IMG/VR virus record: IMGVR_UViG_3300050343_000013
Span: 1 to 57,558 of that record
Direction: 5' to 3' (one strand)
DNA from: a virus
Length of the DNA stretch: 57,558 nt
Under the pieces are notes generated by a model. That model ran no database searches, was not told the DNA's origin, and saw only the letters and a program-made list of their open reading frames with translations. Shown here in pieces: positions 1 through 57,558 of the stretch; positions within the stretch are counted from its first letter, which is position 1; each line of letters begins with the position of its first letter. The position numbers and the translations under genes were made by a program.

Positions 1-76
1 CTTTTACTGCAGTTGCACCACCCTCTTTAACAGCTTCATCTAAGTCTGCATAAGCTTTTCCATATTTTAAACTCAT
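1..76 (-). CDS. 5' end of the 93-residue late protein (partial, cut by contig start)
   Basis: This is the first 25 codons of the small protein that is complete at 55076-55357, seen here only because the contig ends overlap. It starts 26 bases upstream of nothing but spacer and then the 1098-residue virion gene follows on the same strand. See the full-length entry for a description. Confidence 0.85.
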   Translation of the reverse strand, partial: MSLKYGKAYADLDEAVKEGGATAVK

Positions 77-2242
77 ATCTACGTATCCTTAATTAATTTT
101 TACTACGAAAAGTTAGGGAGAAAACTAAAACCACCGCCTTCAGAATCAGGAAATAAAAACCTCATTGCAAGCTCTGTGTCATTTGCATCTTTTTTAGCCT
201 CTAACTGCATTCTTACAGACTCTAAAGACTTATCACCCATTACAATTTGTAATGCTCTATCTGCAGCAGACTGACTGGCTACAAAAGCATTACTCATTAT
301 ATCACGTTCTCTCTGCCATATCTCATCTAAATTCTTAGCTGATAAAGCATTTATAGTTTTAGCAAAATCCATGTTACTCTCGTTTTGAGCACTGGTATTT
401 AAAGTAGCTATGTTTTGCCTCCACTTAGCATTAGCTTGAGCTATTACTAAACCATTTTGAGCATTAAACAAATCTCTTTGATTCTGCATTTCAGAGTTAA
501 ATTTCCTCAAAGAGTTAACATTGTTTAAGTTAAACTGATCCATAGCATTTGACTGAGAAGCATTAAACTGTGACACTATAGAAGACAAGTTAGAAAAGAA
601 CTGATTTCTCTGATTTTCACTCTGTGCATTAAACTGTTCTGCAGCATTCTCAGCAGCTGAGTCAGTTAATATTGAAGCTATATTCTGCTGAGTCTTAAAT
701 ATCTCAGTCTGCTGTCTATTATTTAAGTTAGCCATATCCATCTGCAAAAAGTTTTGTGCGTTCTGAACTTGAGCTTGTTGTAAGTTACCTAGACTTGCCA
801 TATCTAAGTTAGCTAGTGCAGCAGCTTCAGATAATAGTAGTGCCTGTCTGTTACTTAGGTTAGCAAGATCCATAGTGTTTGCAGCTCTTGAGTTCTCTAA
901 TGCAATCTGTTGATCTGCATTAAAGTTTAAATTAGCTATCTCAGATACTCTTGCTGCATTTACAACCTTGCGCTGAAAAGCTTGATCAAAGTCTATTTGT
1001 AAAAACTTAGCTCTTTGTTCAGCTTTAAACAAAGCTACCTGTTGTTTGTTACCTGCATCAATTTGTGCGATAGGTAGTGCAGCTTCCATTGCAGCTTGTA
1101 CAATAGCTTGACCTGCCATAGAAGAAGCACCAAGTCCTCTTTCTGCCATTACAGCCGTAGCTCTACGCATAGATCCTGCAGCCCATGCAGGAGTTTGACC
1201 ATCATCAAACTGAGACATAAGACTTGCTAGCTCATCTTGTACAGATGCAGCTTGAACTTCACCAGTACCAAAAGCTTGACCTACTCTAGTTTGATCAACA
1301 CCAGTACCTGCTACTACTTCACCACTTTCTCCTGTGGTTGTATCTAGAGTTCTTGTGGGAACTCCTGCTTGTCCTGCAACACCTTGAACTGTTTGAGCTG
1401 TACTAGTTGCAGCACCTAAATCTGAAACAGAACTTGTATCCTGAGTTTGACCAGTAATACCTTGTGTCAAAGTTCCTAGAGTTTGAGCTGTTAAAGAATC
1501 AGTTTGTGTTTTTACATCTGGTTGAGTTGCAGTTGTAGAAGCAGTCTGTACATTAGGTAAGATAGGCTGACCTGCTACAGAAGTTGTACCTGCAGTAGCA
1601 GCTTCAGCAAAGGGTGCTTGAGGTACAGTCATACCTGCATCTACAGGTATAAAGTCATATGCGTTGGGTATTATACCAGAAACTCCAGCTTGTATTGGCT
1701 GCATAGTCTGAGTAATAAGACCTTGCTGCATAGCTTTAAATTGATCTTGATTTACACCTGCAGGAGAAGGTGGTGGTGGTGGTGGTGTCTGAGTTTGTGA
1801 TCCAGTGTCTGTAACTTCCCAAGAGGTTCCGTTGTAAGTAGATGTATAACCTGTTATAGGATCATAAAATGTATCTCCTGCTTTATGTGGACCTGGACCC
1901 GGTGAAGAATAAGCAGGAATACCACCAAAAGATGGTTCTCCCGATCCACCTGCAGCTTTCATCATAAGTTCTTCTTGTGGATTTACATATGCAAGTCTGT
2001 GAGGTTGTCCATTTATAGTAGCTGCGTTAGGAACTACGTTAGGATTTTGTTTACCCATTGCAGATCTATACATACCCATACGAGAGGATGCACCTGGATT
2101 TGAGGCTAAGAATCCTTCTAGCTCACTAGGTGATCCTTCAAAACCTAAGAATCTTTTAGCTAGTATAGTATCTCTATCTATATCACCACCTGCAGCTACA
2201 CCAGTTATACTTTTATCTACTGACGTTGCTTGAGTAGAAGCT
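1..2242. repeat. Contig-end direct repeat, copy A
   Basis: This stretch matches 55282-57558. Base 1 aligns to base 55282, giving a unit length of 55281 bp. Identity looks complete for about 1760 bases, then copy B departs by substitutions and small indels (57045-57330) and re-converges. It is either terminal redundancy of a circularly permuted (headful) genome or an assembly overlap of a circular map; the sequence alone cannot separate these. Gene order supports circularity, because the gene cut at base 1 is complete at 55076-55357. Confidence 0.95.
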
Positions 2243-3399
2243 GAAGATTTAGCAAACTTTCTAACAAATCCTGGAGGTACATACGTAACAGGTTGACCAT
2301 TAAACTCAGTTACCATTATCTCTTGAGTAGTCTGTTTATTTACGTATGGATGTTGCTCATAACCTGCCTGTATATTTTGACCAGTTCCAGGAGCAGTTGC
2401 AACAGTACCTTGCGGTACAGCACCTTGAGTACCTGCATACTGTGTTTTGTACATTATAGATCCAGGCACTGCAGACATTCCTGCAGTTGATGCAGGTTGT
2501 GTAAATGTACCAGTAACATTTGCTTGTGGTGATACATTACCTCCAACGTAACCTGTTGTAGGAGATGTAATAGAACCTGGAGTTCCAGTAGATTGAGTAA
2601 CATTGTAATTACCAGGAGTAACACCTTGATAATTAACACCACCAACAGTTTGATTTACTGTCTGAGAAACATTAGGGTCTATTGGGGCAACTTCACCTGC
2701 ACCTATATTTATTACATCAGTGGGAGGAGTTACAGGTGTAAAATCTGCACCTGAAAAAGTAGAATCTAAATCAATGGTTCCGTCTTGATTACCATCTACT
2801 GTAGAACCAAATCCTACTCCATCATCTATGAAGGTTACGTCATCATCTTTAGTGATGTCATCATCTTTTTCAATTGTAGAAATATAATTTTTATTTATAT
2901 TTATAAGTTCGTCAGCTAGTTGTTTAGCATTTGCTAACTCTTGTGTGTTACTGCCTATTCTACCCCCAACAGTTCCTATAGAATTACCTGCGCTGTCAGT
3001 TAAAGTTACTGTAGAACCTTTATCATATCTAAAAGCACCACCACCTGTATCTGCATTTATATTATCATCTGTATAACTTATGGCTTCTGTAGTATTTGCA
3101 GCAGCATCTGCAGCAGCTTTAAAAGAATCAAACTCTAGCCCAACCATAGTGGAGTTTTGTCTTCTTCTCCAAGCACCGCCTCGTTTAACTCTTTTGCCGT
3201 TTACTGTTTTTTTACTGTCTCTTACACCCTCAGTTGCATTTAATACAGTTTTAGAGGTAGTACCGTCTTCATTAGTAACTGTTTTGACAATACCAGTAGC
3301 GTAAGTTCCTGCTACAGCTTCATAAGTTGTACCATCGGGTGCAGTAAAAGAGTCAACAACTGTGCCTCCATTTATTAAATAGTCTTCATTTACAGCCAT
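103..3399 (-). CDS. Large virion protein, candidate internal/ejection protein (1098 aa)
   Basis: The N-terminal 550 residues are low-complexity, rich in Gly, Thr, Gln and Val, and include a run of prolines near residue 545 that looks like a linker. From about residue 740 to the end the protein is Ala/Gln/Asn-rich and almost wholly helical, with heptad-like stretches rich in NQF/NLN repeats, and it ends in an aromatic FSFLPNFS tail. There is no enzymatic motif. It lies between the fibre block and three other large or helical virion genes, a position and composition typical of proteins carried in the podovirus head and injected. That role is inferred. A second, diverged partial copy lies at 55384-57558 because the contig ends repeat. 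Confidence 0.7.
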   Translation of the reverse strand: MAVNEDYLINGGTVVDSFTAPDGTTYEAVAGTYATGIVKTVTNEDGTTSKTVLNATEGVRDSKKTVNGKRVKRGGAWRRRQNSTMVGLEFDSFKAAADAAANTTEAISYTDDNINADTGGGAFRYDKGSTVTLTDSAGNSIGTVGGRIGSNTQELANAKQLADELININKNYISTIEKDDDITKDDDVTFIDDGVGFGSTVDGNQDGTIDLDSTFSGADFTPVTPPTDVINIGAGEVAPIDPNVSQTVNQTVGGVNYQGVTPGNYNVTQSTGTPGSITSPTTGYVGGNVSPQANVTGTFTQPASTAGMSAVPGSIMYKTQYAGTQGAVPQGTVATAPGTGQNIQAGYEQHPYVNKQTTQEIMVTEFNGQPVTYVPPGFVRKFAKSSASTQATSVDKSITGVAAGGDIDRDTILAKRFLGFEGSPSELEGFLASNPGASSRMGMYRSAMGKQNPNVVPNAATINGQPHRLAYVNPQEELMMKAAGGSGEPSFGGIPAYSSPGPGPHKAGDTFYDPITGYTSTYNGTSWEVTDTGSQTQTPPPPPPSPAGVNQDQFKAMQQGLITQTMQPIQAGVSGIIPNAYDFIPVDAGMTVPQAPFAEAATAGTTSVAGQPILPNVQTASTTATQPDVKTQTDSLTAQTLGTLTQGITGQTQDTSSVSDLGAATSTAQTVQGVAGQAGVPTRTLDTTTGESGEVVAGTGVDQTRVGQAFGTGEVQAASVQDELASLMSQFDDGQTPAWAAGSMRRATAVMAERGLGASSMAGQAIVQAAMEAALPIAQIDAGNKQQVALFKAEQRAKFLQIDFDQAFQRKVVNAARVSEIANLNFNADQQIALENSRAANTMDLANLSNRQALLLSEAAALANLDMASLGNLQQAQVQNAQNFLQMDMANLNNRQQTEIFKTQQNIASILTDSAAENAAEQFNAQSENQRNQFFSNLSSIVSQFNASQSNAMDQFNLNNVNSLRKFNSEMQNQRDLFNAQNGLVIAQANAKWRQNIATLNTSAQNESNMDFAKTINALSAKNLDEIWQRERDIMSNAFVASQSAADRALQIVMGDKSLESVRMQLEAKKDANDTELAMRFLFPDSEGGGFSFLPNFS

Positions 3400-3410
3400 A
3401 TTTTAATTCC

Positions 3411-3665
3411 TTACTTTCCCATTGTCATCCACACTGCACCTGCAATAAACGTCAGCAGTGCGACAGTGGTTACTTTAACTACAGTTGACCAGACAGACTT
3501 ACGTGTGTCACGCCATGCCTCTAGCAAACTTCTCATCTCTATAATATCTCTGGCAGCATCATCGTCAAGTAGCCCGATAGAACGTAGTGCCTCTTTAGCA
3601 CCACGCCTAGCTGCGTTGTCTAGCATTGTCTCTATCTCTTCTGGGGTAAGCTTGATGTCACTCAT
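3411..3665 (-). CDS. Small single-TM protein, DUF6127-like
   Basis: The 84-residue product begins with a helical, acidic segment carrying AARRGAKEALRSIGL and DDDAA, then an amphipathic stretch (EAWRDTRKS), and ends in one hydrophobic helix (residues about 60-80) with a short GK tail. This layout and the ARRGAKEAL..IGL..DDAA pattern are what I know of DUF6127, small membrane proteins of alphaproteobacteria and their phages. The function is unknown. A holin-like or membrane-anchoring role is possible, but a better lysis cassette exists at 30.3-31.8 kb. It lies 11 bases downstream of the 1098-residue virion gene's stop-side neighbour and is co-directional with the tail genes. Confidence 0.7.
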   Translation of the reverse strand: MSDIKLTPEEIETMLDNAARRGAKEALRSIGLLDDDAARDIIEMRSLLEAWRDTRKSVWSTVVKVTTVALLTFIAGAVWMTMGK

Positions 3666-3673
3666 TTTTATCT

Positions 3674-5227
3674 CTATAACTTATTCAATTGATAATCTGT
3701 ACTACCAATGCTTGTTGACGTACTATGTGTTACATGTAAAACGTCCCAACTATTTGAATATCCATCTGCCAGACCAGCAGCAAATCTATCTCCCGAACCT
3801 GCACTAGCAAGATTGTATTGAACATTACTTGTAACCGCATTAAAATTATTTCTTTCGGTTATTACAAAATCGCCAAAATCGCCAACCGTAGTTCCATCAT
3901 TATTTACTTTTATTAGAAAAGGTTTGACTCTTTTTACGCTACCTGACACCACTTCTCTTGCACTGGTAGCAATATAAACATTATCGTTACTGTCTACAGC
4001 TATGCCATTTCTTATTTGACCACTATTAAAATTTCCTGCTCTAGTAAAAGTCTGACCAGATTGAAGGTTGTTGTTTGTATCCCACTTTAATTCGTGACAC
4101 CATGACCCATTTCCATTAGCTAAAATTTTACCAAAAACAAGGTGTGAACTCTGGCCTGAACTTGCTCCTTCACCAACAAAAAATATGTTGCCATTACTGT
4201 CAATAGCATTTCTAGCACCAGAAAACTTACCTGCATTACCATTTAAATCTTGGAGTGCAGAAAGCTTATATTTTTTAATCCATTGAAGTGCGCCATTAGA
4301 GGCAGCTACTTTAACTATTCCAATAGATTGTGAGCTATCACCACTCGTGTTAAAGTTTCCAAGATCCGCAACTCCATATAGATAAGTACTACCATCGTAA
4401 GCAAGGTCTCTCAAAAATAGACTGTAAAAATGACCATTACCAAAGTCCATATTTGCTTTCCACTCTATATTTTGATCGTTTGTGGCAGTAGAGGTATAGT
4501 CAGTATCTATAACACCAATTTGGCTAGAACTACCATTATTGGCATCTTTAGCATAACACATAGCTAATTTATCGTTTGCAATACTTACAAGGGAAGGCAT
4601 AGAAGAACCGCCAAACAACTGTAGATGACTTCCTTCAGAGCTAGATTTGCTAACGTTAGCTACTTTATATTGAAAATTATAGCCACTACCATCTGTAAAA
4701 GCATTAGGCCAATACATTCTGTCATCGTTACCTAAAGCAGAACTACAAAAAGTGCTGTCAGAGTCAGCAGTTGCGTTTCTATCACTCCACTCGAAACTGC
4801 TATCTACTCCATAAGACATTCTGTTGCTAGTAGACATTGCAGTTGTTAAATCTTTATTTAAAACTGTACTGCCCCATCTTCTATAACCTGTATTGCTATT
4901 ATTTGTACCTCCTATTTCCATAGGAAACACTACGTTCACTCTGTCGGATGAATTGATAGCTAATCCAACACCAGACTCTTGTCTGAAACTACTACCAGAA
5001 TTACTAATTTGTCTGGTATTTTGTACAGCACCATTAGTGTTAAAGGAAATGAGAATTGTTTTAGTATTATTCTGATTACCTGCACAAATAATAGTATCAT
5101 CTGAAGCTATAACAACATCATTAAAACAAGTATCTTCATCAGTATCATATGGATGTGGATCGTATACAAAGTACCACCCTAGTGATGCACCTGCTGCACC
5201 TAGAAGTTGCATCATAATTCCTGACAT
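3674..5227 (-). CDS. Beta-propeller tail protein (517 aa)
   Basis: The protein starts MSGIMMQLLGAAGASLGW, a short hydrophobic N-terminus, and then consists of repeating blade-like units. These include DSNGNIFFVGEGASSG and AVDSNDNVYIATS, the SBBP/NHL-type blade signature, together with other strand-rich modules containing LVSIAND and YDGSTYLYG. The start at 5227 is chosen because its ATG overlaps the stop of the upstream fibre gene (TAATG) and an AGGAA sequence lies about 10 bases upstream; a longer in-frame start would overlap that gene. The context (between a fibre and a tail-associated membrane protein) suggests a distal tail or fibre-tip propeller that contacts the host surface. That role is inferred. 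Confidence 0.65.
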   Translation of the reverse strand: MSGIMMQLLGAAGASLGWYFVYDPHPYDTDEDTCFNDVVIASDDTIICAGNQNNTKTILISFNTNGAVQNTRQISNSGSSFRQESGVGLAINSSDRVNVVFPMEIGGTNNSNTGYRRWGSTVLNKDLTTAMSTSNRMSYGVDSSFEWSDRNATADSDSTFCSSALGNDDRMYWPNAFTDGSGYNFQYKVANVSKSSSEGSHLQLFGGSSMPSLVSIANDKLAMCYAKDANNGSSSQIGVIDTDYTSTATNDQNIEWKANMDFGNGHFYSLFLRDLAYDGSTYLYGVADLGNFNTSGDSSQSIGIVKVAASNGALQWIKKYKLSALQDLNGNAGKFSGARNAIDSNGNIFFVGEGASSGQSSHLVFGKILANGNGSWCHELKWDTNNNLQSGQTFTRAGNFNSGQIRNGIAVDSNDNVYIATSAREVVSGSVKRVKPFLIKVNNDGTTVGDFGDFVITERNNFNAVTSNVQYNLASAGSGDRFAAGLADGYSNSWDVLHVTHSTSTSIGSTDYQLNKL

Positions 5228-6278
5228 TAGCTTACATTTCCTGATACTACGCAGACAGTTCCGCTTATAAATAAAATTGTACAAACTCCTCTAGAAGCAA
5301 GCGTCAGACTGTTTACATCTCCGTCTGTTCCTGCAAGATACGCTGTTGAAATAGATAGGGTTATAGTACGATCACCTGATGTATTGTTGAATATAGAAAT
5401 TGCATCTCCTGCTGCAAAGGTACTGTTAGGAACAGTTACTGATCCACTTGATCCAATGCCGATAAAGTTTCCTACATCACCAACAACCAAAGTATAACTA
5501 GATGTTTTATCAGAACCAGATTGAGGAATAGCTCTTACTTTACCATCACCATCACTTACAGTACCACTAAAAGTTGGAGATGCAACAGGGGCTTTTGCGT
5601 TTAATTGTGTTTGTATTGCGGATGTTACACCATCTACATAATTAAGTTCAGCAGTTGTAGCAGTAACACCATCTAACAAATTTAATTCTGCTGCAGTAGA
5701 TGTAACCCATCTAGTATGTTTAGCTCCGCTGCTGTTGATGTAACCCCATCTAGTATGTTAAGTTCTGCTGCTGTAGAGCTTATAGCAACACCACCAATTT
5801 GTAAAGCTGTAGAAGCGTTAATGGTAGGTGCAGTTGCAGTACCTGTAAATGTAGGATCAGCAGTAGGAGCTTTTGCTGTTACAGAGTTTATGTCAGATGC
5901 ACTAACTGTTACACCGTCCATCTTGTTTAGCTCTGCAGCCGTAGCTGTTATTGCTGCACCACCTATCTGTAAGGCTGTTGAGGCATTGATTGTAGGGGCA
6001 GCTAGAGTTCCAGTAAACGTTGGACCTGCTACAGGAGCTTTGGTGTCCATCTGTGTCTGCACATTAGATGTAACACCATCGACATAGTTAAGCTCTGCAG
6101 TGGTAGCAGTGACGCCATCCATCAGGTTCAACTCTGCTGCAGTTGCTGTTACTCCATCTAATATGTTTATCTCTGCTGCAGTAGACGTAACACCTGTCAA
6201 TTCAGCAGGAGCTACTGCACCGTCAGCAAGTATATTTCCAGTAGCAACTACGTTTGCTAAATCTCTAGGTTTACCCAT
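5227..6278 (-). CDS. Tail fibre with TAAELN repeats, frameshifted
   Basis: Two frames (5682-6278 and 5227-5679) make one fibre of about 350 residues. The N-terminal part begins MGKPRDLANVV and carries 13-residue TAAELNILDGVT units interleaved with APTINASTALQIGG segments. The C-terminal part is a strand-rich domain (TSSYTLVVGDVGNFIGIG). The break lies near 5705-5709, where a run of three C replaces the four C found in the equivalent position of the next repeat at about 5744, so it looks like a one-base homopolymer loss. Units of this type are common in fibres of marine phages. The function is host adhesion by inference, and it is co-transcribed with the fibre genes on either side. Confidence 0.8.
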
Positions 6279-6297
6279 ATTGTCTATCCTCTATTTA

Positions 6298-6795
6298 TTA
6301 CGGCTTTGTAGGCCAGTCAGCATCTTCCAAATTAGGCCAGTTCTTATGCGTTGGCAAATCACGTAGAGCCTGTCTGTAGGTCTTCATGTTGTCTGCCATA
6401 GTAACATCCGACATAGCAGTCCAATCTGTCTCAGCTAGTTTGCTGTCTCGTGTACTACGATGATCTGCTGCAGTGTTAGCATCTAGTGTAGCCTGATAAG
6501 CTTTCTCGTGGTCTGCTTTCGTAGTTGTCTTACCATCTACAGTAGTATCAGCAAACATTTCTTTAGCTACGTACTTCTCAACCCAGTTGCCTTTGCTGTC
6601 TTGCTCTACACCATCACGTACACTTGTTTGATATGCACTAGTTGTAGCAGCAGGGCTTGCTAGTACTGGGTCAATGTTCATTGCGTCACAGACATTACTG
6701 TTCCACACTTTTGGAAGAGACATATTTTTAAAGGCTGCTCTCCACTCGCCTTGTGTTTTAACTTCACCTGTTTTTCTTTCACGATATTCTGACAT
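6298..6795 (-). CDS. Phage tail assembly chaperone-like protein (Phage_tail_APC C-terminus)
   Basis: The 165-residue protein has an N-terminal, mostly polar region and a C-terminal segment of about 55 residues reading RDSKLAETDWTAM, then MKTYRQALRDLP, then NLEDADWPTKP. The pattern R..KLAETDW....D.......YRQALRDLP....P..DADWP..P is the signature of the Phage_tail_APC family, usually found beside or fused to fibre genes. It sits between two fibre genes here, consistent with a role in fibre folding or assembly. The start ATG is preceded by GGAG about eight bases upstream (minus strand). Confidence 0.8.
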   Translation of the reverse strand: MSEYRERKTGEVKTQGEWRAAFKNMSLPKVWNSNVCDAMNIDPVLASPAATTSAYQTSVRDGVEQDSKGNWVEKYVAKEMFADTTVDGKTTTKADHEKAYQATLDANTAADHRSTRDSKLAETDWTAMSDVTMADNMKTYRQALRDLPTHKNWPNLEDADWPTKP

Positions 6796-6822
6796 TAGTT
6801 GATTCTCCTTTCGTCAGTTGAT

Positions 6823-8775
6823 TTATGCGACTGCGTAAAAAATCCATCTACTACCACTACCATTTGCCCAACTGTTTACTATAAAACCACTATTGTTTGG
6901 TTCTACAAGGTTTTGGTTTCTAGTTTGTGCACTTGCATTAGTAAGCATAAAAAATCCATCGGCTGAACCTTCTGCAATACCTTGCATCGTATCAAAAAGA
7001 TACCATTCGTCAGCCGAATCTGCTCTTTTTAATATAATAAATCTAGCACCTGCACTAAAACCACAATCAATAGTTTGAGTAGAACTGCCGTTACCACTAT
7101 AGCTTCCTACTTTAGATACACCTGATGCAGTAGCAAAAAGATAGGCTACGTAGGTTTGACTTGATTGATTTACTGTATTATCAGTACCTACAGTAAAAAC
7201 TGATGACGTTGGTGAAGTATCATTAAAACTATGTTCAAAATTAGCTTCTGCGGCATCTTGGTTTAATTCTAAATGATAATCTTCTGGATCAGTACCATTG
7301 TTTAAACCTTTATGATACACTTGCCAATTATTTGAAGCACTTCGGTGTTTTATCCACATCATCTCAGGTACTGCACCAAGGCCGTGAGTTACTGTTCTTG
7401 CGCTTCCTGTGCCGTTATAAGCAACTATATCCAAATATGAGGGAGCACACTTCCAATTCCAAGTAATAACATCAGCTTGAGTACCCCACCAACCAGCTTT
7501 TAAATCAATAAAATTAGTTCCAAAATTCCAATAATTATTAGACCCTGATGCTGCAGCATCATTTAGGTGAGTCCTAAAATAATCTTTCTGTGTTAATCTT
7601 GTAATTACATATTTATTAGTACTACTATTTGTATCAAAACCTTCAGTATTAATATTTAAATCTGGAGAAAAACCTAGATCATGAATGTTAGTACCTGCTG
7701 AGTTAGAGGCTGCTGAAATATCTATTGCAAAAACCTTAGTAGCATCTTCTGGTACAGCTATTGGGCCTCTGCGTATTGCCATATACAAATAAGATCGACC
7801 ATTACCATTAGTTTTATCGTCACTAGTCATTGGCCTAAAACCATTTGATTCAACCTGTGCAATATTGTGATTTAACTCAGCAGCATTAGTATTAGCTTTT
7901 AAATGGTTTTCATTATATCCAGTATGCAAACCTCTTTCAGTATCTATTATATGCCAACCTTCTGAATTTAAATTTGTATTTTTAATCATTATCCATTGAG
8001 GCTGAAATCCTAAGTTTTGCAATGCTCCAGTATCGTTTCCATCGCCAGTATAAGTTCCAACTTTAATAACATCTTGGTCAGAATCAGGACCAAATGTTCC
8101 GTCACTATTATTATGTGCAAAAATATAAGCTACGTAAGTTTCACCTGTAGCATTTTCATTATTACCACCCCCAGTAAGTGTAAATTGAGTAGTTGTTGCA
8201 TTGTTGTAAAATGTAGTTCCAGTAGAACCTGCTTCACCATCTGTTAAATTTAATTGCATGTAGCCACTTACACCTCTGGTCAACACAAGCCAATTATAGC
8301 TACTTGATGTGCATTTAATCATAATCATACCAATATTAGTACCTAAATTATGACTGAGTGTTCTAGTGCTTCCTGTACCTGTGTAAGTAACAACGTCAAA
8401 AAAATGAGGGGCTTTTCTAAATGTCCAACTGATGTATTCAGCACTACTAGCATTAACCATATCATCTGTGCCAAGTGAAAATCCATTGGAGTTAAATGCA
8501 GTTATTGTTTGTGCTTCTGTACTTTGAGAACTATCGCCATTTGACCTAATATGTTTTGTTGCACCTCTTACTGTATCTTGTAAAGTATGATTGGCAGAAC
8601 CATCACTTTTTTTAGCCCAAACCAACCCACCTTCGCCACTTAGGTCAATGTTATTAGTTATTGTTTTTGCAGAACCAGTTCCTACATACTTAAACGTACT
8701 GTAGACTTCGTCTATATCAAGTCCTGCACCACCAACACCAGAGGCTGCTGCTGCTACTATTTTACTTACTGACAT
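6823..8775 (-). CDS. Tail fibre/spike with repeated DUF7483-type modules (650 aa)
   Basis: After a short N-terminus (MSVSKIVAAAASGVGGAGLD) the protein repeats a module of about 110 residues. Each module holds a core like FFDVVTYTGTGSTRTLSHNLG, then a line such as MIMIK or MMWIKHRS with a W, and then a closing TYVAYLFA or TYVAYIFA strand. At least four copies can be recognised (around residues 125-225, 235-340, 455-555 and 560-650). This module is what I know as DUF7483, found in fibres of pelagic phages. Host-surface binding is the likely role. It is flanked by other fibre genes four and 27 bases away and has no catalytic motif that I can see. Confidence 0.75.
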   Translation of the reverse strand: MSVSKIVAAAASGVGGAGLDIDEVYSTFKYVGTGSAKTITNNIDLSGEGGLVWAKKSDGSANHTLQDTVRGATKHIRSNGDSSQSTEAQTITAFNSNGFSLGTDDMVNASSAEYISWTFRKAPHFFDVVTYTGTGSTRTLSHNLGTNIGMIMIKCTSSSYNWLVLTRGVSGYMQLNLTDGEAGSTGTTFYNNATTTQFTLTGGGNNENATGETYVAYIFAHNNSDGTFGPDSDQDVIKVGTYTGDGNDTGALQNLGFQPQWIMIKNTNLNSEGWHIIDTERGLHTGYNENHLKANTNAAELNHNIAQVESNGFRPMTSDDKTNGNGRSYLYMAIRRGPIAVPEDATKVFAIDISAASNSAGTNIHDLGFSPDLNINTEGFDTNSSTNKYVITRLTQKDYFRTHLNDAAASGSNNYWNFGTNFIDLKAGWWGTQADVITWNWKCAPSYLDIVAYNGTGSARTVTHGLGAVPEMMWIKHRSASNNWQVYHKGLNNGTDPEDYHLELNQDAAEANFEHSFNDTSPTSSVFTVGTDNTVNQSSQTYVAYLFATASGVSKVGSYSGNGSSTQTIDCGFSAGARFIILKRADSADEWYLFDTMQGIAEGSADGFFMLTNASAQTRNQNLVEPNNSGFIVNSWANGSGSRWIFYAVA

Positions 8776-8779
8776 ACTA

Positions 8780-10021
8780 TTATCCCATTGCCTGTCCTAG
8801 AGTGAAGCCGTAGTAGTTACTGCCCCCATCCACTGTAATAAACGCAAATACGTCAATTCCTGCATTTGTAGCAGTTATCGTAGGTGCTGTTGCTGCTGCC
8901 CAGTCTACAGTTCCAGGCCAAGTGATTGTTCTTGCAGAACTGTCTTGCACTACCTTCAAGATAAATGCACTGGCTCTGCCACTGGCAGCAGGGTTGCTAA
9001 ACGTGTAGGTTACATTCTCAGATAAGGTATGTGTAAACACGTTGCCATCTCGTAGGTTAATCGTGGCTGCGTTGGAGCTAGAGGTTACCACTGTGCTTTC
9101 CTCTGTCGTGCCGTTGTCAAAACTTACAACACCGTTAGCATCTGCTGTTACAGCTTTAGATGCTGCTGTTAATCCTAGTGTTGCAATATCTAAGTAATTT
9201 AACTCAGCCGTAGTTGCTGTCACACCATCAAGTAGATTTAACTCTGTTGCTGTGGCAGTAACTCCATCAAGTATGTTTAATTCAGCAGCAGTAGATGTTA
9301 CACCATCAAGTATGTTTAATTCGGCTGCTGTAGAAGTTACACCGTCTAAGATATTTAGTTCAGCAGCGGTTGAAGTAACACCGTCAAGTATATTTAACTC
9401 TGCTGCTGTTGATGTAACACTAAGATCACTTAGACTAGAAACTGTAGCTCTTACGTCAACCTCTCCACCCATACCACTATGGCTAGAACAGTAGTAGTAT
9501 AAAGTATCTGGAGCATCTTGCTCTAGTTTAACCTGTGTGTAAGCTCCTGCAGAACCTGGAGTTCCTACTGCTGTTACACCTGTAGTAAATGCACTACCAC
9601 CACCATGTGTACCGTTTGAGGTTGTACTTAGTAGTAGTGGGTGTCCTGAGTTGCTGCTATCTGACTGATCAAACCTGTATGTTACTGAGGGTGTAAGTAA
9701 ACCTAGTTGCTGTACTGTTCCATCAAGAGCATACTTGTTACCGCCAGAGTCAACTACAGTAACTGCAATTGTTGCGTAAGGTTGTTTAGCATCTATCTGA
9801 GTTTGTACATTTGATGTTACACCATCAACATAATTTAATTCAGCAGTTGTGGCTGTTACACCGTCAAGTAAGTTTAACTCTGTGTTAGTTGATGTAACAC
9901 CGTCAAGTTTACTTATCGCAATGGCTGCACTTGCGTTAATGTCAGCATTAAGTATAGTACCGTCTGTAATATTAGTACTAGTGACATTAGTTGGTGCAGG
10001 TTGATTTCCTATATATGGCAT
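8780..10021 (-). CDS. Tail fibre with TAAELN repeats and a cupredoxin-like domain (413 aa)
   Basis: Order of parts: an N-terminal segment (MPYIGNQPAP, residues 1-40) and a first set of TAAELN units (41-80). A beta domain of about 110 residues (82-192) comes next, then six more 13-residue TAAELN units (about 200-280), and a C-terminal strand-rich domain ending GSNYYGFTLGQAMG. The beta domain carries His127 in SGHPLLLS and the loop YYYCSSHSGMGG with Cys178, His181 and Met184. That is the C-x2-H-x2-M arrangement of type 1 copper proteins such as amicyanin. Copper binding is my inference; the fibre role follows from the repeats and neighbours. Confidence 0.8.
   Translation of the reverse strand: MPYIGNQPAPTNVTSTNITDGTILNADINASAAIAISKLDGVTSTNTELNLLDGVTATTAELNYVDGVTSNVQTQIDAKQPYATIAVTVVDSGGNKYALDGTVQQLGLLTPSVTYRFDQSDSSNSGHPLLLSTTSNGTHGGGSAFTTGVTAVGTPGSAGAYTQVKLEQDAPDTLYYYCSSHSGMGGEVDVRATVSSLSDLSVTSTAAELNILDGVTSTAAELNILDGVTSTAAELNILDGVTSTAAELNILDGVTATATELNLLDGVTATTAELNYLDIATLGLTAASKAVTADANGVVSFDNGTTEESTVVTSSSNAATINLRDGNVFTHTLSENVTYTFSNPAASGRASAFILKVVQDSSARTITWPGTVDWAAATAPTITATNAGIDVFAFITVDGGSNYYGFTLGQAMG
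9190..9420 (-). repeat. Six tandem 39-bp coding repeats (13-aa TAAELN units)
   Basis: Within the fibre gene, six consecutive 13-codon units encode STAAELNILDGVT or close variants. Four adjacent units are identical in protein but differ at many synonymous positions in the DNA, so the repeat is kept by selection on the protein and not by recent duplication. The same unit occurs in the fibres at 5227-6278 and near residues 41-80 of this gene. Confidence 0.9.
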
Positions 10022-10033
10022 CTATTCTCTCCC

Positions 10034-10366
10034 TTACGTCTGCTCTAGTACAGAGACTATAGCGTCTGCACTTGAAGCTGTGTTACTTGTAACCTTCAGT
10101 ATGTCAGTAGTTTCTAGCACTACTTTCTGATCACCGCCTATTGGAACTAATGCTCCCCCTACTGGAATAGTAGCTGCCTTTACTAGAAAGACACTAGCAG
10201 AAGCAGAACTGTCAGTTACTACTACATCTACTGTAATAGCAGATGAGTGTCTGTTTGCTACAGTCATGCCTATAACTGTTGATGTTGTTGCAGAAGGTAC
10301 AGTATAAACACTTGTCTGTGATGTGCCTATTGCTGAACTAACTGCGTTCTTAAAAGTGTTAGCCAT
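10034..10366 (-). CDS. Small beta-rich virion protein (110 aa)
   Basis: The protein begins MANTFKNAVSSAIGTSQTSVYTVP and is built of alternating hydrophobic and Ser/Thr/Val residues with no charge clusters or membrane segment. It includes TVANRHSSAITVDVVVTDSS and a closing strand ADAIVSVLEQT. Proteins of this length and type are found between fibre genes of marine myo- and podoviruses and are usually virion components with a sandwich fold. The exact role is unknown. It is co-directional with the flanking fibres, 10-13 bases from each. Confidence 0.6.
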   Translation of the reverse strand: MANTFKNAVSSAIGTSQTSVYTVPSATTSTVIGMTVANRHSSAITVDVVVTDSSASASVFLVKAATIPVGGALVPIGGDQKVVLETTDILKVTSNTASSADAIVSVLEQT

Positions 10367-10376
10367 TTTTTAATCC

Positions 10377-12380
10377 TTATCCTAACGCAATAGCAAAAGC
10401 AATGGGATCGTCTATCGGAGCAAAACGAGCATCACTTTCAGTTTTTGTATAATGGGTTGATAGCGAGAATGTACCATAAGCTACTAGGTCTAAAATATCT
10501 CCTGCTGTAGCACCCGATGCCAGTACAACTGCTGTACCTGACGTAGCAGTAAAGTCTGTACCTGCTAATAATTTTACACCGTTAAGATAAACATCTACAA
10601 ATCCAGAGTCGTAAGTTATGTTGAATGTAGTCTGCCCACTTGTGGCTGTATAAGTTTGTCTTGATGAAGTTCCGTTTACAGATGATCCTGCTGCAGTAAA
10701 ACCAGAGCCACCATATACCTGCATAGAGTTTGAGGTAGTATTAAAATAAAGAGTTCCTACTTGAAGAGCATCACCGTCATTGTCTACTGAAGGAGCAGAT
10801 GACTTAGCACCAAGGTATCTGTCGTCAAACGAATCAAAACTAGCTGCTGCAGAGGTTGCACTAGAAGCTGCTGCAGTTGCACTGTTTGCTGCACCAGTTG
10901 CACTTGAGGCAGCGGCTGTAGCACTTGAAGCGGCTGCTGTAGCTGATGTTGCTGCTGCAGTACCTGATCCCAGAATAGTATCAACATATGTCTTAGTTGT
11001 CAAGTCTGAATTTGCACTTGGTGTATATGTAGCAGTAATTTTGTTACTACCTGCTGCTACTGCACCTGTTAAAGTACCACCTGCTAATGGTAAGAATGTA
11101 TCCGTTGCATACTTTTTAGTTGCTGCATCTTGATCTGCTGTAGGATCACCTAGTCCTGTAATCTTACTAGTACCCATAGCTATAGCACCAGACATTGTAC
11201 CACCTGCAAGTGGCAGCTTGGCAGCTATACTAGTTGTAATAGTTGTGCTAAAACTTGCATCATCGTTGATGGCTGCAGCTAGTTCGTTTAGTGTGTTTAG
11301 TGTTCCAGGTGCTGAGTCTACAAGTCCTGATACCTGTGTGTCTACATAATTTTTAGTCGCAGCATCTTGTGCAGAACTTGGATCTGTAACGTTAGCAATT
11401 GTTGTACCTGTAACGTCCAGTGTTCCGTTGACTGTTACGTTAGTAAATGTAGATGTACCAGAACTTGCAGTTACGTTACCAGTTACATCACCACTAATGT
11501 CACCTGTAATATTACCAGTTATGTTACCTGTGATGTTACCTTGCAAGTTACCAACAAAGCCAGAGCTTGCTGTAACTGTTGTACCTGTTATGGCTGCAGC
11601 ACTATTAGCCCCGATAATAGTACCATCAATAGCACCACCATTAATATCAACAGTCGCCAATGTCGCTTGACCAGATGTAGAAACAGTTGTAAAGCTAGCT
11701 GCCGCAGCACTAGAAGCACCAATTGTTGTGCCATCCACATTACCGCCATTAATATCCACCGTAGCATGAGTTGAAGTTCCTGTAGTTGTTAGAGCTGTAA
11801 ATGTACCTGCTGCTGCTGTAGAAGCACCTATTATAGTACCATCTATATTACCACCATTTACATCTGCTGTAGTTACTGTTGTAGTACCTGTAGCAGTAAG
11901 GTCAGTAAACGTAGCTGCACCTGCGGATGCTGCACCTATTGTTGCACCGTCTATTGCACCACCGTTAATGTCTATGTTAGAGAATGTAGCTGCCCCAGTT
12001 ACTGTAACAGAGTCAATGTAACCTACACCGTCAACATAAAGGTCTTTAAACTTTAACGAGGATGTACCAATGTCAATGTCATCATCAGTTACAGGAACAA
12101 TAGCACCGTCTTGTATACGTACTTGCTCTACTGCAGATCCACCTACCTCACTAAAGAAACCTACTCTATTGTTAGTAGTATCTATTACAACTTTGTTTAG
12201 TGCATCACTGTCAGCTATTAGAGGTACGTAACCACCTTCAGTGGAACTACCGTCATGCTTGTGTCCAGTAGCTAAAGCAAAAGCATCTCGTAGAGCATTA
12301 TACTCTGCGTTTACTGGTGCAGCTTTAATAACCGCATTAGCGATAATATCAGCTGCTGATTGTCTTGAATAACCTGCCAT
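10377..12380 (-). CDS. Long tail fibre with 33-residue DINGG repeats (667 aa)
   Basis: The N-terminus (MAGYSRQSAADIIANAVIKA to about residue 120) contains AEYNALRDAFALATGHKHDG, a helical, probably tail-attaching part. Residues about 125-290 repeat DINGGAIDGTIIGA followed by AAATFT and TTTGT about five times, consistent with a beta-helical or triple-stranded shaft. A stretch of Ala/Ser heptads (TAAASSA repeats, about 490-530) follows, then a C-terminal domain with NITYDSGFVDVYLNGVKLLAG, a motif common at the tips of phage fibres. It lies directly downstream of the tail tube-like gene, as the main fibre does in T7-like phages. Confidence 0.8.
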   Translation of the reverse strand: MAGYSRQSAADIIANAVIKAAPVNAEYNALRDAFALATGHKHDGSSTEGGYVPLIADSDALNKVVIDTTNNRVGFFSEVGGSAVEQVRIQDGAIVPVTDDDIDIGTSSLKFKDLYVDGVGYIDSVTVTGAATFSNIDINGGAIDGATIGAASAGAATFTDLTATGTTTVTTADVNGGNIDGTIIGASTAAAGTFTALTTTGTSTHATVDINGGNVDGTTIGASSAAAASFTTVSTSGQATLATVDINGGAIDGTIIGANSAAAITGTTVTASSGFVGNLQGNITGNITGNITGDISGDVTGNVTASSGTSTFTNVTVNGTLDVTGTTIANVTDPSSAQDAATKNYVDTQVSGLVDSAPGTLNTLNELAAAINDDASFSTTITTSIAAKLPLAGGTMSGAIAMGTSKITGLGDPTADQDAATKKYATDTFLPLAGGTLTGAVAAGSNKITATYTPSANSDLTTKTYVDTILGSGTAAATSATAAASSATAAASSATGAANSATAAASSATSAAASFDSFDDRYLGAKSSAPSVDNDGDALQVGTLYFNTTSNSMQVYGGSGFTAAGSSVNGTSSRQTYTATSGQTTFNITYDSGFVDVYLNGVKLLAGTDFTATSGTAVVLASGATAGDILDLVAYGTFSLSTHYTKTESDARFAPIDDPIAFAIALG

Positions 12381-12381
12381 G

Positions 12382-13922
12382 TTATAACCTGTCTCCTACC
12401 CCAAATGTAATCACTAAGCCTTGTATACTGTGTGATGCATCTGTGTCATTAGTTACGTATTTTAAAGATGCGGATTTACCTGATCCTGATATATTAGTTC
12501 TTTGTACTGGTGATGGATTACCATCAAATATTGCAGTGCTATTATATGTAGCTTCGTTAAAAAAGCTGCAGCACCTGCTGTTGATAAATTAAAGTTAGTT
12601 GGATTTAGTGTGTCTACATCTTCATAGTCATATACAGCCGACATAACTATTGTGTTATCACCTTCAGAACGTAAGTATGTAGCTACGTTATAAAATATTT
12701 TACGTTGCTCTGGATCTTGCATATGAAAGAAGGGAGTTTGAAAAATACTAAATATTGGATCTCCTCCAAAATTATTACCCACTTCTTGCTGCTGTACTTT
12801 ACCTGCTGAAGTACCATGTATAACAATTTCGTTTTGTCCTATGTAACCACTAGCTGCACATGTAGCTGTAATACCTAACATCTGACTGTATTCAAACTGT
12901 AGACCGTTAGGTGTTTGTCTAAAACCGCCTATAATACCTTGAGTATCACTACCTGCAAAGAAATATCTAAACTGTGTCTTTTGTCTTATAACTACTGCAT
13001 TTAAACCTTCTAGATCAATATCAAATATAATATCTGTAAAAATAGACTGAATGTTTTTAGATACTGTTTCTAGATTAACGTCACCAATCTTAGCTGTACC
13101 TGAAATAGGACGTAAGCCGTCTTGAGATAAGAATAATAAGTCACCACCTATTTCTATAACACTATCTGTAGCTAGACATCCAAGGTCATCTGTAACAGTT
13201 TCTGAAGTACAAAGTTAGCTAACGCAGTTCCTGACAGTTTTTTAATATTAGTCGAACCAAATATAAACAACTCGTTTCTAAATGACTTAATAGCAACTAT
13301 AGGAAAACCTACATTTATAACTCCTGCACCATTACTTGCATGCAAAGTCTGTTTCTGCTAGTGGAGCACTAAAAAAGAGTTTAGTTGGGTGTGCAGGATC
13401 TCCTGCTAAGAATAAATGATTTTGAAATATTGCAGAAAACTTAGGATCTGTAGGAGCACTGCTATGGGTAATCTGTGTATATGTTGTGCCATCATATGTT
13501 GATGCAGGGTTTATACCATCTGTTAAAACTACTTTTGGTGTACCAAAGTTAAACTTAGAAAACCTAACCTTAGTTACCCCTACCATTGTAGGTGAACCTG
13601 CAGTTGTTACAGCATCCCAAGCTGAACTAGAGGTATTCCATTTATGTAAGTAGTTGTTACCTGATGATGGTTTTCTACAAGCTAGTATGCCATCGTTTAT
13701 ACCGTCAGCTACACAAACACCTAGTACACTTCCTGTTCCTGTAACTGTGCCATAGTTATTAGCAAATCCATTTATCTTTCTGTAGCCACCAGTAACAGCA
13801 GGTTCATAGTTAATTAAAGAGATAGCAGATCCAGGTTGGTTCTCACCCTGAGATAACACATCTCTGCTAGTATTTAGTCCTCCTTGACAGAAGACTTTAA
13901 AGGAAGCTAAATTTTCTGGCAT
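12382..13922 (-). CDS. Tail tube/nozzle-like protein (T7 gp12-like position), frameshifted
   Basis: The readable frames join to about 510 residues. The N-terminal 190 (13332-13922) include FKVFCQGGLNTSRDVLSQG, INYEPAVTGGYRKINGF and FSAIFQNHLFLAGDP. A middle part in a second frame reads VINVGFPIVAIKSFRNELFIFG and GDLLFLSQDGLRPI. The C-terminal part (12462-12881) is rich in strands and continues in a third frame to SIQGLVITFGVGDRL and a stop at 12382. I place breaks near 13340, 13200 and 12557 (an A-run). Strand-rich blades with LF.SQDGLRP are typical of the podovirus tail tubular B/nozzle protein, and the gene follows the adaptor with a TAATG overlap. The function is assigned by similarity of plan, not by search. 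Confidence 0.65.
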
Positions 13923-14657
13923 TACACAATACTACTAATAGTGTTACTAAATGACTTGTTTCGATGTATTACCGTTGACCTAACATCTAGTGGATCATCT
14001 ATAAGTATCGTCTCATAGATTTATACCATCTTGAAAGTTTTGTTGATGTATTGCAGCACTTTGTTCATTAGATCTAAATCTCATCATGTACATCATAGCA
14101 CCATCAATAAGTACGTGATTAAATCTATCTGGTATATCAGATGTATCATTAAAAGCAGTTAAGTCTGCAGGAAATGAAAAGTATACATATTCTACTACAT
14201 ATGCTATCGTTTGGTACAGGTGTAACACCAAACTTTGCTTCTAATGTTTGATAGACACGTTGTGGTGCAGATATACCAGAACCATTTGTGATCACCTTCA
14301 TCATCTAAGTCCACGATACCTTTGAGTATACTCATCATATGATATTGTAGGAAGTGGTCTAGGTGTATTGTCTGCAGATCCTAATTTTTTCAATATAAAA
14401 GGTATCCCAGTCTACAGTAGCAAAATCAGCAGGAAAGTCATATTGCCTTGTAGCTGCTGTTAATGTTTGTATTTGTTGTTTTTAAGAATGGAAACTCTTG
14501 TCCTGTTTGTATTATATTTCTAATGGAGTTATTAATAGCATCTTTAGCTAAGTGCCTGAACATTACGTACTGTAGTAAAGCCATCACCTGCTGTATCTAA
14601 CGTAACTTCGTTTAAACGAACAAGAAGTTGGTTGACCAGTGTTATGTAAGTTGCCAT
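13922..14657 (-). CDS. Head-tail adaptor/tail tubular A-like protein, heavily frameshifted
   Basis: Reading across at least five small indels gives about 240 residues. They start MATYITLVNQLLVRLNEV, pass through AKDAINNSIRNI and QEFPFLK, and continue with LTAATRQYDFPADF and SAPQRVYQTLEAKFGVTPVP. The end is VVEYVYFSFPADLTAF, then DGAMMYMMRF, then NTISSIV. The pattern of an N-terminal helix pair, an aromatic QEFPFL line and the C-terminal phrase on a DGAMMYMM helix is that of the podovirus adaptor that joins portal to tail. It is flanked by the capsid block upstream and the tail tube-like gene downstream (TAATG overlap). No single frame exceeds 72 residues, which I attribute to consensus errors. 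Confidence 0.65.
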
Positions 14658-14712
14658 AAAAAAATCCCTTAGATAAGCTTAAAGGGGCAAGTTTCCCTGC
14701 CCCCTAAGTTAG

Positions 14713-15173
14713 TTATGCAAGTGCATCACGATCTACTTCATTAGCAGTACCGTCATTACCTATATCTGTGCAATCCATCATCCATGCCCAAATTCGGATC
14801 TTGCCTGTAGTAACAGCACCACCAGACAATGTTGCAATTGTCATGTCGATGTTGTCATCAGCTACAGCCATTAATGGTTGGAATGCCGCAGGGTTCTGTG
14901 CAACTACTGCTGCTGCAGATGTACCATCAAATCCATCTACAAAACAATCGGCATCAGCCCCTGTTCCTAGATCTAGAGTTAATGTAGAACCGTCAGAAGC
15001 TGTGTTCCTTTTTTGACTGCAATTACTGGAACGACATCAGAAGCTGCAAGAGCAGAACCTTTGTCAGACAAAGCAGTTGCTAGATTCAAAACAGTTTGAA
15101 CCATGTAGGGTTTTCTACCTGGGTTAGCATTGGCTCCCCGAGCAGACTGAAGTGTATTATCACCTAAAGCCAT
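14713..15173 (-). CDS. Capsid-associated protein, decoration candidate, frameshifted
   Basis: The first frame (14979-15173) starts MALGDNTLQSARGANANPG. After a break near 15005 the second frame gives ASDGSTLTLDLGTGADADCF and ends GKIRIWAWMMDCTDIGNDG...DALA at 14713. The total is about 153 residues, acidic and strand-rich. It follows the major capsid gene by 14 bases and resembles, in length and in being next to the capsid gene, head decoration or head-fibre proteins. The function is an inference from position. It contains no enzyme motif. Confidence 0.6.
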
Positions 15174-15187
15174 AATTCAATCTCCCC

Positions 15188-16258
15188 TTACGCTGCGTTA
15201 TATTTAGCAGTTACGATTGCTTCTGGACGAAGAATCTTTCTGCCGTATAGATGCATACCACGAACAATGTCAGCAAAGCTGTCAGGGTCACGATATGTTT
15301 CAGTCTTACTGATCTGCTCGGCAGTTGCTACTGCTGAGTCATGACCTGCAACGATAACACCATAGTTAGTGTTTTGGTTTGCAGAACCTGCAGTTCCTGA
15401 ACCTGTACCTACGTGAAGGAAGGTTGAGGAAGTATAGAGTCTGAAGCCATGCAGGTTGTTCAGTACTAGACCATTACGTAGAGCACCTGATTCACCGTAA
15501 TCAGCGTTTAAGAACCGTGAATCTTCATCGGCTAAGATTTCCATGAATACTGGGTCAACAACAAGCCATCTACCTTGTGAATCAACTTGTTGTTGATCAA
15601 CAAACGCTTCATACGTGATACAATCATCGCAGGTGAAACAGTTGCTGTTGGTAGTGCAGTTGCACCTGGTAAACGTGCTGCTACAGGAATTGAATGATCT
15701 CCTGCAGAAGACGTTGTGATGTTACCAAATGAAGACTTGATAAGTTTCATTGAAGATAACAACTCGTCTGAACCTGCAGTTGCTACAGCTTTTGAACCAT
15801 TTGTTTGGTCATTAACTGTGTCAGCATCAGTGTGTAGTGCAGACTGTTTGTAACCTGATAGATAGCCAAGAACTTCTTGGTCATGCTGATCAGCTAAACG
15901 ATATGCTGCACGATTAGTTGCAAGATCCATAAAGTTGACATGTGAATGAGCTTCCTCAATATCGTCAATCTTAAAAGCATAGTAGTTAGCTTTATCAACG
16001 ACTAGAGAAAAGTCTTCATCGTCAAGATCTTGTGCTGACCTGTGTACCACGAGCATATGAGCTCACTGAAATTTCAGGTTCTTTGATAATTTTCACCGTA
16101 TCACCTTGGGCAGCTATCTCCCCAAAATAATCAGAGTTGGTGATGTCACCACATACTGTACTCTTGCGGAAAGCAAGTTGTACTTTTTTGGAGTATATGA
16201 TACTGGAAAAGTTACCGTTAGGTAAGTTACCGTATCCTCCTGCTGTTGTAAAAGCCAT
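15188..16258 (-). CDS. Major capsid protein, frameshifted
   Basis: Three frames join to about 355 residues. They are MAFTTAGGYGNLPNGNFSSI...SYARGTQV (16022-16258), then AQDLDDEDFSLVVDKANYYA and EAHSHVNFMDLATNRAAYRL (15532-16056), and then FVDQQQVDSQGRWLVVDPVF leading to MEILADEDSRFLNAD and a C-terminus ending KYNAA (15188-15544). Breaks lie near 16035 and 15605. The phrases KANYYAFKIDDIEEAHSHVN and RWLVVDP, together with the position after the scaffold and before the adaptor, identify the coat protein of marine podoviruses and relatives. It has its own strong promoter candidate (16467-16494). The disruptions cannot be tolerated in an essential gene, so they are probably sequencing errors. Confidence 0.85.
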
Positions 16259-16422
16259 GATAAAATCCTCCTGATATTTGGCTTGAATTAAGCTTAAACA
16301 TCTAAAAGAGGCTGTACGTTTTCTAGGGTGCAGTTAATATTTACAGTTGCGCTAACAAATACCACTGGGCCTATACTTGAACAGGTAGTTCTTCTTAGTT
16401 TAGACTTTTATGAATTTGAGTA

Positions 16423-16455
16423 TGACAAAAGGTAGTCAAAGTGAGGCTTTTGTCA
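16423..16455 (-). other. Perfect 9-bp inverted repeat in the capsid mRNA leader
   Basis: TGACAAAAG at 16423-16431 pairs with CTTTTGTCA at 16447-16455 around a 15-base loop. It lies just downstream of the candidate capsid promoter and upstream of the start codon, so it would form a hairpin in the 5' leader. It is not followed by a T-run on the minus strand, so it is not a standard terminator. It could stabilise the transcript or bind a protein. Confidence 0.55.
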
Positions 16456-16466
16456 ATATACCCATA

Positions 16467-16494
16467 GTTATACTGCTGAAAATTGATTTGTCAA
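16467..16494 (-). promoter_or_regulatory. Sigma-70-type promoter for the major capsid gene
   Basis: On the minus strand a consensus -35 TTGACA (16494-16489), a 16-base spacer and a -10 TATAAC (16472-16467) point at the capsid gene, with a predicted start of transcription near 16460. It lies in the only sizeable gap (16259-16499) between scaffold and capsid, which otherwise holds the inverted repeat at 16423-16455 and no gene. It uses the same -10 hexamer as the late promoter at 32033-32061. Confidence 0.6.
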
Positions 16495-16499
16495 CAGTT

Positions 16500-17399
16500 T
16501 TATCTAGCTTTGCCAGATACATCGTAAACAAATTTACCCGAACGGATAGCTTTGTTAATTTCGTCAGATCGTTCTTCAAATTCCATATCGGACATTTTTG
16601 CAACTTCTGACTCACGAATTGCGTCATTTGCATCTTCTACATCTACTTGTGTCTTAGTACGTTTAGTTACAGTAGAAGCTGCATGCTTTTGCTTTTGCTT
16701 TCTTTGCACTCTTAGTAAGACCTTTGTCTACTTTGTATAGATCTATAACACGAACTACAGAAGCAGGGTCATCTGAGTTTTCATATAGTGCATCTTGTAC
16801 CCACTTAGGTTGTTCATCAACCCAAGTATGAAACTCATCTGATGCACGTAAGTCATCAAAGTCTTCATGAGATTTACGTATAACATTTTCAGCTTTAGTT
16901 CTTTGAGCTTCTGTTTGAATTTATCAAACTCTTGCATACGAGCTTCAGCTTTACTAAACATCTCTTGAGCTTTTTTAGCAGCAATAGTTTCTACAATACC
17001 TGCTACGTCTGGATACTCTTTAGCCCACTCTTCTATATCTTCATCAGACTTAGGTGGTACAATAGATTCTTTTTCTAATCGTTTTTCAAAGGCTTGAAAC
17101 TTTTCGTCCCATTCTTTTTCCTTATCTTGCATGTGGCGTCTTAGATCACCGTAACGTTTTTTAAAAGATTTTTCTTCAGCAGATAACGTTTCTTCTTTAA
17201 CTTCTGTATCGGCCTCTTTTTCTTTGGAAGCTTCTTTTTCTGGTTGCTGTTCTTCGTCTTCTTCTCCACGTTGTTCAGCTTCAAGTTTACGAATCTCCTC
17301 TTCTTCAGCTTCCATTCGGCTACGTTTCTTTTCGTGATTGTAACCTCTGTCAACAAATCCTGCTGTCTTTTGTGTTTCTACTTCTGCTAGTTCAGGCAT
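16500..17399 (-). CDS. Scaffolding protein, frameshifted
   Basis: The product is about 298 residues over three frames. It starts MPELAEVETQKTAGFVDRG and has a very acidic, Glu/Lys-rich middle. SFKKRYGDLRRHMQDKEKEW and PKSDEDIEEWAKEYPDVAGI follow, then helices KAQEMFSKAEARMQEFDKFK. After breaks near 16918 and 16695 it continues with DEFHTWVDEQPKWVQDALYE and ends DEINKAIRSGKFVYDVSGKAR. The highly charged coiled-coil character, the KKRYGDLRRH..DKE motif and the slot immediately before the capsid gene are those of podovirus scaffolding proteins, which template procapsid assembly and then leave. Confidence 0.8.
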
Positions 17400-17421
17400 A
17401 TTTTTTCCTTTTCTGTTGGGG

Positions 17422-17435
17422 TCAGCCGAAGCTGA
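17422..17435 (-). other. UUCG-capped RNA hairpin upstream of the scaffold gene
   Basis: In the minus-strand transcript TCAGC, a TTCG loop and GCTGA form a stable tetraloop hairpin in the 45-base gap between the 1357-residue gene and the scaffold start. There is no following U-run, so it is more likely an mRNA processing or stability element than a terminator. Confidence 0.5.
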
Positions 17436-17444
17436 GTAGCCTTA

Positions 17445-20400
17445 TTATTTTGTACCAGAAGGATTTTGACTTGATGCTGAAAGTGATTTTTCTAAATCAG
17501 CTACATTTTTTGCTGTTTGTACTGAATCAGTTGAGCTTTTTATATAACTATCTTTATTTTTCTGCAATTTGTTAAAAGCTTGTCTAGCTTTTTGTTTTCT
17601 GCTGTCTCCTGCTTGTTTAGATTTTTTACTATCAAATCCTTTGCCTTTTTTATAATCTGAAACTGTGTTAATATCAGGTATATTTTTAAAACCATCTACT
17701 TCATACTGATATTTTGCTACGTTGTTAGCATGTTTGTTTGCTGTTGGGAATATTTGATCAAGAAAATTTATTAAACCCCCCGCTTGTTTTTTATACTCCA
17801 TAATTTCTTCGCCAATTGTTTCAGCCAGGTCATCATGACCTCTGGCATCTGCAATGATTTGAGCTGCTTGCATATCCTGTAAGTTTTTTAATCCTTTACC
17901 TACTTGAAATGCTGCTACTAATGCTGGACCTGTTGAACCTAAAAGCATATAACCTGCACCTTGTAAAAACCTACCAGTACTAGAGTCTATGTTACCACTT
18001 TTAGCATCGTCTACAAACTTTCTAATAGCAGCAGGGTCGTCCCAATTTACCTGTGCTCCCCAAGGTTTATCTTCTTTTTCCTCTCCACCTGGAGGTGTTA
18101 TTGTAGGATTACCACCACCACCACCTCTTTTAGATCTATACATATTGTATTCAGCTAGAGTCATAGTGTATTTATCGGCTATTGCTTTTTTTCTTTCTAC
18201 TTCACTATTTACAGTTCTAGTCTGACCAGATGTATTATATAAGGTAATAGGAGTAAAAGCTTTAACTTCAGTTTGTTGTACACCCTGATTATTATTAGTA
18301 TTACTAGTAGAGTCAAATATTGTAGAACCTAATGGAATACCTGTGTAATTTTGATCTATAGCAGCTTTTCCTTGATCTAGAAAATCCTGTCCGACTTGAG
18401 CTGATGTTTTACCACCTAACATATCAGCCTCTACATCACCACCCCCATACATCATTACTGGATTACCTACAGCTTTAGCAGGTGGTTGTTCAAGAAGTTC
18501 TTGTTGTGCTTTGTAAGCATTTACAGAACCCCCTTGAGACATACCCATCATCTCTTGTATAGCTTGCATTTCTTCTGGAGATAACTCTTCGGTATTCATT
18601 GGTCCACCTGCAGGTACAGGTTCTCCGCCTATTCTACCATTCATTTCCATCTCTTGCAAGCCCATTTTTGCTCTTTTTCGCAAATCTTCAAAAAACTTTA
18701 CACCATAATAACGAACAACATCAGCAGGAACTACATACTCACCATCAGACAGCTGTGCAGGTATATCATCTCGTACTTCCTCAGCCATAGAACCTGACGG
18801 TATATCATTACCTGAGACTGGATCTACATCCATACCATCATCTGTTAGACCACCTTCATCCATAAAAGCCATCTGCATTTGTTTATCCATCATGGCTCCA
18901 CCTTTATTTAATCGTTTGTTGTACCAGTAAGTTTCAAACTCTTCTCTTGTAGGATTTTTTTCTTTAAGAAAGTTTATTACTTGAAGCATTGTATTTTTAG
19001 TTACAACAGGTTCATTTGCTGTACCTTTTGCGTCAATATTTTGAAGCACCTTATCAAAAGCTATTTCTTCACCACCTTTAAACTTAATTATACCGACTTG
19101 TATTTCTCTTCCATCTACCTCGTAACCTCTAGTGATAAACTCAGATCGTCCTTCAGGTCTTGGTTCTGGTTTAACATTGGGAAATGATTTATCCATAGAT
19201 GGTCTAGGCATTGGTTTAGTTTCAAATGCTCTTTCTCTTTCAGCTTGTTTTACAAAAAACTGATCTCCTGCTTCATATCTCGGAGATATGTCAACTCCAT
19301 CTATTGGTTCTGGTCTCATCATTGCGCCTCCTTCGGCAAATCCAAATAAACTTTTTATTTTACTAAAAGCACCTTCTTGGGATCTAGTATCTGCTAAATC
19401 TAATATATCAAAATTATCACCGTTTTTAACTAGATCACTATTTTTTATAAGATCAGGTATAGATTTTTTTAAGACTGGGTCATTAACTGTAGGACTAATA
19501 ATTTCAAGATATGCATATGGTATGTTAAAATCACTCATTTCTTCGTCAGACTTATTAGGTCTAGTATCTTTAATAACAAGTGTATCGTCTGTTTTATTTA
19601 AATCACTACGTTTAACTTTTTGTGTTTTTACAAAAGCTAATTTTACTTTTACAGTTTTTCCGTTTGGAAGTGTATAAGAAAAAGTATCTCCACGTTTAAG
19701 ATTTTTTATCTTTTTTAATTGAGAATTATTTTTAGCAATGTTATCTAAAAGAAATTTAGTTTTTTCATCTTGAATTTTTGCTTGACTAATTCCTTTTTCT
19801 TTTAATTTTAAAAAAGCTAAATATTCTGGATCACTTAAATCTTTTGCAGGTTTCATCTTATCTAATAAATGATATTTAAATTCACTTAAATCAATATCAA
19901 TTTTTGCATCAACTACACCTGGATCAACTTTTCTATACGTTTGTCTTCTGCGATAGCCAGGATCTTCTTCAATTAAAGCTTGTTGTGCTGTTTCATCTAA
20001 ACTGTCTGTAAAATCTTCAAGTTCCCTATTTTTAATTACATCTTGTTTTACCTCTAAAGGATAGCGTAACTTATTTTGAGCTTGATCAAGATTTATTTCT
20101 GCTACATTAGCATCTAATTCTCCACTTACCCCTCTATAAATTCTATCTTCAATATACCCTATTGCTACCTTTGTTTTTACATCATTTTGAAAACTGTTTC
20201 TTAGGCTAAGTAAACCATCACCTAATTTTTTTAACGTAGGGTCAGACCCTGGTGGAAGATCAAATATATTAGGGGGTAAACCTGCTTTTTTTACAGCATC
20301 GTTAAACTTTTTTATTACTTCGTCTTCAGTTGTAAATAACACATTTCCTACTTTAAGTTTTTTATCTGATAAAAAATCTGATAATAAAAAATCGGTATTA

Positions 20401-21518
20401 ACCTTATGCTCTAAAGCAGAACCTTCAATCTCCTCATATATTTTTTTTCTTTGATTTCTCTGATATTGAAGATTACCAACCAACATGTCTGAATGTTTTT
20501 TTGTTACTTCAATAGGTATACTTGAAGGACTAGCACCTGGAATAAAACCTTCATACTCTTGTATTGCATGTTGTATTTCATGAAATAGGGTAGTTTTAAA
20601 AGATGCATTATTACCTAAATTAGATACATCAATTCCCCTATCTGAATTTACATTTATTTTTATTAGATTATCACCCCCATAAAAAGATCCTAAAGATGGC
20701 ATACCACCAGTAGTCGGGTTTGTTAATCTATTTTCAAATTGAACGTTAATATTTTTTAAATGAGGATACCTTTTAAATAACTCATCATGTGTTAAAATAT
20801 CAGATAGTTTTAAAGTTTTGTTTTGATTAATACCCAGATTTTTAATTTGCACTTTAAAATTTTTAAGGTCTAATTTAGAATTTTTATCTGATAATTGATA
20901 ACGCCATTGTCCATCAGAAGGGTCAATATACCAACCTGTTTGATCGTAAACTTTCTTATTTACAACTTTAAAATTTTTAGGGTCTTCACCACCTTGTTTT
21001 TTAAAAAGATTTCTAGCCTTATTAAAATTACTATCTTCTCCAGGAGTTCTTAAAGAAAAACTCCCGAGAAGAGAAGGAGTTTTAGTTGGATCTACATAAG
21101 CTCTATCTGCAACATCTACAGCTTTACTTATTGTTTGTTTTGCAGACGCTGCTGCTGCATCTGCTACATCATCTATTAAACTTAAATTTTTTAAACCACC
21201 ACCTACAAAAGCTTCTGGCATAGCACCTAAATCTCTAGCAAAACGGCCTTTGTTATTTTCTGACATAAAAGGTACAGAGTCTGCTACAGTTCCTACAGTA
21301 AATTCATATGCAGCTTGGGTTGCTAATAAACCACTAAGACCTATATCTTTAAGATAATCCATTGATCTATTGTAAGCTGTAAGTAATTTAGGATCATTAG
21401 GATCTACATCAATTATACCTGCATCCATAAATCTTTTTCTAGCTTGCTCCCAAGTATCAGAAGCAAAGTCTGATGCAGTAAAATCCTGCTCTGGAGATGG
21501 CAGATATTCATTATCCAT
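17445..21518 (-). CDS. Polyvalent virion protein with HEXXH metallopeptidase-like domain (1357 aa)
   Basis: Residues about 185-330 hold DQTGWYIDPSDGQWRYQLSD, then ILTHDELFKRYPHLKNI, and then LFHEIQHAIQEYEGF. The zinc-protease motif H313-E-x-x-H317 is followed by E323. This plan is that of a large polyvalent-protein-associated metallopeptidase domain (LPD23-type), as found in phage proteins delivered with DNA. The middle is Lys-rich and helical. Residues about 740-1010 carry FAEGGAMMRPEPIDGVDISP, LSDGEYVVPADVVRYYGVKF and GRIGGEPVPAGG, a segment I know from marine phages next to the portal. A hydrophobic helix lies near residues 1190-1215. It abuts the portal stop with no spacer. Cleaving host or virion proteins after injection is an inference. 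Confidence 0.65.
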   Translation of the reverse strand: MDNEYLPSPEQDFTASDFASDTWEQARKRFMDAGIIDVDPNDPKLLTAYNRSMDYLKDIGLSGLLATQAAYEFTVGTVADSVPFMSENNKGRFARDLGAMPEAFVGGGLKNLSLIDDVADAAAASAKQTISKAVDVADRAYVDPTKTPSLLGSFSLRTPGEDSNFNKARNLFKKQGGEDPKNFKVVNKKVYDQTGWYIDPSDGQWRYQLSDKNSKLDLKNFKVQIKNLGINQNKTLKLSDILTHDELFKRYPHLKNINVQFENRLTNPTTGGMPSLGSFYGGDNLIKINVNSDRGIDVSNLGNNASFKTTLFHEIQHAIQEYEGFIPGASPSSIPIEVTKKHSDMLVGNLQYQRNQRKKIYEEIEGSALEHKVNTDFLLSDFLSDKKLKVGNVLFTTEDEVIKKFNDAVKKAGLPPNIFDLPPGSDPTLKKLGDGLLSLRNSFQNDVKTKVAIGYIEDRIYRGVSGELDANVAEINLDQAQNKLRYPLEVKQDVIKNRELEDFTDSLDETAQQALIEEDPGYRRRQTYRKVDPGVVDAKIDIDLSEFKYHLLDKMKPAKDLSDPEYLAFLKLKEKGISQAKIQDEKTKFLLDNIAKNNSQLKKIKNLKRGDTFSYTLPNGKTVKVKLAFVKTQKVKRSDLNKTDDTLVIKDTRPNKSDEEMSDFNIPYAYLEIISPTVNDPVLKKSIPDLIKNSDLVKNGDNFDILDLADTRSQEGAFSKIKSLFGFAEGGAMMRPEPIDGVDISPRYEAGDQFFVKQAERERAFETKPMPRPSMDKSFPNVKPEPRPEGRSEFITRGYEVDGREIQVGIIKFKGGEEIAFDKVLQNIDAKGTANEPVVTKNTMLQVINFLKEKNPTREEFETYWYNKRLNKGGAMMDKQMQMAFMDEGGLTDDGMDVDPVSGNDIPSGSMAEEVRDDIPAQLSDGEYVVPADVVRYYGVKFFEDLRKRAKMGLQEMEMNGRIGGEPVPAGGPMNTEELSPEEMQAIQEMMGMSQGGSVNAYKAQQELLEQPPAKAVGNPVMMYGGGDVEADMLGGKTSAQVGQDFLDQGKAAIDQNYTGIPLGSTIFDSTSNTNNNQGVQQTEVKAFTPITLYNTSGQTRTVNSEVERKKAIADKYTMTLAEYNMYRSKRGGGGGNPTITPPGGEEKEDKPWGAQVNWDDPAAIRKFVDDAKSGNIDSSTGRFLQGAGYMLLGSTGPALVAAFQVGKGLKNLQDMQAAQIIADARGHDDLAETIGEEIMEYKKQAGGLINFLDQIFPTANKHANNVAKYQYEVDGFKNIPDINTVSDYKKGKGFDSKKSKQAGDSRKQKARQAFNKLQKNKDSYIKSSTDSVQTAKNVADLEKSLSASSQNPSGTK

Positions 21519-23492
21519 TTATATCGCCATTAATATCATCCTGGTGGATTTCTCAGCTTGGAACTTTTTTAGTATCTCAGCTTGTACTGCAGCTTCTGCC
21601 ATATTGTTGACAACTTTATCAGGATCAAGATCCATAGACTTAGCAATCTCACGAATAATGTAATCCATCTTAGCAAATGGTGCTAGTACTGGATTCTGTA
21701 CAACTTGTAAGAATTGCATTAGTCGTTGGCTACGTACTTCATTAGCCATTAAGCTTTCTGTACCACGAGCTTTTACATCAAGATCACCTTTGATATCTTC
21801 GTCAAAGTCAAACTGCATATTAAAATTAAAGAATGCTTTACCTAAAGGGCCAAGTAAGTAGTCATCTACATTCTTAACTACATTACGAATAGAACCGTTA
21901 GCAGCAGACATAAGCATACTAATACCAGAAGCAGTACGACCTACACCTGATACACCTGTTTGACCATGTGCGAAAGAAGGAAAGCCTGTTGATTCATCTG
22001 CTAGTACACTTGCTTTATCAAACATCTGCATGTTTTCATTAGATACGTTTGGAAACTTAGTTCCAAAGATTGCTTGTCCAGGTGCCCCTCCCTGTCTCCT
22101 AAACACTTTTCCAGGGATACACGGAGAGGTCTTGACCTGGGACGAAGTTAGTTTCGTCTACCTCTATGATCATATTACCAGATAAAGCAGCATTATCTAC
22201 AGCCATTCGCATAAAGCCATTCATAAGTGTTTGAGTATCATCCATATTCTCAGCAATACCTACACCAAAGAATACTATAAGGGATTACTTCATAAGGTAC
22301 AGCATAGTATGGAATTAAGAAGGTGTAAATGGATTCATTACAAACGTAGTACTTGACCATTACAAATCCAGATGTTTACACTTAACTTGATCCGCATCTT
22401 CTAATTCTTTCTGGAATATCTACATCATGTCCTTCTAGAACTTCTGTATCTACATTACCCCAAAACTCTAGAACCTCAAAACGTTCTGCTTTATCTTCTT
22501 CAGAGTCATCTTCCATAGCTTGTTCCCACCACTCTTTAGTGTAGGATTCACCCAAGTTTAAAGCTGTATCTATAGCATTCTTACGGAAATAAGGACGTTC
22601 TTTAAACGCACGTATTTGAGTACGTGACATCTTGTGACGTTCTATTACGTACTCTGCTTCATCCATATTAGCTGCATCTGGATCTGGATAGAAGTTCCAT
22701 ATAGATACAGATGAGTTTGAGGTACTGTTTTAAACAGAGGTGTATATTCACCTTCTTCATATTTAGGATATTCTTTATCTACAGCAAACGGCCCTTTCAT
22801 AACTCCTGTACCAAATAAGGCACATTCAAAGGCAGCAACACGTAGTTGTTTGTTTGCATTAGACTCTTCTAATTGATCATGGATTTTCTTTTCCATCTTC
22901 TTTGCAGAAATCATAGCAGGATGTATAGTAATTTCAGTAGGAGTTCTACCTTACCTTCTTCAAGTATATCAGCTACAGGAGCTAACTTACTTTTAGAACC
23001 ACCTAAACGTTCTTGTAAATCTATTACAGTTTCACCTGGACTTTAACTGCATATCTTCTCCGCCAAACTCTTCTTTAGCTTTTACGCATGTCATCATTTG
23101 ATTCAAAGAATACTGAGTCTGCTACACCTTCAGGTAATGTAGTAGGATCAATGTAATTGGAAACTTATTATTACCAAACAGTACTTCTACTATCTGACCA
23201 TATGCAGCAAGAACTTTAGTCTTAGTAACCTTTACAAATACACGAGACTTTTCTGTAGAAGTAAACTGTACATCTGGTCCATATAAACCACGATAGTTTC
23301 GGTAAGCTTGTACCCAACGTTTTTCTTCAGTCTCACGAGCAGTGGAAGCTTTACTATAATGATTTTGTACAAACCAACTACAGTGACCTGAAAGTGGATC
23401 AGAATAATTATCTTCATCCATGTCTTCTATAGCATGAGCCTCTACTGAGTCCATTGCCATGATCATTCTTCAAAGAATTCATCTTCTTCCAT
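21519..23492 (-). CDS. Portal protein, heavily frameshifted
   Basis: Joined frames give about 650 residues. They begin MEEDEFFEE, then AMDSVEAHAIEDMDEDNYSD, HCSWFVQNHYSKASTARETE, EKRWVQAYRNYRGLYGPDVQ and FVKVTKTKVLAAYGQIVEVL. Then come AEYVIERHKMSRTQIRAFKE and ETNFVPGQDLSVYPGK. The last 195 residues (21519-22106) include GAPGQAIFGTKFPNVSNENM, AHGQTGVSGVGRTASGISML and a Gln-rich helical tail. This is the portal of marine T7-like podoviruses: it forms the dodecameric ring at the packaging vertex. I chose 23492 because an AAGGAAAAGCA leader precedes that ATG, directly after the terminase stop. At least six indels break it, though the gene order is normal. Confidence 0.8.
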
Positions 23493-23501
23493 TGCTTTTC
23501 C

Positions 23502-25357
23502 TTAATATCCAAATGTTGGGTCTGCTGCTTGAAAACCTGACGTTGTGATGCAGGATCAAAATCAAATAAACTACTTCTAGGTCTTGTCATTATACCATAT
23601 CTTAATGCATCATACAAGTGGTCTTCTGCGTGTGTATCTACATCTTCTGGATTCTTTTTATCTAAAGGTATAGAAGGTAACTGAGATATAGATTAGAACA
23701 ATGTATTAAAAAATACTAGTCTTGGTTCTTCTGTAAACTCATCTACCTGCAATCTTCTGTGTAATTCGTTCTTACCTGCTACACGAGATCCTTTTGATCT
23801 ATCTGAAGGTCTCCACCTACATCCACGCAAAATCATTTGTTCTGCTAGAGCTTGGGCCAGTATCTCCACGTTTATGCCATAAGAGAACTATCAAGAACTC
23901 CATAACGTATTTTTCTCCTGCTTCAACATCTAATATCATATCAGCTAAATCAGTAGCTAGTACCTTTAGATACATACAGTTCTCTGATAAACAATTAGTT
24001 GTTCATCAGGTGCTACAGCAAACCAAACAACTCCAGTATAAGAACCATAACCATAGTCACATGCTCTAAACTTAACCCAGTTAGAAGGTATCTCAAAAGG
24101 TTCAACTACATGTATGTTCCTATTAAACTCAGGAAAAGCTGCACCTTCATTAATATCCCAATCACCTTCAAGTAGTTGTCTACGTTGATGCTCAGGTAAC
24201 GACAATAGATTGGCTTCGTATACATACCATCATCAGATAAGTAGGGATTATCAAACAAAGTGCAGGTATAAACCTACGTTTGAATAGAGGTTCACCTTCT
24301 TTACTGTGACCTTTAGGCCATTCAATCACATTCTCCTGTTTCAGGATCTGTAGCCCAGAACGAGCCTTATTAGGTACTTCAGGGTCAATAAAAGTTCTTC
24401 TTTACCCATTGATGACCTGGACCACCTGGGTTGCTAGTTGCTCTCATATGGAGAGGTAGACCTGATTGTTTAGTTGTACGTAACCGTGAACGCATATAGT
24501 TCCAAGGATAAGGTGTAGGCCATTGTGTAAGTTCATCAAAGCCAATCCAGTTAAAGGCTTGACCTTGGTATCTCATAACATCATCATCTCTGTCTAGGTA
24601 TGACATCCATAATGTAGCACCTGATGGAGCTACCCAAGTCTTATCTCTTTCCATAAACTTAATCCCAGGTATAGCTTTGGGATAAAGCTGTTTACTTACA
24701 GATATAAGTTCTCTTAACTCTTCTGTACTTCTACGTACAAGTAGCATCGTGCATGAGGATTGTTTAAGTACCGCACAGGGTCTGCAATCATAGCATAAGA
24801 CTTACCACCACCTGCTGCTCCACCATAAAGTACCTCTTGTTCTGTAGCTGCTAGGAAATCTGTCTGAGGGCCAGGGTTAGGCTCAAAGATAACTTCTTCT
24901 AGCCTTTTCTAAGTCTATTGGTTCAGGCTTTACGGTTGTGCTGGAACTAACTCCTTTGAGGACTCTTGTAACCGATACTTTGGGTTTCAAGCTTTTCCGC
25001 TTTTTGTAACGGCTTTCTTTGTACCTTTTCTGCGATAGTAAGCGTTGAGTTGAAGCTTCGTTCTTACGTTGTTGTTCAATTTTTACCCTTTGTATAAACC
25101 TACATGAGAGATATATCGTTCAGAACTGAGTACTAAGCCAAGCTAGCTACTTCTCTGTAGGCTGTATTGCTTTAAGGTACTTCTTAGCTTTTCGAACAAT
25201 TCTAACTCTTTTGGAATTGGTAGTAGTATATCACAATCGTGGGGTCTTGTCTATAGCCAAATGGTATAAGTCTACCAACTCTTACAACTGGTTGCCACTC
25301 ATATTCACCATCTACCGCTTCTGGCTTAGGTAATTGCCAAGTTCTATTCGTCTTCAT
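23502..25357 (-). CDS. Terminase large subunit, heavily frameshifted
   Basis: Across several frames the product is about 615 residues. It starts MKTNRTWQLPKPEAVDGEYE, then WLSTQ.ERYISHVGLYKRVK, a helical segment in an N-terminal extension. The ATPase domain has a clear Walker A, YGGAAGGGKSYAMIA (near 24800). It continues with LLVRRSTEELRELISVSKQL, RYQGQAFNWIGFDELTQWP (Walker B and the coupling Glu) and RATSNPGGPGHQWVKKNF. The nuclease half holds GDWDINEGAAFPEF and VKFRACDYGYGSYTGVVWFA (first acidic residue of the RNase H-like site). It ends with LYDALRYGIMTRPRSSLFDF and DPTFGY. It powers DNA packaging with the portal downstream. The N-terminal extension could instead be a separate small gene, since indels obscure the join near 24950. 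Confidence 0.85.
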
Positions 25358-25397
25358 CAGATTTCTGTGGTAATATAAATAAAGGACTCTAGCTGCT

Positions 25398-25716
25398 TTA
25401 TACCTCTACCTTTTCTGTTTTAACAAAACCAGCTACTATCTAAAACATCTTTTGCAGCTGTCATCTTTTCTTTATTACCTAAGTCTGTTGGATTGTTCAT
25501 AACCTCTAACATAGAGTATGCAGCTTTTACAGCTGATGAACTAATAAACTTCTTAGTTAGATCTGCAATTTCTTCTGCCAGAGACTCTGCAATAGCTTTT
25601 GTAGCTACCCCATCTGCATAACCTGCAAGTTTTCTAGCTGTAACTAGATTACCTCCAGCTTCTTCAAACAGTACGTCTAAGAACTTCTGTTGTTTTTCTG
25701 TTAAGTTTCTTGCCAT
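25398..25716 (-). CDS. Terminase small subunit, frameshifted at its C-terminus
   Basis: The product starts MARNLTEKQQKFLDVLFEEA, then GGNLVTARKLAGYAD, an N-terminal helix-turn-helix of the small-terminase type (EKQ.KFLD.L...GGN...A...AGY). A C-terminal helix with MTAAKDVLD follows. After a one-base break near 25433 the frame continues AGFVKTEKVEV to a stop at 25398, giving about 105 residues. The start is set by its ATG overlapping the upstream stop (TAATG). It lies directly before TerL, the expected place for the DNA-recognition subunit of the packaging motor. Confidence 0.8.
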
Positions 25717-26171
25717 TATGCCACCATATAAATTATAAAACCTAAAGTACCTGCACCTACTAAAAGAATAACACCTGATATACCCCAAGTAATTATTGCT
25801 TCTTGTATCTCTGCTTTACGATACTCTTGTTCTTTCTTTTGTTTACGTATTCTACCTTCAGTTGCTACCAACTCATCCCAAACAGATGGGCCATAGGTAA
25901 AACTAATCCAGTCTTTTAGTTCTTGCCTCATAGCTTGAGCTTTCTTTTTAGCAGTGAATATTTCTAAAGCTTCTGCTTCAACAGAACCCCCTAATGATTT
26001 CCACCAAGGGGGGTTCTTGTTTTTCTGCTCTAAGTAGGACAGGTCGCTCATGCTGCTAGCCCACTGATTTAGTTGACCACCCATTTCTTGAAGATCTTTT
26101 CCGAACTGGAAACCTTTCTTCAACGCATTGAACGCTACGGTAGCTCCACCGATTATTGTAACTGGGTCCAC
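25716..26171 (-). CDS. Conserved marine-phage membrane protein (151 aa)
   Basis: It starts MDPVTIIGGATVAFNALKKG with a Gly-rich hydrophobic N-terminus. A long charged helical middle follows, with NPPWWKSL, KKAQAMRQELKDWISFTYGP and RKQKKEQEYRKAEIQEAI, and the protein ends in one strong membrane helix (about 127-150, SGVILLVGAGTLGFIIYMVA). I recognise this type as a widespread unnamed protein of marine T4- and T7-like phages. No function is established. It overlaps the small terminase start by TAATG, so it is made from the same message. Confidence 0.7.
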   Translation of the reverse strand: MDPVTIIGGATVAFNALKKGFQFGKDLQEMGGQLNQWASSMSDLSYLEQKNKNPPWWKSLGGSVEAEALEIFTAKKKAQAMRQELKDWISFTYGPSVWDELVATEGRIRKQKKEQEYRKAEIQEAIITWGISGVILLVGAGTLGFIIYMVA

Positions 26172-26222
26172 GAGCCTCCTCCCAAAGTACTCCTAGTATC
26201 ATTAAAGAAGTTATTGTGCTTT

Positions 26223-26386
26223 TCAAAGAGCTTTACCTGTTAGTAAAACCCTTTCTATATCACATCTACCTATTCCTAAGTCTCGTAGTTCTCTATCAGT
26301 CATTCTATAAAGTTGCAAACGTGCAATCTTACGTCTAGCTGATTCTGTTCTTGCTTCTACTATTCTATTAAATAATTTTTAAACAT
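26223..26386 (-). CDS. DUF1127 protein (YjiS-like), one-base frameshift near start
   Basis: Reading from the ATG at 26386, restoring one T in the TTTAAAAATTAT run gives MFKNLFNRIVEARTESARRK. The next part is IARLQLYRMTDRELRDLGIG, and it ends RCDIERVLLTGKAL at a stop at 26223. The core L..M.DRELRDLGI.R.DI is the DUF1127 signature, an Arg-rich motif of small alphaproteobacterial proteins, some of which are implicated in RNA-linked and phosphate-related regulation. It fills most of the otherwise empty 26172-26472 gap. A GGAG lies five to eight bases upstream of the start. A phage copy of a host-type regulator is a plausible takeover factor, but that is inference. Confidence 0.75.
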
Positions 26387-26430
26387 TTTCTACTCCTATG
26401 TTAGCCCTATCTGGACAGGAGTAGTTATAC

Positions 26431-26459
26431 TATATTTTACAGTAACTTACTACAGACAA
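26431..26459 (-). promoter_or_regulatory. Possible promoter upstream of the DUF1127/terminase genes
   Basis: On the minus strand TTGTCT (26459-26454), a 17-base spacer and AATATA (26436-26431) are followed by a second AT-rich TATAAC. This is a weak but reasonable sigma-70 match placed about 45 bases before the DUF1127 start. Confidence 0.35.
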
Positions 26460-26472
26460 AAATGCAAACCCG

Positions 26473-26697
26473 TTATGACTTTTTAACTACCTTAGTAGTC
26501 CAAGCTTCATTTACATCTGGGGTAGAAGGATCATCTCCAAGAAGTTGACCCTTGTCATTACGAGCACGTACTTTTACTTCTTTTGTATCTTTTACAAAAT
26601 CTAATACGGCAGGATCTTTAGTGTGCCATTCTCCACGGATATACTCCGCAAGAACAGCACCGTATTGGTCTACGACCTTATCACCATCTAGTTTCAT
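26473..26697 (-). CDS. Small hypothetical protein (74 aa)
   Basis: The protein starts MKLDGDKVVDQYGAVLAEYI and continues with VKDTKEVKVRARNDKGQLLG, ending WTTKVVKKS. It is soluble, charged and has alternating strands; I do not recognise a family. Its start overlaps the stop of the Lys-rich gene upstream by ATGA, so it is translationally coupled to that gene. Confidence 0.6.
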   Translation of the reverse strand: MKLDGDKVVDQYGAVLAEYIRGEWHTKDPAVLDFVKDTKEVKVRARNDKGQLLGDDPSTPDVNEAWTTKVVKKS

Positions 26698-27323
26698 TTT
26701 CTGCCACCACTTCCAAATTTAACTGTAGGTTTTTCTTTTCTTCTTTTTCTAACTCCAGGGACTCCACCACCTTTACTTAGATCTTTAATGTAAAGGCCTA
26801 GTTTAGTTAATGAATCTAAAATTTCATCTATTTTAGAACCTGGATTTTTATCTACTTTTTTATTTCTTAGTTCAGCTAATTTTTTCTTTGTGCTTTCTAA
26901 TCTTTTACTTGCAGCTTCACGTTCACCGATACTTATTTTCTTTATATCGGAATCAATCTTTTTTATCTTATTTGTAACAGCAGCAGGTATTTTTAAAGGT
27001 CTATTTCTAAAAGAGGGGGTACGTTTTTTAGAATTAACAGGAAGTAATTTTGTCACTGTAATTTCTTCTGACCTAACTATTTCACTAGGTTTAGCTATAG
27101 GAGGTTCACCTGAACCTGGACGTTTTTTAGGCTTTACAGTCTTTTTAGCAGCACCTGACTTTGGTCTAGGCTTAGGTTTAGTTACCTTTTTCTTTGCCTC
27201 ATCTTCTTTTGTATTAGTAGTATATCTTTTACCTTTCCAGGTAAAAACTTTACCTGAACCTTGTGCTTTACGTGCAGCTACAAAAGCTTTCTTAAAGCTC
27301 ATATCATCGTATTTACCTGCCAA
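26694..27323 (-). CDS. Lys/Arg-rich basic protein, possible DNA-associated virion protein (209 aa)
   Basis: The N-terminal 40 residues (SFKKAFVAARKAQGSGKVFT then WKGKRYTT) form a motif I know from small virion-associated proteins of marine phages. The rest is extremely basic, with KPKPRPKS and KKRPGSGEPP runs, a helical middle (AASKRLESTKKKLAEL) and a GSGGRK tail. The composition suits binding DNA or packing in the capsid. The function is not established. It is coupled to the next gene by an ATGA overlap. Confidence 0.55.
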   Translation of the reverse strand: MAGKYDDMSFKKAFVAARKAQGSGKVFTWKGKRYTTNTKEDEAKKKVTKPKPRPKSGAAKKTVKPKKRPGSGEPPIAKPSEIVRSEEITVTKLLPVNSKKRTPSFRNRPLKIPAAVTNKIKKIDSDIKKISIGEREAASKRLESTKKKLAELRNKKVDKNPGSKIDEILDSLTKLGLYIKDLSKGGGVPGVRKRRKEKPTVKFGSGGRK

Positions 27324-27332
27324 AGTCTTTCT

Positions 27333-27638
27333 TTATTTATAAGTATTCTTAGCTCTTTTAATACCTGTATTAAGGCCAGAAGACTTAACCATTCCGCCTA
27401 CGTTATACATAGCAACTCTGCCACCTTTAGCGTAAGCTTTCTTTTTCATATTAGCACCACCTTTAGCCATGCCTTTTTTCTTCATACTAGCTCCGCCCAT
27501 TGCGTAACCTTTTTTCTTCATCATAGCACCACCTTTAGACATACCTTTTTTCTTTTTCTTATCCTTAGCAGCTTTTGCCATAGGTTCTTTTCTGTCTCCA
27601 TCTCCATCTATATCTGGATAATCTGGTCTTTTACTCAT
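27333..27638 (-). CDS. Lys/Gly/Met repeat protein (101 aa)
   Basis: It has a short acidic head (DIDGDGDRKEP) and then repeated units of the form MKKKGxAxGGAxM, about four times (residues 30-75), ending in a basic tail. It belongs to the class of very basic, Gly/Met-rich small proteins common in marine podoviruses, of unknown function, possibly packaged with DNA. It overlaps the upstream stop by ATGA. Confidence 0.6.
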   Translation of the reverse strand: MSKRPDYPDIDGDGDRKEPMAKAAKDKKKKKGMSKGGAMMKKKGYAMGGASMKKKGMAKGGANMKKKAYAKGGRVAMYNVGGMVKSSGLNTGIKRAKNTYK

Positions 27639-28315
27639 TGTTCTTCCTCACTATATAAATTGTTAAATACTCGTTGCGTATCCCAAACATAGTCTACGTT
27701 TTCTTTCGAGTTATAAATATGTTGGTTAGGTCTAAAATCTGGAGCACCTTGTCCAGTTTCAAACCATGCAGGGTGAGTTACTCTCACTCTATTATTGGGC
27801 AACGCAACCATGTTACCTGTGTATTCTCCTGCATCTAACAACTCAAGTACGTGAGATTGTTTATGTTGTGCAGGGTCATCTGCTACTTCGTTGTCTGTGT
27901 AGTCAACAGTGAAGTAATACTTTGCAGGGTAGAACTCACCATCTATTTTTGCTATCCAAGGAGCAGGTGAGGCTCTTTCTAATTTATATACTGAGTGTGT
28001 ATGCGACATACAATCCCAGGGTTGTGCTAAGTATGGTGGTAGCTCTGTAGGCCATTCTTCTAGGGGGGTATCTGCCACTAAAGCTACAAGAGGTAATCTA
28101 GCCCACATCGCACCACCATGTATATTGGGGCTATCATCATGATCAGACTCGCAGCCTGTAAAAATAACTTGAAAGCTGAGAGTCCTATTTGGCATAGTAG
28201 TAACACCAATGACCATGCAATGTAAGAACTCGCCATGATACTCTTCTAAATTTTTTGTATATTCTCTACGTACCCATGCTTTGAAGTACGGTATGTTACT
28301 TTGTAGATACGCCAT
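27635..28315 (-). CDS. Conserved hypothetical late protein (226 aa)
   Basis: It starts MAYLQSNIPYFKAWVRREYT and contains LHCMVIGVTTMPNRTLSFQV, HGGAMWARLPLVALV and QPWDCMSHTHSVYKLERA, then EFYPAKYYFTVDYTDNE, ending NVDYVWDTQRVFNNLY. It is rich in Trp, Tyr and His with predicted beta structure; no membrane segment or enzyme motif is evident. I recognise it only as a conserved protein of marine phages. It lies among small basic late genes. Confidence 0.6.
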   Translation of the reverse strand: MAYLQSNIPYFKAWVRREYTKNLEEYHGEFLHCMVIGVTTMPNRTLSFQVIFTGCESDHDDSPNIHGGAMWARLPLVALVADTPLEEWPTELPPYLAQPWDCMSHTHSVYKLERASPAPWIAKIDGEFYPAKYYFTVDYTDNEVADDPAQHKQSHVLELLDAGEYTGNMVALPNNRVRVTHPAWFETGQGAPDFRPNQHIYNSKENVDYVWDTQRVFNNLYSEEEQ

Positions 28316-28602
28316 CTTTCTTGTGTTTCCTTTTCAACTCTGCTTTAGCTTGTTTAAAGACATTTGCAATTGCTGTCTTTCCCATAACTTTAGCACGTTG
28401 TTCGGCAACTGTCAAGATTTGTATTTTTCTTGCGTAAGGTTTGTCTAATCTTTTTTACTTTAGCTACTGTAGCTTTTGCATCAGCCATAGTAGCAAACTT
28501 AATTGACACCGTATCTTTAGGATTCTCATCCGTATATAGTCTACGTCCAGACCCTTTAGGTTTTTTACCTGTTCCTACTTTTGGATCTGGTTTCTTTGCC
28601 AT
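28296..28602 (-). CDS. Small basic conserved protein, frameshifted
   Basis: The first frame starts MAKKPDPKVGTGKKPKGSGR, then RLYTDENPKDTVSIKF. After a break near 28430 the frame reads ARKIQILTVAEQRAKVMGKT, ANVFKQAKAELKRKHKKDG and stops at 28296, about 101 residues in all. The GTGKKPKGSGRRLYTDENPKDTV core is familiar from marine phages and is of unknown function. It overlaps the next gene by about 20 bases. Confidence 0.65.
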
Positions 28603-28604
28603 GT

Positions 28605-28841
28605 TTATTTCCTAAAGGCTCTGGTTTTCTTTGCGATCTTTTTAGGTTGAGCCACATGCTGCTTACCTGCCGCCTTGCCTTTTCGTTTAGCTCTGGTTGT
28701 AGCGGCATACTCACTGCTGCTAAGAGACTTAATAGCCGCAGAAGGTAGATAACGTTCACCAGTCTTAGAACTAGGCTTGCCACTCTTGGTACGCCACTTT
28801 TGTTTTGTCCAATTTTTTAGGGACTTTTGGGGAGCCTTCAC
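28605..28841 (-). CDS. Small basic protein, GTG start (78 aa)
   Basis: The product contains LKNWTKQKWRTKSGKPSSKT, GERYLPSAAIKSLSSSEYAA and TTRAKRKGKAAGKQHVAQPK. The pattern W..Q.WRTKSGK..ERYLP..A..SLSS.EYAATTRAKR is a recurrent marine-phage family (I believe DUF5872-related, not certain). The start is GTG, overlapping the upstream TAG as TAGTG. It is probably a nucleic-acid-binding or virion protein, with no direct evidence. Confidence 0.65.
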   Translation of the reverse strand: MKAPQKSLKNWTKQKWRTKSGKPSSKTGERYLPSAAIKSLSSSEYAATTRAKRKGKAAGKQHVAQPKKIAKKTRAFRK

Positions 28842-29094
28842 TACTTGTAGCCTCCGCCTTTTGCTTTGTACTGTTTAGCCAACATCTGAGCTTTTCGGGC
28901 TGACCATTGACCTGGGCCACCGCCTTTACCTCCAGCTTTGATTGAGTTGAATAAACTCTTGCGCATCCCAGGCTTGGTATAGTTACCTGCTTTGTTACCG
29001 TACTACCACCTTTAGACATCCCAGTTACTTTTTTCAAAGCCTTTGCTTGTCCTGCGTGAGCTTTAACAGTGGATTTCTTCTTCATGTTAGCCAT
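28841..29094 (-). CDS. Small basic Gly-rich protein, frameshifted
   Basis: It starts MANMKKKSTVKAHAGQAKAL, then KKVTGMSKGG. After a break near 29000 the right frame gives NYTKPGMRKSLFNSIKAGGK, GGGPGQWSARKAQMLAKQYK and AKGGGYK to a TAG at 28841, about 84 residues. The YTKPGMR....IKAGGKGG.PGQWSARKAQ..A..YK..GGGY line is a widely shared motif in phage and giant-virus small proteins; its biochemical role is not known to me. Confidence 0.7.
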
Positions 29095-29098
29095 AGTT

Positions 29099-29194
29099 CT
29101 ATGCCTTACAGTTACAATCTGCACCGCATTTAATGTTTAATAGTGCACATGCAATTCTTTTTAAATATCTTCCAAACCATTTAATTACTCTCAT
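29099..29194 (-). CDS. 31-residue Cys-containing micro-protein
   Basis: The ATG at 29194 overlaps the upstream stop as ATGA, and the frame runs to a TAG at 29099 just before the next gene. The product is MRVIKWFGRYLKRIACALLN followed by IKCGADCNCKA. It has an amphipathic or membrane-active basic helix and four cysteines at the C-terminal side (ACALL, KCGADCNC). The overlap on one side and five-base spacing on the other support it as real. Confidence 0.55.
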   Translation of the reverse strand: MRVIKWFGRYLKRIACALLNIKCGADCNCKA

Positions 29195-29385
29195 AATGAA
29201 ACTCCCATATTTATTTTTTTACATTCTGGTACTGCTAGATACCCTTGTTCTTGAAAGTACCTAGCTACTATTAGTGCTTCTTGAGCACATGCTTCCTCTG
29301 TAGGAAATGTTGCTTCTGTTTTAGCCATTACCTCGCAAGTTAATGCAGAAGGTCCAGTACAGAGAAGCATAAAGGCTATCCACAT
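29191..29385 (-). CDS. Small exported Cys-paired protein (64 aa)
   Basis: A hydrophobic start (MWIAFMLLCTGPSALTC) looks like a signal or anchor. A short domain with ATFPTEEACAQEALIVARYF and AVPECKKINMG follows. Spaced cysteines and the F-x-T-E-E-x-C pattern resemble the plus-strand gene at 39829-40002, so the two may be distant relatives. It is probably periplasmic, with unknown function. Its start coincides with the upstream stop (29385). Confidence 0.6.
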   Translation of the reverse strand: MWIAFMLLCTGPSALTCEVMAKTEATFPTEEACAQEALIVARYFQEQGYLAVPECKKINMGVSL

Positions 29386-29771
29386 TAGAAACTGACCATA
29401 GCCCCTACTGTTACGTCACCAAACTCTAGGTCTGAATCTGTAGATACTTCAGTATATAAATTAATATAAGTGCTAGGTATCTCATACTTTGCAGTAAAGT
29501 CTAGACCTTGAAAGATGTCTCCTTCGTCTAGCTCTAACATATCAATATCAGTAGCTACACTTAGTCCAATACCCATAGCAGTTAATCCTGCTGATGGAGT
29601 TAGTTCCCACTCCCACTCTTCTACACCAGTGGTATAGTTGATGTCAGAGTCTGCACCGATAGATAATGTCTGTCCTGCGACAGAAAAATCCATAGATGAT
29701 GCCTTAGTTGCCATTATGGTAAGCAAGCCCATTGCTGCTGCCGTAGTGACAGCTATAGTTGTTGTATTCAT
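29385..29771 (-). CDS. Small outer-membrane-type beta protein with signal peptide (128 aa)
   Basis: From the ATG at 29771 the protein has a typical signal peptide (MNTTTIAVTTAAAMGLLTIM then ATKASS). About 100 residues of alternating polar and hydrophobic strands follow (TLSIGADSDINYTTGVEEWE, LTAMGIGLSVATDIDML, TYINLYTEVSTDSD), and it ends VTVGAMVSF. The final Phe after an alternating strand is the C-terminal signature recognised by the BAM machinery. The size suggests four to six strands. A phage-encoded outer-membrane protein could alter receptors or exclude other phages; that is inference. A GGATC lies just before the start. Confidence 0.6.
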   Translation of the reverse strand: MNTTTIAVTTAAAMGLLTIMATKASSMDFSVAGQTLSIGADSDINYTTGVEEWEWELTPSAGLTAMGIGLSVATDIDMLELDEGDIFQGLDFTAKYEIPSTYINLYTEVSTDSDLEFGDVTVGAMVSF

Positions 29772-29772
29772 T

Positions 29773-30090
29773 TTATGATCCTTTTTTCCATTTCTTTGAG
29801 GGAGACTTTGTCTTTGACGGACTCCACTTAACTTTATCTGCCCAGTATGCGGCAGACATTTTACCTTTTTTAATATTCTTTGCATGACGTGATTTAAAAG
29901 CTTCACGTTGCCCTGCAGTCTGGTTTGTCTTTACACCTTTTTGTCCAAACTTGATGTACTTATACTTACCACCTTCAGAAGCCATAACATGATGGGACTT
30001 ACCACTGCTATCATTAAGACGTTGAGGTTTATTGACTTCTTTAAGTCCAACCTCTTTCATTTTGTTTTTTACTCGCTCAGGTATTGCCAT
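29773..30090 (-). CDS. Conserved basic late protein (105 aa)
   Basis: It starts MAIPERVKNKMKEVGLKEVN and contains SHHVMASEGGKYKYIKFGQK, then REAFKSRHAKNIKKGKMSAA and a Lys/Ser tail. The GG.YK.I.FGQ.GV...........SFKSRHAKNI.KGKMSAAYWA line is conserved in cyanophages and other marine phages. The function is unknown; its basic nature suggests nucleic acid contact. The start overlaps the HNH-like gene stop (TAATG). Confidence 0.65.
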   Translation of the reverse strand: MAIPERVKNKMKEVGLKEVNKPQRLNDSSGKSHHVMASEGGKYKYIKFGQKGVKTNQTAGQREAFKSRHAKNIKKGKMSAAYWADKVKWSPSKTKSPSKKWKKGS

Positions 30091-30332
30091 TATCTTTTTC
30101 CTGCTTTACTATTTCTAGGAAAAGATCTGTTAGCACGTTTAGTTGTAACTGACAGGTTCTTTGCACTATTATCTCTAGGATTACCATTACGATGGTTTAC
30201 GTCTTTACCATCACCTTTTTTAACTACCCCTGCTTTTTTTAAAGTATTGCGAGCTGCATTACGTGAAGCTCTATTCTTTTTCTGTGTTGCTGTGCCTTGA
30301 TACTTTTTGTACTCGTTTTTGTAATTTCTCAT
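30090..30332 (-). CDS. HNH-like small protein (80 aa)
   Basis: The product reads MRNYKNEYKKYQGTATQKKN, then a basic helix, and then KDVNHRNGNPRDNSAKNLSV and TTKRANRSF. The NHRNGNPRDNSAKNL segment matches the central His-Asn half of an HNH (beta-beta-alpha metal) motif, as in small phage HNH proteins of the marine MRNYKxEYKxYQG type. Phage HNH proteins are often found near terminases and can assist packaging; with only one His visible in the motif, activity is uncertain. It is coupled to both neighbours by overlaps. Confidence 0.65.
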   Translation of the reverse strand: MRNYKNEYKKYQGTATQKKNRASRNAARNTLKKAGVVKKGDGKDVNHRNGNPRDNSAKNLSVTTKRANRSFPRNSKAGKR

Positions 30333-30712
30333 GGCTTATATCTTTCATACTTTGGATTATCTTTTCTTCCAAACAATCTTAGTACAAAATTTATAAAGCC
30401 TCTAGCTATCTCTGTTGGAGTTGGTAATAACCAACCAAGTATTAGAAGTAACATTACCCAAGGGGGTATGTTAGTATTAATAATATCTAAATTTTCCACT
30501 TTACCTGTTTCTACTTCTTTTATAACTTCAGTCTGTATAACGTCTCTACCTGCACTGGTATTTGTTTCATCTTCATACGTTATAACAGCTTGTCTATTCT
30601 CTGCACCTATCTGTGCATTAGAATTTACTGTAGGACCGCCTGATCCGCCTAGCGACATGAGAGTACTCAAACCACAACCAGATAAAAATAGCGTTAGGAC
30701 CAACCATCTCAT
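30329..30712 (-). CDS. Spanin candidate (lipoprotein with C-terminal TM, 127 aa)
   Basis: The N-terminus MRWLVLTLFLSGCG has a lipobox (LFLSGC, Cys13). A polar, strand-prone periplasmic segment follows (residues 20-80), then a C-terminal membrane helix (PPWVMLLLILGWLLPTP, about 83-100) and a basic cytoplasmic tail. A lipid-anchored N-terminus plus an inner-membrane C-terminus is the architecture of a unimolecular spanin that fuses the two membranes at lysis. It lies directly downstream of the endolysin (TAATG overlap), which supports this. Confidence 0.65.
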   Translation of the reverse strand: MRWLVLTLFLSGCGLSTLMSLGGSGGPTVNSNAQIGAENRQAVITYEDETNTSAGRDVIQTEVIKEVETGKVENLDIINTNIPPWVMLLLILGWLLPTPTEIARGFINFVLRLFGRKDNPKYERYKP

Positions 30713-31179
30713 TACATCAGCTCAAAATGAGGCGCATCAATAAATGGCCTACGACCCTGTGACCTACGTAAGTCTACGTATGCCATCATAGCATCCTCAG
30801 CTGTGCCAGGATAAGTTCTAATATCTCCCTCAGACCAGGCAGCTCCCCACTTAACGGATGCCCCAGTCTCTTCTGCAGCTTGTTTAAAAGCATCACAGAT
30901 GTTATCGTACAGGTTTAACTCCCAGGATACGTCTGGTCCTACGTAAGCTACTACGTCTACTGCATGGCTAAAGCCATCATCTTGTAGTAGGTGTTTAGAA
31001 CGCATAGTCTGAGATCTACCTGCGGCTACATTAGCCTTCTGTTCGTCTAAGGTACGTACACCTTGAGTAACTCCAAAGTCTATATCTGTAAGTTGTATAG
31101 CTCTTTCTACAACTCCGGTCATAGCTGGGTGTACACCCTCTAATCTGTCCATTGATCTCTGACTTAGTCTAAAACTCAT
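30712..31179 (-). CDS. Endolysin, M15-type peptidoglycan peptidase (155 aa)
   Basis: It contains FGVTQGVRTLDEQKANVAAG, then SKHLLQDDGFSHAVDVVAYV and the C-terminal FIDAPHFELM. The metal ligands SxH....HAxD and the closing HFE are those of the M15/VanY and T5-type L-alanyl-D-glutamate peptidase family, which cuts peptide cross-links. There is no signal peptide, so it needs the upstream holin candidate. It overlaps that gene by ATGA and the spanin candidate by TAATG, forming a compact lysis cassette. Confidence 0.9.
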   Translation of the reverse strand: MSFRLSQRSMDRLEGVHPAMTGVVERAIQLTDIDFGVTQGVRTLDEQKANVAAGRSQTMRSKHLLQDDGFSHAVDVVAYVGPDVSWELNLYDNICDAFKQAAEETGASVKWGAAWSEGDIRTYPGTAEDAMMAYVDLRRSQGRRPFIDAPHFELM

Positions 31180-31505
31180 CTCATATCCTTCTTCATTGCT
31201 ACCTTATTGCCCATTGGCTTACCTGCCATGTAAGCTGTAGCTCCCATATATGCTGCTACTATACCAGTTTGTGCAATATAAAACAACCCTAACAAATCTG
31301 CAAGGGCTGCTACTCGTGTATCTGACATTAGAGGTGTAAATAGAACAACTGTAAAGCCAATCATCATTACCATAGCTATCCAAGCCATCTTCTTTTGTGA
31401 CTCAGCCTTCTCTTCACGTAGCTCTACCTCAAGCATACGTTCTTTCATAGCTACTTCTTGTTCTGTGATCTTACCATCACCATCTACGTCAAAATCTATT
31501 ACCAT
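31176..31505 (-). CDS. EF-hand membrane protein, holin candidate (109 aa)
   Basis: The first 20 residues, MVIDFDVDGDGKITEQEVAM, hold a complete calcium-binding EF-hand loop (D-x-D-x-D-G-x-I-x-x-x-E). Two hydrophobic helices follow (about 41-60 WIAMVMMIGFTVVLF and 70-92 LGLFYIAQTGIVAAYMG) and a basic tail. A small two-helix membrane protein just before the endolysin is the expected holin. A cytoplasmic EF-hand would be an unusual regulator. It is coupled to both neighbours by overlaps. Confidence 0.65.
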   Translation of the reverse strand: MVIDFDVDGDGKITEQEVAMKERMLEVELREEKAESQKKMAWIAMVMMIGFTVVLFTPLMSDTRVAALADLLGLFYIAQTGIVAAYMGATAYMAGKPMGNKVAMKKDMR

Positions 31506-31774
31506 TATTTCTCTATAACCTCTTTATTTCCACAGACACGTTCATAAACCATGTCTCCAACGTAGGCTTCAGCCCATTTGTTCTCAGTAAAGGTGCAAAA
31601 GTTCCACAGATCGTTTACATCTAGGTTTAATACGTCTAATTGTTCCTGTTGTTCTGCTACTGTGTTCTGTAGATGTTCTATATCGTGGACTAGGTTACTA
31701 ATATACCAAACTAATGCTACTAATTGGATAGCCATTGCAAAGACTAGAGCTACTGGTATCTTTAAGCTATCCAT
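31505..31774 (-). CDS. TM plus coiled-coil lysis-cassette protein (89 aa)
   Basis: A single N-terminal membrane helix (PVALVFAMAIQLVALVWYIS) is followed by a periplasmic-type coiled coil (LVHDIEHLQNTVAEQQEQLD) and a C-terminal acidic domain with two Cys. The plan resembles inner-membrane spanin subunits or holin partners. It starts one base after the preceding stop and overlaps the EF-hand gene. The role is inferred from plan and place. Confidence 0.6.
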   Translation of the reverse strand: MDSLKIPVALVFAMAIQLVALVWYISNLVHDIEHLQNTVAEQQEQLDVLNLDVNDLWNFCTFTENKWAEAYVGDMVYERVCGNKEVIEK

Positions 31775-32029
31775 TTAGTATTCCCATTCCCGTTTTCTTC
31801 TGGGATCTAGAACATCCCTAGCCTTTAAATGGCCTTCAAGGTACATAGCTCTCTCTACCCTGTCCAGAGAGTACTTTATACCTGTATCATTTCTTATTTT
31901 TTCTCTTATGTAGAACACATCGGATCTAGGGATGTGCACTCTACGGAGTTTACCTTCGTCTTCTGAAGCTAATGCCCTGTAAAATTCCTCTACGACATTG
32001 TCAGAAGAGTACATTGCTGGTTTCTTCAT
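31775..32029 (-). CDS. First gene of the late arm, conserved hypothetical (84 aa)
   Basis: The protein contains RVHIPRSDVFYIREKIRNDT, then YSLDRVERAMYLEGHLKARD and VLDPRRKREWEY. The HIPRSDVFYIREKI...TG..YSLDR.ERAMYLEG line is a conserved phage protein of unknown function. The ATG at 32029 lies only three bases from the -10 of the promoter at 32033-32061, so translation may begin on a leaderless message or at the second ATG (32014). It heads the lysis operon. Confidence 0.65.
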   Translation of the reverse strand: MKKPAMYSSDNVVEEFYRALASEDEGKLRRVHIPRSDVFYIREKIRNDTGIKYSLDRVERAMYLEGHLKARDVLDPRRKREWEY

Positions 32030-32032
32030 CTA

Positions 32033-32061
32033 GTTATACCTAATTTTTTGGGTAAAGTCAA
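32033..32061 (-). promoter_or_regulatory. Late promoter of the lysis operon
   Basis: On the minus strand TTGACT (32061-32056), a 17-base spacer and TATAAC (32038-32033) make a strong sigma-70 promoter match driving the leftward arm. The -10 is three bases from the first ATG, which implies a leaderless or very short leader. The palindromic sites at 32112-32184 lie just upstream, where an activator or repressor could act. Confidence 0.6.
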
Positions 32062-32078
32062 CACTTTTTAAGTGGGAC

Positions 32079-32184
32079 GACAAAAAAAGTTTAGATTTTG
32101 TCTTAAAGTATACTTAAAGTTACCTTAAGTATATAATAACTATTAATATATTAGTAATAATTAAAACTTAAAGTTACTTTAAGT
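32079..32184. promoter_or_regulatory. Operator-like palindrome cluster (ACTTAAAGT family) in the divergent region
   Basis: A perfect 19-bp palindrome ACTTAAAGTTACTTTAAGT lies at 32166-32184, an imperfect copy (one mismatch) at 32112-32130 and an extra half site at 32102-32110. A separate inverted repeat GACAAAA (32079-32085)/TTTTGTC (32096-32102) abuts the cluster. The reverse-oriented perfect palindrome ACTTTAAGTAACTTAAAGT recurs at 38501-38519, so this is a shared site family, probably for a phage regulator. Confidence 0.65.
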
Positions 32185-32405
32185 ATTCTTTATGTAATAC
32201 TATAAGTAATTATACAGTATATTGCAGCCGAAGTCAACTACTATTTTTAATTTATTTTAAAATAGTTGTAATTAACATTTTATAATCATTAAATTTGGGT
32301 TAACGTGCGACATTTTGTCCAGAACTAAAAAATCCCATCTCTGTCATTGGCTATATATACATACCACGCACCCCCACCTGGCGCATGCCCCCCTCCTGTT
32401 CAAAA

Positions 32406-32481
32406 ACATATTCAATTTTCTGCATGGAACTATCATATTCACATATTCGAATATGTAACATATTGTTTTTATTGAATATGT
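32406..32481. promoter_or_regulatory. ACATATTC palindrome cluster
   Basis: A perfect 16-bp palindrome ACATATTCGAATATGT lies at 32441-32456. It is flanked by half sites ACATATTC (32406-32413), CATATTC (32434-32440), ACATATTG (32458-32465) and GAATATGT (32474-32481). The spacing of several half sites on one face suggests cooperative binding by a dimeric regulator or initiator. An inverted repeat TGTAATA (32479-32485)/TATTACA (32494-32500) follows. Confidence 0.55.
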
Positions 32482-32518
32482 AATACAATACACTATTACA
32501 TTGCCGCTGTTATAGTAT

Positions 32519-32627
32519 AACATAACGTGATACTTGCGAGTGATTCGCAATAGCAAAAGGTTTATGTACACTGGAACATAACGTGAACAAATAAACGAGC
32601 TGGTCACACAAAGAGAACAAAACGTGA
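32519..32627 (+). repeat. Iteron-like direct repeats (AACATAACGTGA)
   Basis: Exact copies lie at 32519-32530 and 32575-32586, and a third with one mismatch (AACAAAACGTGA) at 32616-32627. Spacings are 56 and 41 bases. Short direct repeats upstream of an AT-rich tract in a divergent region resemble iterons of a replication origin. No initiator gene was recognised. Confidence 0.45.
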
Positions 32628-32673
32628 ATACTATCATGTTTCCTGTGGGTGAATAAATGTGCCTACTGAGAAA

Positions 32674-32835
32674 GTTTCCTCAGAGGAAACGTAGCCGAAT
32701 ATAGGCTAAAATCTAAAAGTAAATTTAAATGTAGAGCCGATATAATAGCCATACAATCAGGTTAAATTTTAGCTAACAGCTGTACCCTAACCTTCGGGAA
32801 ACCTACTGGTGGCTCTTAGGTTTATTCTCAGGGTA
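32674..32835 (+). ncRNA. Structured RNA candidate, element A
   Basis: Visible helices: GTTTCCTC (32674-32681) with GAGGAAAC (32683-32690), and an outer stem TACCCT (32783-32788) with AGGGTA (32830-32835). The outer stem encloses a CCTTCGG tetraloop hairpin (32791-32797) and AAACCTA (32799-32805) with TAGGTTT (32817-32823), a three-way junction. GGCT/AGCC and ATAT/ATAT pairs between about 32699 and 32743 may add a further arm. The strand is chosen because the downstream terminator and early genes are on plus. No known RNA family is assigned. Confidence 0.4.
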
Positions 32836-32904
32836 AATTCAACTATTTGAATATGATATATTTCGACTATATTTGTGTCGTAAATAGACTATTTTGATGT
32901 CGTT

Positions 32905-32962
32905 TTTGTACTAAGAAAATTAATTTAATTTTTTTTTATATTTTTCCTTGTCTTTTAAAATA
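32905..32962. other. AT-rich tract, possible unwinding element
   Basis: The stretch is almost entirely A and T, with a run of nine T, between the repeats and element B. With the iteron-like repeats upstream it fits a DNA-unwinding element of an origin, but AT-rich promoters give the same picture. Confidence 0.35.
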
Positions 32963-32982
32963 TCGAGCTACCTTTAACTTAT

Positions 32983-33408
32983 CGGGTGGTTGAAATCAGA
33001 GTGAGATTTCAGAGTTAGACCGCACCCACGCTATTTGACATAAATTCTTTAGGACTTCGGTAGCACCTAAAGCCCATAATATAAGACTACCCGTTTCTGG
33101 AAAGTGGAATTGACAACTCCAACTCTAGGAAATGCGCCAATAGGACTATCAAAGTATATATGCGATAATTGCTTTGATATTAGATCGTGTTTAAAAGGGG
33201 TCTTTAATCTGAAGGGGTAGGCATGTGATCAAAAAACGTAGCATGGAAGGGTAACAGTCTTAAATAACAATGCGGTATAGGCAAACTTTCTATATCAAGT
33301 GGTTATTTTGTTTGAGCCATTAACTAAGGTTTAAACAGTATGGATATTCACCAATAAGTTAAAAAGTTTTAGGGCATTAAGTTTTATACTTGATGCCCTA
33401 TGTTATAC
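32983..33408 (+). ncRNA. Structured RNA candidate, element B, ending in a terminator
   Basis: No ORF is present, but many stems are. GGGTG (32984-32988)/CACCC (33023-33027) encloses TGAAATC (32991-32997)/GATTTCA (33005-33011). CTTTAGG (33047-33053)/CCTAAAG (33066-33072) is capped by an AC-TTCG-GT loop. Long-range CTACCC (33087-33092)/GGGTAG (33215-33220) encloses TATCAAAG (33147-33154)/CTTTGATA (33172-33179). GATCGTGT (33183-33190) pairs with the segment at 33223-33230 using wobble pairs. The terminator hairpin closes it. I infer a non-coding RNA of about 430 bases, or up to 750 with element A. No Rfam family is assigned. Confidence 0.45.
33371..33408 (+). terminator. Rho-independent terminator-like hairpin
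   Basis: AGGGCATTAAG (33371-33381) pairs with CTTGATGCCCT (33389-33399), eleven pairs with one G-U, around a seven-base loop. It is followed after a few bases by CTTTT. It would end the RNA candidate before the promoter region of the first early gene. Confidence 0.6.
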
Positions 33409-33494
33409 TTTTAATGTACATTTTACAGTGTGCATTAGCGGTATAACATTAGGTTATATCGACAACGTAAACTCATATAAAATTGGAGATTAAA

Positions 33495-34025
33495 ATGAGT
33501 ATTTCAAACATAGTAAACAACTTCTCACGTAACTTAGGTAATGGTCAAAAAATGGGAGAGGCATTACTTGACGCTATCAATCATGCAATCAAGACTGGTG
33601 ATACTTCTATTATCTCAGTTCTATTTATGAAAGTTAATGACAAAAAAGATAGCAACGCATTATCTGGATTAACTGCTACTGTAAGAGCCGTTTATATCGG
33701 TGCAAACATCACTACTGATAAAAAGACAAATCGCACCATTGTTAAAACCAAAAACGCTACATTATCAAATAGTGCAGTTGAAGTATTAAATCAATTGGTA
33801 GTAGATAGCGTATCAATGCGAGGCAACAAATGGGCTAAAGCTTTCAATACTGAGACTGAGCAAAAACCAGTGGATGTCAAAAAACGTGCGGAAAAATTCG
33901 TAAAAGATAATCCAGAGCTAGTTAATGCTTACATTCACGCACTACAGCAAGCTCAAAAGGTTGCACAAAATGCGGCTAGTCTAGAAAAAGTTGCCACTGA
34001 TGCAGCTCTACTTGCTGCTCAGTAA
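33495..34025 (+). CDS. First early gene, unknown function (176 aa)
   Basis: The start ATG at 33495 is chosen over an upstream in-frame TTG because GGAGA lies seven bases before it. The protein begins MSISNIVNNFSRNLGNGQKM and contains NALSGLTATVRAVYIGANIT and NSAVEVLNQLVVDSVSMRGN, with an Ala/Gln-rich helical C-terminus (AYIHALQQAQKVAQNAASLE). It has no membrane segment or known motif. As the promoter-proximal gene of the early arm with a terminator right after, it is probably expressed highly and separately, like a host-takeover protein; that role is inferred. Confidence 0.7.
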   Translation: MSISNIVNNFSRNLGNGQKMGEALLDAINHAIKTGDTSIISVLFMKVNDKKDSNALSGLTATVRAVYIGANITTDKKTNRTIVKTKNATLSNSAVEVLNQLVVDSVSMRGNKWAKAFNTETEQKPVDVKKRAEKFVKDNPELVNAYIHALQQAQKVAQNAASLEKVATDAALLAAQ

Positions 34026-34058
34026 TGTTATAACATAACACTTTAATTAATATTGGAT

Positions 34059-34092
34059 AAACGCCTGATGGTATTCTGTCAGGCGTTTTCTC
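34059..34092 (+). terminator. Strong rho-independent terminator
   Basis: AAACGCCTGA (34059-34068) pairs perfectly with TCAGGCGTTT (34079-34088) around a ten-base loop and runs into TTTTCTC. It isolates the first early gene from the rest of the arm, although read-through is expected since a promoter downstream is weak. Confidence 0.85.
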
Positions 34093-34178
34093 ATGTTAAT
34101 CTGAGAGAGAGGAAAGACATGATTAAGTATAACATACTATCAGAACTATCATAGCGCAAATTTGAAAGGGAATATAAC

Positions 34179-34433
34179 ATGATTGAAGAAAACTTTAATG
34201 GGGCAACATTTCGCCTTGTAACTGAGGATGATATGCAACCAGTATCATTAAATGATCCAATAGAAAACTTCCGTGGCGAGCCTACTGTATTGAGAAATGC
34301 AGTTTGTCCTAGGCATGGTGGGTCTACTGGACGTGTCAATAACTATTACCCAAGTGTGTATGGTCTTAAATGGGTGGAGGTATCAGACTATAATGTGGAC
34401 TTTGTAGAGGAATATGATGAAGATAATTTATAA
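34179..34433 (+). CDS. Small acidic hypothetical protein (84 aa)
   Basis: It starts MIEENFNGATFRLVTEDDMQ and contains CPRHGGSTGRVNNYYPSVYG, ending FVEEYDEDNL. The single CPRH might hint at a metal site but one Cys-His pair is not enough to claim it. A GAAAGGGAA leader precedes the ATG. The family is unknown; the next small gene overlaps its end. Confidence 0.55.
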   Translation: MIEENFNGATFRLVTEDDMQPVSLNDPIENFRGEPTVLRNAVCPRHGGSTGRVNNYYPSVYGLKWVEVSDYNVDFVEEYDEDNL

Positions 34434-34533
34434 TGGTAAAAAGTGGGTGCTATATGGTAATGATGGTAAAGTTATTGTCATTACACGCATCCGATCAATT
34501 TGTGAAAGGATAATGCAAAATGTTAATGGATGA
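34417..34533 (+). CDS. 38-residue protein overlapping both neighbours
   Basis: The ATG at 34417 lies inside the end of the previous gene and the TGA at 34531-34533 lies inside the start of the next. The product is MKIIYNGKKWVLYGNDGKVI followed by VITRIRSICERIMQNVNG, strand-strand-helix. The tight double overlap supports translation. The function is unknown. Confidence 0.5.
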   Translation: MKIIYNGKKWVLYGNDGKVIVITRIRSICERIMQNVNG

Positions 34534-34867
34534 ATTACGTGCGACAGGAAAGTTTCTGTCAAGTAAACGTATACAAAAGCATGGTAACGTGCCTAGTATG
34601 GATAAGTTGAGGCGTAGAAATGCACTGAAGTTTGCTTATGCCTCAGTGCGTGAGGCGGCTCGGTCTGTCAATGAGTACGTGCTTGAAGGTACTTACTTTG
34701 ATGGTAATGATACCAAAACTGTAGAGATGTCTGGTGAAAGTCTGTCTGATATTGTGTCAGCAATACAACAGTCTGATCCAAACTTTGGTCTGTATGATAT
34801 GTCATTCGATGGTGGATGGTTTGTCGCAGACTATAACGTGACTGCACAAGTACGCAGTTTAATATAA
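34520..34867 (+). CDS. Hypothetical early protein (115 aa)
   Basis: It starts MLMDELRATGKFLSSKRIQK, has a helical middle (NALKFAYASVREAARSVNEY) and a C-terminal beta part (FGLYDMSFDGGWFVADYNVT). No family is recognised. It overlaps the 38-residue gene by 14 bases and precedes the HTH gene. Confidence 0.6.
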   Translation: MLMDELRATGKFLSSKRIQKHGNVPSMDKLRRRNALKFAYASVREAARSVNEYVLEGTYFDGNDTKTVEMSGESLSDIVSAIQQSDPNFGLYDMSFDGGWFVADYNVTAQVRSLI

Positions 34868-34889
34868 ACCCTAACTGTAGGAGGTTATA

Positions 34890-35234
34890 ATGGGTAATTC
34901 AAAAGGTAATCGTTTTAGTGTAGATGTTCAAATCGCAGCGTGTCAGATGTACATGGGCAATCCTTCTATAACTCAGGATGAAGTTTCTGATCACTTTGGT
35001 ATGAGTAAGTATACTCTTAGTAAGTGGCTCAGAAAGCATGGTTTTTCTTTGAAAGTTGCAAAGCGTCTACCTATGCCTACTAGAGCTGATAGAGTTGCTA
35101 GGAACTTCAAGGTGTTAAAGACTGAGCATAACAAGGTCAAGGCTGAGTTGATGCAGCTTAAGCAAGCTCAACAGCTTGACAATACATGGCTTAGTGACAA
35201 GCTCAATGACTATGGCACAAGCTATAATCAATAG
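34890..35234 (+). CDS. Helix-turn-helix DNA-binding protein (114 aa)
   Basis: Residues 9-48 (FSVDVQIAACQMYMGNPSIT then QDEVSDHFGMSKYTLSKWLR) are a transposase-like or Trp-repressor-superfamily HTH with the recognition helix on SKYTLSKWLRKHG. The C-terminal 50 residues form a coiled coil (LKTEHNKVKAELMQLKQAQQ) suited to dimerisation. A strong AGGAGG lies seven bases before the ATG. It is the best candidate in this window for the regulator of the palindromic operators, but nothing in the sequence proves it. Confidence 0.75.
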   Translation: MGNSKGNRFSVDVQIAACQMYMGNPSITQDEVSDHFGMSKYTLSKWLRKHGFSLKVAKRLPMPTRADRVARNFKVLKTEHNKVKAELMQLKQAQQLDNTWLSDKLNDYGTSYNQ

Positions 35235-35249
35235 GAGTAACTAATACAA

Positions 35250-35855
35250 ATGAATATATTTGCACTGTCTCGGTGTCCGATGCAGTCAGCATGGTGGTTA
35301 GATGACATCCGTAAGAACAAGATGATTCTTGAGTCTGCACAGATGTTGTCTACCGCAGTGCGTTTACTCAGCGGAACACTAATCGAAGTCAGGGTTAAGC
35401 ATGGGTCAGGTACACGACTCAAACAACACTGGCTTCTTCCTAATGAGGATATAGGTGAGATAGAAGAACCTGTCTCACTATTTAGTAATCTATTCTCAGA
35501 TAGCATTTACAAGGTGGCTTATGCCAATCACCCTTGTACAATCTGGGCTAGGCAATCACGAGATAACTTCAAGTGGTTGCTTAGTCATATGTCTCACCTA
35601 TGGTTACAGAAAGGTGGTGAGCATGGGTCAGCTAGACTTATCCCACAATTGGATGAGTATAGTTCTACTGGATATTTTCCTAATGAGGAGTTGACACCTT
35701 TTGCCAACTGTGCTAGGAATTTAGAACGTGGAGTTGATTATTCAGAACATGCAGATACACATGAAGCGTATCGACTATATATGAATGATCGTTGGAAAGA
35801 AACTAACATTACCTTGACATGGCGTTGGGGTAGAGAGCCAGAATGGAGGAACTAG
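35250..35855 (+). CDS. Pyrimidine-dimer-glycosylase-like conserved protein (201 aa)
   Basis: It begins MNIFALSRCPMQSAWWLDDI, then RKNKMILESAQMLSTAVRLL, and later YANHPCTIWARQSRDNFKWL and EAYRLYMNDRWKE. The line MNIF.L...P...A....D.H..KM.LE.AQMLSTA with NHP...W.R.S..N..WL is that of a phage family usually annotated as pyrimidine dimer DNA glycosylase-like. Against T4 endonuclease V, the catalytic Thr2 is not present (Asn2 here), so the enzymatic role is doubtful. The gene is complete. Confidence 0.6.
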   Translation: MNIFALSRCPMQSAWWLDDIRKNKMILESAQMLSTAVRLLSGTLIEVRVKHGSGTRLKQHWLLPNEDIGEIEEPVSLFSNLFSDSIYKVAYANHPCTIWARQSRDNFKWLLSHMSHLWLQKGGEHGSARLIPQLDEYSSTGYFPNEELTPFANCARNLERGVDYSEHADTHEAYRLYMNDRWKETNITLTWRWGREPEWRN

Positions 35856-35856
35856 T

Positions 35857-37487
35857 ATGGCTAAATATTGGTTAATGCCTCATGATATGGACAAGGTCAC
35901 TGCATACAATGCACACCTTGCTTCACAGCTTGAGCTATACAAAAACTATGATGTAGACAAACCAGAGATACATATTGCTTACAATGACAGCAAGACTCTC
36001 ATGGGTGGAGACCTGTGGATCAATGACATGAAGTTTGTAGTATCTCAACCACAAGCCAATGGCTTTGTTGTCAAACGTGACTGGTCTGTACCTGACGAGC
36101 TTGACCCTGTGCTCAAGGCGTGGGGCAACTATGAAGATGTAAATATGTTTAATACTCGTGACGATACATTAGTCACATGGTTTGATAAGGCATTCTTAGC
36201 AGTGACTAATGATTTGTGTGTCGACAAACCTGATGTCAAATGTAAGATGCGTATGCGCTGCTTTGCACCTCGTAGGTCTAAGCGGTTTGCACCTAAGATC
36301 ACCATGTATCAATCTGCTCGTGATCGCTTTGAGCGTGATCGTGAGGTTGCCATGAAGCCTGCTCGTGCATTTGCTATAATGTTTCCTGAGCTTGACCATA
36401 AACAAATCATTCAACTCACTGACCAGTACCTTGAAAGGTTTGCTAAACGTGAGTTGTTTATCAGGGAGGGTAGTGATGCCAAGGACTTTGTTAAAGCATA
36501 CTCATGGGAGCAAGCCCCTACTGACAACGTCAATACCACTTATCAACGTAAGTCTAGTGCATCATCATGTATGCGGTACAGCTTCGATAGCTTGCCTTTA
36601 CATCCAGTTACAGCGTATGCAAGCGGTGACTTCAATATGTTATGGACAGAGGACAAAGAAGGTAGAATCGCATCTCGTTGTGTGGTTCGTGTCATGGAAG
36701 ATGGGGCTTACAGAGGAGGTCCGATATATGGTGTGTCAGAGCAAGCCATAGATATACTAGAGCATCATATTCAATTGTACTGGCGGTGAGTTTGGTTGTA
36801 GATGGTGCATGGGAAGGTGCTAGGCTACTACGCCAACCAGTTGACGAGGGTGATAGTGATGAGGGATTCTATGCACCATACCTTGACCCTGAGCCACGCA
36901 GACTGACTGATGATGGTGAGTACCTTGGTTATTCAAGATTGTCATGGTGAGATTGATGCTAATTCGTACCAAGGTATACTAGGCGGTGAAGAGTTGTCGT
37001 TGTAGTTCTTGTGGTACAGGTATGCAGTGAGGATGAGTCGTATTACAGTGAGTATTGTGATACGGTTCTGTGCAATGATTGCTACCATGACGAGCATTTC
37101 TACTGTGAGTATGCTGATGGTGACTACCATATTGACCAGTCTTACACGGTCTATGTACCTTGCAGTTGGAAACCTGGTTACACTGAGGAGCGTGTCAGTG
37201 ACTGGGCTGTTGAGTATGGTGATTACTTTATGTTCTGTGACAATGACGATGAGCACTGGCACATTGACCTAGCTTACTACTGTGAGGATGAGGATTGCTA
37301 TATCAGTCAACGTGGTATTGATGCAGGTACTTACTTTATATCTGACTGGGATGGTGAGGTATATGCTGCCGATCAGAAGGCTACCACAGACACTGGTGAG
37401 ACTATATCTATTGAGGAAGCTAAAGATGCTGACCTTGAGTATGATGAAACAAATAATGTATGGAATGTAAAAGAGGAGAATGACTAA
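35857..37487 (+). CDS. Large early protein with Cys-rich zinc-binding-like C-terminus, frameshifted
   Basis: The first frame (35857-36789) reads MAKYWLMPHDMDKVTAYNAH and ends near SSCMRYSFDSLPLHPVTAYA, then MLWTEDKEGRIASRCVV and EHHIQLYW. After breaks near 36787, 36925 and 37005 it continues VVDGAWEGARLLRQPVDEGD, YAPYLDPEPRRLTDDGEYL, and then CSSCGTGMQC and YYSEYCDTVLCNDCYHDEHF, with further Cys pairs to a stop at 37487. The total is about 540 residues. The SCMRY...HP...YA.GDF.MLWTED line is a conserved phage family of unknown role. The CxxC and C...C..C series suggests zinc ribbons. The following peptidase starts by TAATG overlap. Confidence 0.65.
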
Positions 37488-38453
37488 TGCATAGTCTAGT
37501 AGAAATGTTGCGTTACAAACGCCCAGAGGGTAGTGAGACGCAAAAAGCTTTTTGTAAAAGGTTTCTCGAACCTACGTTCGGTAAGCCTGACAAGTTTGGT
37601 AACTATATCAAGATCATAGGTGACAAGCCTAATGTATGCTACACTGCACACCATGACACTGTACATACCACCGATGGTTTCCAAAAACTTATTATTATGA
37701 ATGATGTAGTGTCCATATCTAATCATGCTGACTCTAACTGTCTAGGTGCTGACTGTACCACTGGTGTATGGCTCATACTTGGTATGATTGAGTTCGGTGT
37801 ACAAGGTGTGTATGTCATCCATGCAGCTGAGGAATCTGGGTGTCAAGGCAGTCAGCATCTCATAGCATCTGACCCTGTGTGGTTGGGGCATATCGACGCA
37901 GTGATATCCTTTGATCGTAAGGGTCAAAAATCTGTGATCACACACCAGATGGGTATCCGTACTGCATCAGATGCCTTTGCAAAATCTTTTATAGATGTTG
38001 TAAATATGTCACAGTTAGAACCTGACAGCTACTGGCTCTTATACTGACAGCAATGAGTATGCTCCAATAGTATCTGAGTGTACAAATATCAGTGTTGGCT
38101 ACTACAATCAGCACACTAAGAACGAGGTACAAGACCTTGATTATGCTGATGAATTACTGCTTGCACTATGTCAAGCTGACTGGTCTGGTCTAGTGTTTGA
38201 ACGTGATGTATCAGAGGTAGAAGACCTGTGGCGTAATGTATCAGGTGGTGATAAGTATGGGTATAAGTACAACTATGATGAGGACAATGCCTTTGACCTT
38301 GAGCAGATAATTATAGATTATCCGACAAGAGTTGCAGAACTACTTGACTCCTATGGATTCAACCCACACACCCTCATGGAGGAGTGTCAGATAGATGATA
38401 TGTCCATGTACTATAACTATAGTGACAATTATGTCAAACGTAAACGTATGTGA
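37487..38453 (+). CDS. M20/M28-type metallopeptidase, frameshifted
   Basis: The first frame gives VCYTAHHDTVHTTDGFQKL (His55 and Asp57 as H-x-D), then SNCLGADCTTGVWLILGMIE (Asp89), then VYVIHAAEESGCQGS (Glu115-Glu116), then ISFDRKG (Asp143). After a break near 38025 it continues SYTDSNEYAPIVSECTNISV and GYYNQHTKNEVQDLDYADEL. The C-terminus is PHTLMEECQIDDMSMYYNYS. These are the metal ligands and catalytic Glu pair of co-catalytic zinc peptidases (peptidase T/M20/M28). The total is about 320 residues. A phage-borne exopeptidase could recycle host amino acids or process peptides; both are inferences. Confidence 0.75.
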
Positions 38454-38466
38454 CAACGTGCCACAC

Positions 38467-38494
38467 TTGATGTTTTATCAAAATAGTGTATTTT
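38467..38494 (+). promoter_or_regulatory. Integrase-operon promoter candidate
   Basis: TTGATG (38467-38472), a 16-base spacer and TATTTT (38489-38494) precede the palindrome at 38501-38519, where transcription would begin. An operator over the start site is the classic arrangement for repression. Confidence 0.45.
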
Positions 38495-38500
38495 ATATAT

Positions 38501-38558
38501 ACTTTAAGTAACTTAAAGTTTTTTAATATTTATAGTAGTAATATTAAATACTTTAAGT
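38501..38558. promoter_or_regulatory. Operator-like palindromes upstream of the integrase
   Basis: A perfect 19-bp palindrome ACTTTAAGTAACTTAAAGT (38501-38519) and a single half site ACTTTAAGT (38550-38558) flank an AT-rich stretch. Site sequence and the mixed full/half layout match the cluster at 32102-32184 about 6.3 kb away, so both are likely bound by one phage regulator. Confidence 0.65.
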
Positions 38559-38591
38559 ATAACTATAGGTTCCTTAATGTAGGAGGTTCCT

Positions 38592-38645
38592 ATGGAAATA
38601 GATGACCCACATGATGACTGCTCACATTGGATAGGAAAGATATGA
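38592..38645 (+). CDS. 17-residue leader peptide before the integrase
   Basis: The ATG at 38592 has a perfect AGGAGG 7-8 bases upstream and the frame encodes MEIDDPHDDCSHWIGKI. Its TGA overlaps the integrase ATG as ATGA. The very strong ribosome site belongs to this mini-gene and not to the integrase, which points to translational coupling or attenuation of recombinase synthesis. Confidence 0.5.
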   Translation: MEIDDPHDDCSHWIGKI

Positions 38646-39526
38646 AATTTAATAAAGCTGTAGACAAGTATCTCCACACTCGTCAGTTCAACTCTCTCTC
38701 TAGTTCCTCGCAAAAGAACTACGAGTGTTGTCTGTTAGCTTTCTGTCGTATGTCTGTTATGGGAAGAAAACTTGGTAATGTAAACTTAGATAAGTTGAGT
38801 ATAGCCATGTGCTCTGAGATGTACGATACGTGGGAGCTGGAAACATCCACCTCTAATGCAAACCATAACGCTAGGGTGTTTTCAGTTCTCATTAATTATC
38901 TTATTGCAATGGAGATAATGATGCTTAACCCAATGGCTAGAGTTAAGAAACGCCACAGTGAACCTCGCTCTGTCGTCTGGACACATGATCAAGTACTATC
39001 ATTTCTAGACGTAGCATTCACAAAGTTTGAGTGGCGTAACATCGGACTGATTGTCCTGATGTGTTATGAGTGGGGTCAACGCCCAATAGATATTCGTAAT
39101 CTAACTTGGAATGATGTTGACCTTGAGAAGAGAGTTGTAGAAATCAAACAGACTAAACGTGGAGCTGAGGTAGAATTACCAATACCTGACAACTTAGTTG
39201 GTATGCTCACTGAACAGAAAGGTGACTGGGACTTCCAAGAATATGTAGTACCTCACCACAGAGCCTCAGATGGTGCGTACAGACCGCTAACAGTTCACCA
39301 GATGTCTGCACTACTGGCAGAGGTTAAAGCTCTTGCAGGGCTTCCTGATGATCTGAGGGTGGGTGATCTACGTAAGACTGCCATTGTTCAGATGATTGAG
39401 GGTGAGGTAGATCACTTGGCTATTCAATCTGTGACTGGTCATAAACATGTTAGTAGTTTAAATCCGTACAATAAATTCAGTTTAAAAACCGCAAAGTCTG
39501 CATTGGAGAGGAGACAAAGGCAATGA
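38642..39526 (+). CDS. int: Tyrosine recombinase/integrase (294 aa)
   Basis: An N-terminal SAM-like core-binding part (residues 1-105) is followed by the catalytic domain. Arg147 lies in CYEWGQRPIDIRNLTW, Lys172 in VEIKQTKRGAEV, Arg244 in VGDLRKTAIVQM, His267 in QSVTGHKHVSS and the nucleophile Tyr276 in SLNPYNKFS. The first His of the HxxR box is replaced by Gly241, a change that I have also seen in this type of marine recombinase. It could integrate the phage or resolve genome multimers. No attP core or tRNA match was found beside it. The start is taken from the ATGA overlap with the leader gene. Confidence 0.85.
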   Translation: MKFNKAVDKYLHTRQFNSLSSSSQKNYECCLLAFCRMSVMGRKLGNVNLDKLSIAMCSEMYDTWELETSTSNANHNARVFSVLINYLIAMEIMMLNPMARVKKRHSEPRSVVWTHDQVLSFLDVAFTKFEWRNIGLIVLMCYEWGQRPIDIRNLTWNDVDLEKRVVEIKQTKRGAEVELPIPDNLVGMLTEQKGDWDFQEYVVPHHRASDGAYRPLTVHQMSALLAEVKALAGLPDDLRVGDLRKTAIVQMIEGEVDHLAIQSVTGHKHVSSLNPYNKFSLKTAKSALERRQRQ

Positions 39527-39714
39527 GTAAAAAAGATAGAAAAATACCTGCCGCTACTTTTAGAAAGTATGGTAAGCTATTTGCAGAGGGTAAAATTGAA
39601 GAGGAGTACGCACTAGAGTTTTCAGCTCTATTCTTTTTAATGGCAGCTGACATAGAATTTCATGAAGAGCTTGCAAAAGATTGGGATGACTGGTATGAAG
39701 GACCGATACATTAA
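39523..39714 (+). CDS. Small acidic hypothetical protein (63 aa)
   Basis: The product begins MSKKDRKIPAATFRKYGKLF and is a helical acidic protein ending WDDWYEGPIH. The start overlaps the integrase stop by ATGA. The function is unknown. Confidence 0.55.
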   Translation: MSKKDRKIPAATFRKYGKLFAEGKIEEEYALEFSALFFLMAADIEFHEELAKDWDDWYEGPIH

Positions 39715-39832
39715 AAATCCGATGGCAAAAGACCTTCGGCAACCTAAGTATAAACAACGAGCTATACCTGACAGAAAGAAGGGTGTAGTGCCTAGAAAGA
39801 AAAAGCACAAAGGAAAGGAGACAGAAGAATGA
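39695..39832 (+). CDS. 45-residue basic conserved phage protein
   Basis: The ATG at 39695 lies within the preceding gene and the frame ends at TGA 39830-39832. The product MKDRYIKNPMAKDLRQPKYK followed by QRAIPDRKKGVVPRKKKH is the short KNPxAKDLRxPKY family found in many marine phages and of unknown function. It is absent from most gene finders because of its length. Confidence 0.6.
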   Translation: MKDRYIKNPMAKDLRQPKYKQRAIPDRKKGVVPRKKKHKGKETEE

Positions 39833-40002
39833 TGTACGTATTAGTATGGATGCAGCTGTTTAGTACACAGACAGTGGAGCACTATCAGTTGGGTAATTAT
39901 GCCACACTGGAAGAGTGCCAGATTGAATTGAGTAAAGCAGCTAAGATGGTAACACACAAGTCAGAGACAGTGGCTTGTCTGGAAGTAGAGGTACAGCAAT
40001 GA
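39829..40002 (+). CDS. Small Cys-paired exported-type protein (57 aa)
   Basis: The start overlaps the previous stop. The product is MMYVLVWMQLFSTQTVEHYQ, then LGNYATLEECQIELSKAAKM and SETVACLEVEVQQ. A short hydrophobic start and the pattern Y-x-T-L-E-E-C ... C resemble the minus-strand protein at 29191-29385. Both are probably periplasmic or membrane-attached, with unknown roles. Confidence 0.55.
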   Translation: MMYVLVWMQLFSTQTVEHYQLGNYATLEECQIELSKAAKMVTHKSETVACLEVEVQQ

Positions 40003-40196
40003 CACCAAGTGAATCAGCAGAGATAGAAGCAAAGAAAACATTCGAGGGCTTTATCAAGTGGGTAAAGGTTTCATTCTACTGGATCATGGCAATCCTAGTG
40101 ATCTTAGCATGGTGTAACTTTGGTGCAGATACTGAGACTGGTAGCCAATACAATGGTGAAGTCTATGCACCAACTAATATAGGAGTAAACAAATGA
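39999..40196 (+). CDS. Single-TM protein (65 aa)
   Basis: The start at 39999 (ATGA overlap) is preferred over an upstream in-frame codon. A charged helix (PSESAEIEAKKTFEGFIKW) is followed by one membrane segment (KVSFYWIMAILVILAWCNF) and a short polar tail. It lies just before the SleB hydrolase and overlaps it by ATGA, so it may help its export or membrane access; this is inference. Confidence 0.55.
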   Translation: MTPSESAEIEAKKTFEGFIKWVKVSFYWIMAILVILAWCNFGADTETGSQYNGEVYAPTNIGVNK

Positions 40197-40591
40197 TAGC
40201 TGAGATGCTTACATGTATAGCACTCAACGTGTATTACGAAGCACGTAGTGAGCCGTTAGAGGGACAATACGCAGTAGCTCACGTTGTGCTTAATCGTGTA
40301 GCTGATGATAAGTTCCCTAGCGATGCATGTAAAGTAGTTAAGCAAGGGTTAGAAAAAGGTATAGGTAGATGTCAGTTTAGTTGGTACTGTGATGGTAAAT
40401 CAGATACACCAAAAGAACAACGAGCATGGTTAAACTCTCAGCTTGTAGCACACAAAGTAGTACATGGGTATGTCAAGGACAATACCAATGGATCTGTCTA
40501 TTACCATGCAAACTACGTTAAACCTTTTTGGAGTAAACATTATAAACATACTGTGACTTTAGGATCACACATATTTTATAAAGGAGATTGA
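40193..40591 (+). CDS. SleB-type cell wall hydrolase (132 aa)
   Basis: The sequence MIAEMLTCIALNVYYEARSE, then GQYAVAHVVLNRVADDKFPS, CKVVKQ, QFSWYCDGKSD and GSVYYHANYVKPFWS follows the Hydrolase_2/SleB plan. The catalytic Glu is in YYEARSE and the conserved A.VV.NR and QFS.. motifs are present. This family cuts peptidoglycan glycan strands. It lies in the early arm, far from the M15 endolysin, so a role in entry, wall remodelling or lysis is open. Confidence 0.85.
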   Translation: MIAEMLTCIALNVYYEARSEPLEGQYAVAHVVLNRVADDKFPSDACKVVKQGLEKGIGRCQFSWYCDGKSDTPKEQRAWLNSQLVAHKVVHGYVKDNTNGSVYYHANYVKPFWSKHYKHTVTLGSHIFYKGD

Positions 40592-40594
40592 TCA

Positions 40595-40942
40595 ATGGGT
40601 AATAAATGGAACTACATTGGTACAAATTCTAAAGGAGAGGCTAAGTTTAAAAGGTATACTGAAGAAACATTAGAGTTTGTAAAAGATTGCTTAGACTCAA
40701 AAGGTATTGCTTATTTTGTACATGAAGCACAAAACCTAATTTTTATATATAAAGAAAAAGAACCAGAGAATAGATACAGCAGTCGGTATTCTTATTACTA
40801 TACAACAGGTAGATGGGGAAATGATAAACGTAGAAAACATTATCACTGTGATGGTATAGAACACTTTTTATCCAAGTATTACCAAACAGCAGAAGAAGAA
40901 AAGAAATACTGGGATTCCATAAAAGAAAAGGAAACAGGATGA
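40595..40942 (+). CDS. Hypothetical early protein (115 aa)
   Basis: The product is polar and Tyr/Lys-rich, containing ETLEFVKDCLDSKGIAYFVH, IFIYKEKEPENRYSSRYSYY and HYHCDGIEHFLSKYYQTAEE. There is no membrane segment. It ends by overlapping the ThyX start (ATGA). The family is unknown. Confidence 0.55.
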   Translation: MGNKWNYIGTNSKGEAKFKRYTEETLEFVKDCLDSKGIAYFVHEAQNLIFIYKEKEPENRYSSRYSYYYTTGRWGNDKRRKHYHCDGIEHFLSKYYQTAEEEKKYWDSIKEKETG

Positions 40943-41631
40943 TTGAAGTAACATACGTTGACCACATGGGTAGTGACTTGTCCGTGGTCAATGCAGCTAG
41001 GGTTAGCTTTGGTAAAAAGTCCGACTGGATGCCACGAGTTCACAATGGTGAGCAGTTAGTGTTGACACCCAAGGATGCCAAGCTAATATCCTACTTAGCT
41101 AAACATCAGCACAAGTCTCCGTTCAACCATGCGTTTGCTACGTTTCATATCAAAGCTCCTATCTTTGTAGCACGTCAGTTACAAAAGCATGAGTACATGC
41201 CTTGGAATGAGATCAGTAGACGTTACGTTGACAGTGAGCCAGAGTTTTACCAACCAGATGTTTGGCGTGGACGTAGTGCTGATAAGAAACAAGGTAGTGA
41301 GGGTGAAGTTACTATGGTAGACATAAGCGGCAGATTTCCTCTATCACCCAGAACAGTCCAAACTTTGTCAGATGGTAAAACTTTAGAAGCATACCGCAAT
41401 CTTATTGATGCAGGTGTAGCACCTGAACAAGCACGTATGGTACTGCCACAGTCTATGATGACCGAGTGGTATTGGTCAGGTTCACTGTATGCCTTTGCAA
41501 AGATGTGTGGACTACGTCTTAAACCTGATACCCAGTATGAGACTAGGCTTGTGGCAGAACAAATAGAAGATAAGATGACGGAGTTATTTCCTGAGTCATG
41601 GACAGCATTGAGGGCATATGATGACAGATGA
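40939..41631 (+). CDS. thyX: Flavin-dependent thymidylate synthase (230 aa)
   Basis: The product makes dTMP from dUMP using FAD, NADPH and methylene-tetrahydrofolate. It contains VNAARVSFGK, then KHQHKSPFNHAFATFHIKAP, FVARQLQKHEYMPWNEISRR and YVDSEPEFY, and later EQARMVLPQSMMTEWYWSGS. ARQ..KH.....NE.SRRYV is the phage form of the ThyX motif that positions dUMP and flavin. Its place before the replication enzymes and with RNR shows that the phage makes its own deoxynucleotides. It is full-length and complete. Confidence 0.92.
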   Translation: MIEVTYVDHMGSDLSVVNAARVSFGKKSDWMPRVHNGEQLVLTPKDAKLISYLAKHQHKSPFNHAFATFHIKAPIFVARQLQKHEYMPWNEISRRYVDSEPEFYQPDVWRGRSADKKQGSEGEVTMVDISGRFPLSPRTVQTLSDGKTLEAYRNLIDAGVAPEQARMVLPQSMMTEWYWSGSLYAFAKMCGLRLKPDTQYETRLVAEQIEDKMTELFPESWTALRAYDDR

Positions 41632-41842
41632 AGTTATTCTTGATGGATGGTACGAAACAGAAGAAGGATTACTACCAGTTTACGAGACTGGGGATCACCT
41701 TGAAGAAATAGTAGATAGGCTAGTAGATTTAGACGAAGACTTTGGACATACCGATATGGAATTTAAACTTATATATCCAAGTGGTACAGAAGTTGATGTA
41801 GCTAAACTTATTAATTTTATTATGGAGAGAAAAGATGGGTGA
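41618..41842 (+). CDS. Small acidic protein (74 aa)
   Basis: The frame starts inside the end of thyX (ATGATG at 41618). The protein contains VILDGWYETEEGLLPVYETG, a helical VDRLVDLDEDFG, and IYPSGTEVDVAKLINFIMER. It is acidic with no recognised family. The next small gene starts eight bases before its stop. Confidence 0.55.
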   Translation: MMTDEVILDGWYETEEGLLPVYETGDHLEEIVDRLVDLDEDFGHTDMEFKLIYPSGTEVDVAKLINFIMERKDG

Positions 41843-41984
41843 ACAATACTGTACGACAAAAGGTCTCGGTTGGGCATTTTTAACTTGCATCTTCTTTCTA
41901 CTTGGTGTACCAGTGCTCATGTGGCTAGCATTAGAGGGGGCATCTTGGTATGAAAGATTTGACATGATGAATCCACTATGGTAA
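41835..41984 (+). CDS. 49-residue membrane protein
   Basis: The ATG at 41835 overlaps the preceding gene. The product MGEQYCTTKGLGWAFLTCIF then FLLGVPVLMWLALEGASWYE has one strong membrane helix (residues 11-33) and ends DMMNPLW. The next gene overlaps its end. The function is unknown. Confidence 0.5.
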   Translation: MGEQYCTTKGLGWAFLTCIFFLLGVPVLMWLALEGASWYERFDMMNPLW

Positions 41985-42106
41985 AGCAAGAGCCACAAGA
42001 ATGGCACATTGATCGTAGAAAGGGAATATCAAAAGAGATACGCCCCATGACTAAAGAAGAACGTGAAAGAGCCAAGGAACGAGAGGAGGCTAATAATGGC
42101 GAATAA
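41978..42106 (+). CDS. 42-residue charged protein
   Basis: The ATG at 41978 overlaps the preceding stop; the product is MVKQEPQEWHIDRRKGISKE followed by IRPMTKEERERAKEREEANN. It is a highly charged helix. It overlaps the primase start, and its end carries the GAGAGGAGG ribosome site of the primase gene. Confidence 0.5.
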   Translation: MVKQEPQEWHIDRRKGISKEIRPMTKEERERAKEREEANNGE

Positions 42107-43709
42107 TGACAATCCACATCTGGCATGTCCGTATGTAGACTGTGGATCAAGTGATGCTTTTAACTGGAATGACGATGGCTTCGGTCACTGTCACTCCTGT
42201 TCGAGAGCATACCCATCGAAAGATATGCCGCAGGTATTCGATTGGGTAAGTAGTGAGTATCCATTAAAGGAGAGGAGAAACCCTATGGATATACCAATTA
42301 CGTCTCAGACGTATGAGGGCATACGTGGACTAGAAGCTGACGTTGCTGAACTGTATGGTATTGCAATACAGATCGGTGATGATGGTAGACCAGTTAGGTA
42401 TGCTTATAAATACCCACACACAGTCAAGTACCGATTGGTAGATGACAAGTCCAAGTCTTGGACAAAAGATCGTGGCATGGGTATGAACCATCTGTTTGGT
42501 CCTGAGTTTAATGCAGGGACAAGCCAACGCATCTATCTTACTGAAGGTGAGTTCGATGCTGCATCACTATACCAGATACTTGGTAAGACATTTCCGGTGA
42601 AGTCTCTACCATCTGCTAGTATTGGTGAGAAGTTTATTAAACACAATTACCTTTATCTGTCGTCTTTCAAAGAGATCATCTACGCAGGTGAATTAGATCC
42701 TGCAGGACGTAGGGCAGCAGACAAGTTGTATCAAGCCTTTCCAGATAAGTTCTGGTATGTACCGATGTCTAAGCACAAAGACGCCAATGATTTCTTACAG
42801 GCAGGTGATGGTAAAGATCTGATGTGGGCAGCTAAGAAGCCTCAGAGGTATAGCCCTGAGAACTTCTTCTGTTCTCGTGATGACTTCTCTCTTGCATTGC
42901 GTAATGAAAGTCCATACGAGTATATATCAACTGGTCATGCAGGACTTGATGAGAAGATACGTGGTATGGTCAAGGGTGGCTTGACGTTTATCAAAGCCCC
43001 TCGTGGTACTGGTAAGACTGAGGTGATCAGATACTTTGAGACTGGTCTACTGTCTAACGAGGGTGTTAAGATAGCCTTGCTGCATATGGAGGAGATGAAG
43101 TCTACAACTCTTCGAGCTATGGCTACCTACCACCTTGGATGTAATGTCCGTACTCATGAGGATGCAGGACGTAATGGTTACAGTCTCGATCAAGTAGAAG
43201 AAGCAGCAAACATTATTGCTGACTCAGAGAACAACAGAACGATTATCTTTGAGATGCAATCTCACGATGATCCTCTGAGCTTGCTAGACTATACTCGAAT
43301 GGCTGTAACTTCTTTCGGTGCAGACTACGTGTTTGTTGATCACGTCCAACGCCTAGCTTATTTATCTAACAGTGGTGTTGATGGTGCTACCAGTACATTG
43401 ACTACACTTGGAGCACGTATGGCACAACTAGCCAAAGAGCTAAACATAGGTGTGATATTTATATCACAGGTTAATGATGATGGTAGGACAAAGTATGCAG
43501 CCTCTCTTGAAGAAGAAGCAATTATATGTATAAAGATAGAAAGAGATGCAGAATCAGAAGATGAGATACTACAGAATACAACTGAGTTTATAGTGGATAA
43601 GAACAGACCCTTTGCTAAATTAGGTAAAGCAGGTTCAGTCTACTACGATCCAGAGACTACCATCTTATCTGAAGAGATTCCATATGAAAGGAGTGATATG
43701 GCAGCATGA
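42096..43709 (+). CDS. T7 gp4-like primase-helicase (537 aa)
   Basis: Domains in order: a zinc finger with Cys11, Cys16, Cys32 and Cys35 (ACPYVDC, HCHSC); a TOPRIM-type primase core with LTEGEFDAASLYQ (Glu150) and YAGELDPAGRRAADKLY (Asp201); a DnaB-like helicase with Walker A APRGTGKTE (about 301-309) and Walker B DYVFVDHVQRL. An ISQVND line with the H4/sensor region follows. It primes lagging strands and unwinds DNA at the fork, as gp4 does for T7 polymerase. The start at 42096 is chosen for its GGAGG. It is coupled to the polymerase by ATGA. Confidence 0.92.
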   Translation: MANNDNPHLACPYVDCGSSDAFNWNDDGFGHCHSCSRAYPSKDMPQVFDWVSSEYPLKERRNPMDIPITSQTYEGIRGLEADVAELYGIAIQIGDDGRPVRYAYKYPHTVKYRLVDDKSKSWTKDRGMGMNHLFGPEFNAGTSQRIYLTEGEFDAASLYQILGKTFPVKSLPSASIGEKFIKHNYLYLSSFKEIIYAGELDPAGRRAADKLYQAFPDKFWYVPMSKHKDANDFLQAGDGKDLMWAAKKPQRYSPENFFCSRDDFSLALRNESPYEYISTGHAGLDEKIRGMVKGGLTFIKAPRGTGKTEVIRYFETGLLSNEGVKIALLHMEEMKSTTLRAMATYHLGCNVRTHEDAGRNGYSLDQVEEAANIIADSENNRTIIFEMQSHDDPLSLLDYTRMAVTSFGADYVFVDHVQRLAYLSNSGVDGATSTLTTLGARMAQLAKELNIGVIFISQVNDDGRTKYAASLEEEAIICIKIERDAESEDEILQNTTEFIVDKNRPFAKLGKAGSVYYDPETTILSEEIPYERSDMAA

Positions 43710-45553
43710 TCGTATTTGATGTAGAAGCTAACGGATTGTTGGATCAAGCAACAAAGATACACTGCCTGTCTTATACCAGTGATGGCAAAGATTATAAAAC
43801 TATCTATGATTATTCTGACATGCGTGATCTGTTACTGTCTCAGCATGGGTTGGTTGGTCACAATATTGTTAGATACGATGTACCGCTTATAGAAAAGATC
43901 TTGGGTATCAAGCTAGAAGCTCGTTTGTTTGATACGTTACCAATGTCTTGGGTACTTAACTACAACCGTTCCAAGCATGGTCTGGAATCATTTGGTGAAG
44001 ACTTTGGTGTTCCCAAGCCACAGATCAATGATTGGCACAACTTAACTAATGAGGAGTATGCTCACCGATGTACAGAGGATGTAAAGATAAATTGGCTCTT
44101 GTGGCAAGATCTTCTAAGAAGGTTTATGTTTCTATACAAAAGCAAATTAAAACTAGACAAGTTTTTCCGATACCTAGAATTTAAGATGGACTGTGCAGTA
44201 GCAGCAGAAAAGTCTGGTTGGAAGTTAGATAGAGACTTAGCACAGAAATGTGTTGCTGATCTTACAAAGCAGAAATCTGACAAAGAAGCTGAACTCATTA
44301 ACGTAATGCCTAAACGAAAGGTGACTACCAAAAAGACTAGGCCAAAGAATTGTTTCAAGAAAGATGGTACAGCATCTGCTCATGGACAACGTTGGTTTGA
44401 TCTCCTACAAGAGAATGGTTTACCTTTACACTTTGATGATGAAGTTGAAGTCATTAAGAAGTGGGAAGATCCAAACCCTAACTCTACAGACCAAGTAAAA
44501 GATTGGCTATACTCTTTGGGGTGGCAACCTTGTACGTTTAAGTATGATAAAAATAAGGAGACAGGAGAGGAAAGAAAAATACCACAAGTCCGTAAGGAAG
44601 GTGAACTTACAGACTCAGTTAAACTAATTGCAGAAACTAATCCAATGGTAGAAGTGCTTGAGGGTTTGACTGTGATGCAACACCGACTTGGAATCTTTCA
44701 AGGCTTTCTTGATTGTGAAAAGAATGGTTACGTTATGGCTGAGATTGACGGTCTTACTAACACCTTACGATTTAAGCATAAGAAACCTTTGGTCAATCTT
44801 CCAGGAGTTGACAGACCGTGGGGCAAGGAGATACGTGGTTGCTTAACAGCACCAACTGGTTATGTCCTTTGCGGTGCGGATATGACTTCTCTTGAGGATA
44901 CGACTAAGAGACACTACATGCAGCCTTACGATCCAAAGTATGTACATGAAATGTCTCAATCAGGTTTTGACCCACACCTTGACTTAGCTAAACATGCAGG
45001 AGCAATCAAGCAGTCTGACATTGATGCCTATAACAGAAATGAACGAGACGACTTGAAAGCAATGCGTAAAAACTACAAGGTTGTAAACTACTCAGCTACT
45101 TATGGAGTAGGTGCAGCTAAGTTATCTCGCACTACTGGTATGAATATACCGCAAGCACAATCACTGCTTGATGCGTATTGGAATCGAAACTGGTCAGTGA
45201 AGAAGTTTTCCGAAGATCAAACTATAAGACAGATCAACGGAGAGATGTGGGTACAAAATCCTGTAAGTGGTTTCTGGCATTCACTTCGTTATGAGAAAGA
45301 TGTGTTCTCTACTCTAAATCAATCTACTGGTGCATATTGTTTTGACAAGTGGGTTGCATACTACCGAACACGTAGACCAAATATCATTGGTCAGTTTCAT
45401 GACGAGTCTATTAACCTAGTAAAAGAAGGAGAGCAAAATGCACACAGTGACATTTTAAACTGGGCTATTGAAAAACTTAACCAAGAACTTAAATTAAATG
45501 TTGACTTAGGAATAGATATACAGTATGGTCAGCGTTACAGTGATGTACATTAA
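43706..45553 (+). CDS. Family A DNA polymerase, T7-like (615 aa)
   Basis: The N-terminal 3'-5' exonuclease has VFDVEANGL (Asp4, Glu6), LVGHNIVRYDVPL and YAHRCTEDVKINWL. The polymerase half has motif A in a diverged form, CGADMTSLEDTTKRHYMQ, and motif B KNYKVVNYSATYGVG. Motif C is GQFHDESINLV. The motif A wording (ADM.SLED.TK.HYM) is typical of the HMO-2011/roseophage branch and not of T7 itself. The residue equivalent to E. coli Phe762 is Tyr in KVVNYSATYG. It acts with the primase-helicase and the SSB encoded on either side. It is full-length and unbroken. Confidence 0.93.
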   Translation: MIVFDVEANGLLDQATKIHCLSYTSDGKDYKTIYDYSDMRDLLLSQHGLVGHNIVRYDVPLIEKILGIKLEARLFDTLPMSWVLNYNRSKHGLESFGEDFGVPKPQINDWHNLTNEEYAHRCTEDVKINWLLWQDLLRRFMFLYKSKLKLDKFFRYLEFKMDCAVAAEKSGWKLDRDLAQKCVADLTKQKSDKEAELINVMPKRKVTTKKTRPKNCFKKDGTASAHGQRWFDLLQENGLPLHFDDEVEVIKKWEDPNPNSTDQVKDWLYSLGWQPCTFKYDKNKETGEERKIPQVRKEGELTDSVKLIAETNPMVEVLEGLTVMQHRLGIFQGFLDCEKNGYVMAEIDGLTNTLRFKHKKPLVNLPGVDRPWGKEIRGCLTAPTGYVLCGADMTSLEDTTKRHYMQPYDPKYVHEMSQSGFDPHLDLAKHAGAIKQSDIDAYNRNERDDLKAMRKNYKVVNYSATYGVGAAKLSRTTGMNIPQAQSLLDAYWNRNWSVKKFSEDQTIRQINGEMWVQNPVSGFWHSLRYEKDVFSTLNQSTGAYCFDKWVAYYRTRRPNIIGQFHDESINLVKEGEQNAHSDILNWAIEKLNQELKLNVDLGIDIQYGQRYSDVH

Positions 45554-45568
45554 TAAAGGAGGCCAAAG

Positions 45569-46075
45569 ATGGCTACACGTAAAGTTAAATTAACTGGTAT
45601 TGCAGAGTGGGCAAAAGTATTCGAAACTAACCGTGACATGGAAGGTTTTGATGGAGTCTACAGAGATCATGATGGTGCTTGCACTATTGATCTCATCATG
45701 GATGAAGATAACTTATCCATCTTAAAACAATCACGTTCAATGAAGAAGGGTACACCAGACGGAGAGGGACGTGGTACTAAAGTAAAATTTATACGTAAGT
45801 TTAACACAGGAAAGGATTGGGATAGTGGTGCACCTATTGTTCAAAAGTCTGATGGTTCTACTTGGGATATCAGTTCTGACGGGACCATTGGTAATGGGTC
45901 TACTGTAGAAGTAGAGCTGTCCGTTTACGACACGAGCCGACCTAATATTGTCGGTACTAGGCTAGACAAGGTCAAGGTTGTTGACCATGTTGCCTACGTA
46001 GCAGATACTGCAGGGGATGATGCTTCGCCACCACCTGCGGCTCAAGAAGAAAAACAAAGCGAAGTGTTGTTTTAA
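45569..46075 (+). CDS. T7 gp2.5-like ssDNA-binding protein (168 aa)
   Basis: The start is preceded by AAAGGAGG. The OB-fold-type body includes KLTGIAEWAKVFETNRDMEG, NLSILKQSRSMKKGTPDGEG and GTKVKFIRKFNTG, then GNGSTVEVELSVYDTSRPN. The C-terminus is Pro/Ala then acidic (EEKQSEVLF) and ends in Phe, the interaction tail of T7 gp2.5-type proteins. Its place directly after the polymerase and before a strong terminator fits. Confidence 0.85.
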   Translation: MATRKVKLTGIAEWAKVFETNRDMEGFDGVYRDHDGACTIDLIMDEDNLSILKQSRSMKKGTPDGEGRGTKVKFIRKFNTGKDWDSGAPIVQKSDGSTWDISSDGTIGNGSTVEVELSVYDTSRPNIVGTRLDKVKVVDHVAYVADTAGDDASPPPAAQEEKQSEVLF

Positions 46076-46094
46076 CCTCCTCCAAAAACAACTA

Positions 46095-46121
46095 GTAGCC
46101 CTCTTCGGGGGGCTACCTTTT
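46095..46121 (+). terminator. Rho-independent terminator after the SSB gene
   Basis: GTAGCCCTC pairs with GGGGGCTAC (46095-46103 with 46108-46116) through nine pairs around a TTCG tetraloop, followed by CTTTT. It separates the replication genes from the nuclease/RNR block. Confidence 0.92.
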
Positions 46122-46132
46122 AAGGATACAGA

Positions 46133-46909
46133 ATGAAAAAAATAATAGCAAATATGTCTAATCAAGATTACCACATGACAGATGGTATATCTTCCAGTGC
46201 AGTTAAAGCTGTGTATAAGAAATCATTAGCACATTGGAAAGGTGAAAAACGTAATGCAAACAATCCTGCTTTTGCAATGGGAAGTGCAGTACACGCCAAC
46301 CTCTTAGAGAAAGAACGTAATCTAGTCGTAAAAGGTCCAAAGACTAAATCTAGTGTTGCTTTTAAATCTTTAAAAGAAAAGCTTACTGAAGATCAAATAC
46401 TTCTAACAGAGGTAGAATACAACGTAGCTAACTGTATAACCAGAGGTGCATTAGAGAATCCAATCTGCGCATCTCACCTTAATAATCCAGAGAGATTAAA
46501 TGAAGTAAGTATCTTCGTACAAGATCCTATCTCAGGTCTCATGCTTAAGACAAGACCTGATCTAATGATTGAGTCAGAACAAACAGTTTTTGATGTTAAG
46601 ACAACACAAGATGCTAGTCCTAAAGGTTTCTTAAAAGAGTGTATAAAGTATGGATATTTTCTACAAGGTGCTCATTATGTTTACACTTGTAAATTAGCAG
46701 GGTATGACGTAAAGAAATTTTCTTTTATAGCTTGCGAAAAAACTGCACCGTATGTTTCTCACCTACATGTTATGGGTAATGAGATTATGCATTGGGGTAT
46801 GAAACACCTACATAAAACTCTAGCTACTATTGCAAAGGCAGAGAAAGACTCTGATTATGGTACAGACTGGGGTGACTATACCGTTATGGAAAAACCTCCT
46901 TGGTTATAA
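46133..46909 (+). CDS. PDDEXK-family exonuclease, RecE/exodeoxyribonuclease VIII-like (258 aa)
   Basis: It contains MSNQDYHMTDGISSSAVKAV, AFAMGSAVHANLLEKER, then KTRPDLMIESEQTVFDVKTT and GYFLQGAHYVYT. The catalytic set is RPD...(D)VKTT with QxxxY, the RecB/RecE-like nuclease core. The family degrades one DNA strand and serves phage recombination and host DNA breakdown. A small second nuclease follows after six bases. The gene is full length. Confidence 0.85.
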   Translation: MKKIIANMSNQDYHMTDGISSSAVKAVYKKSLAHWKGEKRNANNPAFAMGSAVHANLLEKERNLVVKGPKTKSSVAFKSLKEKLTEDQILLTEVEYNVANCITRGALENPICASHLNNPERLNEVSIFVQDPISGLMLKTRPDLMIESEQTVFDVKTTQDASPKGFLKECIKYGYFLQGAHYVYTCKLAGYDVKKFSFIACEKTAPYVSHLHVMGNEIMHWGMKHLHKTLATIAKAEKDSDYGTDWGDYTVMEKPPWL

Positions 46910-46915
46910 TCAATC

Positions 46916-47257
46916 ATGTCAAGAGCAGCTAAAGCAAAAGGTAGAACTGGTCAGAATGAAATCAGAGATAAACTATTGGAAGTATTTCCAGAGTTTGAAG
47001 AAGATGACATCAAGTCCACAACTATGGGAGACACAGGTGAGGATATTCAACTATCTCCTGCAGCTAGAAAAAAGCTACCAATAACTATCGAAGTTAAACG
47101 TAGAAAGTCTGGTATGAAAACTGCCTATGACTATATGGAACAAGCCAGTAAACATGGAAAAGGTGAACCAGTAGTGTTCTTTCGAGCTGATAGAAAGTCC
47201 TGGATAACAATGATAAGTCTTGAGCACTACATGGACTTATTAAAAAATTGGAAATAA
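46916..47257 (+). CDS. Small PD-(D/E)XK endonuclease, VRR-Nuc/resolvase-like (113 aa)
   Basis: It contains SRAAKAKGRTGQNEIRDKLL, the acidic GDTGEDIQLSPAARKKLP and then ITIEVKRRK (E-x-K), followed by AYDYMEQASKHGKGEPVVFF and a C-terminal helix. GEDI..S......P..IEVK is the metal-binding core of Holliday-junction-resolvase or VRR-Nuc-type small nucleases. It would resolve junctions before packaging, comparable in role to T7 gp3. Confidence 0.75.
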   Translation: MSRAAKAKGRTGQNEIRDKLLEVFPEFEEDDIKSTTMGDTGEDIQLSPAARKKLPITIEVKRRKSGMKTAYDYMEQASKHGKGEPVVFFRADRKSWITMISLEHYMDLLKNWK

Positions 47258-47258
47258 T

Positions 47259-47498
47259 ATGAAGGTGAAAGTGTGGGGTGTTATGGAAGGTCCAATAGCA
47301 GTAGAAGAAATTGAAGATGATGATATACCATTGGATTCTAATTACTTTTTAGTCTGTAAGTCAGAGATAGATGGTATTATGGGTGAAGATAATTTTTGGT
47401 TTGAAGACTTTGATTCTGCTTACGAATGGAAAAAGCATTTTATGAAAAGTATTGAGCCATTAGTTGTTGACATGCCAGATGATTCTGGGTATAACTAG
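47259..47498 (+). CDS. Small acidic hypothetical protein (79 aa)
   Basis: It starts MKVKVWGVMEGPIAVEEIED and contains WFEDFDSAYEWKKHFMKSIE, a mixed beta-alpha small protein with a very acidic first half. It is not recognised. It begins two bases after the resolvase-like stop. Confidence 0.55.
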   Translation: MKVKVWGVMEGPIAVEEIEDDDIPLDSNYFLVCKSEIDGIMGEDNFWFEDFDSAYEWKKHFMKSIEPLVVDMPDDSGYN

Positions 47499-47509
47499 GG
47501 GTCTTTCCA

Positions 47510-47671
47510 ATGGAGTTTGAAATAACTTTAAAGATAATAGTTGATCCAGATGCGAACTTTTTAGAAACATTTGGCAACAATTCGGATGTAATTATGGAAT
47601 TAGTACAGGCTAGCTTGTATGACATAGATGATATTGTAATAGAAGAATGTGAGGTAAGACGTGATAAATGA
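47510..47671 (+). CDS. 53-residue protein upstream of RNR
   Basis: The ATG at 47510 reads MEFEITLKIIVDPDANFLET, then VIMELVQASLYDIDDIVIEE and CEVRRDK, a small ferredoxin-like or ACT-like beta-alpha-beta plan. The stop overlaps the RNR GTG start by about ten bases. It resembles the small unnamed proteins often found next to phage RNR genes. The function is unknown. Confidence 0.5.
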   Translation: MEFEITLKIIVDPDANFLETFGNNSDVIMELVQASLYDIDDIVIEECEVRRDK

Positions 47672-49451
47672 AACAGATATAGAAGCCTTTAAGTATTACA
47701 ACTCTTTAGATATGCTATACTGGGCCTAGAGGTCATGCCTTCTATGCGAGCCATGATGACTGCAGGTCCAGCTTTAGACAGAGATAACACTGCATGTATA
47801 ACTGTAGTTACTTACCCGTAGATGACCCTAAGTCCTTCGATGAGGCTATGTTCATCTCTTGTGTGGTACTGGTGTCGGCTTCAGTGTCGAGCGGCAGTTC
47901 ATTAGCAAGCTTCCCGAAGTCCCTGAGTTGTTCGATAGTGATACTACCATTGTGGTAAAGGACAGCAAGGAAGGGTGGGCTAAAGCGTTCGTCAAGTTCT
48001 TGCTCTCCTATGGGCAGGTGAGATTCCTAAGTGGGATACAAGTAGGGTACGTCCTGCAGGTGCAAGCTTAAAGACCTTTGGTGGTAGAGCATCTGGCCCT
48101 GCACCTCTTGTTGAGTTGTTTAACTTACAGTTACAGACATTTAAGAATGCACAAGGACGTAAGCTAGTTCTACTTGAGTGTCACGACATGATGTGTAAGA
48201 TTGGTGAGGTAGTTGTAGTAGGTGGTGTTCGTACGTAGTGCCATGATCTCGTTTATCTAACCTTGTCAGATGATCGTATGCGTCATGCTAAGTCAGGTAC
48301 ACTGGTGGGAACGAACCCACATAGTGCGTTAGCTAATAACTCTGTGTCGTATACAGAGAAGCCAGACAGTGTATCATTCATGCGTGAGTGGATGGCACTA
48401 GTAGAATCAGGAAGTGGAGAACGTGGTGATATTTAATCGTGAAGCATCTAAGAAACAAGCTGCAAAGAATGGCAGACGTGATCCTAACTTTGAGTTCGGA
48501 ACTAACCCTTGTAGTGAGATTATCTTACGACCATATCAGTTCTGCAATCTTACGGAAGTTGTGGTACGAGCCACAGATACGATTGAAGACTTGGAAAGAA
48601 AGGTCAGACTGTGCCACAATACTTGGGACGATCCAAAGCACGTACACCAAGTTCCCATATCTGCGAAAGGTGTGGCAGCGAAATACAGAAGAAGAACGTC
48701 TGCTCGGTGTGTCTCTCACAGGGATAATGGACAACCCATTAATGACAACAAAGAACAAAGGATTGGAGAAGACTCTTGAACACTTACGAAAGTTGCTGTT
48801 TCTACTAATGCTATGTGGGCTGACCGCCTTGGTATTCCACACTAGTACAGCAATTACTGTGCAACAAACCATCGGGCACTGTATCACAACTTGGTGGACT
48901 CTGCCAGTGGGATACATGCACGTCATCACGACTATTATATTAGAACTGTTAGAGGTGATAACAAAGATCCCCTAACACAGTTGATGAAAGATCAGGGTAT
49001 ACCTAGTGAAGCCTGTGTGTTATGAAGCCAGATCAAACAACAGTGTTTAGCTTTCCTGTTAAAGCTCCACACAAAGCAGTAGTTACTCGTAATGATATGA
49101 CAGCATTGAGCAGCTAGAGACATGGTTGATGTATCAACGACATTGGTGTGAGCATAAACCTAGCGTAACAATTAATGTGCGAAAGGATGAGTGGTTTGAA
49201 GTAGGTGCATTTGTTTACAAACACTTTGATGAGATGTCTGGGGTAAGCTTCTTGCCTTACAACGAGCACACTTATCAACAAGCTCCGTACCAGTGGTGCA
49301 CAAAAGACGATTTAAAAAATTATCTAAAGTAATGCCGAAAAGTATTGACTGGGCAAAGCTTTCAGAGTATGAAAAAGAAGACACTACTGCAAGCAGTCAG
49401 ACTTTTGCTTGTACTGGTGATGTTTGTGAAATCGTAGATATAGGAGCATAA
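47661..49451 (+). CDS. nrdJ: Class II (B12-dependent) ribonucleotide reductase, heavily frameshifted
   Basis: Joined frames give about 595 residues: DTDIE-like start (VINETDIEAFKYYNSLDML), GLEVMPSMRAMMTAGPALDR, YNCSYLPVDDPKSFDEAM, CGTGVGFSVERQFISKLPEV and KTFGGRASGPAPLVELF. Then come CHDMMCKIGEVVVVGGVR, EASKKQAAKNGRRDPNFEFG, TNPCSEIILRPYQFCNLTEV, RLLGVSLTGIMDNPL and FSFPVKAP. The end is WCEHKPSVTINVRKDEWFEV and FACTGDVCEIVDIGA. This is the monomeric adenosylcobalamin enzyme that makes dNTPs. The C-terminal CTGDVC is the C-x4-C redox pair of this class. At least eight indels break it. The host must supply B12. Confidence 0.88.
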
Positions 49452-49454
49452 TAT

Positions 49455-49796
49455 ATGCCACCAGTTAGAAAACAATTTAATCGTGCCTTATACGAAGCCT
49501 ATGACACTAAAGCAAAGGATGCTCTTATAGCATACCTTTTGAAGAAGGGTCATGTGCTAGTCAACACAGAAGAAAATTACCATGTAGATGTTATTTCTCA
49601 GAAGCACTACGGTCAAGGTACGATAGAGTGTATAAAGTATATAGAAGACTTCTTGACAGATGAGGAGTTAATAGGTTACTATAGAGGTAATATTGCAAAG
49701 TACCTTCACAGATGGCGATATAAAAATGGCGTTCAAGATTTGGAGAAAGCACAATGGTATTTAAGCGCACTGGTCCAACTACAAAAGCGAAAGTAG
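49455..49796 (+). CDS. DUF3310 protein with N-terminal extension (113 aa)
   Basis: The C-terminal 65 residues, GQGTIECIKYIEDFLTDEEL, then IGYYRGNIAKYLHRWRYKNG and EKAQWYLSALVQ, are a clear DUF3310 domain (ECI..IE..LT.E...GY.RGN..KY..R...K.G..DL.KA.WYL). An N-terminal 45-residue region contains a VNTEENYHVDVI stretch. The domain is common in phage early regions; its biochemical role is unsettled. It starts three bases after the RNR stop. Confidence 0.85.
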   Translation: MPPVRKQFNRALYEAYDTKAKDALIAYLLKKGHVLVNTEENYHVDVISQKHYGQGTIECIKYIEDFLTDEELIGYYRGNIAKYLHRWRYKNGVQDLEKAQWYLSALVQLQKRK

Positions 49797-50138
49797 CTAA
49801 ACCTTTTAATCAAGGCTATAGAGGTTTCCTAGTAGGAAACTTAGTTAATCCCTATGTTCAAAACACTAAGGATCATAGGGACTGGGAGTTTGGCTTTAAT
49901 AAAGCCTACTTCAAAAACAAGGAGCAAGTACTTGACAAAGAGTCTCGAAGAAGAAGCTAAAAAGTTTGCTAAACAAAAACGTAAGCCTTCGACTGTCAAG
50001 GAGCTATCACCTAGATTATATTTAGCAGGTCAAGCTATGGGTGGTTTTATTGCAGCAGGTAGACAGACTTGGCGAATGGAAGAAATTAAAAAGGCATCGT
50101 TTGATTGGGCAGACTATATGTTAGATGATGATACATAA
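49754..50138 (+). CDS. Rmf-like early protein, frameshifted (about 128 aa)
   Basis: The first frame reads MVFKRTGPTTKAKVAKPFNQ, then GYRGFLVGNLVNPYVQNTKD and HRDWEFGFNKAYFKNKEQVL. After a break near 49940 it continues SLEEEAKKFAKQKRKPSTVK, with LYLAGQAMGGFIAAGRQTWR and DWADYMLDDDT. The G.RGFL.G...NPY..NT..HR.WEFGFNKAYF line resembles the Rmf/CrpP fold (G....G....NPY....R..W..G...A). If true it might bind ribosomes and bias host translation; that is my inference. It overlaps DUF3310 by 43 bases. Confidence 0.55.
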
Positions 50139-50142
50139 AAAA

Positions 50143-50170
50143 AGAGGGGGCGTTTAGCCCCCTTTATTTT
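50143..50170. terminator. Bidirectional terminator between convergent arms
   Basis: GGGGGC (50146-50151) pairs with GCCCCC (50157-50162) around GTTTA and is flanked by A-rich and T-rich runs on both sides (AAAAAAAGA and TTTATTTT). It therefore stops the early arm arriving from the left and the late arm arriving from the right, just between their stop codons. Confidence 0.9.
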
Positions 50171-53100
50171 AACCTCCGAATCTCTGCATTTCTATTGAGA
50201 GATTTTGTAAATCTTTTTGCGTCTCTAAGAACCTCTCTAATATAAAGAGTTCTTCATATTTTAACTCGTCAAAGTCGTCTAGGTTCAATTCTTTTAAACC
50301 TTTTGTAATATCTTTTTTACCGTATTTACTCGCTATCTCAAACTGTTGGTTTGTAACATCTTCAGGACCAGAATGTTGAAGCCTTAGAAAAGACTTAGCT
50401 AAATCTTTTGCTCTGGGTAAAACTTCTCTTTTCCAATGTACTAAGTTTTTCATCTTGAGGTAAACTTTCAAACCAAGTAGACTCAAGTAATAAACTAGAC
50501 TCAGCCTCTATTACATCGTGAAAGATACCATGATAAGCATTAGCAGAAGCTGGAGCTAAATCTTTTACCTTCTTGTCTAGGTCTAATGTAAAGTCTCTTA
50601 AACCCATCCTAGCCATAACTCTTTTAGTATCAGTCAAGTTAATAGTTCTTGCACCTAATACTTTTGTAGTTTGTATGTCGGCTTTACCACCTGCAGCAGT
50701 CTGTTTAGGTTCTGCTAAACGTTCTCCTGTAAATAAAGGTATAATATTATCTATATATCTAAATGCATTATTAACAAGTTTATTGTTTTGTTTTCTATCT
50801 ATAGGAGCTGCATCTGGTCCTGCTACAATTCCAACAGCAATATTTAAAGGCTCTAAAGGTCTCATAAGCGGGTTTATAAATTGACTTGCAAGAGTCACAG
50901 CAGCAATCTCCGCTCCCTTAACCATATCACGTCTTTCAGGATCAACCATAAATTTTATAGATTCCAGTGTGTCTCTCTGAGCTGTATCTAAGTTTCTTAG
51001 TAAGCCAGAAGCACCAAAGTCCTCAGTAAATTGACCAAACATAGTCATTGCCTGTTGGCTTTCACCCATACGACTTAATGCAATAATTCTAGCACCCATC
51101 CTATAAGCTGACACTGGGAAGTCATATTTTTGATCTAACAGCTGTCCTGACATTGGATCTACTGCAGTGTATACAGGAAGTCCTTCTTTAACGTTTTCTA
51201 TCTCTTGATTAGACAGTGTATAGAGAATACCTGCGTTAACTAAACTTCTAGAAAAAGCTTCACCCTTTGCCATACTATCATAGTATCCAGCCCCTCTTAG
51301 CACCATGTTTAGACCAGGTGTGTTTTTTCCCATAAAAGCTACAGTGTTGTTAAAAAATCTACCAAAAGGTACAGCCATACCTAATCCAGGTATATTTCTA
51401 GCATCCTCTAGATAACCTGCTAGAGTTCCTATTGTATCTCTTCCTTTGTAAGATTTAGAAAAGATAGCTTCTAAGGTATCATCAACTGCACTGGCTTCTA
51501 TATTACGATACTCTTTAGTTGCCATATATTTAGCAGCATCAGGGGATTTATAAAATTCATTCCAACCTTTACCTGTAGTCATTCTAAGTTTTTTATCCAT
51601 CTGAAATAAAAATTCTTGAGACTTAGTGTAAAGATCTTGAGCTTGTACAAGAGTTAATTTTTGGATAAAATCAATTTTTGCATCAGTCTTCATACCTAAA
51701 AGTTTTTGATCGGCACTAAACTTACCGTCTGTTAGTAGCCTATTAGTTCCCTCTACACCTCCAGGAAGAATACTATTTAACTTTTCTAAAGCAGCTGAGT
51801 TTCTTTGTAAAGCAGACTCAAAAGCTGTATAAGTCATATCAGGATCAAACAAAAAAGAAACTCTTTGTGCATTTGATTTTAATAAGTTTGCAGCTAACTT
51901 TTGTGTTTTAGCACCTTTTTCTACATCACCTAGAAGTTTTTGTATAGTTCCTCTTCCAGCCAATAATAAAGATAGAGTTATATCAGACACACTTTGTAGT
52001 GTTGTATTAGCACCCCAACCAATAACGTTTAGAGCACTTGTAGATGGATGAGAAACTAAAAGTCTAATCAACCTGTTTTGATTTTTTGCAAAAGATTCAG
52101 CTACTATACTTGGCTCTTTAGATTTCTTTTTACTTTTTACAAAACCTGCATCTATAGCAGACTCATATAAATCTTTTAACTCTAGATCACTTATTGATAG
52201 TCCTAGCTGTCTTGCTGACTGTCCTGCTGCCCCAAGAGTTGCACCTGCTTCAGACATTTTATGTGCAAGTATGTCCCCAATATCTTTACCAGTAACTTTA
52301 TTACGAGGTATAACTTTACCCTCATCATTTTTTAGAGTAATTTTATTACCAGTTGCTTTTTCTATAGCTTTTATGTAAGCTCTAGCTTCTTTATTACTTA
52401 CACCACCGATTATATCAGACATCCAATTAGTAAACCGATCACCCTCAAAACGTCTTGCCCAAACAAAACCTCTTTCATAAGCAATCTGTGTCATACCCTT
52501 AAAAATAACTTTGTCATCTTTAGTGTGACCTAATAACAACGTCTTAAAAAAGTCAGTACTAAAATCTAAACTATCTTTAGATAATACTGCACCACCTTCT
52601 ATTTTTGTTTTCCAATCCCTAGAGATAGGAACAACATCTTGATCAAGGTATTTTCCTATTGCCTCTGATGCTTCAGAGAGAAAACCTTCAACCTCTGGTT
52701 CAGGTAACTCTGCTGTTTGTACTGCAGTATCTGATTTACCACGTCTAGCAATAAAACCTACCTGTAATCCACCAAGTACAATACCACCAAGTGCTGCTAT
52801 ACCAACTGACCAGTAGTTTATATCTTCTTGTGCATCAACATCGACAAGACCATCTTGGTATAGATATTCCATGCCAGTGCCTATTGCAGCATCGACAGAT
52901 GCTACGGTGACTACTTCTTTAATTGCTGCCTTAGTTAATAAACGTTCTTTTACGCTTTTACCTAAAGTTTGTTGTGCATAATCGTTTATTTTTGTTTTAG
53001 CTGCTTTACGTGCAGTATCTAAACCATCAACAAACTTTTTAGTTCCAACTTTTTTAGCTAGCTCTTTAGTAGGCTGCTTTTTCATTTCGTTTAGTGCAGC

Positions 53101-53682
53101 TCGTTTAGCTACTTCTGTACCAACACGAATAGAACCACCTGCGGCAGCTTTACCTAAAAATCCAGCTAGTAAGTTTGCTGGATCAAGTATAGCACTTCTT
53201 ATAAAATCTACAGTGCCTTCTACCCTCTCACCTAAATTAGTTTCTTTACTATATAAGTTAGCCATATTTTCATATAGTTGATAAGCAGAGGCAGCTCTTG
53301 CCACCTTATCTGAGTCACCTTGTATATTATTTATATAGTCCATCTCCGACAAACCACGCACAGTGTTTCCTACAGACACACCTCTGCGGTTGTTGAGATA
53401 CATATCTACAACATCTTCTTTTGATTTACCTTGCACAGACTGAGTTCCATACCTATCTAACATATAGTCTTCAATGATTGGATAAATAGAGTCACCTACC
53501 ATATCATCTTGAGAATATGTCCCAGCTTCAGGTAATAGACCCTGAGCTGTTGTTATTTCAGAGTCAGGAAACATAACCTGTATGCCAGTCTTTGCAGAGT
53601 ATTTCTCAACTAACTGATCATCTGTTAGATCTATATATTGAGGATAATTATCTCTCAGATCTTGTATTGTAACTTGAGCCAT
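50169..53682 (-). CDS. Large virion protein, ejection-type, one frameshift (about 1170 aa)
   Basis: The N-terminus MAQVTIQDLRDNYPQYIDLT then DDQLVEKYSAKTGIQ is a recurring head of large phage virion proteins. A Gly-rich hydrophobic segment (WSVGIAALGGIVLGGLQVGF, near residue 290-310) could insert into membrane. The rest is mostly helical, with no protease or lytic motif that I can see. A break near 50430 shifts the last 90 residues into the frame seen at 50169-50486, where LPRAKDLAKSFLRLQ and a Gln/Phe-rich end follow. It corresponds in size and place to podovirus internal core proteins injected into the host; the role is inferred. Confidence 0.7.
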
Positions 53683-53685
53683 GTA

Positions 53686-54579
53686 TTACTCTTCTAAGTC
53701 AGGGAATAACTCAGGCATACCTGATAAAAATGGATTTGCTTCCCAATCTATAAAATCCATTGGATATAGTCTTACAAGCTCATCAAAAGATTCTTTATTA
53801 TATTGAACAGTTTCTAGTAATAGTCTTAATGCAGCTTCTGATCCAGATCCAGCAGATTCAACTTGTTCTATAAGCCTTGTTAATCTTTGTACTTCATTAT
53901 CTGATGTACCTCTTTCTGACAATAAAGTTCTTTGCATAGTTCTAGCTAAAGGCATTACTTGAGCTTCAACTTTTTTAACCATTTCTTTATTATAAGCATC
54001 TCTGTTTTTAGTGTTTATATTCATACCTGGTTTTGGACTAACAAAAAGTGTCGATTGAATCTCAGATGGAGCAGAAACTATCTCTGTTGCTAACTCCCGA
54101 TATCTTTTTATACCAGCTTCTCCTGTAAAATCTGTCCCAGTAATCCTCTCTATAAAATCTATTTTTTCAGTCTCTGGTGCATTAGACGATACAACATTTA
54201 ACATACTAGGAATCATTGAGTATGTTATATTTAAACCTTGTCCTGCACGTTCTTCTATAAAATTTTGTACAAACTGGGCGGCAAAAGGATCTTCTAATAT
54301 CGGCTCGTAAAATTGTAAATCTTCTGCAGTTAAGTCTGAATCCATAAGACCTTGACGTAGAGCTTGATTTGCTTTTACAGCTGAAGTATATTTATCACCT
54401 TTAAGATACTTATTACTGTCTTTTAAATTTTCTAGGCTAAGAGCAAACAAGTTATTTTCTCTTTGAAGTGCTCTATCTAGCTCTTTTTCTTTCCTCAGTT
54501 CTTCTTTATCTCTTCGTTTTTCTCTTGCTGCATCTCTTTTATCAAAGAATGCATTTGCACCTGCGGAACTAAATGCCAT
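53686..54579 (-). CDS. Helical virion-type protein (297 aa)
   Basis: It starts MAFSSAGANAFFDKRDAARE with a long charged coiled coil (residues 12-55). Further helical domains follow, including DPFAAQFVQNFIEERAGQGL and LARTMQRTLLSERGTSDNE. The C-terminus is FIDWEANPFLSGMPELFPDL. There is no membrane segment or motif. It lies between two virion-type genes (spacing 2-3 bases) and is probably a structural or ejected partner of the large protein downstream. Confidence 0.6.
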   Translation of the reverse strand: MAFSSAGANAFFDKRDAAREKRRDKEELRKEKELDRALQRENNLFALSLENLKDSNKYLKGDKYTSAVKANQALRQGLMDSDLTAEDLQFYEPILEDPFAAQFVQNFIEERAGQGLNITYSMIPSMLNVVSSNAPETEKIDFIERITGTDFTGEAGIKRYRELATEIVSAPSEIQSTLFVSPKPGMNINTKNRDAYNKEMVKKVEAQVMPLARTMQRTLLSERGTSDNEVQRLTRLIEQVESAGSGSEAALRLLLETVQYNKESFDELVRLYPMDFIDWEANPFLSGMPELFPDLEE

Positions 54580-54581
54580 AA

Positions 54582-55076
54582 CTACGCCCTCGCCATTAGA
54601 CCAGTTTTAACTACTGGCTCTTCTTCTGTTTCTATTGGTTCTTCTTTTATTTCTGCAACCTCTGGTTCAGAGTCTGCATCACTTAACATTCTTTTTGCCC
54701 TAGCCACATCACGTTTATATTCTAAAGCTTTTTTACCTTCTTTATCTTCAAAACCCTCTTCATACTTTACGCCAGAAGCATCTAAGACACCCTTTATATG
54801 CTCGTGTATAACAGGAGCAATAATTAAACTTACATCAATACTGTGTATCCCTCCCATAACAGCACTTCTAAGTATGCCTTGAACTAAGGTAACTAAGTCT
54901 ACACCCAACTCCACAAAAGATATTAAATCTCCTATGGCATCTTTAGTAGAAAGATTATCTAGGTGTACGTCTAGAGCCTCTATTGGATCAGTTATTTCAG
55001 GAGGTCTTTCAAAAGCTTGACTTCTAGGCTCTGCTGTTAGAGATTGACCTGGTATTGGTCTATCAGTTATCTTCAT
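54582..55076 (-). CDS. Conserved marine-phage virion-type protein (164 aa)
   Basis: It begins MKITDRPIPGQSLTAEPRSQ and contains ERPPEITDPIEALDVHLDNL, then ELGVDLVTLVQGILRSAVMG and GIHSIDVSLIIAPVIHEHIK. The tail is acidic and disordered. The MKITDRPIPGQSLT......RPPE..DP..AL..H and SAV..G.HSIDV.L.IAPVIHE lines are conserved in marine T4- and T7-like phages; the protein is unnamed. A hydrophobic middle could be buried or membrane-active. The start overlaps the upstream stop. Confidence 0.7.
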   Translation of the reverse strand: MKITDRPIPGQSLTAEPRSQAFERPPEITDPIEALDVHLDNLSTKDAIGDLISFVELGVDLVTLVQGILRSAVMGGIHSIDVSLIIAPVIHEHIKGVLDASGVKYEEGFEDKEGKKALEYKRDVARAKRMLSDADSEPEVAEIKEEPIETEEEPVVKTGLMARA

Positions 55077-55357
55077 CAGGTAGTACTCCCATCCTCATCA
55101 ATTTGAGTTTTAATTCTTTCTAACAATCTTTTATTAGATTCTTTAACAAACTTATATTTTTCAAACAACCTATCTGCCATACGATCTTCAACAGAGGACT
55201 CGTCTCCTTCTAATAAATTTTCTATAGCTTCTTTATCAGAACTCATTAGACCACTACGAATTTCTCGTATGTTTTTAGAAGCTTTTACTGCAGTTGCACC
55301 ACCCTCTTTAACAGCTTCATCTAAGTCTGCATAAGCTTTTCCATATTTTAAACTCAT
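55076..55357 (-). CDS. Small helical late protein (93 aa)
   Basis: It starts MSLKYGKAYADLDEAVKEGG and continues TAVKASKNIREIRSGLMSSD, then RMADRLFEKYKFVKESNKRL. It is a highly charged all-helical protein of unknown function. It follows the 1098-residue virion gene across the contig junction with a 26-base gap and is coupled to the next gene, so it is part of the virion-protein block. Its first 25 codons are repeated at 1-76. Confidence 0.6.
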   Translation of the reverse strand: MSLKYGKAYADLDEAVKEGGATAVKASKNIREIRSGLMSSDKEAIENLLEGDESSVEDRMADRLFEKYKFVKESNKRLLERIKTQIDEDGSTT

Positions 55358-57558
55358 ATCTACGTATCCTTAATTAATTTTTACTACGAAAAGTTAGGGA
55401 GAAAACTAAAACCACCGCCTTCAGAATCAGGAAATAAAAACCTCATTGCAAGCTCTGTGTCATTTGCATCTTTTTTAGCCTCTAACTGCATTCTTACAGA
55501 CTCTAAAGACTTATCACCCATTACAATTTGTAATGCTCTATCTGCAGCAGACTGACTGGCTACAAAAGCATTACTCATTATATCACGTTCTCTCTGCCAT
55601 ATCTCATCTAAATTCTTAGCTGATAAAGCATTTATAGTTTTAGCAAAATCCATGTTACTCTCGTTTTGAGCACTGGTATTTAAAGTAGCTATGTTTTGCC
55701 TCCACTTAGCATTAGCTTGAGCTATTACTAAACCATTTTGAGCATTAAACAAATCTCTTTGATTCTGCATTTCAGAGTTAAATTTCCTCAAAGAGTTAAC
55801 ATTGTTTAAGTTAAACTGATCCATAGCATTTGACTGAGAAGCATTAAACTGTGACACTATAGAAGACAAGTTAGAAAAGAACTGATTTCTCTGATTTTCA
55901 CTCTGTGCATTAAACTGTTCTGCAGCATTCTCAGCAGCTGAGTCAGTTAATATTGAAGCTATATTCTGCTGAGTCTTAAATATCTCAGTCTGCTGTCTAT
56001 TATTTAAGTTAGCCATATCCATCTGCAAAAAGTTTTGTGCGTTCTGAACTTGAGCTTGTTGTAAGTTACCTAGACTTGCCATATCTAAGTTAGCTAGTGC
56101 AGCAGCTTCAGATAATAGTAGTGCCTGTCTGTTACTTAGGTTAGCAAGATCCATAGTGTTTGCAGCTCTTGAGTTCTCTAATGCAATCTGTTGATCTGCA
56201 TTAAAGTTTAAATTAGCTATCTCAGATACTCTTGCTGCATTTACAACCTTGCGCTGAAAAGCTTGATCAAAGTCTATTTGTAAAAACTTAGCTCTTTGTT
56301 CAGCTTTAAACAAAGCTACCTGTTGTTTGTTACCTGCATCAATTTGTGCGATAGGTAGTGCAGCTTCCATTGCAGCTTGTACAATAGCTTGACCTGCCAT
56401 AGAAGAAGCACCAAGTCCTCTTTCTGCCATTACAGCCGTAGCTCTACGCATAGATCCTGCAGCCCATGCAGGAGTTTGACCATCATCAAACTGAGACATA
56501 AGACTTGCTAGCTCATCTTGTACAGATGCAGCTTGAACTTCACCAGTACCAAAAGCTTGACCTACTCTAGTTTGATCAACACCAGTACCTGCTACTACTT
56601 CACCACTTTCTCCTGTGGTTGTATCTAGAGTTCTTGTGGGAACTCCTGCTTGTCCTGCAACACCTTGAACTGTTTGAGCTGTACTAGTTGCAGCACCTAA
56701 ATCTGAAACAGAACTTGTATCCTGAGTTTGACCAGTAATACCTTGTGTCAAAGTTCCTAGAGTTTGAGCTGTTAAAGAATCAGTTTGTGTTTTTACATCT
56801 GGTTGAGTTGCAGTTGTAGAAGCAGTCTGTACATTAGGTAAGATAGGCTGACCTGCTACAGAAGTTGTACCTGCAGTAGCAGCTTCAGCAAAGGGTGCTT
56901 GAGGTACAGTCATACCTGCATCTACAGGTATAAAGTCATATGCGTTGGGTATTATACCAGAAACTCCAGCTTGTATTGGCTGCATAGTCTGAGTAATAAG
57001 ACCTTGCTGCATAGCTTTAAATTGATCTTGATTTACACCTGCAGGAGAAGGTGTTTGAGTGGTGGTGTCTGAGTTTGTGTATCCAGTGTCTGACCTACAT
57101 CATATCCCAAGTATCTGTAGTCCAAGTTGTACCAGTAGATGTATAAACAGTGCCTGTTATAGGATCAGTAAAATGTATCTCCTGCTTTATGTGCGACTAC
57201 TGCAGACCCGGTAGAAGAATAAGCAGGAATACCACCAAAAGATGGTTCTCCCTGCATCCACCTGCAGCTTTCATCATAAGTTTTTCTTCTTGTGGATTTA
57301 CATATGCAAGTCTGTGAGGTTGTCCATGCTATAGTAGCTGCGTTAGGAACTACGTTAGGATTTTGTTTACCCATTGCAGATCTATACATACCCATACGAG
57401 AGGATGCACCTGGATTTGAGGCTAAGAATCCTTCTAGCTCACTAGGTGATCCTTCAAAACCTAAGAATCTTTTAGCTAGTATAGTATCTCTATCTATATC
57501 ACCACCTGCAGCTACACCAGTTATACTTTTATCTACTGACGTTGCTTGAGTAGAAGCT
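55282..57558. repeat. Contig-end direct repeat, copy B (diverged segment inside)
   Basis: This matches 1-2242 but is 35 bases longer. Between about 57045 and 57330 it has many indels and substitutions, and outside that segment the two copies look identical. In the diverged part the translated allele reads GTVYTSTGTTW where copy A reads GYTSTYNGTSW, so some differences look like real strain variation and not only noise. Confidence 0.9.
55384..57558 (-). CDS. Second, interrupted copy of the 1098-residue virion gene (partial)
   Basis: Codons for residues 557-1098 of the gene at 103-3399 are repeated intact (55384-57012). Upstream of 57045 the frame breaks in the diverged segment and is recovered in pieces (for example 57165-57395, GMYRSAMGKQNPNVV). 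The contig stops before the N-terminal half. It is not a second gene in the phage but the same locus read at the other contig end. Confidence 0.8.

Follow-up and report, generated by a model that had tools for sequence, protein, structure and literature searches.

Positions 32970-33400 (plus strand) of the phage genome analysed here almost certainly encode a conserved, multi-domain structured RNA that belongs to a family absent from Rfam. We use the term window for this genome at its full length, a virus record of 57,558 bases from IMG/VR. The RNA is ~430 nt long in the window and up to ~520 nt in relatives, and it lies in the gap between the two divergent arms of the genome (32030-33494). The first-pass annotation had proposed a large structured RNA of ~750 nt at 32660-33408; covariation among relatives upholds this proposal for ~32970-33400 and does not rise above shuffled alignments in 32660-32960. 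Few known RNA families reach this size and complexity, and the phage-borne examples GOLLD and ROOL have no assigned function. The family described here is carried by members of an abundant group of marine phages; it lies unannotated in their control region, where annotation by genes only has overlooked it.

The carrier phage and the gap between its arms

Because gene1, the first gene of the left arm, has homologues in the Roseobacter phages CRP-1, CRP-2, CRP-9, CRP-13, CRP-207, CRP-345, and CRP-603 as well as in Puniceispirillum phage HMO-2011, we assign the window to the HMO-2011-type marine phages (PMC6918029, PMC9038755, PMC8528129). The left arm contains tail protein genes, and the right arm codes for a DNA polymerase, a primase-helicase, an integrase (38627-39526), and a thymidylate synthase (40939-41631). 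The phage may be temperate, a lifestyle reported for CRP-3 (PMC6918029).

The sole open reading frame of note in the gap is an unsupported one of 97 amino acids on the minus strand (32344-32637), and 32660-33408 is, as had been stated, without a convincing gene, all of its open reading frames being at most 38 amino acids long. Likewise, no tRNA genes adjoin the RNA: ARAGORN found neither tRNA nor tmRNA genes in the whole window or in 18 related loci, and Rfam gave no match to either kind. Comparison of the gap DNA with phage records returned chance matches only. The region 32600-33410 has a folding energy of -202.8 kcal/mol compared to -178.2 kcal/mol for dinucleotide shuffles (z = -3.8; 0 of 20 shuffles as good). 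Because coding stretches of related loci often also fold better than their shuffles, we did not take the folding energy of the gap as proof and compared relatives instead.

Covariation among related loci and the parts of the RNA

A search of IMG/VR with gene1 identified 459 relatives, of which 80 loci were retrieved, and a search with gene2, the first gene of the right arm, gave 22 loci. A profile of the 300 bases preceding gene2 recovers a common element from almost every gene2-type contig, and wider profiles are concordant, yielding homologues of the RNA in ~20 related contigs; in every contig holding both ends, the RNA lies 5' of gene2. By sequence we divided the RNAs into group A (the window, L084-L088, and L103), group B (L089, L091, L093, L094, L097, L099, L101, and L105), and group C (L090, L096, L098, L100, and L104). 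Searches with RNA motifs only returned gene2-type contigs again, save for five matches that profiles did not confirm as this RNA. The features that emerged from these comparisons are collected in Table 1.

Table 1. Positions and support of the features in and around the inter-arm RNA
Feature	Position	Strand	Support or remark
gene1, first left-arm gene	31775..32029	-	Marker of the HMO-2011-type clade; 459 IMG/VR relatives
First part of the interval reported earlier	32660..32960	+	Close relatives only; AT/T-rich spacer at its end
Structured RNA core	32970..33400 (approximate ends)	+	Covarying homologues in the corresponding place of ~20 contigs
5' hairpin TGAAATC-AGAGTGA-GATTTCA	32991..33011	+	Window and closest relative L084
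Conserved motif CACGCTATTTGACA	33027..33040	+	Kept in relatives of the RNA
Long-range helix, 5' strand CTACC	33087..33091	+	Pairs with 33216-33220
Long-range helix, 3' strand GGTAG	33216..33220	+	Pairs with 33087-33091
Three-way junction domain	33250..33352	+	Closing stem 33250-33260 with 33342-33352; 33 pairs, 22 double-changed
Long hairpin of the junction, AAATAACAATGCGGTATAG ... CTATATCAAGTGGTTATTT	33262..33308	+	17 pairs, 11 double-changed
Second hairpin of the junction, conserved loop CC-ATTAACTAA-GG	33309..33337	+	9 pairs, 7 double-changed
3' hairpin TAGGGCATTAAG...CTTGATGCCCTA, weak T tail	33370..33400	+	Terminator-like scan match; compensatory changes in relatives
Further hairpin AATGTACA...TGTGCATT, between RNA and gene2	33413..33436	+	Inverted repeat, compensatory in close relatives
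Inverted repeat CGGTATAAC-ATTAG-GTTATATCG	33439..33461	.	Conservation limited to close relatives
gene2 (P0001), first right-arm gene, linked to the RNA	33495..34025	+	No PHROG or significant Pfam family

In both the 3' and the 5' domain, covariation in the homologues exceeds that in shuffled alignments. Specifically, in the 3' domain (33250-33352), which is the most conserved domain of the RNA, 22 of the 33 pairs changed on both sides among 16 sequences while 96.6% of the cells remained paired; none of 500 shuffles did as well, and when the partner strand was shifted by one to three columns, pairing fell to 34-44%. Compared to column-shuffled alignments, this domain has 27 covarying pairs (shuffled mean 4.8, maximum 11; z = -17.7). 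In the 5' domain, analysed in group B (seven relatives), 37 of 73 pairs changed on both sides and 39 pairs covary (shuffled mean 11.4, maximum 20; z = -15.7). No excess of covariation over shuffles was seen in the coding stretches of gene1 and gene2 or in the left, palindrome-rich portion of the gap; one coding control (T3) came out slightly above (18 vs at most 16), and the shuffled-alignment test is therefore imperfect. Because the wobble pairs in the 3' domain comprise 65 G-U but only 2 A-C, the RNA is assigned to the plus strand. Covariation beyond shuffled and coding controls together with a strand bias of the wobbles is a general criterion for a conserved structured RNA, and both were observed here.

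The same data bear on the idea that DNA-level control elements, i.e., operators or protein-binding palindromes, mimic RNA stems. True palindromes are present in the inter-arm region, e.g., at 32104-32192 and 33439-33461; operators, however, keep their letters, whereas here the two arms of a helix vary jointly among several pair types, and neither the strongly strand-biased wobbles nor the lack of covariation in the palindrome-rich left gap agrees with such elements. We therefore consider this explanation to be extremely improbable. It is refuted for 33250-33352 and for the long-range helix, while 33439-33461 could be either an RNA hairpin or a DNA operator.

The long-range pairing of 33087-33092 with 33215-33220 noticed in the first pass recurs in relatives. 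In segments aligned by eye from 18 sequences (L084, which has a different form, was excluded), 90 of 90 pairs are standard, and the pattern NNACC/GGTNN is kept in 18 of 18 sequences from groups A, B, and C in five letter combinations, a result that 0 of 20,000 shuffles reached. An unbiased scan of group B recovered the same helix; it is absent when the window by itself is folded to minimum energy. The perfect stems listed previously at 32991-33011, 33047-33072, and 33147-33179 do occur in the sequence, and because the first of these varies little, it counts as weak evidence. The motif TATTTGA[CA]A is located ~510 to 605 bases before gene2 in relatives of the RNA (-510 to -605) and at -463 in the window, and TATTTGA is also found 5' of other first genes (L015, L069, L044, and L065). 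The loop of the second junction hairpin reads CCTATTGATACGG in many relatives. The long junction hairpin has tip insertions in relatives; insertions at one helix tip that leave the rest of the fold intact are seen at L103:3605-3910, L085:3612-3903, and L098:1961-2230.

The 5' end of the core was inferred from the onset of conservation in relatives, and its 3' end was set at the hairpin before gene2. Upstream of the core, 32660-32960 can be aligned in four close relatives only (L001, L005, L006, and L009) and is absent from L002, L008, and L010 and from groups B and C. With 8 covarying pairs vs 7.8 in shuffled alignments, we rejected this stretch as a part of the RNA, and relatives do not retain the three-way junction that had been drawn at 32783-32835.

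Distribution of the RNA and its linkage to gene2

At gathering score, neither the window nor 35 related loci had a match in Rfam, and a permissive search of 32030-33500 gave weak matches to microRNA, snoRNA, greA-leader, and rli43 families that lie far below the gathering scores. Thus, the earlier suggestion of a GOLLD- or ROOL-like RNA or a new class finds no GOLLD, ROOL, or OLE match in Rfam, and what stands is a conserved RNA outside of Rfam. The open-access journal papers searched on HMO-2011-type phages make no mention of such an RNA.

A covariance model (R1) trained on 16 sequences finds the RNA outside of its training set in L098, L103, L085, and L090 (89-124 bits), all four of which were already known by sequence similarity before the model search, and in L150 and L151 (124 and 127 bits), in both cases immediately 5' of gene2. 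R1 detected nothing convincing in L102 and L152, the gene2 of which is among the most distant, or in lineages with other first genes, and it did not find the RNA in eight cultured HMO-2011-type phages. The described isolates of this type have an unannotated gap of ~0.9-1.5 kb at the same place, and those tested are without this exact RNA; because isolates grow on culturable hosts, expression, knock-out, and structure work is feasible.

The RNA is present in all gene2-type contigs except the most distant, and RNA and gene2 nearly always co-occur. The AlphaFold model of the gene2 product (pLDDT 85) has no fold match in the PDB and only weak matches to uncharacterised phage proteins, and searches for gene2 in phage records and in bacterial genomes returned none. 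In L151, a C-type RNA is retained next to a gene2 that shares only 46% identity with the gene2 of L100. The gene2 types found beside the RNA have a mutual identity of only 38-46%, from which we conclude that the RNA is not tailored to a single coding sequence.

Among lineages, the first right-arm gene is swapped, with several unrelated types; some first genes share their C-terminal part only (L015; L153-L157), which suggests a modular first-gene protein. In the T1 lineage (L044, L065, L046, and L066), which has an unrelated first gene, the last 300 bases before this gene contain a covarying RNA with 28 covarying pairs (shuffled mean 10.8, maximum 16) and without a match to R1.

Transcription and possible modes of action

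Of the terminator previously assigned to 33371-33399, the hairpin (33370-33400), with its compensatory changes, is real, while its tail, TGTTATACTT, is not that of a clean intrinsic terminator. We rejected a canonical terminator here: there is no proper T tract, and most relatives have a further hairpin before gene2, groups B and C having other hairpins at the place of 33413-33436. No consensus sigma-70 promoter common to relatives was found 5' of the RNA or for gene2, and the eight sequences of group B have no promoter-like site from the RNA to gene2. Because of the weak T tail, the extra hairpin, and the lack of a promoter before gene2, co-transcription is favoured and the RNA may be transcribed together with gene2. 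Immediately 5' of the RNA, close relatives keep an AT-rich segment (32919-32962) that includes nine consecutive T; in relatives, the corresponding stretch is followed by TTGAC or TTGTC, which is possibly part of a promoter.

In our working model, a promoter in the AT-rich spacer adjoining the 5' end of the RNA would drive rightward transcription, and the RNA would come first in the right-arm transcript. It would fold into a 5' domain, a domain closed by 33087-33091/33216-33220, and the three-way junction, giving a compact multi-helix body, and termination or cleavage at the hairpins of 33370-33461 would produce its 3' end. Made early, the free RNA would act in the infected cell through its fold, alone or with proteins, in assembly, as a scaffold, or by binding host factors, similarly to GOLLD and ROOL. 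We regard such a free, trans-acting RNA as the most likely mode, rather than an RNA that regulates gene2 only, with the two modes close; our confidence in the free mode falls a little short of even, and a structured RNA and the free mode, taken jointly, we consider a matter of equal chances. The free mode is favoured because of the size of the RNA, its many conserved loops, the T1 RNA in front of an unrelated gene, and the L151 RNA, and disfavoured because of the weak terminator, the lack of a shared promoter, the linkage between RNA and gene2, and the cultured phages in which R1 found nothing. That it represents a new class of large phage RNAs acting in trans (by RNA-only assembly, as scaffold, or as ribozyme), diverged or exchanged forms of which lie between the arms throughout the HMO-2011-type phages, we consider rather unlikely.

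Alternatively, the RNA could be a long structured 5' leader that acts in cis on the translation of gene2 or the stability of its mRNA, or that modifies RNA polymerase for the right arm in the manner of put or nut sites, a reading that we hold tentatively as a serious competitor. As predicted for a leader, the RNA is on the same strand as the first right-arm gene and at a constant place directly 5' of it; the weak terminator, the extra conserved hairpins, the absence of a common promoter ahead of gene2, and the tight co-occurrence with gene2 also agree with a leader, as do the structured RNAs that precede other first genes in sister lineages. The put sites of HK022 and nut sites are likewise structured RNAs located where an early phage operon begins; put, however, is ~70 nt long, and the RNA described here, with several domains, 430-520 nt, and many conserved loops, far exceeds put sites or usual leaders. 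Moreover, its association with such divergent gene2 types argues against a leader.

We also considered that the RNA might be a primer or form an R-loop that starts DNA synthesis between the arms, in principle as ColE1 RNA II does. The location between the arms, the AT-rich stretch, a minimum of the cumulative GC skew at this place, and the polymerase and primase-helicase encoded by the phage would fit such a function. Because the skew tracks gene direction on both sides, however, it is no evidence of an origin; a primer-like 3' end was not found and the phage has a primase, and we consider an origin RNA to be improbable.

Known phage RNAs offer partial parallels. The phi29 packaging RNA is phage-encoded, structured, and works untranslated; it has 174 nt, is encoded at the genome end, and is tied to the packaging motor. 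The RNA described here is likewise phage-encoded and structured, but we saw no link to a packaging motor. GOLLD and ROOL often lie near tRNA islands in phages, and a feature of both is a homo-oligomeric nanocage. GOLLD, which occurs in phages and prophages and also in water samples, is a large ornate RNA that has no assigned function and is conserved in its 3' region and more variable in its 5' region (PMC12286853). The RNA described here is similarly large, phage-borne, and most conserved at its 3' end; it differs in its size (430-520 nt vs 800 nt or more for GOLLD), in having no Rfam match and no adjoining tRNA genes, and in its position at the head of the right arm. ROOL is phage-borne, multi-branched, and several hundred nt long (659 nt for the solved one), also without an assigned function (PMC12286853); the RNA described here shares these properties but has neither an Rfam match nor a tRNA island.

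The left part of the gap contains further conserved elements. Inverted and repeated elements (TATACTTAAAGTTACCTTAAGTATA and copies) at 32104-32192 adjoin gene1, are kept in many relatives, and look like repressor operators. A stretch at 32326-32393 (GTGCGACATTTTGTCC...CTGTCATTGGCTATATATAC) recurs in similar form in many gene1-type contigs, among them contigs whose first right-arm gene is a different one, and is perhaps a left-arm promoter.
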